Source: Gemmatimonadaceae bacterium (GTDB taxonomy: Bacteria > Gemmatimonadota > Gemmatimonadetes > Gemmatimonadales > Gemmatimonadaceae). From it: a stretch of DNA of 32,594 nt. This document shows positions 1 through 32,594 of this stretch, one piece after another (the first letter of the stretch is position 1; each line of letters begins with the position of its first letter). A program made the position numbers and the translations under genes. The stretch covers positions 1-32,594 of the forward strand of contig JACCRF010000074.1 in the NCBI GenBank assembly GCA_013813715.1. The letters are read 5' to 3'. The notes beneath the pieces are model-generated. The model worked only from the letters and a program-made list of their open reading frames with translations, was not told where the DNA came from and did no database searches.

Positions 1-726
1 GATCAGCCAGGTTACCTCGGGCACTGGCTTCGCTTCATGGAAAGCTGGTACAAGCCATTCGCCACCCTTGATCAGGCCGTGCTGCAGGGCGGGCGGACGA
101 ATATGTATACCCACGACCAGGCGATCATCCGGCAGAACACGCTCGCCATGCACAACTTCGCATCGGTGCGCGGAAAGGAACTGACGAGGTTTCTCAACAC
201 GAGGAGCTGCACAACGATGCTCGACGTAGGCTGTGGTCCCGGCACCTACTCCTTCGAGCTGGCGCTGCGCAACCCGGAACTGAGGTTACATCTGCTCGAC
301 CTTCCCGCGGTGCTCGAGGTGACCCGCGAAGTGCAGAAACAGTATGACTTGCCAAATGAAATCCAATACATCCCGAAGGACCTGAGCACCGAAGAGATCC
401 CGGGCACATACGATCTGGTGCTCGTGTCGAACGCGCTCCAGGCGTTCGACGAAGAGAAGATCCGGTCGTTACTGCGCGAGCTATATGCCGCGGTAAACCC
501 TGGCGGCTCGCTCGTCGTGCAGGCCCAGTATCTCGCGGATGATCATCTGGGACCGCGTTGGCCCATTTTTGTGGACCTGGGGTGCATGTGCTTCACCCCG
601 GGTGGCCGAAACCACTCGATGGATGAAACTCAGCGCTGGTTGAACGAGACGGGGTTCACTGATATCGAACAGATCCGAATGAGCATCTTCAACGCCAACA
701 GCTTCGTCCGCGGATACAGGCGCTGA
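1..726 (+). CDS. SAM-dependent methyltransferase, 5' end outside the window
   Basis: The reading frame is open from base 1, so the gene is truncated by the window edge; the first ATG inside it is at 37. The visible part has a class I SAM-binding fold: a glycine-rich motif I (LDVGCGPGTYS) is followed by an acidic residue at the end of strand 2 (LHLLDLP), then a motif IV-like YDLVLVSNALQ and a C-terminal 'WLNETGF' segment. Residues before the fold resemble the linker and dimerisation part of small-molecule O-methyltransferases of the acetylserotonin type. The substrate cannot be told. It lies beside polysaccharide genes, but the beta-barrel gene between it and the epimerase run means it need not act on sugars. 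It ends in TGA at 724-726. Confidence 0.8.
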   Translation, partial: DQPGYLGHWLRFMESWYKPFATLDQAVLQGGRTNMYTHDQAIIRQNTLAMHNFASVRGKELTRFLNTRSCTTMLDVGCGPGTYSFELALRNPELRLHLLDLPAVLEVTREVQKQYDLPNEIQYIPKDLSTEEIPGTYDLVLVSNALQAFDEEKIRSLLRELYAAVNPGGSLVVQAQYLADDHLGPRWPIFVDLGCMCFTPGGRNHSMDETQRWLNETGFTDIEQIRMSIFNANSFVRGYRR

Positions 727-754
727 CAGCGCCACCTCAACACTGGAAATCATA

Positions 755-1936
755 CTGCGTCCTCGCGCCCAATCGAGTCGCGTTTATTCGTCGCTTGTGG
801 TCGCCGCGCTCCTCGTTCCTCTCACGACGCACAGCCAGCAGGCTCCGCCGCCCCCACCTTCGGCGCCGTCCGCGGCGCCGGTTCCGCCTCCGCCGATCCT
901 GTCCGGCACGCTATTCAGCAACTTTCAGTACAGGGGTGAGGCGGGACTAACGAAGAGCTTCAACAAGTTCGACCTCGAGCGCCTGCACCTGACCTTTCGC
1001 ATGCCCGCCGGAGACCGCACCAGCGTACGTATCACCACCGACGTCTTCCAGCAGACGACACCGGCCAATGACGCGTACTTTCGAGGCTGGGTTGTTCGCG
1101 CGAAGTTCGCCTACCTCCAATACGAGTATCTCAAGCGCGCTGATTGGAACGCGGCCGGCCGGGCCGGCCTGATCCAGACCGTTTTCATCGAACACGAAGA
1201 AACGTTCTGGCCGCGATGGATCGCCACGACGACCGTCGAAAAGGCAGGCTATTTCGTTCCGGGCGACGCGGGCATCGGAACTATTGTCACCCTCCCTGAA
1301 AAGCTCGGCGAGGTCTACGCGACGATCACCAATGGCCCGAGCTTCAATTCTCGAGAGACGGATCGGTTCAAGGACTACTCGGCACGACTGTCCCTCACCC
1401 CCCTCTCGGCGGCCAGTCAGAGTTATCTGCGGACCTTGACACTGACGGGGTGGACATACCGAGGTGCGCTCGGCAGCAAGTTTTCGACAGGTGGAACCGG
1501 CCAGCTCGGCCCGATCGGCTCGTCACTTTCCCGGAACCGCTGGGGCGTTTTTGCCGGCCTGAGGGATCCGCGGCTGACGTTGGGAGTGGACTATGCCTCC
1601 CGTACCGACGGACTCGAGCTCGGGGCAAACACAGCCGCATCGCCCCGAACCGAATCTGACAGTACAGGACACCTTTTTTCGGCCTATTCGGTGGCTCGTC
1701 CCTTCCAGATCGCCAATACCGGGTCGAAGATTCCGTTCGGAGTTCTCGCGCGGTGGGACTATGTCCAGCCGAACGACAAAACGCAGCCGCATTATTATCT
1801 TGCGATCGCGGGCATTACGTGGGACCTCTCGAACAGGGCGTCGGTTTCTCTTGACTATCAGGAGCAGACACCCGTTAACGGTGTTTCTATTGCGCCGACG
1901 AAGACCTACTTTGCCCACCTGATCGCAAATTTCTGA
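755..1936 (+). CDS. Outer-membrane beta-barrel (porin-like) protein
   Basis: The protein has a hydrophobic signal segment (VVAALLVPL), a proline-rich spacer rich in APPPP, and then about 340 residues of alternating amphipathic strands ending in Phe (HLIANF), the usual C-terminal signature of outer-membrane barrels. The only common start codon is GTG at 797, which would leave the signal peptide with no positive charge. The frame is open upstream, and CTG at 755, preceded by GGAA at 745-748, would add a basic n-region (RPR...SSR). I chose 755, but the start is uncertain and 797 is the conventional alternative. The family was not recognised beyond 'porin-like', and no substrate can be inferred. 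It is separated from the epimerase by 125 bases. Confidence 0.65.
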   Translation: MRPRAQSSRVYSSLVVAALLVPLTTHSQQAPPPPPSAPSAAPVPPPPILSGTLFSNFQYRGEAGLTKSFNKFDLERLHLTFRMPAGDRTSVRITTDVFQQTTPANDAYFRGWVVRAKFAYLQYEYLKRADWNAAGRAGLIQTVFIEHEETFWPRWIATTTVEKAGYFVPGDAGIGTIVTLPEKLGEVYATITNGPSFNSRETDRFKDYSARLSLTPLSAASQSYLRTLTLTGWTYRGALGSKFSTGGTGQLGPIGSSLSRNRWGVFAGLRDPRLTLGVDYASRTDGLELGANTAASPRTESDSTGHLFSAYSVARPFQIANTGSKIPFGVLARWDYVQPNDKTQPHYYLAIAGITWDLSNRASVSLDYQEQTPVNGVSIAPTKTYFAHLIANF

Positions 1937-2061
1937 GACCGCTACATGGCAAGGGACGAGCGGGACACCTGGTTTTGGGGAATGGGACAGTTTCCGGGTT
2001 TTCCGCCGGGCTTCGCCCGCTGTGGACAAATTCCGGAGCGCGGTTGGTTTAGGCCGTCGCG

Positions 2062-3036
2062 ATGACGAGGGTGAGTATTCTCGTGACGGGCGCCGCTGGT
2101 TTCATCGGATCGCATCTCTGCGATGCGCTGGTTGCTGCGGGTGAACGCGTAGTGGGAGTGGATGATTTCAATCCCAACTACGACCCCGGCTTGAAACGGG
2201 GCAACATCGCGGAAGTTGATTCAAACCCTCGATTCACCCTGGTCGAGCGCGATGTCACTACGATGAGCGACGATGAGCTCGACGCGTTGATGCGGGATGC
2301 AGGCGTGATCTACCATCTCGCGGCTCAGGCCGGCGTTCGGGCCAGTTGGGACGATTTCGATGCGTACGTGAGACGCAACATCACGCTGACTCACCGAATG
2401 CTCGAGGCAGCCCGGCGGGCGATGACGCCTTCCGGGAAACTTCGGCGGTTCGTTCTCGCCTCGACGTCGTCGATCTATGGCGACGCGGAGGAGCTTCCCA
2501 CCGCCGAGACATCACGCCCGCTCCCGGTGTCTCCCTACGGCGTCACGAAGCTGGCCGCTGAACGGCTCGCGCTACTGTATTCCGCCAATTTCGGCGTGCC
2601 GGTGGTGGCCCTCCGTCTATTCTCGGTGTACGGGCCCCGGCAGCGACCGGACATGGGGTTCAACCTCTTCTTTCGCTCTGCGATCGAAGGCGCGCCGATC
2701 GCGATTTTCGGCGATGGCAGGCAGACACGCGACTTCACCTACGTCGCGGACGTGATCGCGGCGATGCTCGCCTCTGCTACGGCCGATCGAGTAATCGGTG
2801 AGGTAGTCAATGTCGGCGGCGGACACCGTGTCTCGCTGATGGACGTGCTGGACGTCATCGACGACGTGGTCGGCCGCTCCGTCGAACGGCGGTTTACCGG
2901 CGCGATGAAGGGGGATGCCAGACACACCGCTGCGGACATCACGAAAGCAAGAAAGCTGTTGGGTTATTCGCCCGCCATTACGCTCGCACAGGGACTGCGG
3001 GCCGAATGGCAGTGGATTCGGGCATCGGTCGCCTGA
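2062..3036 (+). CDS. NAD-dependent sugar epimerase/dehydratase (SDR family)
   Basis: This is an extended short-chain dehydrogenase acting on nucleotide sugars. The Rossmann motif GxxGxxG is at G10, G13 and G16 (TGAAGFIGSH), a DDF motif follows strand 2, the catalytic serine lies in 'STSSIYGD', and the YxxxK pair is Y159 and K163. A 'YGPRQRPDMGF' segment and an 'RDFTYVADV' segment are typical of UDP-glucuronate or UDP-glucose 4-epimerases and their relatives. At 324 residues it has normal family length. The stop is followed one base later by the acyl-CoA dehydrogenase ATG, so the two are surely co-transcribed. It probably supplies an epimerised NDP-sugar for the surface glycan of this locus; the exact substrate is not determined. 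Confidence 0.9.
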   Translation: MTRVSILVTGAAGFIGSHLCDALVAAGERVVGVDDFNPNYDPGLKRGNIAEVDSNPRFTLVERDVTTMSDDELDALMRDAGVIYHLAAQAGVRASWDDFDAYVRRNITLTHRMLEAARRAMTPSGKLRRFVLASTSSIYGDAEELPTAETSRPLPVSPYGVTKLAAERLALLYSANFGVPVVALRLFSVYGPRQRPDMGFNLFFRSAIEGAPIAIFGDGRQTRDFTYVADVIAAMLASATADRVIGEVVNVGGGHRVSLMDVLDVIDDVVGRSVERRFTGAMKGDARHTAADITKARKLLGYSPAITLAQGLRAEWQWIRASVA

Positions 3037-3037
3037 C

Positions 3038-4186
3038 ATGGATTTCTCGCTCAGCGGCGAGCAGCAGCAACTGCGCGACGAAATCGTCGCGTTCGCGCGC
3101 TCGGAACTGAATGGCGGCACGGCCGAGCGCGATCGCGCGCAGACCTTTCCCCATGAACTGTGGCTCAAATGCGGCGAGCGCCGGCTCCAGGGGTTGTTCG
3201 TCCCCGAGGAGTATGGCGGCCGCGGGCTGGATCCACTCTCAGCGACGATCGCTCTCGAAGCGCTGGGCTACGGCTCCGGCGATGGGGGGCTGAACTTCGC
3301 GATCTGCGCTCACCTGCTGGCGTGCGTGGTGCCGATCTGGAAGCACGGCACCGACGAGCAGAAGCGCCGTTACCTGCCCGGCCTCAGCAACGGCTCCATC
3401 GTTGCGGCGAACGCAATGTCGGAACCGGATTCGGGGTCGGACGCCTTCGCTCTCACCACCCGCGCGCAACCCGACGGCGATGGGTTTCGCCTCAATGGCA
3501 CCAAGACGTTTTGCTCCAACGGACCATGCGCCGATCTCATTGTGACATACGCAGCGACCGATCCAGCCAAGGGCTACTACGGCGGCATCACGGCCTTCAT
3601 GGTGCGCCGCGATACGCCCGGGCTCAGAACGGGTCCCCCATTCGACAAGCTCGGCCTGCGCACCAGCCACATGAGCGAGGTGTTTTTCGAGGATGCGCGG
3701 GTGGAGGGCAACGCAGTGCTTGGCGGTGTCGGTGCCGGTTCCGGAATCTTCGCGCAGTCGATGGATTGGGAGCGCACATGTCTCGGGGCCATCCACATCG
3801 GAGCGATGCAACGCCTGCTGGAGCTCGCGATCGGCCACGCACGCACACGAAAGATGTCGGGAGAGGCCATCGGTAAGTTTCAAGGCATATCACATCCGAT
3901 TGCGGACATGAAGGTGCAGCTTGAGGCGGGGAGGCTCCTCATGTATCGGGCCGCATCGCGCCTCGACCATGCCCGCGACATCGCGATGGACGCGGCGATC
4001 GCCAAGCTGTTCGTCAGCGAGGCGCTGGTAGCAGTGTCGCAGGATGCCGTTCGGACGTTCGGCGGCTATGGGCTAATCGAAGGACATGAGACGGAGCGTG
4101 CGCTTAGGGACGCCGTCGCCGGTACGCTCTACTCAGGCACGTCGGAGATCCAGCGCAACATCATCTCGCGCTGGCTCGGACTGTAG
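3038..4186 (+). CDS. Acyl-CoA dehydrogenase with the catalytic Glu at the helix-G position
   Basis: The 382-residue flavoprotein has normal family length. It carries the FAD/substrate signature 'AMSEPDSGSD', the 'FGGYGLIEGHETER' segment and the C-terminal 'GTSEIQRNI' motif. The residue in front of that GTS is Ser (YSGTSEIQR), where medium- and short-chain enzymes carry the catalytic Glu. A Glu in 'MDWERTCLGA' (E245) matches the position used by isovaleryl-CoA and long-chain acyl-CoA dehydrogenases, so the enzyme is probably active with that base. The ATG at 3038 lies two bases after the epimerase stop codon; the open frame continues upstream to 2915, but that part only shadows the epimerase. 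Its place between two sugar-type genes is unusual for a beta-oxidation enzyme. It may prepare an acyl group for glycan modification, but this is inference. Confidence 0.92.
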   Translation: MDFSLSGEQQQLRDEIVAFARSELNGGTAERDRAQTFPHELWLKCGERRLQGLFVPEEYGGRGLDPLSATIALEALGYGSGDGGLNFAICAHLLACVVPIWKHGTDEQKRRYLPGLSNGSIVAANAMSEPDSGSDAFALTTRAQPDGDGFRLNGTKTFCSNGPCADLIVTYAATDPAKGYYGGITAFMVRRDTPGLRTGPPFDKLGLRTSHMSEVFFEDARVEGNAVLGGVGAGSGIFAQSMDWERTCLGAIHIGAMQRLLELAIGHARTRKMSGEAIGKFQGISHPIADMKVQLEAGRLLMYRAASRLDHARDIAMDAAIAKLFVSEALVAVSQDAVRTFGGYGLIEGHETERALRDAVAGTLYSGTSEIQRNIISRWLGL

Positions 4187-4196
4187 GCGGATCACC

Positions 4197-4916
4197 GTGA
4201 ATGAACAGTATACGCCCGCGTACTTCGATGCGTTCAAGGACTCGTCGCGGGCAAGCGCCGAGGTCGTCGTACCTATCGTCCAGAGCTGGATCAAACCCAG
4301 GACCGTGGTCGACATGGGGTGCGGCCTGGGAATGTGGCTTTCCGTCTGGCAAGAGTCTGGCTGCGAAGTGAGCGGCGTCGATGGCGATTGGGTGGATCGC
4401 GGGCGGCTCGCCATTCCGGGCGACCGATTCATCGCGCATGATCTCTCTCAGCCGTATACGCCCGACGGTCGCTACGACCTGGCGACGTCACTGGAAGCGG
4501 CGGATACCCTGCCGGCAGAGGCGGCCGCTCCCTTTGTGCATGCAATCACCGCAGCGGCACCAGTTGTATTGTTTTCGGCGTCAGCTCCCGATCAGCCCGG
4601 GATCAATCATATCAACTGTCAGTGGCCTTCATAATGGGCCGAGCTCTTCGCCGCACGTGGATTCGCGGTGATCGACACGCTCCGCTTGATGATCTGGGAG
4701 GATGAGCGCGTCGACTGGTGGTACCGGCAGAACATCATGATCTACGTTGCCCGCGACCTCGTCGACAAGTGGCCGAAGCTCACGGGGATGTATCGAGAGG
4801 GTGCACGGCCGCCGAGGCTGGTGCAACCGGATCTGATGAAGGTGTGGCTCGACTGGGGATTGGACCAGTCGAAGCGATACTGGGATCTGCGCGCGCAAAT
4901 GGAGGGCCGAAAGTAG
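4197..4916 (+). pseudogene. Class I SAM methyltransferase broken by an in-frame TAA
   Basis: A GTG start at 4197, ten bases after the dehydrogenase stop, opens a methyltransferase with motif I 'VVDMGCGLGMWL', then 'GVDGDWVD' and 'YDLATSLEAADTLP'. The frame is stopped by TAA at 4632-4634 (codon 146), just after 'HINCQWPS'. With no shift of frame it then continues as 'WAELFAARGFAVID' and 'DERVDWWYRQNIMIYV' to a TAG at 4914-4916. The family normally reads QWP-x-Y-W at this point, so the stop looks like a Tyr codon (TAT or TAC) changed at its third base. The only ATG at the break (4634) is in another frame, so re-initiation there would not rescue the C-terminal part. This is either a recent nonsense mutation or a sequencing error. 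Confidence 0.85.
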
Positions 4917-4940
4917 CGTTCGGGCTTGAATTGGAAGTCA

Positions 4941-6143
4941 TCATTTCGCGAAATGCTCCAGCGTTCGGCGCGTCGCGAAGATGACGTCATCGACGTCCTG
5001 ATCAGACAGCGCCGGCGACATCGGCAGCGACAACGTGCGATCCGAGATCCACTCGGCGGCCGGCAGGTCACCACGCGCGTACCCGTATTTGTCGCGGTAG
5101 AACGGATTCAGGTGCACAGCGCGGTAGTGAACACCGGTGCCGATGCGCTGCCGGTGCAGCGCCATCTGAACCTCGTCGCGATCGGCGCGCAATCTCTCGA
5201 TATCGAGTAGCGGCGTGTAGAGGTGCCGCGCGTGCCGCGTCCCGGCCTGCTCGGGTGCCGGAAGGAACACCGGCAGGTCGGCGAACGCGGCATCGTAGCG
5301 CGCCCAGATCGCGCGTCGCCGCAGGAGATTCTCCTCGACGCGCGCGAGCTGGTGAATACCGAGAGCCGCCTGCATGTCAGTGAGGTTGTACTTGAAGCCG
5401 GCCTCCACGATCTCGTACTGCTTGAAGCCCTGGTCCGAGAATCGCTTCCACGCGTCGGCGCTCATGCCGTGCAGCGCGAGCGTCCTGATGCGGCCTGCCC
5501 ACTGCTGATTCGCTGTCGTCACCATGCCGCCCTCGCCGGTCACGACGTTCTTCGTCACGTAAAAGCTGAATGCGCCGATGTCGCCGATCGTCCCGGCGTG
5601 TCGTTCACCATCGAGCGTCTCGATAGCGTGGGCACAGTCTTCGATGACCTTCAGATCGTGATGGCGCGCGAGTTCCATCAGCGCGTTCATTTCGCAGCAT
5701 CGCCCGGCGAAGTGCACTGGAATGATCGCGCGGGTCCGCGACGTGATGCGGCGTGCCGTGTCGTCGGGATCGAGGCACATCGTGTCCCGCCTCACGTCGG
5801 CGAGGACCGGCCGGCCGCCGGCGTGGACGACGACATTCGCCGTCGCAGCGAACGTCATCGACGGCACGATAACTTCGTCGCCAGGCTCGATTCCGATGGC
5901 GATCATCGCGAGATGAAGCGCGGCCGTACACGAGCTGACCGCGACAGCGTGACCGGCGCCAGTGTAGCTGCGAAACGCCTCCTGAAACCGCGCGACCTTT
6001 GGCCCCGTACCGATCCATCCGCTCCGGAGCGTCGCCATCATCTCGTCGATCTCGGCGTCGAGCAACTGCGGCCTGCCGAACACGAGGTAATCATCGCGCA
6101 CCGGCTCGTTCAGGGACCACGTTCGCGTCTCAGCGGCGGTCAT
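4941..6143 (-). CDS. DegT/DnrJ/EryC1/StrS-family sugar aminotransferase
   Basis: This PLP enzyme of about 400 residues transaminates keto-sugars bound to nucleotides. It shows the family's N-terminal 'GWIGTGPKVARFQ', the 'SSCTAALHLA' phosphate-binding turn, 'VPSMTFAATANVV', 'VIEDCAHAIE' with the PLP-ring aspartate, the lysine segment 'SFYVTKN' (Schiff-base Lys K198) and 'GFKYNLTDMQAALG'. I chose ATG at 6143, giving MTAAETRTW. The open frame extends 28 codons further upstream, but that extension encodes the tail of a decayed glycosyltransferase (see 6155-6365). The gene converges on the broken methyltransferase with a gap of about 24 bases. It probably makes an amino sugar for the surface polysaccharide. 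Confidence 0.92.
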   Translation of the reverse strand: MTAAETRTWSLNEPVRDDYLVFGRPQLLDAEIDEMMATLRSGWIGTGPKVARFQEAFRSYTGAGHAVAVSSCTAALHLAMIAIGIEPGDEVIVPSMTFAATANVVVHAGGRPVLADVRRDTMCLDPDDTARRITSRTRAIIPVHFAGRCCEMNALMELARHHDLKVIEDCAHAIETLDGERHAGTIGDIGAFSFYVTKNVVTGEGGMVTTANQQWAGRIRTLALHGMSADAWKRFSDQGFKQYEIVEAGFKYNLTDMQAALGIHQLARVEENLLRRRAIWARYDAAFADLPVFLPAPEQAGTRHARHLYTPLLDIERLRADRDEVQMALHRQRIGTGVHYRAVHLNPFYRDKYGYARGDLPAAEWISDRTLSLPMSPALSDQDVDDVIFATRRTLEHFAK

Positions 6144-6154
6144 TTGATTAGGGG

Positions 6155-6365
6155 TCGAGGGAAAATGAGCCCTTGAGGGCACGTGCCAGAGCCCGGAGTC
6201 ATGATGAAGGACTGGCCGGCGTGCCACAAGATACTACGTGCTACGATCGCCGACTCACCCGGGAGCGCAATGCGGCGAAAGCGTGCTTCGCTATCCCGAG
6301 GTCGCCCGCAAGTCGGAGATTAGCTTCTGATACACCCTATCGCCGCAATCTTACGAGATCAGCTA
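6155..6365 (-). pseudogene. Decayed fragment of a CgeB-like glycosyltransferase
   Basis: This stretch aligns base by base with 9755-9945, inside the intact - strand glycosyltransferase at 9583-10740. On the - strand it still reads 'GDLGIAKHAFAALRSR', then after a one-base frameshift 'DRST', a stop (TAG, complement of 6234-6236) and 'YLVARRPVLHHDSG'. The intact gene reads 'ADLGIAKHAFVASRSG' and 'DRSTCYLAAGRPVLHQDTG'. The stop stands where the intact copies have Cys. The N-terminal two thirds and the last 50-60 residues are missing. The end of the fragment runs in frame into the aminotransferase and falsely extends its N-terminus. The rest of the 6144-6453 gap (6366-6453) is AT-richer and probably holds the GT4 gene's leader; no clear promoter is visible. 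Confidence 0.85.
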
Positions 6366-6453
6366 TTCCGGCGATCAGCAATCTGTAGTCTATTTTGTCT
6401 CGACGGGTGTTTCGCACGACCTCTGCAAACGTTTTCTTACCTTAGCAGGGTGA

Positions 6454-7797
6454 ATGGCGATGCAAGTCGCTTCAGAGCCGATCTCGGGACGCAATCGATG
6501 TGAGAAGCGCGACTGCGCGCCGACGCGTCCACGAGTCGCCTTCTTCGATTACCCCGACGTATTCGAGGACTTCTACCCGCATTACGGAGTCGACCAGCGA
6601 GCGTTTGGCACCCGATGGGCCGAAACCGGAGTTCACGCCGTGGTCACCATGGTGCAACGCGACGTGGGCGACGTTACGTGGTACAGCCAGTCTCTCAAGC
6701 CCGAGATCCAGGAAACGGTGCATGCGGTCGTCGGATGCCGTGTGAAGATGCTGCCATCCTCTTGGTTGCATCGATTGATGTGGCGGGCGTTCTACCTCTC
6801 GCCGGGCGCGTGGCGATGGCGATGGCGCACCCGTGCTTATGGCGCGTTCGCGACTGTCGCGTCCTATGCGTCGCCGGCATCGGTACCGCTTCTCAGCGCC
6901 TTGCGCCACGACCGGCCAGACGTCCTGTTCACTGGAAGCTACATGTCGGGCCGATTTGACGTGCTGGTGGTGCTTGCGAAGCTGCTCGGCATTCCGCTGA
7001 TAGCGTTTCATTCCGGGGGTGAGCCGCACGAATACCTCGGGAAAATGACGCGACGGTGGACGATTCCGCGGGCAGACATGTTCATTGTGTCGAGCCAGGC
7101 CGAAGGTGCGATGCTGATGACGCGCTACGCAGTCCCGGCCGAGCGGGTTGCTCTGATACTCACTCCGATCGACACCACCGGCTTCCGGCCGACGAACCGG
7201 GTATCGGCGTGTCGGCTCGCGGATCTCGACCCCGCCCGTCGTTACCTGCTTTTCGTCGGCCGTCTCGTCGATGAGGTGAAGCGGGTGAGCGCGCTAATCC
7301 GCGCCTTCGCGCCGCTCATGGTCCGGCATCCTGACGCTGATCTTCTGATCGTGGGCGAGGGACCCGACGGCGAGCGGCTTCGGCAGCTCGGCGCCGAGCT
7401 TGCCCCCGGTCGAGTGCGATTCCTCGGATGGCGTTCCGGAATCGAGGTGCTCACCGCGCTTTACAACGCTGCCGAGTGCCTGCTCCTCCCCTCGCGCCGC
7501 GAGGGATTCCCGACCGTTGTCGGAGAAGCAATGGCGTGCGGAACTCCAGTGCTCGCGTCGCAGGTCGGCGGAGTCGCCGAACTGGTTGTGGAGGGCGAGA
7601 CGGGATGGCTTGTTCCGGCTGGCGACGACAATGCCCTCGCCAGCCGGCTCTCCTTCGTGCTCGATCATCGCGACGCCGTGGCCGCAATGCGGCCGCGTGC
7701 GCGGAGCATGGCCGAGACCCGGGTGTCGCGTGAGATGGTCGCGCAAGCCCTCGCCCAATGCTTCGCCTCGGTGCTCGAAAGAGCTGCCGTCCGTTGA
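6454..7797 (+). CDS. GT4-type glycosyltransferase (GT-B fold)
   Basis: The protein of about 447 residues has the two-domain layout of retaining GT-B enzymes. The N-terminal acceptor domain contains 'FHSGGEPHEYLG'. The C-terminal nucleotide-sugar domain begins at 'RYLLFVGRLVDEVKR', passes through 'ADLLIVGEGPDGERLR', and carries the EX7E motif as E350 and E358 in 'REGFPTVVGEAMACG'. It ends with 'GETGWLVPAGD', the usual last loop. The start is either ATG 6454 or ATG 6460; the AGGG at 6447-6450 is better spaced for the second. It transfers a sugar from an NDP donor to a glycan or lipid-linked acceptor at the cytoplasmic face. The deacetylase gene follows after 43 bases on the same strand. Confidence 0.92.
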   Translation: MAMQVASEPISGRNRCEKRDCAPTRPRVAFFDYPDVFEDFYPHYGVDQRAFGTRWAETGVHAVVTMVQRDVGDVTWYSQSLKPEIQETVHAVVGCRVKMLPSSWLHRLMWRAFYLSPGAWRWRWRTRAYGAFATVASYASPASVPLLSALRHDRPDVLFTGSYMSGRFDVLVVLAKLLGIPLIAFHSGGEPHEYLGKMTRRWTIPRADMFIVSSQAEGAMLMTRYAVPAERVALILTPIDTTGFRPTNRVSACRLADLDPARRYLLFVGRLVDEVKRVSALIRAFAPLMVRHPDADLLIVGEGPDGERLRQLGAELAPGRVRFLGWRSGIEVLTALYNAAECLLLPSRREGFPTVVGEAMACGTPVLASQVGGVAELVVEGETGWLVPAGDDNALASRLSFVLDHRDAVAAMRPRARSMAETRVSREMVAQALAQCFASVLERAAVR

Positions 7798-7840
7798 AGC
7801 GGCTATATCGTAACCGCAGATCCATCCGGCTGGCAGGCAC

Positions 7841-9592
7841 ATGACGGCCTCTCAAGCCCTCGTCATAGCATCGGAAGATGAACTGCCGGTCGAGCGCCAC
7901 GTGTGGGGCACGGGCGGCTGGGTTCCGGCCGACCAACGCGAGGCACTCGACTGGCTCACGCTCTTGCGCCTGCTCGGGTGGGACGTGTCCGTTGCCCGGC
8001 TGTCGGGCAGACGGCTGAGCCGCGCCGTCCCGAACGAGACTCGATGGGTTATCATCGCATCCGATCCGGATACGGTCGACGAGGAGACCGCGTCGATGCT
8101 CGCACGCTTCCTGAACTCTGAGCCGGCGATGGTCGTAGTCCGCGCTTCGGCGCCCGAAAGTCCCTTGGCACGACTCGCGGGTGCTTCGCGCCTGGCCGCG
8201 GAGACCACCGGTGCCACGCTGACATGGACCGGGCACGGAGCGGCGAAGCGATGGCTGACCGGAAGACCGCTCTCGGCAAATGCATTGATCCTGACACATG
8301 ACGTGACGACATGGGCCTCGATGGAGGGGTCACCGCTGATAGCTGCGCGCCGGCTCGGATTCGGAACGGTCGTGACACTCGCGGCACATCCCGGCGAAAT
8401 GCGCGACGCAGGGGGCGGGGGCACCGCACTCATGCGGCATCTACTTACGGCGGGGCCTGCCGCTCCAGTCGCGTGGCTGGACTTCGACAACACGCTGGTA
8501 CTTCGGATGGACGATCCGGGCGGCGCGCAGAACGTGCACAGTCGCGCGTGGGGTTACACGAAGATCAATGAGACTGGCTGGGGTGCAATCACAGCTGACC
8601 TCCGCCGCAGGGATGGGCGCCTCTCAGTGCTGTACACTGCTGGCTGGGTGGATGATGGAGACGCGTCCCGCGGCGCACTTAGTGTGGCCGGTGCGGCCGC
8701 GTCGCGTGTTGCAGGACGGATCCACCCCTCGCCCCACGTAGTCTATCAGGAGGCAGCCGGAGATTCGCCGGCGAAGTCGAACGACTATGCGTCAGAATTC
8801 CGCGGGATCAAAGCGCTACGCGACGGCGGCGCCGGCGACATCGAGCTGCACGGCTATACCCACATGCATCCCGACGCCGCCGCATGGGCCAGATCCGCCG
8901 ACCGCTATGAAGCTCTCGCGTGGTTCCGGGAGCTCGGCCGCGCCGCTGCGCCGACCATCGCCGGCCGCCCCCGTTCCGAACACCCTATATCGCTGGGCAT
9001 CAAAGCGATCGAACGTCATTTCGGCGTGATGCCGACAACGCTGGTTCCGCCCGGTGACGAATGGACGGACGACGCGCTCGAGACCGCACTCGAGCATGAC
9101 CTGCAGCTGGTCGACAGCTACTACCTTGCGCTCCGGCATGACGGCCGGTTCTGCTGGGCGACGCACGTTTGCGCGCCTTATCTCGACAGGCCTGATGCAG
9201 CGTGGTTCGAATCAGGCCTCCCGGTCATCGGATACTTCCATGACCGGGAGCTGGCGCTGGAAGGTGTCGAATGGATGTCCGGATGGCTCGATCGCTGGCA
9301 GGGAGCGGGTGCCCGGCGCCTCATCGATTTCCGTGAGTTGGCCGGCGCGCTCGGGCACAGAGTGTACCTCGAGGAAATCGAAGGCCTCCGCTTGCACGTC
9401 GAAAATGCCGATGGTCCACCTTTGGTTCGCCGCTTGCCGATCGCTTTCCGGCCGGGGAACGGAAGCCTTCCCGCTGAACTCACAGTCACAACTGGCGAAT
9501 CCGAGCTGTCTCTGCCCGTTCGCGAAATCGAAGCCGGCGTCGGGCGGGTTAATGTTCCGCTTGAGCCGCGTGCGGGGACCCGTTACCGATAG
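7841..9592 (+). CDS. Large NodB-like polysaccharide deacetylase-type protein
   Basis: The protein has 583 residues. The first 180 or so look like a Rossmann-type domain (WVIIASDPDTVDEETASML) with no recognisable active site. The middle has the metal ligands of NodB-like carbohydrate esterases: 'RMDDPGG' with D224 and D225, and 'LHGYTHMH' with H337 and H341. A later segment, 'LVPPGDEWTDDALETAL', resembles the substrate-groove motif of deacetylases. The last 100 residues form a beta-rich tail. The Asp-to-His spacing of about 112 residues is roughly twice that of ordinary NodB domains, so this is a divergent or inserted form. No signal peptide is visible, suggesting cytoplasmic action. GGCAGG at 7832-7837 precedes the ATG. 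Its stop overlaps the convergent neighbour's stop by ten bases. N-deacetylation of a glycan precursor is the likely role. Confidence 0.7.
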   Translation: MTASQALVIASEDELPVERHVWGTGGWVPADQREALDWLTLLRLLGWDVSVARLSGRRLSRAVPNETRWVIIASDPDTVDEETASMLARFLNSEPAMVVVRASAPESPLARLAGASRLAAETTGATLTWTGHGAAKRWLTGRPLSANALILTHDVTTWASMEGSPLIAARRLGFGTVVTLAAHPGEMRDAGGGGTALMRHLLTAGPAAPVAWLDFDNTLVLRMDDPGGAQNVHSRAWGYTKINETGWGAITADLRRRDGRLSVLYTAGWVDDGDASRGALSVAGAAASRVAGRIHPSPHVVYQEAAGDSPAKSNDYASEFRGIKALRDGGAGDIELHGYTHMHPDAAAWARSADRYEALAWFRELGRAAAPTIAGRPRSEHPISLGIKAIERHFGVMPTTLVPPGDEWTDDALETALEHDLQLVDSYYLALRHDGRFCWATHVCAPYLDRPDAAWFESGLPVIGYFHDRELALEGVEWMSGWLDRWQGAGARRLIDFRELAGALGHRVYLEEIEGLRLHVENADGPPLVRRLPIAFRPGNGSLPAELTVTTGESELSLPVREIEAGVGRVNVPLEPRAGTRYR

Positions 9593-10740
9593 CCGCAATC
9601 ATCCAGCATGCGGCCCACAACGGTTGCTGCTTCGAAATATTCCTCGGCGATCCTTCGTGCGGCAAGCGCATGCGCGTCATAATCGGAGTTCAGACGCTCG
9701 ATGGCATCGAGAAGGTCTTCCATGTTGGAGAAGGAAAGCACGCCACTGCCCGACGGAAGCCAGTCGGTAAACCCGGTGTCCTGATGGAGGACCGGCCGGC
9801 CGGCGGCAAGATAGCACGTACTGCGATCGCTGAACCATCCCGACCGCGATGCGACGAAAGCGTGTTTCGCAATGCCGAGGTCCGCCCGCGAGGCGGAGAT
9901 GAACTCCTGATACGCCTCGATCGTTCCGCTTATCTCGAGCGGATTGACAAGCTCCCAGCCCAGCTCACGCAGTCTGGTCAGAGGGGCACCACTTCCTCCG
10001 ACGGCCAGTGAGAACCGCTGCGTCGTATGCTGTGGGAGATCGATAAAACGATCGAACTCTCGGTTCTTATAGCCGTAGGTGCGGCCGTCGAGCTCGACTG
10101 GGCTGCCCCCAGTCCATTGTGAAACTCCGGAAATGGGAGACGACGGGGAGGCGGCGGTGACATGCCAGTACCGGGTAGCTGTCACGGGACGTGTGGCGAT
10201 CCAGTCGCGGCCCGCCGCCGGCACCATGCAATCCTTCATCCCGATACGCGTGCCGTATGTGAAGAGTGTATCGTAGTTCGCCAGGACTGCGGCCGTGTCG
10301 CCATCGGATTGAAGCATAGCCGCCTGTGTAAACAGTGGATCGCCGTCCACGAAGGCCCGTTGCGGACAGCGGGCGAACTCGTCACACCAGGCCCTCTCGC
10401 ACAGTGTCATGATGAAGTCGGCGCTATCCAGAACCGCGCGCAAGTCTGACCATCCCGCGCCGTGACAGCGGTCATGCCGGTCAATAAAACTGAATCGTCC
10501 AGGCGCGATCCCGAATTCAGGCAACACCTCGCCGAGATAATCGATTGCATGGGCGGGGTCATCCGTCATCGCATCGGCGACGGGATCGTACATCTCCTCG
10601 GGTTTGTTCTGGCGCTCGACGTAGTGCACGTCGTAACCAAGTGTCTGCAACCCGGCGATGTAGTGGAGGTTGTACAAGCTCATGCCGGCGAACGGTAGCT
10701 TGCCGATGAAACCGACGACGACTGCGGTTGGCCTGGTCAC
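9583..10740 (-). CDS. CgeB-like glycosyltransferase, copy 1
   Basis: The 385-residue protein starts at GTG 10740; no other start lies between it and the upstream stop. The N-terminus 'AVVVGFIGKLPFAGM' is a Rossmann strand and loop. The C-terminal third, 'LGIAKHAFVASRSGWFSDRS' followed by 'YLAAGRPVLHQDTGF', is the nucleotide-sugar half typical of the group-1/CgeB (spore maturation-like) glycosyltransferases. Internal signatures shared with the second copy at 27760-28965 are 'DxDPLFTQ', 'FTYGTRIGMKDCMVP' and 'REFDRFIDLP'. Sugar and acceptor are unknown. A third, decayed copy lies at 6155-6365. Upstream is a 578-base gap before the divergent hydrolase-transferase fusion. Confidence 0.82.
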   Translation of the reverse strand: MTRPTAVVVGFIGKLPFAGMSLYNLHYIAGLQTLGYDVHYVERQNKPEEMYDPVADAMTDDPAHAIDYLGEVLPEFGIAPGRFSFIDRHDRCHGAGWSDLRAVLDSADFIMTLCERAWCDEFARCPQRAFVDGDPLFTQAAMLQSDGDTAAVLANYDTLFTYGTRIGMKDCMVPAAGRDWIATRPVTATRYWHVTAASPSSPISGVSQWTGGSPVELDGRTYGYKNREFDRFIDLPQHTTQRFSLAVGGSGAPLTRLRELGWELVNPLEISGTIEAYQEFISASRADLGIAKHAFVASRSGWFSDRSTCYLAAGRPVLHQDTGFTDWLPSGSGVLSFSNMEDLLDAIERLNSDYDAHALAARRIAEEYFEAATVVGRMLDDCGYR

Positions 10741-11318
10741 TTCGTAGTCGCGGGTGGCTGCATTGGCTCGCTCCGTGGCTTTCGGTTGAACGATCGGTCA
10801 AGGTACGGGGAGTCAGACCCATGCGGAATGGCAGCCGGGCAGTTAGCCACGAACCGTGCTGCCCCGTTGTGCAAAAACAGGCATGTGTGGCAGAGCGGGC
10901 GCGTGCGGAATTCCGTGGACGCAGTTGTAACGCTTGCGTTTCGGCATCATCCGTCGCGACAAAAACCGCTGGCTTCGGCATCACATTCCTGCTCCTCGGT
11001 GCAATCTTGTTGACAAAATAATCTTATGCGCGTAAGGTGCCGCCTCTTCTGAATCCGACTGGTTCTGCCGTAAATTGATCAGTGGAGATTCTCGGCGAGT
11101 CGCGGTCTTGCTTTTTTCTGCTTCGCCACGTTGGACTGCAACACCTCTGTAACGTTCGCACGCGCAGGGCAAGTGACTATGGAAGCCGAGGCAGGTTGGA
11201 GCCATTGTCACGCAATCGATTGGCTCGGAACGGCGCAGGGCTGCACAAGGTGCGTTCAGCTGGATTCACGGAAACAGAAACGACGCCCGGTCTGTCATGG
11301 TCGGTGCGGGACGAGGCG
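10741..11318. other. Long intergenic region between divergent genes
   Basis: These 578 bases separate the start of the - strand glycosyltransferase from the first convincing start of the + strand fusion gene. Several short open frames occur on both strands, but none has family features or a credible ribosome site. The frame of the fusion gene stays open back to 11082, but that part is low in recognisable structure. The only distinct element is a TTGACA box at 11010, listed separately. No tRNA or riboswitch fold is apparent. Confidence 0.5.
11010..11038 (+). promoter_or_regulatory. Candidate sigma-70 promoter for the GH-GT2 fusion gene
   Basis: A perfect -35 box, TTGACA, at 11010-11015 is followed after 17 bases by TAAGGT at 11033-11038, a weak -10 (three of six matches). 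Transcription would start near 11045 and leave a leader of about 275 bases before the ATG at 11319. Confidence 0.35.
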
Positions 11319-13874
11319 ATGGCGACTAGAGCGAGGAACATCGTAGAACGGATCGGCCTGACGCCAGCGCCATCACGCGGCAAGCCGGTTCCGCCCCCAG
11401 CGATACTCGGAGGCGGCCGGCCGGCGGTGCGCGGAAAGTTTCTGTACGTCGACGGAGAGAAGTTCTACATGCGCGGCGTGACGTACGGTCCGTTCCGGCC
11501 GGACAACACGGGCAGCGAGTACAAGAGCGAGCTCGAGGTGACGCAGGACTTCGCCGCAATGGCCGCCAGTGGTGTGAATCTCGTTCGCACATACACGGCG
11601 GTTCCCCATTGGCTTCTCGACTGCGCCCAGCGCCACGGTCTCCGGGTGCTTGTGGGACTCGCGTGGGAGCAGCACATAACGTTTCTCGACGACAGGCAGA
11701 CACGCCGCCGCATCGAACAGAGCGTGCGCGAGACGGTCCGGAACCTCGCGGGGCATCCGGCGGTCCTGGGATTCGCCGTCGGCAATGAGATTCCGGCGTC
11801 GATCGTCCGGTGGTATGGGGCGGTGCGTATCGAGCGATTCATCGAGGGGCTCTACAACATCGCGAAGAGCCAGGATCCCGACGCGCTGCTCACTTACGTG
11901 AATTATCCAACGACCGAGTACCTGCGCCTGCCGTTCATCGATTTTCTCTGCTTCAACGTCTATCTCGAGAAGCCGGCGGATTTCGCGTCGTACCTTGCCC
12001 GGCTGCACAACATCGCGGGCGACAAGCCGGTCGTGCTCGGAGAGCTTGGTCTCGACAGTGAAAGACATGGCAGGGAGGAACAGGCATCCACGCTCGACTG
12101 GCAGATTCGCGCGGCATTCGCGGGAGGCTGCGCGGGCGTCTGCGTATTCTCGTGGACCGATGAATGGTTCCGCGGCGGTCATGAAATCGAGGGCTGGGGG
12201 TTCGGGTTGACGGATCGGGCGCGATTACCCAAGCCGGCGCTCGCAACGCTCAACCGCACGTTTTCGGAAGTACCGTTTCCAGCGGACGTCGAGTGGCCGA
12301 AAGTGAGCGTCGTCGTGTGCACCTACAACGGAGCACGGCACATTCGAGAGACCTGCGAGGCGTTGGAAAGGCTCGATTATCCGGATTACGAGGTCCTGAT
12401 AATCTCGGACGGATCGACGGACGCGACGCTCGACGTGCTCGCCGATTTCGATTTCAAGGTCATCGCCGTCGAGAACGGAGGTCTCAGCCGGGCGCGCAAC
12501 CTGGGATTGCAGTCAGCCACGGGGCAGATCGTAGCCTACCTCGATGACGACGCGTATCCAGACGAGCATTGGTTGAAGTATCTCGCGTGGGCTTTCAAGA
12601 CGAGCATGCACGCCGGCATTGGAGGCCCGAACTTTCCGCCGATCGGCGACGGCTTCTGGGCTCAATGTGTCGCGCATTCACCGGGAGGCCCCAATCACGT
12701 GCTGCTCGAGGACGAGCTGGCCGAGCACATCCCCGGATGCAACATGGCCTTTCGGAAATGGGCGCTCGAGAAGGTTGGAGGATTCGACCGTCACTTCCGG
12801 ATCGCGGGCGATGACGTCGACCTATGCTGGAGAATCCAGCAGCAAGTCGGCACGCTGGGATTCAGTCCGTCAGCGGTAGTCTGGCACCATCGCCGGAACA
12901 GCGCGTCGTCGTACCTTCGCCAGCAATCCAACTACGGCCGCGCCGAGGCGATGCTCGCCGCGAAGTGGCCGCAGAAGTTCAACGCGGCGGGGCACGTCAC
13001 ATGGGGCGGCCGGGTGTATGGAACGGGTCGCTCCATTCCGGTTTTTTCGACACAGGTGAAGATCTATCAGGGCACATGGGGGACGGCTCCATTTCAGTCG
13101 ATGTACGAGCAGCCAAGCGGCGTTCTCGGCTCACTCCCGCTGATGCCTGAATGGCATTTGCTTGTTGGAGCGCTCGCTGCGATCTCGCTGCTCGGGCTGG
13201 TGTGGCCGCCGCTGCTAGTTGCCCTCGTCGCCCTGGTGCCTGCCCTGCTTGCGCCGCTGGTCCAGGCTGTTCGCGGTGCCGCCGAAGCGCGGCTTGACGG
13301 CCTGCCTACTGGCCGGTTCTTCCGGTGGCGGGCGAGGGCGGTCATCGCTCTGCTGCATTATCTCCAGCCGGTGACGAGGCTTCGTGGCAGACTCTCCGAA
13401 GGCCTCCGTCCCTGGCGCTGGCGCCATAAGGGTCTGTCGCTGTTCGGCTTCCGAAAGTACGCTCACTGGCAGGAGAGCTGGCTCTCCAGCGAGCTGCGCC
13501 TGGTGGCGCTTGAGACACGCCTTCACCAGTTCGGCGCGCGAACGACCCGTGGCGGAGACTTCGACCGCTGGGATCTCGAGGTTCGAGGAGGCGCACTCGG
13601 AAGCGCGCGCGTACTGACGGCAATCGAGGAGCACGGCGCGGGAAGGCAGCTAGTACGTTATCGGGTCGATCCGAAGTTTTCGAGAGCGACATGGACGCTG
13701 ATTGCGATTGTCGCTGCCCTGGCATGGGTCCCGGTCACAGCCGGTGATCGGCCCGCCATCATTTTCATCGAGCTGCTTGCGCTCATGATCGTTGGCCGCG
13801 CGACACTCGAGTGCGCGGCGGCGGCCAGCCTGGTGGAGAAGGCGGCGTCGACGGCGCTTGCTCCGCGCGGCTGA
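11319..13874 (+). CDS. Fusion of TIM-barrel glycoside hydrolase and family 2 glycosyltransferase, membrane-anchored
   Basis: The protein has 851 residues from ATG 11319, which is preceded by GACGAGG. Residues 30-310 form a GH2/GH5-type TIM barrel: 'YVDGEKFYMRGVTYGPF' opens it, the likely acid/base is E157 in 'GNEI', the likely nucleophile is E242 in 'LGELGLD', and 'SWTDEWFRGG' closes it. Residues 328-600 are a GT2 domain with 'VSVVVCTYNG', 'ISDGSTD', the metal-binding D409-D411 in 'YLDDDAYPD' and 'GDDVDLCWR' (D498, D499). Hydrophobic stretches at about 610-650 and 792-835 suggest membrane anchoring. A hydrolase normally works outside the cytoplasm and a GT2 domain inside it, so topology is a puzzle. 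It may trim and extend the same glycan. The open frame extends upstream to 11082 but the extra part looks non-coding. Confidence 0.9.
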   Translation: MATRARNIVERIGLTPAPSRGKPVPPPAILGGGRPAVRGKFLYVDGEKFYMRGVTYGPFRPDNTGSEYKSELEVTQDFAAMAASGVNLVRTYTAVPHWLLDCAQRHGLRVLVGLAWEQHITFLDDRQTRRRIEQSVRETVRNLAGHPAVLGFAVGNEIPASIVRWYGAVRIERFIEGLYNIAKSQDPDALLTYVNYPTTEYLRLPFIDFLCFNVYLEKPADFASYLARLHNIAGDKPVVLGELGLDSERHGREEQASTLDWQIRAAFAGGCAGVCVFSWTDEWFRGGHEIEGWGFGLTDRARLPKPALATLNRTFSEVPFPADVEWPKVSVVVCTYNGARHIRETCEALERLDYPDYEVLIISDGSTDATLDVLADFDFKVIAVENGGLSRARNLGLQSATGQIVAYLDDDAYPDEHWLKYLAWAFKTSMHAGIGGPNFPPIGDGFWAQCVAHSPGGPNHVLLEDELAEHIPGCNMAFRKWALEKVGGFDRHFRIAGDDVDLCWRIQQQVGTLGFSPSAVVWHHRRNSASSYLRQQSNYGRAEAMLAAKWPQKFNAAGHVTWGGRVYGTGRSIPVFSTQVKIYQGTWGTAPFQSMYEQPSGVLGSLPLMPEWHLLVGALAAISLLGLVWPPLLVALVALVPALLAPLVQAVRGAAEARLDGLPTGRFFRWRARAVIALLHYLQPVTRLRGRLSEGLRPWRWRHKGLSLFGFRKYAHWQESWLSSELRLVALETRLHQFGARTTRGGDFDRWDLEVRGGALGSARVLTAIEEHGAGRQLVRYRVDPKFSRATWTLIAIVAALAWVPVTAGDRPAIIFIELLALMIVGRATLECAAAASLVEKAASTALAPRG

Positions 13875-13890
13875 CCACTAGCGCCGATCC

Positions 13891-13910
13891 GCGGTCACGT
13901 CGCTGACCGC
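13891..13910 (+). terminator. Candidate hairpin terminator after the fusion gene
   Basis: A perfect 7-base inverted repeat (GCGGTCA, six-base loop, TGACCGC) begins 17 bases after the stop codon. There is no T-tract after it, so intrinsic termination is only a possibility; it might instead protect the 3' end. Confidence 0.3.
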
Positions 13911-14055
13911 CGAGCCAGCTATCGCGACCGCTTGACCTTTGCCAGCAACGGGATAGGGCGGGTTCGCGCCCCGGAGCAAGAACGACAAGGCGAGCGGTGG
14001 CGTCATTCCTGCCATTCAAACACAGGCCGCCATGAAAAATCATAAGGGAATACCC

Positions 14056-15897
14056 ATGCACCGAATTGCCTCACTTGCGCTGGCCGCGGCCAGCGGTCTC
14101 GCAGCGATCGGAGCCTGCGCCAGCCAAACCCAATCGAACACAATTGGAGAGGGCATCGCGACGTCGGTCACGCAGGCAGTAGTGAAGTCATACCTGGACA
14201 GCTACGCGAGGGAGTACCAGCGCCTCTCCACGGAGTCCAGCGAAGCGCAGTGGGCGTCGAATACCCGTATTGTGGCGGGCGATTCTACGAATGCTGTGCG
14301 GACGAAGGCCGCCGACGAGGCCCTCAACCGCTTCGTCGGAAGCACCGAGAACATCAACAGAATCCGCACCTTCCTCAAAGCGGAGAGCGTGCTGACGCCG
14401 ATCCAGAAGCGGCAGCTCGAGACGATGCTGTACAACGCCGCCACCGGCCCGCAGATGGTGGCCGACGTCGTCAGCCGGCGCATCGCGGCCGACGCCGCGC
14501 AGACGGAGAAGCTCTACGGTTACACGTTCAACGTGGCCGGAAAAGCGGTCACGCCCAACCAGATCGATTCGGTCCTTCGCAACGGTACGAATCCGACGGA
14601 ACGCCGTGCGTACTGGGAAGCGTCGAAGGCGATCGGGCCGACACTCAAGCCCGGTATCGTCGAGCTGCGTTCGCTCCGCAACCAGACAGTGCAGGCGCTC
14701 GGCTACTCCGATTTCTTCTCGTATCAAGTCTCCGATTACGGGATGACTGCGGACGAGATGCTCCGCCTCACAGACGGAATGAACCGCGAGCTCCGCCCGC
14801 TCTTCCGCGAGCTCCACACGTGGGCGCGTTACGAGCTGGCGAAGAAATACAACCAGCCGGTACCGAAGCTCATTCCCGCCGATTGGCTGCCGAACCGCTG
14901 GGGCCAGGATTGGTCCGCGCTCGCGACCGTGTCGGGCCTCAACCTCGACTCTGCATTCGTCGGCAAGACGCCCGAGTGGATCGTCCGCCAGGGCGAGGAG
15001 TTCTACAAGAGCCTCGGCTTCGAGCCGCTTCCCGCGAGCTTCTGGGAGAAGTCGTCACTTTATCCGCTTGCTGCGGGCTCGCCCTTCAAGAAGAACACGC
15101 ACGCCTCGGCGTGGCACATGGACCTGCAGAACGACGTCCGCTCTCTCATGAGTGTAGAGCCCAACGCCGACTGGTACGGCACATCACACCACGAGCTGGG
15201 CCACGTTTATTACTACATGACCTACAGCCGCCCGGAAGTACCGCTCGTCCTTCGCGGCGGCGCCAATCGCGCATACCACGAAGGCATCGGCACCCTCATG
15301 GAGCTCGCGTCGGGCCAGCGCCGCTATCTCGTGAACCGCGGCGTGATCTCGGGCGGCTCGGTACCTGATACGATGCAGAGCCTGCTCAAGGAGGCACTGC
15401 AGTACGTCGTATTCATGCCCTTCTCCACCGGTACGATGACTCGCTTCGAGCACGAGCTTTACTCGAAGAACCTTTCACCCGACCAGTTCAACGCGAAGTG
15501 GTGGGAGCTGGCGGCGAAGTACCAGGGCATCGCCCCGCCCACACCCCGCGGAGAGAACTTCGCCGACGCGCTAACGAAGACTCACATCAACGACGACGCG
15601 GGTCAGTACTACGACTACGCGCTGTCGCAGGCGCTGCTTTTCCAGCTGCACAATCACATCGCGCGCAACATCCTCAAACAGAATCCGCACGATACCGATT
15701 ACTACGGCAATCGGGAAGTCGGAAGCTTCCTCAAGGCGCTGATGGCACCCGGCGCGAGCCGGCCGTGGCGTGAGGTTCTGAAGGAGACGACCGGACAGGA
15801 GCTCAACGCCCAGGCAATGGTCGCGTACTTCGCTCCACTCCACACTTGGCTGAAGGAGCAGAACAAAGGCAGGACGTACACCCTTCCGGAAATCTGA
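14056..15897 (+). CDS. ACE-like M2 family peptidyl-dipeptidase, lipoprotein
   Basis: The 613-residue zinc peptidase removes C-terminal dipeptides, as angiotensin-converting enzyme does. The zinc site is 'HHELGH' (H379, E380, H383) with the third ligand E409 in 'YHEGIG'. The substrate-binding residues of ACE have counterparts in 'THASAW', in 'TKTHIN' (K508, H510) and in 'QYYDYALSQALLFQLH' (Y518, Y521). The second His and the Glu are 26 residues apart here and 24 in ACE, so a two-residue loop has been inserted. ATG 14056 is chosen because AAGGGAA at 14044-14050 is well spaced; ATG 14032 is the alternative. The signal sequence ends in a lipobox (AIGAC), so the enzyme is probably anchored in the periplasm. 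It likely scavenges peptides. Its 3' end overlaps the convergent matrixin gene by 95 bases. Confidence 0.93.
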   Translation: MHRIASLALAAASGLAAIGACASQTQSNTIGEGIATSVTQAVVKSYLDSYAREYQRLSTESSEAQWASNTRIVAGDSTNAVRTKAADEALNRFVGSTENINRIRTFLKAESVLTPIQKRQLETMLYNAATGPQMVADVVSRRIAADAAQTEKLYGYTFNVAGKAVTPNQIDSVLRNGTNPTERRAYWEASKAIGPTLKPGIVELRSLRNQTVQALGYSDFFSYQVSDYGMTADEMLRLTDGMNRELRPLFRELHTWARYELAKKYNQPVPKLIPADWLPNRWGQDWSALATVSGLNLDSAFVGKTPEWIVRQGEEFYKSLGFEPLPASFWEKSSLYPLAAGSPFKKNTHASAWHMDLQNDVRSLMSVEPNADWYGTSHHELGHVYYYMTYSRPEVPLVLRGGANRAYHEGIGTLMELASGQRRYLVNRGVISGGSVPDTMQSLLKEALQYVVFMPFSTGTMTRFEHELYSKNLSPDQFNAKWWELAAKYQGIAPPTPRGENFADALTKTHINDDAGQYYDYALSQALLFQLHNHIARNILKQNPHDTDYYGNREVGSFLKALMAPGASRPWREVLKETTGQELNAQAMVAYFAPLHTWLKEQNKGRTYTLPEI

Positions 15898-16684
15898 GAC
15901 GGCAGTGCGCGGTTCGGACGAAGAGATCGCACGACGATTCCAGAACCTCGTTATCCAGGGGGTGGGCGTCTCTTTCGACCGCGAGTGTCAGCCGGTTCCA
16001 CACGTCGCTTCGCTCGCCGCGCGCGCGTAGCTGGAGTGCCGCACGAGCGTAGGCGACGTCGTCAGCACCGAGCCTCGTTATTTGGCGTCCTCCCTGGTTC
16101 ATGACTGACGGCCACGCACTGGTGTGACCGAAGCCCAGCGCGTGCATCATTTCATGCGTGACGACACTTGCGCTCTGCATCGTCTGGAGGGAGCGAAGGA
16201 AAACACGAGCGTCGTAAACATCGCCGGTCGAAGTCCAGGTGATCAGAGTAATGCCATCACTGCCGCCGGTCGCTTTCAGTGCAACGACGATCACATCTTC
16301 GGGATCTGCGTCGCCGGAAAGCGTTACGGGGCGAAAGAGTCGCATTCCGAAATCGGCCTCCATCTCCTCCAGTATCGCCCAGAAGCCCGCCGAGTCGGCC
16401 GCCGGGATTCCCGCGCCTCGTCCGACGCGGAATGCCACCGCGATGGGCAGGCGTGAAGGATTCCAGCCTACGACACGGCGCTCGCTCCTCGATCCCGTAT
16501 GCCGCCAGAAGCGCGCTGATTTCGATCCACCCGCCGCGGCGCCTCGATCGATCCTAACCGTTGCGCCGGCGAACCGTCCGGCGGGAATGGTCAGGAAGCT
16601 GTCGTTGGCCGCGGCCTGCGCCGAAGCGCCGCGGAGTGCGGATAGCGGGAGAACAAGAATAACGGCGAGTCTGCGGTAACTCAT
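15803..16684 (-). CDS. Secreted matrixin-like (M10/metzincin) metalloprotease
   Basis: The 293-residue protein starts at ATG 16684 with a signal peptide (YRRLAVILVLPLSAL, cleavage near ASAQA). The metzincin zinc motif HExxHxxGxxH is complete as 'HEMMHALGFGH' (H177, E178, H181, H187), followed by a Met-turn-like 'SVMNQ'. Upstream there are about 90 residues of predicted beta/alpha sheet typical of a matrixin catalytic domain. About 80 residues follow the zinc site, including an Arg- and Cys-rich tail (four Cys in the last 50 residues) that is antisense to the dipeptidase C-terminus, so the true stop may have moved by read-out into that gene. No propeptide with a cysteine switch is evident. It is probably an exported protease of unknown substrate. 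Confidence 0.8.
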   Translation of the reverse strand: MSYRRLAVILVLPLSALRGASAQAAANDSFLTIPAGRFAGATVRIDRGAAAGGSKSARFWRHTGSRSERRVVGWNPSRLPIAVAFRVGRGAGIPAADSAGFWAILEEMEADFGMRLFRPVTLSGDADPEDVIVVALKATGGSDGITLITWTSTGDVYDARVFLRSLQTMQSASVVTHEMMHALGFGHTSAWPSVMNQGGRQITRLGADDVAYARAALQLRARGERSDVWNRLTLAVERDAHPLDNEVLESSCDLFVRTAHCRLRFPEGCTSCLCSAPSAKCGVERSTRPLPGR

Positions 16685-16870
16685 TGCACCGAGAGGGAAG
16701 TTACGAAACAGGCTATCACCGAGGTACGGCACGGCGAGGACGAAATATGGAGCGTTCCGGGCTCCCCCGGGTATATATTGCGTGGGATTGCTCGCGTTCG
16801 GCGTTGCGCCCACAGCGGACTACCAGTCTATGCTTTGCAGCGCTCACGTGTACCGCATCGTGGAGATCGA
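16685..16870. promoter_or_regulatory. Divergent promoter region with an AT-rich core
   Basis: The 186 bases lie between the divergent starts of the matrixin and the small secreted protein. TATATATT at 16772-16779 is an AT-rich island in GC-rich DNA and could serve as -10 for either direction, about 85-90 bases from each start codon. No convincing -35 box was found. Confidence 0.3.
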
Positions 16871-17365
16871 ATGACTTCTCACTTATCCATTGCTCGGCTT
16901 CGCACCCGCCGCGCGCGGCGCGCGGCGCTCTGCGCTTCGATTAGCGCCGGGCTTTTCGTAGCTTTTCCGCAGGAGGCATCCGCCCAGGGTGCGGGGAGCA
17001 TTTCTGGCGCGGCCATCAGCAAGGTAGGCAGGGACACGCGAAAACTGAGGGTCAGCGCGGCGGACGCCGGCGGCTCGGTACAGTTCATTCACAACAGCCC
17101 CGCCGGAATGTCAAGGTTCCGCGGTAGCGTGAGCTGCTTCAGCATGAGCGGGGGCGTCGTTCAGATGAGCGGAGTCGTGGATAAAGGTGAGACGGCCACC
17201 GGAACGCTGCTCGACGGAAAGGCCTTCGCGATCACCATTCAAGCGGGCTCGTCGCCTCAGTCGTTTTCGCTCCCGAATTTCGGTGATGCTCGCTCGATCG
17301 GCGCGTGCAGCGGTGGCCGCGCGGAGACAGTGCCCGTTACCGAGTTCGGCTTTAAGCTCCAGTAA
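16871..17365 (+). CDS. Small secreted protein of unknown function
   Basis: The protein has 164 residues from ATG 16871, with GGAGAT just upstream. The N-terminus has an Arg-rich n-region (RLRTRRARR), a hydrophobic core and a likely cleavage at 'ASAQ'. The mature part is rich in Gly, Ser and Val, with strand-like pieces such as 'SVQFIHNSPAG', 'FRGSVSCFSMSGGVVQMSGVV' and 'GKAFAITIQAG', and two cysteines about 60 residues apart that could form a disulfide. It looks like a small beta-sandwich domain, of a kind I have seen only as hypothetical secreted proteins. The open frame extends to 16778, but that part lacks support. It converges on the barrel gene at 17480. Confidence 0.7.
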   Translation: MTSHLSIARLRTRRARRAALCASISAGLFVAFPQEASAQGAGSISGAAISKVGRDTRKLRVSAADAGGSVQFIHNSPAGMSRFRGSVSCFSMSGGVVQMSGVVDKGETATGTLLDGKAFAITIQAGSSPQSFSLPNFGDARSIGACSGGRAETVPVTEFGFKLQ

Positions 17366-17479
17366 GGTACTGCGCCACGGGAGGACTATGACCGCAGGCT
17401 ATAGCCGACCGGCCCGCGCATGCCCACGCCCGCCCAAGGCGGCCCTCTGTGACTCTGGATATCTGCACCTCGCGGTTGT

Positions 17480-18106
17480 CTAGAAGGGCGTGCGGAATCC
17501 CAGCCCGAGGTCAACGGTGAAATAGTTGACGCCTTTTTCCGTGGGGGTCGGGGATGTGACGCCAGGCACCTTGTATTTGAGGTTCTGGCCTACATAGCGA
17601 ACCTGTGGCGTGAGGTTCATCAATCCAAACACGGGGATGTCGAGACCTGCGCCCAGCTCGAATCCCGGCGTCCTGTCCGTGGTCAGATCGTTCGAGCTCG
17701 CGCCCCCGTACTCTCCCTTGAGTTCGTTGAACGTCACACCTGCCTTCACCCACGGCTTGACGAACGACATTGCGGACGGATTGATTCGCACACCCGCGGA
17801 GACGCCCGCCAGCTTGTACTTCCCGTCTGTCGTGCAGGTGGCCGTCTCGCAGTCGAAGTTGATGTTGTCGAACCCTGCATACACGCCGAACATGCCGAGG
17901 CCGACGCCCGCATCGAGGCCGTAGCCAAAGCCGGTCTTGGCGCCAGCCACTAGGGCGTCTGCCCCGCCGCCTGACGGATCGTCAGCGAACGCGCCTGTGG
18001 GTACACCCGCCCCTCCGCGGAGACCGATATGAAACGACTGGGCGTGAACGGGAACCGCGACGAGGCTGACCGCCGCGGCAGTCAGGAATACAAGGGACAG
18101 CTTCAT
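17480..18106 (-). CDS. Small outer-membrane beta-barrel protein (OmpX/OmpA-like)
   Basis: The 208-residue protein starts at ATG 18106 with a clear signal peptide (KLSLVFLTAAAVSLVAVPVHAQ). The mature protein is a run of amphipathic strands (FHIGLRGGAGVPTGAF, FGYGLDAGVGLG, PWVKAGVTFNEL, FTVDLGLGFRTPF) ending in Phe, as expected for an eight-stranded outer-membrane barrel. Two Cys five residues apart (CETATC) in one loop may form a disulfide. GGAG lies about nine bases before the start. It follows rpsG on the same strand after 57 bases, separated by a hairpin, and is probably expressed on its own. Function cannot be told beyond adhesion-, porin- or structural-type barrels. Confidence 0.82.
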   Translation of the reverse strand: MKLSLVFLTAAAVSLVAVPVHAQSFHIGLRGGAGVPTGAFADDPSGGGADALVAGAKTGFGYGLDAGVGLGMFGVYAGFDNINFDCETATCTTDGKYKLAGVSAGVRINPSAMSFVKPWVKAGVTFNELKGEYGGASSNDLTTDRTPGFELGAGLDIPVFGLMNLTPQVRYVGQNLKYKVPGVTSPTPTEKGVNYFTVDLGLGFRTPF

Positions 18107-18149
18107 TGAGGAGGCTCCGGTTGTGTGTGTGCTTGGCGACGGCTCTAAC

Positions 18150-18164
18150 AGCACAACGTGTGCT
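18150..18164 (-). terminator. Hairpin at the end of rpsG
   Basis: A perfect 6-base inverted repeat (AGCACA, three-base loop, TGTGCT) begins at the rpsG stop codon. No T-tract follows, so it is a weak terminator or processing site between rpsG and the outer-membrane protein gene. Confidence 0.35.
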
Positions 18165-18634
18165 TACCAGCGATAGTGGGCGAACGCCTTGTTCGCCTCG
18201 GCCATGCGGTGAGTGTCTTCCTTCTTCTTGACCGCGTTCCCCTCGCCCTTCGACGCTGAGATCACTTCGGCAGCGAGCTTTTCGGCCATCGACTTCTCGC
18301 CGCGGCTGCGGGAGAAGGTGATCAGCCAGCGCATCGCAAGCGCCGTGCGGCGATCGGGCCGGACTTCGACGGGCACCTGATAGGTCGCGCCGCCAACGCG
18401 CCGGCTCTTCACTTCGACCGCCGGCTTCAGGTTGGTGAGCGCCTGTTTGAAGATTGTCACGCCGCTCTGACTCGTACGGGACTCCACGAGGTCCATCGCA
18501 TCGTAGAAGATGCGTTCGGCCGTCGACTTCTTGCCCTCGTACATGATCGCGTTGATGAACTTCGAAACGGTCTGGCTGTCGTAGCGCGCATCGGGCAGGA
18601 TGGGGCGCTTTACGGACTTCTTGCGACGACTCAT
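18164..18634 (-). CDS. rpsG: 30S ribosomal protein S7
   Basis: S7 binds the 3' major domain of 16S rRNA and nucleates assembly of the small-subunit head near the E site. The 156-residue protein has the typical length and conserved parts: '[17 protein letters not shown]' at the N-terminus, '[21 protein letters not shown]', '[19 protein letters not shown]', 'LAMRWL' and the C-terminal '[18 protein letters not shown]'. It lies three bases after rpsL in the usual order. In most bacteria fusA and tuf follow in the str operon; here the next gene on the strand is an outer-membrane barrel, so the operon ends at rpsG. Confidence 0.98.
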
Positions 18635-18637
18635 TTG

Positions 18638-19033
18638 CTACTTTCCTCCAGCAGCAGTGGCGGTCTTCGGCTTCTTGGTGCCGTACTTTGAGCGACTCTT
18701 GTTGCGTCCGTTCACCCCGGAAGCGTCGAGCGAGCCGCGTACAATATGGTAACGGACGCCGGGAAGATCCTTCACACGGCCGCCGCGAATCAGCACGATC
18801 GAATGCTCCTGCAGGTTGTGGCCTTCGCCCGGGATGTACGCGGTGACCTCAAACCCGTTCGTAAGACGCACGCGGGCGACTTTTCGGAGCGCCGAATTGG
18901 GCTTCTTCGGGGTCGTGGTGTAGACGCGTGTGCAGACGCCGCGTCGTTGCGGATTGGATTTCAGGGCGGGCGCTTTCTCTTTCTTCTGTACGTCCCGGCG
19001 GCTCTGTCGGACGAGCTGATTGATTGTCGGCAT
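18638..19033 (-). CDS. rpsL: 30S ribosomal protein S12
   Basis: S12 shapes the decoding centre and affects translational accuracy. The 131-residue protein begins '[16 protein letters not shown]' at ATG 19033; the frame is open upstream for 22 codons, but that part is unrelated. Conserved segments are '[21 protein letters not shown]', '[20 protein letters not shown]' and '[18 protein letters not shown]'. Both lysines that change in streptomycin-resistant mutants (in TPKKPN and GRVKDLPG) are wild type. A short Lys-rich tail ([12 protein letters not shown]) extends the C-terminus. No Shine-Dalgarno sequence is visible before the start. Confidence 0.98.
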
Positions 19034-19050
19034 TAAAGCGTCTGGGGGAT

Positions 19051-19068
19051 AAAAAATGCGCCGCGCAT
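19051..19068 (-). promoter_or_regulatory. Hairpin plus T-run in the rpsL leader
   Basis: On the - strand ATGCG and CGCAT pair around a three-base loop and are followed by a run of six T's counting the last stem base. This sits between the promoter and the rpsL start, about 17 bases before the ATG. It resembles a weak intrinsic terminator and could act as an attenuator, but the stem is only five base pairs. Confidence 0.3.
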
Positions 19069-19090
19069 CGTAGGCGGAGCAGCCTGTAAA

Positions 19091-19118
19091 ATTAGTCATT
19101 GCAACCGGTTACTGTCAA
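19091..19118 (-). promoter_or_regulatory. Promoter of rpsL-rpsG
   Basis: On the - strand there is a perfect -35 box TTGACA (complement of 19113-19118), a 16-base spacer and ACTAAT (complement of 19091-19096), four of six matches to the -10 consensus. The predicted leader is about 50 bases. It is the best promoter match seen in the window. Confidence 0.55.
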
Positions 19119-19262
19119 CCCGAGCTCGTGACTCCTGACATCGTGACTCTTCGCCGCTCAAGCCGCAAAGAGAGAAAAGCGTTAGCACCGATGTCGCATC
19201 TGGGTTAGCGCTCTCCCCGTGTTCAGAGCGCGAGTGGCCCTGAACTTGATCTTGCTCCTGAC

Positions 19263-20549
19263 ATGACATACATCGATCCCCGCATTCGCCGGCGACTCTC
19301 ACAGACCGCGCGTCTAGTCCCGGCCCTCGTACTCTTCGCCTGCATCGAGTTCAAGGACGCGGACACCGAGAAGACCACCGCATCCGATTCGGCAGCCGCA
19401 GCACCGGTCACTTTCGACCCAAACGATATCTCGGCGCCCTCGTATGAGTCCTTCGCGCTCGACACTGCCGGCACGGGCGAGCGGCTGGCCAGGTTGTCGC
19501 GATACGACAGTTCTTTCAAGAGAATCTCACCGGCAACCGCTGCCGCGAGTATCGGCCGATTCCCCGCCAGCATTCCACCCCAGGGTCCAGCCACTCTCCA
19601 CATCCAGATTCTCCTCGACCGGGCCGGCTTTTCGCCTGGCATTCTGGACGGCGGCTGGGGTGACAATGCGGCCCACGCCTTGAAATGGTTCAGAGTAGCC
19701 AACGGTATCGACACGGCGTCTGCCGGGTCAACCGATTCGAGTGCCGCTCTCGATGAGGCTACGTATCAGCGTCTGACAGCTGCCACCGGATCGGCCCCCG
19801 TGATGACCCACTACATCGTGACGGCGGAGGACCTACAGGGGCCGTTCGTGCAGATCCCGGAACGGGTGTACGACCAGGCCGAACTGCCCTGCATGTGCTA
19901 CTCCACCCCCGCGGAAGCGATCGCCGAGCGGTTCCACACCTCCGAGAAAGTCCTCGCGCAGTTGAATCCACGCGTGCAGATGGCTTCACTCCGCACTGGG
20001 GCGCGGCTGATGGTGCCGAATGTCGCGGAGGACGACGGCACTCCGCCGCGCTCTCCTGCGGATACATCGCGATCGAGCGATTCCGCCGCACAGCGGGCCG
20101 GACCTTCCCGCGATACCGCGGCTCGCCAGGCTTCTGGCGCCATCGCCCGGCTCATCGTGTCGCGAACAGGATTCTGGCTCCACGCGGTCGATGCATCGGG
20201 TAAAGTCCTCTATCACTTCCCCTCTACGCTTGGCGCCGGATATGATCCCTCACCCACCGGCGATTACCGCATCACGAACATCGCGCAGGATCCCACGTTT
20301 CACTATCAGCCGAAGCTGTTCGCAGAAGTTTCCGACGACAAGCCAGAGGCCCGGCTGCCGAAGGGTCCCAACTCGCCCGTCGGCGTCGTGTGGATGGCTA
20401 TCTCCAAGCCACACTATGGCATCCACGGCACCTCAGCGCCGGAGACGATTGGCTACGAAAATTCACATGGATGCGTGCGGCTCACCAACTGGGATGCGAG
20501 AAAGCTGTCACGACTGGTCAGTGCCGGAACCCCGGTGGAGTTTCAGTAG
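19263..20549 (+). CDS. L,D-transpeptidase with peptidoglycan-binding and LysM-like domains, lipoprotein (LDT1)
   Basis: The 428-residue protein has an N-terminal lipobox LFAC (Cys27) after a basic n-region. A peptidoglycan-binding domain of the PG_binding_1 type follows at about residues 112-145 (LHIQILLDRAGFSPGILDG, then GWGDNAAHALKWF). A LysM-like module at about 180-255 ends 'LAQLNP' and 'GARLMVPN'. The C-terminal YkuD domain (about 295-428) has H388 in 'YGIHGTS' and the catalytic C404 in 'SHGCVRLTN'. It cross-links meso-diaminopimelate residues of neighbouring peptide stems or attaches proteins to peptidoglycan. A Ser/Thr/Asp-rich linker precedes the catalytic domain. Its closest relative is LDT2 at 26684-27763. 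It diverges from rpsL and converges on the TonB receptor gene, 29 bases apart. Confidence 0.9.
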   Translation: MTYIDPRIRRRLSQTARLVPALVLFACIEFKDADTEKTTASDSAAAAPVTFDPNDISAPSYESFALDTAGTGERLARLSRYDSSFKRISPATAAASIGRFPASIPPQGPATLHIQILLDRAGFSPGILDGGWGDNAAHALKWFRVANGIDTASAGSTDSSAALDEATYQRLTAATGSAPVMTHYIVTAEDLQGPFVQIPERVYDQAELPCMCYSTPAEAIAERFHTSEKVLAQLNPRVQMASLRTGARLMVPNVAEDDGTPPRSPADTSRSSDSAAQRAGPSRDTAARQASGAIARLIVSRTGFWLHAVDASGKVLYHFPSTLGAGYDPSPTGDYRITNIAQDPTFHYQPKLFAEVSDDKPEARLPKGPNSPVGVVWMAISKPHYGIHGTSAPETIGYENSHGCVRLTNWDARKLSRLVSAGTPVEFQ

Positions 20550-20557
20550 CGAATTCC

Positions 20558-20571
20558 CCGGGCAGACCCGG
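20558..20571. terminator. Hairpin between convergent LDT1 and TonB receptor genes
   Basis: A 5-base perfect inverted repeat (CCGGG, four-base loop, CCCGG) lies in the 29 bases between the two stop codons. It is symmetrical, so it could serve both transcripts, but there is no T-tract. Confidence 0.25.
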
Positions 20572-20578
20572 TGGCGGG

Positions 20579-23500
20579 TCACCGCTCCGGGCGTTCTCTC
20601 CCTCCCCTTCTTCCCTGGCCCTCCCGATCGCGGTTGGACTGGAACGGCTCCTTGATACGCCTCGGAACCTTCGCCCACTGCTCCGGCGTCAGCAAGGACT
20701 CGGCGTTCTTTACCGCCTTCTCCGTTACCGTCCGCCCTTCCTCGATCCGGTCTCGCATGCTCTGGGCAAGTTGCCGTGCGTCGCCGCTGCGAGCGCTCTG
20801 GCCTCCGAGGCTCTCGGCGATAGAACCGATGACCGTATCGGCCTCCGCCTGGAGCGAATCGCCCAACACCTTGAGCGTTGCCTTCTGTTCTGTGGTCAAC
20901 TGGATCTGGAGAGAGTCATCCAGCTGGAGGATCTGGTGATAAGGGTTCGGAATGGCGCGGGCGAGCCGTTGTCTGAACTCGGCCACGCTCCCGCGGCCTC
21001 CCCCTTCGCGGCCAAACGCAGCATTCACCTGCTGCCGTCCGGCATCCGGCCCAAGCGTAAGACGTCCCTGCAAGGCGAGTTGGAAGGGAACGCGGAAAGG
21101 GTTCCGCGTCCCCGCCGCGCCGAAATGTTCGTTGACCTGGTAGCGAAACCGGGCCGACGCGGGATCGAAGCCTCGGACGTACAACAGGGTTCGGTCCGGA
21201 TACACAGGTTGTCCCCAACCCTTGAGGCGATTGCCATTGAAAAGCTGATCGAAGCCGGCGAGGGTATTGATCGAGACAAGCGATAATGTGAGCCTGCGCT
21301 GGAGCCCGAGCACGTCCGGGCGGACATTTGCCTGCAGATCGAGAGTCGGAGACCATGGAGCAGAGCAGCTGTTGCGGGCGGCAACGGAGCCCGTCTGTTT
21401 CCGAATGCAGTCGCGGGCGCGCTCGGGCGCGGTCGCGAGCAGGCGAGCCATGCCCGCCCCGCTCGCCGAATCGGGGGCGACCCTGGGGTCGAAAATGAAT
21501 GGGCGATCGTTGCGGTGCCCGTCCCCGTTTACGTCGCCGCCCACGATGGGAGTGTAGAATCCGCCAGAGATAATACGCGCGACCGCGGTCAACTCCAGGG
21601 CTGGCATTACCGGCACTGTCACGGTTCCCACCAGTAAATGACGGCGCTCTTGGTCGCTCGTGCCCCACTCGGCGCGGTTGGGATTGCCCGCCGTCGTTGC
21701 ACCGCCCCCTCCACCGCCGAACCCTCCGCCCCCCGCGCCGCCAGTCACCCGCCCGAACGTCGCGAGTCCCTGAACCTCGTCTCGCGAGCGTGTGTAGGTA
21801 TAGGATGCGTTGAATATCGCTCTGTTCGCCAGTCCGTTAAGGGTCACGCTGGCCTGTCGCGTGTCGGAGGTCAGCTCCGAAGTGACCTCGCTCACGGCTC
21901 CGAATCGGGGTGAAAGCCTCGAGCCGCTCATTGAGATCGCCCCGGTTTCCGGGACGATCGATGCAAGCGGCGCGTATACAGGTCGATCGCGCTCAATGCT
22001 GAGCTTGAACTTCGGAATCGTATCGAGATTGAGATCGCGTGCGCTCGTTTGGCCGACGCCGCGCGCGTACGCCACGTCGATCGACAAGGTGTATCGCTCA
22101 GCAAACCGTCGGTTGTACCCGAGCGAGCTCCGCCAGGCCCTCGGCGCCCCGAAATCCTCGTTGAACACAGTCACGTTCCGCCTCTCGGTCCCGAATACCT
22201 GCGAAGTTCCATTGCAAGAATCTGGAATCGAACCGGGATCACGCAGGAATGCTTCCCAATCGGGCGCCGGGACCGTCGATCCAACGCACACGAGCGCAGA
22301 CTGCCCCCTGGGCAATCCGGTCGCTTCTATCGCCGATCCGAAGAGCTGTGTCGGCGCGCGCCCGCGAAACTCGCCGAACCCCCCACGAAGGGTACCGAGC
22401 GGACGGCCGCGATCCGTCGGCCCAACCGAGTATGAAAAGCCTACACGGGGACTCAGGTGAACATCTGTCGGGAATTGGTCGGTTCTCCGCCCGAAGATGG
22501 AATCAACCACCGGATTGTAGGCGGGTACATCCGGAAATCGCGAGCCCTCGAGTCTTACGCCGTAGGTCAGCTGCAGCGCGGACGACGCTTTCCACGAATC
22601 GCCCAAGTACACCGCCCCGTTGAATCCTCGGACGTTCCTCTCGCGACTCGAAAGCGTGCGTGTGAATTGCGTGGCCTGGCCTGTCTCGAAATCCGCAAGC
22701 GAGTTGAACAGAAAGGTGCCGAGAACGTTGGCCGATGACACGTTGATCGCCCGGTCCTCGTTGGCAAGCACTCCCAGCTTTATGCGGTGGGCGCCGCCTT
22801 CGGAAACCCGGGAGATCTCGTTGCTGACCTCGGTGAAGCGCGTTCGCGATTCCTGGGGCAGAGCCGAATTTACGCCGAACTGGAGAGTCGATATTCCGAG
22901 AGTGCCGTCGGTGAGGTTCGACGTAACGACAACCCTGCCACTCGGCACCTGAAGATACGGCTCCGTATTCCGGGTATCCAATGACCGATAGGCACGAAGC
23001 TCGTTGATGACGCCGCTCCAGTTCGACGTGAGACTGATCATCCCGCCGCCCCCGCCGCTTCTGAAATTCCCGCCGTTATGGGGCACCGAGAAAGGCGTGA
23101 TTCGGCTGGCGTCCTGGATCGTTCCACGCCAGTCCCCCCGCAGCATCAGACTGTGTGTGTCGCCGAGATTGTAGTCGAGCCGGACGAGCGCGGAGGCGTT
23201 GTCGTTCAGTCGTTCTGCGGGGATGTCGGAAAGTGACGGCTGAAGCCCGAACCGGTTCAGCAGGCTGATAAACCGGTTGACCGAATCAGCATTGGTACCG
23301 AGCCGTTGCAACGCACGAGGATCCGCCGCCAGAAGCGATTGCAGCGGATCAGTTCGATGCAGCAGCGAGAATGCCCCGAAGGCAAGGAGCTTGTCCTGGA
23401 CTATCGGGCCGCCCAGTCCGACGCTGAGCTGGTTCTGCGTGTATTGCTGGACGGAGGCGTTCTCCGCATCGTCCGCGAACTCGAGCGAGGGATCCCGCAG

Positions 23501-24268
23501 GGCGTAGCTGAGGGAGCCCTGAAAGGCATTCGTCCCGCTGCGCGTCGTACTTGCGATCTGGCCCCCGGTGAACTGCCCGCGAGCGACGTCGTACGTGCTC
23601 GTGATGACGCGGGTGTTGCGCAGTGCCTCCGAAGGCACGCTGCCGGCGCCGAAGCTGAGCCCGTCGAGAGTGATGCTGTTCTGATCGGCCGGCTGTCCAG
23701 CTACCGAGAAAGAGGCTGGCGTCGAATCTGTGCCGGCGATCCCGACGACTCCTGCGGCTAGCGTCGCAAGTGCGTTCAGGTCGCCGGGGTCGATCGGCAG
23801 CCGGTTCACAAGTCCCGGGTTGAGTCCGCGCTCGGAAGCTCCGGGTTCGCCCCGCTGCTGTTCTCTCGGCCGCCCGCGGGCACCACGGACCTCAACGCTC
23901 TGGAGAACCGTTGTCGTGCGACCAAGCGCCAAGTCCGCAACCAGCCGGTCCTCGTCGCCCTGGCGGCTGACTAACACGCGCGCCGGCGCGAATCCGAGGG
24001 AAACAACCTGTACGCGGTAGCTGCCACCTCCATCCGGGAACACGACCGTGTAGCGCCCCGCCGCATTTGTCACCTTCGACCTGGTGATCTGCGACTCGGT
24101 CGAGGTCACTTCCACACGCGCTCCGGTGACCGGCTTGCCGTCCGGACCAGTGACCTGCCCCATGATGATGTCGGTCGTCGACCCCACCTGCGCGTAAGCC
24201 TGTCCGGAGACCAGCATCGAGGCGAAAAGCATCAAGCACGAAGCAGCAAGCGGTTTCAGAAAACGCAT
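20579..24268 (-). CDS. TonB-dependent receptor with carboxypeptidase-like N-terminus and a Spy-like C-terminal extension
   Basis: The 1,229-residue outer-membrane transporter begins at ATG 24268 with a signal peptide cleaved near 'AYAQ'. Residues 30-115 are a carboxypeptidase-regulatory (beta-sandwich) domain, with 'GQVTGPDGKPVTGARVEV' and 'TNAAGRYTVVF'. A plug domain covers about 140-240 (ITLDGLSFGAGSVPSEALRN, GGQIASTTRSGTN), and the rest to about 1,073 is barrel, ending in the strand 'PFQLALQGRLTLG'. Unlike ordinary receptors it does not end there. Another 155 or so residues follow, with 'LTTEQ' at 1124-1128, 'LTPEQ' at 1193-1197 and an Arg/Gly-rich tail. A Gly-rich loop (GGAGGGGFGGGGGG) lies in the barrel. 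It imports large or scarce nutrients using TonB energy; the ligand is unknown. Confidence 0.92.
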   Translation of the reverse strand: MRFLKPLAASCLMLFASMLVSGQAYAQVGSTTDIIMGQVTGPDGKPVTGARVEVTSTESQITRSKVTNAAGRYTVVFPDGGGSYRVQVVSLGFAPARVLVSRQGDEDRLVADLALGRTTTVLQSVEVRGARGRPREQQRGEPGASERGLNPGLVNRLPIDPGDLNALATLAAGVVGIAGTDSTPASFSVAGQPADQNSITLDGLSFGAGSVPSEALRNTRVITSTYDVARGQFTGGQIASTTRSGTNAFQGSLSYALRDPSLEFADDAENASVQQYTQNQLSVGLGGPIVQDKLLAFGAFSLLHRTDPLQSLLAADPRALQRLGTNADSVNRFISLLNRFGLQPSLSDIPAERLNDNASALVRLDYNLGDTHSLMLRGDWRGTIQDASRITPFSVPHNGGNFRSGGGGGMISLTSNWSGVINELRAYRSLDTRNTEPYLQVPSGRVVVTSNLTDGTLGISTLQFGVNSALPQESRTRFTEVSNEISRVSEGGAHRIKLGVLANEDRAINVSSANVLGTFLFNSLADFETGQATQFTRTLSSRERNVRGFNGAVYLGDSWKASSALQLTYGVRLEGSRFPDVPAYNPVVDSIFGRRTDQFPTDVHLSPRVGFSYSVGPTDRGRPLGTLRGGFGEFRGRAPTQLFGSAIEATGLPRGQSALVCVGSTVPAPDWEAFLRDPGSIPDSCNGTSQVFGTERRNVTVFNEDFGAPRAWRSSLGYNRRFAERYTLSIDVAYARGVGQTSARDLNLDTIPKFKLSIERDRPVYAPLASIVPETGAISMSGSRLSPRFGAVSEVTSELTSDTRQASVTLNGLANRAIFNASYTYTRSRDEVQGLATFGRVTGGAGGGGFGGGGGGATTAGNPNRAEWGTSDQERRHLLVGTVTVPVMPALELTAVARIISGGFYTPIVGGDVNGDGHRNDRPFIFDPRVAPDSASGAGMARLLATAPERARDCIRKQTGSVAARNSCSAPWSPTLDLQANVRPDVLGLQRRLTLSLVSINTLAGFDQLFNGNRLKGWGQPVYPDRTLLYVRGFDPASARFRYQVNEHFGAAGTRNPFRVPFQLALQGRLTLGPDAGRQQVNAAFGREGGGRGSVAEFRQRLARAIPNPYHQILQLDDSLQIQLTTEQKATLKVLGDSLQAEADTVIGSIAESLGGQSARSGDARQLAQSMRDRIEEGRTVTEKAVKNAESLLTPEQWAKVPRRIKEPFQSNRDREGQGRRGGRERPER

Positions 24269-24640
24269 TCAATCTCTCAGTAGTGGCTGAACGGCAATCA
24301 GCCTTGTTACGCACCGATTGCCTCGGGCGTTGGGGCTCAGGCAGTGGGAATTAACGAAGTTACCCCGAGACCGACGACCGCGTGAGCGAGCAGGATGGTG
24401 CATGACTTAGCTTTTCGCACCAATGAACGAACCTAATGCGCCGGGAAGCGCCGCGGCGTGCGGCAGTGTGCGGTAGTGTGCGGCCGAACCCGCGAAGGAG
24501 GCGCGCGCCCTGGGCTTCAGCGACGTCCAGAAGACCGGATACGACAACCGGACTCCACAACGGGAGCTCTGGAACCGGGAAGTCGCAATTACGGCGAGCG
24601 CGCTGTGCCTGAAGGCTTCGGCAGTTGCAACGCAAAGTAG
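24269..24640. other. Intergenic region upstream of the TonB receptor
   Basis: The 372 bases lie between the Spy-like gene and the receptor, all on the - strand. Short open frames are present but none looks coding. A 6-base inverted repeat (GGCTGA and TCAGCC at 24285-24303) lies 17-35 bases before the receptor start, and a small tandem repeat at 24458-24485 is listed separately. GAGAG about seven bases before the ATG may be the ribosome site. I see no convincing promoter or RNA gene. Confidence 0.45.
24458..24485. repeat. 10-base tandem repeat, 2.8 copies
   Basis: The unit GTGCGGCAGT is followed by GTGCGGTAGT and the partial copy GTGCGGCC. It is short, non-coding and of unknown meaning. Confidence 0.5.
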
Positions 24641-25096
24641 CTACATGTCCTTATTCTGCTTCGCCCGCCCCTCAAGCCGCCCCTCACGTCGCTCCTTGAT
24701 CAAGGCTGCGTTCTTGTCGAAAATTACATGCTGCTCTGGAGTAAGAATCGCGCGGTAATCGGCTTGGGACTTGGTTGTGATATCCAGCATCTTGGCACGG
24801 GCAGCGGCATCCGGCACCCGCTGTCGCTCATCGGCGGGCCGAAGCGCCTGCTTCTCTGCAGCGTACTTGTGCATGATCGTCTGAAGTTGTTCCTGCTGCG
24901 CCGCCGTGAGTTCAATGCCGGCGAACAGCCTTTTCGTCATCCGGGCTTCACGTCCCGCGCCCTGTTCACCCTGCTTGGCACGCTGCTGAGGGGGCGTTCC
25001 TGCTCCCTGCGGCCCCTGCTGCGCCGTCTGCGCGCTCCCCACCGAGGCGACGCCGAGGAATGCGACACCGCCGAATGCCATCCGAATCCAGCTCAT
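24641..25096 (-). CDS. Spy/CpxP-like periplasmic protein with paired LTxxQ motifs
   Basis: The 151-residue protein has a signal peptide (MAFGGVAFLGVASVG, cleavage after 'SAQ'), a Gln/Gly-rich spacer, and a helical, charged region with two LTxxQ motifs, 'LTAAQ' at 63-67 and 'LTPEQ' at 118-122, 55 residues apart. This arrangement is typical of the Spy/CpxP family of periplasmic chaperones and envelope-stress sensors, although the sequence family is broad. Its ATG overlaps the stop of the PlsB-like gene (ATGA at 25093-25096), so the pair is translationally coupled. The downstream TonB receptor carries the same two motifs in its tail. Role in the periplasm is inferred from family. Confidence 0.8.
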   Translation of the reverse strand: MSWIRMAFGGVAFLGVASVGSAQTAQQGPQGAGTPPQQRAKQGEQGAGREARMTKRLFAGIELTAAQQEQLQTIMHKYAAEKQALRPADERQRVPDAAARAKMLDITTKSQADYRAILTPEQHVIFDKNAALIKERREGRLEGRAKQNKDM

Positions 25097-26565
25097 TTTG
25101 TCTCCCGAGAACTTTGACTATTGGTTTGTATTGCCGACGATGGTAATGATACGCTCGAAAGTGAAAAAAGGTTGAAGGAACTTTCGGTCGCAGGCAGCGT
25201 GTCCCGCTTCCGCACTCCTTCCTCGAACGGGCCCACCAGGTGAGCGATGCTGTTGGCGTAGTAGCTGATGAGGCCCCGGTTGCCGGGAAGCACCGCGAAG
25301 CCGTCGCCCGACCGCACGAGCATCCGGCGCATTATCAGCATTCTCAAGGCGCGATCAAAAATCTCCTCGATGTCTCCTTCCGCGCGGATCACCCGCGCAT
25401 TGAGCTCTACCAGCACGTCGCGCATCTCGGCCATTCGCTCGATCAACCGCGCCCGGGGGATGAAGTCGCTGTCGAGTGACTGGATCGCCGCGCACGCGAG
25501 CGGAACCGGCGTGACCGGTATGATGGCTCCTATCCGCGACATCATTGAGTCGCACAACGACTGAACTCTGGCAAGACGCTCGTGGCGCGAAAGATCGAAC
25601 AGCGATTCGCCCTTGCGTTCGTGTTCGGCTAACCATGGAGCGAGCGCCACCGGCTCGCCGATGGTAACCGCCGCACGGCCATAGCGCTTCCACCTCCGAA
25701 ACACGATGCGACCGGCGTTCCACCACAGGTACCGCGCGACCTCGTACATCTGCACGCGCCGCGGTGAGGTGCGTTCGCCCTTCGCAACCGCCAGCTCCCG
25801 CAGCAGCGACCGGTCCTCGAGAACGCGGTCGTAGTTGATCGCGACCGGCACAAGGCATATCCGGTCGCGGTACGCGTCGTCTCGTGCCACGCCGATGATG
25901 TAGTCGAGCAAGCCAATCTTCGCCGGTCGAAGCTTGCCATCCCGTGTCAACCCGCCCTCGGGGAAAATACCCTGCGTCACTCCGTTCCTCGTGATGAGCT
26001 GGACGTACCGCTCGAGCACGGTATGATACAGCGGCTCGCGGAATTTCCTTCGCACGAAATACGAGCCAAAGCTCTTGAACAGATACTCGAGAGGGAACGC
26101 GCGGGCCCACTCGCCGACGGCGTACGAAATCGCAACCCGTCCAGTGAGCACATAGCCGACGAGAACGTAATCGGCGTTCGAACGGTGGTTCATCAAATAG
26201 ACGACGATCGCGTTCTTCGGAAGCGCCGACGACCCTCGGGTTCCATGCTGATCGGCGGATACCTTGTAGAACATGTTGAGCAGCGTCCGGCTGACAAAAT
26301 AGCCGAACCTGTAATACGCGAGGATATTGAAGAACGGCACGATCTCGTCGACGTACCGCGACACCTTCGCAAGCACGGCGGCAGTCTCGAGATCATTCTC
26401 CTGCGCATGCAAGGCGACGGCTGTCGCGACGACCGGGTCGCGGAGGAGCGTCTCGCGGATGGAGTTTCTGTCCGCGAGCTTGAATCGGTCCACATGTGCA
26501 CCGCGCTTCCGGATCGAACGAAGTGCGCTTCGGCTGACTCGTCTTCGCAGAAAGTCGAACGGCAT
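25093..26565 (-). CDS. Glycerol-3-phosphate acyltransferase (PlsB-like)
   Basis: The enzyme acylates glycerol 3-phosphate in the first step of phospholipid synthesis. The four acyltransferase blocks are present: 'NHRSNADY' (H127 and D132), 'GSYFVRRKF', 'FPEGGLTRDGKLR' and 'VPVAINYDRV'. These match the PlsB pattern rather than PlsC, especially the EGG-x-(S/T)-R-x-G part. At 490 residues it is much shorter than the roughly 800-residue Escherichia coli PlsB and lacks much of its flanking region, which is common in other phyla. The N-terminus is basic. It probably sits at the inner face of the cytoplasmic membrane. ATG 26565 has no visible ribosome site. It overlaps the Spy-like gene by four bases. 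Confidence 0.88.
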   Translation of the reverse strand: MPFDFLRRRVSRSALRSIRKRGAHVDRFKLADRNSIRETLLRDPVVATAVALHAQENDLETAAVLAKVSRYVDEIVPFFNILAYYRFGYFVSRTLLNMFYKVSADQHGTRGSSALPKNAIVVYLMNHRSNADYVLVGYVLTGRVAISYAVGEWARAFPLEYLFKSFGSYFVRRKFREPLYHTVLERYVQLITRNGVTQGIFPEGGLTRDGKLRPAKIGLLDYIIGVARDDAYRDRICLVPVAINYDRVLEDRSLLRELAVAKGERTSPRRVQMYEVARYLWWNAGRIVFRRWKRYGRAAVTIGEPVALAPWLAEHERKGESLFDLSRHERLARVQSLCDSMMSRIGAIIPVTPVPLACAAIQSLDSDFIPRARLIERMAEMRDVLVELNARVIRAEGDIEEIFDRALRMLIMRRMLVRSGDGFAVLPGNRGLISYYANSIAHLVGPFEEGVRKRDTLPATESSFNLFSLSSVSLPSSAIQTNSQSSRETK

Positions 26566-26683
26566 ATGGGCGCAGGTATCTCTTGACGCGGATGGGGGCG
26601 ACGGAGGACGTGTCCTACCGGAGTTTTCCCCGGATTTCGATCGAGGCCTTATCTTACGCAGCTTCTCAATTTATCGATCCCGA

Positions 26684-27763
26684 ATGAACCTCGCCGCGCC
26701 CGTCGCCGCCGCTCTGATACTCGTTGTCAGCCAATCCTCCGCCCAGCCGAATGACGTCCGCGCGGCGGGTAAGGCCGTGTTGCGGTCCCGCGCGAATGAC
26801 TCGACATCTGCTCGGCTATCCGAGACGACCCTAAACGCTGCTCTGACACGCTTTCCCGCCCTCGTGTCGCGGAGCGATGCCGTAGCACTCCACATCCAGG
26901 TTCTTCTCGACCGTGCTGGCTTCTCACCGGGCATCATTGACGGCGCGTGGGGAAGCAATGCGGCGAGGGCGCTCAGTTTCTTCGTGACGCCCTATGCACC
27001 GGAGTCCCGCGCCGGTGCAGCAGCTGCGGCGATGACCACCCTCGATAAGCCTGCCTATGAAAGACTACGCATCGCTGCGGGACCGGGGGCAGTCATGGAA
27101 CGCTACACGGTCACCGACGACGACCTTCGCGGCCCGTTCGTCGAAGTTCCGGACGACGTGTATGGGCAGGCTAAGTTGCGGTGCCTTTGCTACTCCTCCG
27201 CCGCCGAGGCGATCGCCGAGCGATTTCACATCTCTCCACGGCTCCTCGCGCGACTGAACCCTGGCACACCGCTCGATCAGCTCTCCCCCGGATTTGCGCT
27301 TCTCGTTCCCAACGTCGACAACGAGACCGAAGCATCCCCGTCGGACACCATGATAGTGGCGCGACTCATAGTGTCACGCACAGGTTTCTGGACCCAGGCC
27401 AGGGACGAATCAGGCCGCATCATCTTCCACTTTCCCTCGACGCTGGGCGGAGGCTTCGATCCATCACCACTGGGAAATTTCAAGGTCGTCAGCGTGTCGC
27501 GGAGCCCGGCCTTTCGCTACCAGCCGAAGCTGTTCTCGGAAGTGCCGGATTCCGAGCCGGAGGCGCTTCTGCCGCCCGGCCCCAACTCTCCGGTGGGCTC
27601 GGTGTGGATCGGCCTCTCCAAGCGCCACTACGGAATACACGGCACGTCGTCGCCCGAGACAATTGGCTACGCGACATCGCACGGCTGTGTCCGCCTGACC
27701 AACTGGGACGCGCTCCAGCTCGCTCTGCTCGTGGAGAGCGGAACGCCGGTGGAGTTCCGCTGA
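26684..27763 (+). CDS. L,D-transpeptidase with peptidoglycan-binding and LysM-like domains, exported (LDT2)
   Basis: The 359-residue paralogue of LDT1 keeps the same domain order: peptidoglycan-binding ('LHIQVLLDRAGFSPGIIDG', about 69-105), LysM-like (about 140-215) and YkuD, with 'YGIHGTSSPETIGY' and 'SHGCVRLTN' (catalytic C335). The shared 'CxCYS' and 'AEAIAERFH' strings are nearly identical in both copies. It differs in having an ordinary signal peptide (cleavage near SSAQ) rather than a lipobox, and lacks the long Ser/Thr linker before the catalytic domain. ATG 26684 leaves a signal peptide without positive charge, and the frame is open upstream (IYRSR), so the start may be a rare codon further up. 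It heads an operon with a glycosyltransferase and two acyltransferases, so it may attach or organise a glycan at the wall. Confidence 0.9.
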   Translation: MNLAAPVAAALILVVSQSSAQPNDVRAAGKAVLRSRANDSTSARLSETTLNAALTRFPALVSRSDAVALHIQVLLDRAGFSPGIIDGAWGSNAARALSFFVTPYAPESRAGAAAAAMTTLDKPAYERLRIAAGPGAVMERYTVTDDDLRGPFVEVPDDVYGQAKLRCLCYSSAAEAIAERFHISPRLLARLNPGTPLDQLSPGFALLVPNVDNETEASPSDTMIVARLIVSRTGFWTQARDESGRIIFHFPSTLGGGFDPSPLGNFKVVSVSRSPAFRYQPKLFSEVPDSEPEALLPPGPNSPVGSVWIGLSKRHYGIHGTSSPETIGYATSHGCVRLTNWDALQLALLVESGTPVEFR

Positions 27764-28965
27764 GCGAGCGAGCAGCCGGCGACCGCCTTCGCATCATCGT
27801 CGGCGGCTTTCTCGGGCTGTTGCCCGCCGGCGGAATCACATGGGACTACATCCAGTATCCGCTCGGCTTCGCTTCACTCGGGCACGACGTCTTCTACATC
27901 GAGGACACCCGCCTCTGGCCGATCTATCAGGACGCGGCATCGGGTGACGTCTCCTGCGCCGCGAATGTCGAGCACCTCGCGCACGTGATGTCCGCGTTCG
28001 GGCTGGCCAACCGCTGGGCGTACCGCGATGAAGTTACCGGGCAATGTTTCGGAATGTCCTCGGCTGCCGTCGACGAGGCCTGCCGCACCGCGGATGTTTT
28101 CGTAAACGTTTCATGCTCGACGTTCCTTCGTGACGAGTATTTGTCGATCCCCATCCGCGTATTGATAGACACCGACCCGATGTTCACCCAGATCCAGCAC
28201 GCGACGCAGTCGGGGTTTACGGCCGGACAAACCGGAATTCGCGGGCTTGTCGCGGGCCACACTCATCATTTTACCTTCGGCGAGAGCGTCGGCGCACCTG
28301 ACTGCCGCATTCCGGAGACGGGCGTTGAATGGCATGCGACACGACAGCCGGTTTGCATCGAGCATTGGCCGGTTACGCCGCTTCCCGCCGGCGGAGGCGC
28401 CAAATTCACAACTATAATGAACTGGACGGCTGGTCGTCCTCTGTTGTACGAGGGAGAATGCTGGGGTCAGAAGGACGTCGAATTCCTCCGGCTGCTCGAC
28501 CTGCCTCGCCGCACACGAGCGCATCTCGCCGTCGTCGTTGGTCAGACGACGGGTGAGCCCTTTCCGGTCGAGAGGGCCACATCCGCTGGCTGGCAGGTGC
28601 TCGACCCGGCGACCTCAGCTGAAGATTGGCTGACCTACCGGAATTTCATTCAGTCGTCGGCGGGCGAGTTTTCCGTCGCGAAGGAGACATATGTGAAGGC
28701 CCGCACCGGGTGGTTCTCATGCCGATCGGCGTGTTATCTGGCGAGCGGGCGCCCCGTTGTCACTCAGGATACCGGGTGGTCACTTCACATCCCCTCCGGC
28801 CGCGGGCTCATTGGATTCACGACGCGCGACGAAGCCGTTGCCGGACTCGAGGAAGTAGCGAGTGATCCGGCGCGACATGGGGAGAGTGCGCGCGCAATCG
28901 CGGAGGAGTTCTTCGACGCGCAGCACGTTCTCGGGGATCTGCTCGCGCAGGTGACGACGGGATGA
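27760..28965 (+). CDS. CgeB-like glycosyltransferase, copy 2, probable CTG start
   Basis: The protein is a clear paralogue of copy 1: 'LRIIVGGFLGLLPAGG' at the start, 'DTDPMFTQ', 'FTFGESVGAPDCRIPETG', 'KDVEFLRLLDLP', 'VKARTGWFSCRSACYLASG' and 'RPVVTQDTGW'. Aligned with copy 1, the protein should start within ten or so residues of 'LRIIVGG'. There is no ATG, GTG or TTG there in this frame. CTG at 27760 overlaps the LDT2 stop (CTGA) and has GGAG five bases upstream, so I take it as the start, giving 401 residues. GTG 27181 in this frame would only shadow the transpeptidase. It transfers a sugar to an unknown acceptor, and is coupled to the next gene by ATGA. Confidence 0.8.
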   Translation: MSERAAGDRLRIIVGGFLGLLPAGGITWDYIQYPLGFASLGHDVFYIEDTRLWPIYQDAASGDVSCAANVEHLAHVMSAFGLANRWAYRDEVTGQCFGMSSAAVDEACRTADVFVNVSCSTFLRDEYLSIPIRVLIDTDPMFTQIQHATQSGFTAGQTGIRGLVAGHTHHFTFGESVGAPDCRIPETGVEWHATRQPVCIEHWPVTPLPAGGGAKFTTIMNWTAGRPLLYEGECWGQKDVEFLRLLDLPRRTRAHLAVVVGQTTGEPFPVERATSAGWQVLDPATSAEDWLTYRNFIQSSAGEFSVAKETYVKARTGWFSCRSACYLASGRPVVTQDTGWSLHIPSGRGLIGFTTRDEAVAGLEEVASDPARHGESARAIAEEFFDAQHVLGDLLAQVTTG

Positions 28966-29561
28966 GCGAGGACGTGCTACACCCGATTATCCCGGGCGCG
29001 AAGCTGGACGGCGACTGGTTCGACTCACGGATACCGACAAACGTCGAGGCGGGTGAGGGATCGGTGATTGACTCGACGTTCTGCTTCAAACACTACTTTG
29101 CGACCGGGTTGGTGGGGCTCAGGGTTGGACGAAACGTCACCATCTGGCGCACTTCGCTTGCCGCCGAGAAAAACGGGATCATCGAGATCGGCGATCATTG
29201 CTACATCGCGAATGCGTCGCTGGTGTGCTCGTCGCGGATCACCATCGGATCATACGTGATGATCGCCGGCGGGGTGACGATCGCGGATTCGGATTTCCAT
29301 CCGCTTGGGCCGGCGGCGCGCGTCGCCGACAGCATCGCGCTGTCTCCGATCGGAGACCGGTCACGCCGGCCGGCGATTGAAACACGTCCCGTGGTGATCG
29401 AAGACGACGTGTGGATCGGATACAACGCGACGATTCTTAAAGGCGTGCGCATTGGCGCGGGCGCGGTTGTCGCTCCAGGCGCCGTAGTCATCCGTGATGT
29501 CGAAAGCGGAACGCTGGTCGGCGGGAATCCGGCGCGCTTGCTGGACGAGCCCCAGTCGTGA
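28962..29561 (+). CDS. Left-handed beta-helix acyltransferase (hexapeptide repeat), copy A
   Basis: The 199-residue protein consists of hexapeptide repeats (IIEIGDHCYIANASLV, ITIGSYVMIAGG, PVVIEDDVWIGYNATI, VRIGAGAVVAPGAVV), the fold of acetyl- and succinyltransferases acting on sugars and amino acids. The loop after 'IADSDFHPLG' carries H113, in the place of the catalytic His of maltose/galactoside acetyltransferases. The C-terminal 'GTLVGGNPAR' is the usual closing motif. ATG 28962 overlaps the glycosyltransferase stop as ATGA, and the stop overlaps the next start as GTGA. It probably acylates the sugar made by this operon. Confidence 0.88.
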   Translation: MSEDVLHPIIPGAKLDGDWFDSRIPTNVEAGEGSVIDSTFCFKHYFATGLVGLRVGRNVTIWRTSLAAEKNGIIEIGDHCYIANASLVCSSRITIGSYVMIAGGVTIADSDFHPLGPAARVADSIALSPIGDRSRRPAIETRPVVIEDDVWIGYNATILKGVRIGAGAVVAPGAVVIRDVESGTLVGGNPARLLDEPQS

Positions 29562-30238
29562 CGGATTCACGCACACACGTGGCCGGCGACTGGTACCCGC
29601 TTGGGCTTCCCGAAAACATCGTCATCGGAAATGACGTGTACATCGATAGCTCCTACGGCTTCGCCAATTTTCACTCCCGACTGCAGCCCGGTCTCACGGT
29701 TGGTGATGCATCCGGCGTGTACGACCGTGCGGCTCTTGTGGTAGGGCCGCGAGGGCGAGTGACTGTCGGGGCATTCACCGTGCTCAACGGTACCTACGTG
29801 ATCTGTGACGACAGAGTCGATATCGGCGCGCATTGCCTGCTCGCATGGGGAGTCGTGATCACCGACAACTGGTGCGGCGGACGGGCGACGTGCGCGGCGC
29901 GGCGCGCAGCGCTCAACGCGACGGGCACGGATTCCGCGCGGCATCCTCCGTCGGCCGGTATTCCGCGTCCGGTGGTCGTGGAAGACAACGTGTGGGTGGG
30001 ATTCGACGCTGTGATTCTGCCCGGGGTGACGCTCGGACGTGGCTGCATAGTGGGGTGCAAGAGTATTGTCTACGAAGACGTGCCTCCGTACGCGGTCGTC
30101 GGCGGCGACCCGGCGCGGATCATCCGCGGCTACCTCGACCCCGACGACACGGACGATGCGCGGGCCGAGGCCCTCGCGACCGCCACTCGGGGCCCCCTGA
30201 TCCGCAGGAGCGCCCTCAATCCTCTCCGAGAGCGATGA
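29558..30238 (+). CDS. Left-handed beta-helix acyltransferase-like protein, copy B
   Basis: The 226-residue protein starts at GTG 29558, overlapping the previous stop (GTGA). Hexapeptide repeats are clear: 'GRVTVGAFTVLNGTYV', 'VDIGAHCLLAWGVVI', 'PVVVEDNVWVGFDAVI', 'VTLGRGCIVGCKSIV' and the closing 'YAVVGGDPARII'. The loop that carries the catalytic His in copy A reads 'ITDNWCGGRATCAARR' here, with no His at that place, so it may be inactive, use another residue, or act as a partner of copy A. The 30-residue Ala/Arg-rich C-terminal extension and a 17-residue insert before the last repeat are unlike copy A. Its end overlaps the convergent hydrolase by 23 bases. Confidence 0.8.
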   Translation: MTDSRTHVAGDWYPLGLPENIVIGNDVYIDSSYGFANFHSRLQPGLTVGDASGVYDRAALVVGPRGRVTVGAFTVLNGTYVICDDRVDIGAHCLLAWGVVITDNWCGGRATCAARRAALNATGTDSARHPPSAGIPRPVVVEDNVWVGFDAVILPGVTLGRGCIVGCKSIVYEDVPPYAVVGGDPARIIRGYLDPDDTDDARAEALATATRGPLIRRSALNPLRER

Positions 30239-31202
30239 ATCGGCTGAGTAGGCCCGGAAAGATTCCGCTGGTGATGGACGGCACGACTACGTTGTGTTCT
30301 GCGAGGCCCTCAATGGGGACGAGCTGTACAGAAGGCAACCCGCCCATGTTCTCCGCCCAACGGCGGTCGCGCGGAAACCCCGTCCCGTACACGAACAGGA
30401 CTTTGGGTGGGTTCTCAGCGGCTGCGTACAGTGGCCGCATGTCCACTGCGTATTCGGGGACTTCGGCCGGTCCTCTCGACAAGGTCTTGCCGAAAGTGGG
30501 CATGTCTTCATTGAACTCGCGAGTCAGTGTGGTCGGCCCTGCCATGCACAAGACGGCTCTGGCCCCGACGTTCAGTCCATAGTGCAGCGCGGGGAAAGCG
30601 CCCGCCGAATTACCGTAGGTGTAGATGCGCCGCGCGCCGATATCAGAGGTGAGTTGCTTAAGCCCCTCGACCGATGTCGCTCGGTCTGGGCCGAGCGAAG
30701 GAAATCCGACACCGCCGGCGATCTCTCGGAAATCCCGAAGGTAGATAATGCTCACGGGCAGCCGCCCGAGCCACCGGTGAACCACCGCCACCGGCAACCC
30801 GGCACGATTACTCATTCCGCAGAATACGACCAGCGCGGCATCGCAGTTCGGGCGTCTAACAACCTGCACGTCCAACTCACGATCTTCCGCGAACTCCAAC
30901 AGTGGAGCCGGACCTACGGGTTTGCAATCAAACACGCGAGTCAACGTTTCTGCATAGCGGAGGGAGGGCAACGCCGCATGTAGACGTCGGATAGCGTGCT
31001 CAGCGGCTGCAAGTCGGTTGGTCTCGAGCAAGTGCTGGCAGGCCAACGTCAAGCTCCTTGAACCGACGTTCTCCAGAGCCTGCGAGCTCCCGTGCTCGAA
31101 GGTTCGCTGGATTTCATCGGCGAGCGAGGCAATTGCCGTTACGTCGTGGGCTGCCCTCATGCGCCGGTTGCCATCGAACTTCTCATCGAATTCCTGGGTC
31201 AC
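30216..31202 (-). CDS. Alpha/beta-hydrolase-fold protein
   Basis: The 328-residue protein contains a nucleophile elbow 'TYGNSAGAF' (S199), preceded by strand 'ALVVFCGMSN' and 'ISIIYLRDFRE'-like segments, and followed by 'VLFVYGTGFPRDRRWAEN', which could supply the acid, and 'EGLAEHNVV', which could supply the His of a catalytic triad. The first 100 residues are a helical region without hydrolase motifs. No signal peptide is seen. Start is GTG 31202; ATG 31160 is an alternative. The substrate is unknown. Its position next to glycan acylation genes and an ABC exporter suggests a role in surface polymer maturation, but that is only context. Confidence 0.7.
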   Translation of the reverse strand: MTQEFDEKFDGNRRMRAAHDVTAIASLADEIQRTFEHGSSQALENVGSRSLTLACQHLLETNRLAAAEHAIRRLHAALPSLRYAETLTRVFDCKPVGPAPLLEFAEDRELDVQVVRRPNCDAALVVFCGMSNRAGLPVAVVHRWLGRLPVSIIYLRDFREIAGGVGFPSLGPDRATSVEGLKQLTSDIGARRIYTYGNSAGAFPALHYGLNVGARAVLCMAGPTTLTREFNEDMPTFGKTLSRGPAEVPEYAVDMRPLYAAAENPPKVLFVYGTGFPRDRRWAENMGGLPSVQLVPIEGLAEHNVVVPSITSGIFPGLLSRFIALGED

Positions 31203-31465
31203 GTTTGCGGGCTGGCCAATGGCGAGCGGTGCTCGCCAGCATTGAGACCGTAGAGCGAAGAAAACACTCCGCCGGAGATTCAGCGGGAGCGCAACCTAGT
31301 GTAACAGCCCTCAGAATACCAGCGGCACCGCTCACAATCAGGACGCCTCACGACGTGCACCTCAACTTCGAGTTGCAAACGACCGCCGCCGAACCCATAA
31401 TGATCTCCCCCTGACAGCCTCGGCACAGCGTCGTTTGGCGCGGAATCGCGGGACCCGACCTACAC

Positions 31466-32594
31466 ATGAGGTATCCCGCCGTAAGATTCGCTCGCAACTA
31501 CGCGATACTTCGCTACGCCATCCGGGAGTGGCCCAGGCTGCTGGTGCTGATTGGGCTGAATGCAGTCGCCGCGCTGGTCGCAGCACTGCAGCCCTGGCCA
31601 ATGAAGTTGCTGGTGGACTACGCACTCCAGCACGCCAAGGGCTCCCCGCTGCCAGCCATTGTCAGGCCCTTCGTGCTCGCGCTGTCCCCTGTCGCACTTG
31701 TCGTCGCCGCCGCCGTTGCCACGGTGGCGATGTTCGCCCTCAACACGCTTCTCTCAAACGCCGTTTCCTGGGCCTGGGCGGTGGCGGGACAGCGGATGGT
31801 ATACGGTGTTGCGGCGGATGTCTTTCGGCGACTCCAGCGCGTCTCGCTTCTATTGCACACGCAACGCAAGGTGGGCGATTCGCTCACACTGCTGACGCAC
31901 GACGTGTGGGGAGTGTACACGATGTGCGAGGCCGTTTTGATCGGTCCCGCGCGGCATCTGCTCACGGTCGTGGCGATAGGCCTCGTGGCATGGCGCCTTG
32001 ACCCGGGCCTCACGCTATTGTCGCTGACGATCATTCCCGCGCTCGCCGCGACGGCGCGCTTTTTTGGACCTCGTCTTCTGAAGAAGGCCCGCGGAAACCG
32101 GGAACTTCAGGCGAAGCTATTCAGTTTCATGCAACAAAACCTGTCGGCATTGCCAATGGTTCAGGCCTTCGGAACCGAGACCCGCAACAATTTCGAGTTC
32201 GGGCGCCTGGCGGACCTCGGAGTCCTCCAACTGCGCCGCAACGCCTTGTTGAAGAGCTGGTACTCGACTGTCTCCGGGATCATTCCGTCGATCGGGGTTG
32301 CCGTCGTCCTGTATGCAGGCGGCCAGCGCGTCCTGGCCGGCACTCTGTCGCTCGGCAGCCTCCTCGTATTCCTGGCCTATCTGCGTACGATGCAGGAGGC
32401 GCTCCGCGGATTGCTCCATAACTACTCGAGCCTCAGGACTGTCGAAGCGAGCATCGAGCGTTTGATGGAGGTGCTGGACGCGGATGACATGATTCGTGAG
32501 GTTCCAGGAGCACCGGCGTTGCCGGCGCGGGGTGCGAGTGAGGGGTCGAACATCAGTCTGGAGGGCGTGGTGTTCGGGTACGAGCCCGGCCGCC
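31466..32594 (+). CDS. ABC exporter (membrane plus ATPase type), 3' end outside the window
   Basis: The frame is open from ATG 31466 to the last base, 376 codons. The N-terminal membrane domain shows helix-rich segments: 'LLVLIGLNAVAALVAAL', 'VALVVAAAVATVAMFAL', 'LLTVVAIGLVAW', 'LTLLSLTIIPALAA' and 'IIPSIGVAVVLYAGG'. The loop 'QQNLSALPMVQAFGTE' is the intracellular coupling helix region of type I exporters, followed by 'LSLGSLLVFLAYL' and 'YSSLRTVEASIERLMEVLD', then 'ISLEGVVFGYEPGR' at the opening of the nucleotide-binding domain. The Walker A motif lies beyond the window. This is the layout of MsbA-type half-transporters, which export lipids, glycolipids or drugs. It diverges from the hydrolase gene across 263 bases without a clear promoter. 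Confidence 0.9.
   Translation, partial: MRYPAVRFARNYAILRYAIREWPRLLVLIGLNAVAALVAALQPWPMKLLVDYALQHAKGSPLPAIVRPFVLALSPVALVVAAAVATVAMFALNTLLSNAVSWAWAVAGQRMVYGVAADVFRRLQRVSLLLHTQRKVGDSLTLLTHDVWGVYTMCEAVLIGPARHLLTVVAIGLVAWRLDPGLTLLSLTIIPALAATARFFGPRLLKKARGNRELQAKLFSFMQQNLSALPMVQAFGTETRNNFEFGRLADLGVLQLRRNALLKSWYSTVSGIIPSIGVAVVLYAGGQRVLAGTLSLGSLLVFLAYLRTMQEALRGLLHNYSSLRTVEASIERLMEVLDADDMIREVPGAPALPARGASEGSNISLEGVVFGYEPGR

Follow-up and report, generated by a model that had tools for sequence, protein, structure and literature searches.

A Spy/CpxP-type LTxxQ domain predicted behind the barrel of Oar-type TonB-dependent receptors of Gemmatimonadota

In OmpA the barrel is followed, after its last strand, by a periplasmic peptidoglycan-binding domain, and an internal assembly signal is thus precedented. 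Among TonB-dependent transporters a periplasmic domain after the barrel is, to our knowledge, unusual; these transporters are usually described by what precedes the plug. CnrX, a protein of the Spy/CpxP superfamily, has its anchor in the inner membrane, together with an anti-sigma factor.

Oar of Myxococcus xanthus is needed for the Ton-dependent export of the protease PopC, and carries a CarboxypepD_reg extension that is dispensable (PMC6434023, in the part used here). In that part, the architecture of the N-terminus is the only basis for classing transporters, and nothing is said of a C-terminal domain behind the barrel. The receptor analysed here shares with the Oar subclass the CarboxypepD_reg extension, a TonB-box-like segment, a plug and a barrel of the TonB-dependent-transporter fold. 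It differs from Oar, as described in the same part of that source, by the LTxxQ domain after the barrel, Ton-dependent protein export being shown there for M. xanthus Oar only. From OmpA it differs in having another barrel and an LTxxQ domain in place of the peptidoglycan-binding domain. Receptors of this group keep a folded module after the barrel. An LTXXQ tail on a TonB receptor was not described in the openly accessible full-text literature that was searched.

Receptor architecture

The window, that is, the whole stretch of 32,594 nucleotides that was analysed, contains the receptor and a Spy/CpxP-like neighbour (table 1). The receptor was matched in Pfam by OMP_b-brl_4 (149 bits), CarboxypepD_reg (49 bits) and LTXXQ (24.9 bits). 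Extension, plug and transporter barrel are all present, and the protein is an Oar-type TonB-dependent transporter. At the expected place of the TonB box, the pattern L..V.V[RT]A is conserved in an alignment of 72 receptors. The same 72 sequences served as input for an AlphaFold2 (AF2) model of residues 30-1229 (pLDDT 87.1, pTM 0.84), in which extension, plug and barrel follow one another up to the last strand, and helices only come thereafter. In a Foldseek search with this model the best matches were TonB-dependent transporters (FusA, E 3.6e-26; YddB, E 4.8e-26). The chain runs about 155 residues beyond the last barrel strand, around which P1061, F1062 and G1073 were kept in at least 69 of the 72 receptors. 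In the equivalent columns across receptors the linker varies from 12 to 72 residues with 27% Gly, and G, P and R together make up 62% of the disordered end across tails.

Table 1. Features of the receptor, its Spy-like neighbour and the barrel-less relatives. Positions are those of the window unless a locus is named.
Feature	Position	Strand	Basis
Oar-type TonB-dependent receptor with C-terminal LTxxQ domain, 1229 aa	20579..24268	-	Pfam, AF2, Foldseek
Putative signal peptide, residues 1-26, AYA/QV	24191..24268	-	sequence, by eye
CarboxypepD_reg N-terminal extension, residues 35-108	23945..24166	-	Pfam PF13620, E 7e-13
TonB-box-like segment SVEVRG, residues 124-129	23882..23899	-	named by resemblance
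Last predicted barrel strand FQLALQGRLTL, residues 1062-1072	21053..21085	-	AF2 model residues 1033-1043
Gly-rich linker from barrel to tail domain, residues 1074-1094	20987..21049	-	lower pLDDT
LTxxQ-fold tail domain (predicted), residues 1095-1206	20651..20986	-	PF07813; AF2 helices pLDDT >90; VIA CnrX/STV/CpxP
LTxxQ motif 1, LTTEQ, residues 1124-1128	20885..20899	-	L 65/72, T/S 63/72, Q 69/72
LTxxQ motif 2, LTPEQ, residues 1193-1197	20678..20692	-	L 69/72, T/S 69/72, Q 71/72
Disordered Gly/Arg/Pro-rich end, residues 1210-1229	20582..20641	-	pLDDT <50 from model residue 1183
Spy/CpxP-like secreted LTxxQ protein, 151 aa, neighbour	24641..25096	-	PF07813, 29.7 bits
Barrel-less extension and tail protein, sister species	L047:3910-4893	+	
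Barrel-less extension and tail protein, sister species	L048:6645-7514	-	
Barrel-less extension and tail protein, sister species	L053:8607-9815	+	
Barrel-less extension and tail protein, sister species	L039 (G009:C116)		

Family, fold and spread of the tail domain

The LTXXQ match (PF07813) covers residues 1121-1200 and lies above the curated cut-off of 24.3 bits; the tail alone scored 29.6 bits. When the 72 tails were searched alone, 48 matched PF07813, and the family next in number matched 2. A profile of type-A tails aligned with the Spy-like proteins of the genus (E 1.7e-5, probability 79%), the two motifs falling in register, and the NCBIfam Spy equivalog model (PRK10455) gave no match to the receptor tail. 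When PDB sequences were searched with the tail profile, apolipoproteins and other amphipathic helices were returned (best E 2e-4) and were treated as compositional; among the best 60 matches STV protein was present (E 0.02) and Spy and CpxP were absent, and a single tail sequence gave no relevant match. The whole receptor holds only two LTxxQ copies; shuffling the tail 20 000 times produced two or more in 20 cases.

AF2 modelling of the tail alone gave a pLDDT of 84 (core above 90) and helices at 24-34, 38-49, 55-84, 93-121 and 124-129, where tail residue 1 is receptor residue 1072. One motif lies where helix 55-84 begins, the other directly behind helix 93-121. In VIA-align the highest-scoring match of the same superfamily was CnrX (Z 7.8, 3.0 Å, 100 residues), followed by STV (7.5) and CpxP (6.9). 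Alignments to CpxP, STV and CnrX ranged over Z 6.4-7.8, 92-101 residues and 2.8-3.8 Å, Z values commonly reached by unrelated helical bundles; two unrelated structures, a designed bundle (8.4) and TGA3 (8.1), outscored CnrX. With Foldseek the tail model found nothing at E 0.001, CpxP, STV and CnrX all having E above 1. Because such Z values are common for helical bundles and Foldseek gave no significant match, the structure is taken as consistent with the family, and the assignment is made from the sequence profile. Judged by this profile and the models, the tail is a predicted helical domain of the LTxxQ family (Spy/CpxP/CnrX/STV) behind a complete barrel.

Like PF07813 members of the Spy, CpxP and ZraP type, the tail has a helical hairpin framed by two LTxxQ motifs, a probable periplasmic location and a score above the cut-off, and its predicted fold may resemble that of CpxP. 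It differs from Spy, CpxP and ZraP in being fused to an outer-membrane barrel, in a motif 2 that reads almost invariantly LTPEQWAKVP in the 72 tailed receptors (W1198 in 69, P1202 in 71) and in a net charge near zero. Unlike CnrX, the tails have no conserved His ligands. Since most of the 72 receptors had been picked for having the tail, the motif counts in table 1 measure its conservation and not its frequency.

The preliminary description had placed a helical extension with two LTxxQ motifs after the final strand, and ORF, PF07813 and AF2 agree with it. The structural comparison with Spy/CpxP that it proposed was run and gave a confident helical domain with CnrX, STV and CpxP among the best matches, which alone is not decisive. 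The tail was found neither disordered nor part of the barrel, and its motifs are conserved. A domain after the last strand, which had been called unusual for barrels, is so for TonB-dependent transporters but, given OmpA, not for barrels in general.

The proposed search for other tailed receptors was also carried out, and the tail was present in 40 of 61 relatives and, in a sample of 298 genomes from across the phylum, in 126, mostly ending ORFs of about 1200-1400 aa. The pattern LT[PA]EQW.. matched 17 loci in a scan of about 85 000 species genomes, every one of them in Gemmatimonadota, although the pattern is narrow and other phyla may escape it. A search of genome contigs with a single tail returned no relatives, and a plasmid search with the tail matched only a replicon of Gemmatirosa kalamazoonensis. 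In close receptor pairs the dN/dS of the tail was mostly 0.03-0.2, near that of the barrel, and between more distant subgroups it was about 0.5; identity to the receptor of the window was about 30% for the tail and 48% for the barrel. The tail is under purifying selection in these receptors.

A second receptor group in the source genome (type B; its own paralogue is L043, 1259 aa) has tails homologous to those of type A (E 2.6e-14, probability 98%) with more degenerate motifs. A third group of the phylum (type C, 1082-1123 aa) is tail-less: the chain stops at the last strand with a canonical aromatic end (...LALRYSF/YRF/YAF/YYF; RYSF, RYRF, KYAF). In the tailed groups the terminal aromatic is missing and the last strand is internal. 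Type D showed a weaker likeness (probability 64% over 61 columns), for which no relationship is claimed. Another C-terminal addition in the class was seen at L151:2-4459 (-) in G012, a receptor-like ORF with CarboxypepD_reg and with Kelch repeats C-terminal of the barrel region.

Barrel-less relatives and the possible role of the tail

Small ORFs with a match to the tail turned up in several genomes of the genus. The four proteins that were read are apparently secreted, with a signal peptide (by eye), CarboxypepD_reg, a TonB-box-like SMVE[VI].G and the tail, and neither plug nor barrel was present in any of them. For each half the best matches are type-A receptors, and the tail half matches no other type; PF07813 did not match these tails, and their link to the family runs via the receptor tails. 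Tail dN/dS was about 0.1-0.15 in pairs with usable dS. This suggests that extension and tail are useful together without a barrel. From the phylum-wide presence of the tail and its survival in the barrel-less proteins, these transporters seem to carry a periplasmic binding module of their own, which the barrel-less versions make accessible as a soluble protein. That the soluble form may also bind TonB is a guess from its sequence.

By the topology of TonB transporters the tail domain would be periplasmic: the last strand ends on the periplasmic side, so that the domain would hang at the mouth of the barrel there, with the N-terminal extension and the TonB-binding segment next to it. The explanation that we tentatively prefer is a tethered periplasmic module that binds a client or a partner. 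The tail would bind a client, either protein or peptide, and keep it near the pore; the likeliest candidates are the protein being transported and a partner belonging to the Ton machinery. The soluble form of N-terminal domain and tail found in some species could bind in the same way in trans. Such binding is favoured because the Oar class can export a protease Ton-dependently. The faster divergence of the tail than of the barrel might fit a client-binding part and could also mean weaker constraint. Counted against a binding module was the charge of the tail, near zero (-2 in the window, mean +0.8 across tails) compared with the basic Spy-like proteins of the genus (mean +4.4), which would speak against a Spy-like chaperone in the strict sense. 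A narrower version is quite doubtful, namely that Oar-type transporters of Gemmatimonadota have a built-in periplasmic holdase, which captures protein cargo that the Ton system then drives through the outer membrane, and that some species release the soluble, TonB-box-bearing module without the transporter. If the tail does bind cargo or a Ton partner, it would offer a handle on client selection by protein-moving TonB transporters, a question raised by Oar and PopC.

Client or partner binding was favoured over a CpxP/CnrX-like sensor, oligomerization or anchoring, and an assembly aid, in this order. As a regulatory sensor, the tail would report receptor occupancy or assembly faults by binding a sensor kinase or an anti-sigma factor of the inner membrane. 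CpxP and CnrX, its matches in fold, both have regulatory roles, and a tailed receptor of G265 (L070) has an LTXXQ gene and an ECF sigma gene next to it. However, among the conserved neighbours of tailed receptors neither a sensor kinase nor an anti-sigma gene was found, and those in four congeners are a protein of no Pfam family and a regulator without a sensor domain, so that this role is considered rather unlikely. Its CnrX-like variant, metal sensing, was rejected, as no conserved His or Cys was found in the tails of the 72 receptors.

A structural spacer or oligomerization module, pairing receptors or anchoring them to envelope parts, would suit the helical hairpin with conserved caps and the Gly-rich tethers, and Spy-family domains dimerize; nothing in the sequence points to it specifically, and it is judged improbable. 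About as improbable is an assembly aid, by which the tail would act as an intramolecular chaperone or placeholder for its own barrel at the Bam machinery, or would guard the internal last strand. The tail does follow directly on the last strand, the site of the assembly signal, and the canonical aromatic end of tail-less relatives is missing in tailed ones. Set against this, tail-less receptors of similar size coexist in the same genomes, and the domain is kept under strong constraint in the barrel-less proteins; the tail therefore appears to be more than a barrel-folding aid.

The Spy-like neighbour and gene context

The neighbour had been described as a Spy/CpxP-like protein with the same motif pair, and this is borne out by LTAAQ at 63, LTPEQ at 118 and its PF07813 score; with the NCBIfam Spy model it reached 34.4 bits, far under the cut-off of 174. 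It is a real LTXXQ protein, distantly related to the tail. Orthologues were present in all 19 genus genomes. The Spy-like gene and the tailed receptor lie on separate contigs in G013, G012, G003, G006, G007 and G018, including assemblies of only 20-50 contigs. The functional mirroring of tail and neighbour proposed in the preliminary description was given up in view of the unlinked orthologues in these six genomes and of the phylum-wide tail; because the genes are unlinked in sister species, their adjacency here is regarded as incidental, and a pairing of neighbour and receptor was rejected. That the tail is a copy of the Spy-like gene or its co-functional partner, as two PF07813 members side by side on one strand could suggest, is largely refuted and very improbable, since BLASTP gave only a 17-residue match (E 0.016), the orthologues are on other contigs, and tails are found across the whole class, in most cases with no such gene beside them.

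In the source genome, an ORF of 328 aa at G000:C153:7010-7570 (L044) has two tandem PF07813 domains. In four congeners (loci L063, L064, L065 and L067) a 225-aa protein without a Pfam family and an NtrC-type regulator come after the tailed receptor; the window lacks this context. A receptor-kinase pair was considered at these loci and rejected, the conserved gene encoding an NtrC-type regulator without a sensor domain. In the window, an acyltransferase-like ORF (by eye; 25093-26565, -) overlaps the start codon of the Spy-like gene by four bases; at the orthologous Spy-like genes of the genus the pairing did not recur. Two similar ORFs at 19263-20549 (+) and 26327-27763 (+), both with an L,D-transpeptidase-like HGT...SHGCVRL end (by eye), flank the block of receptor, Spy-like and acyltransferase-like genes, as if the block had split a duplicated gene.
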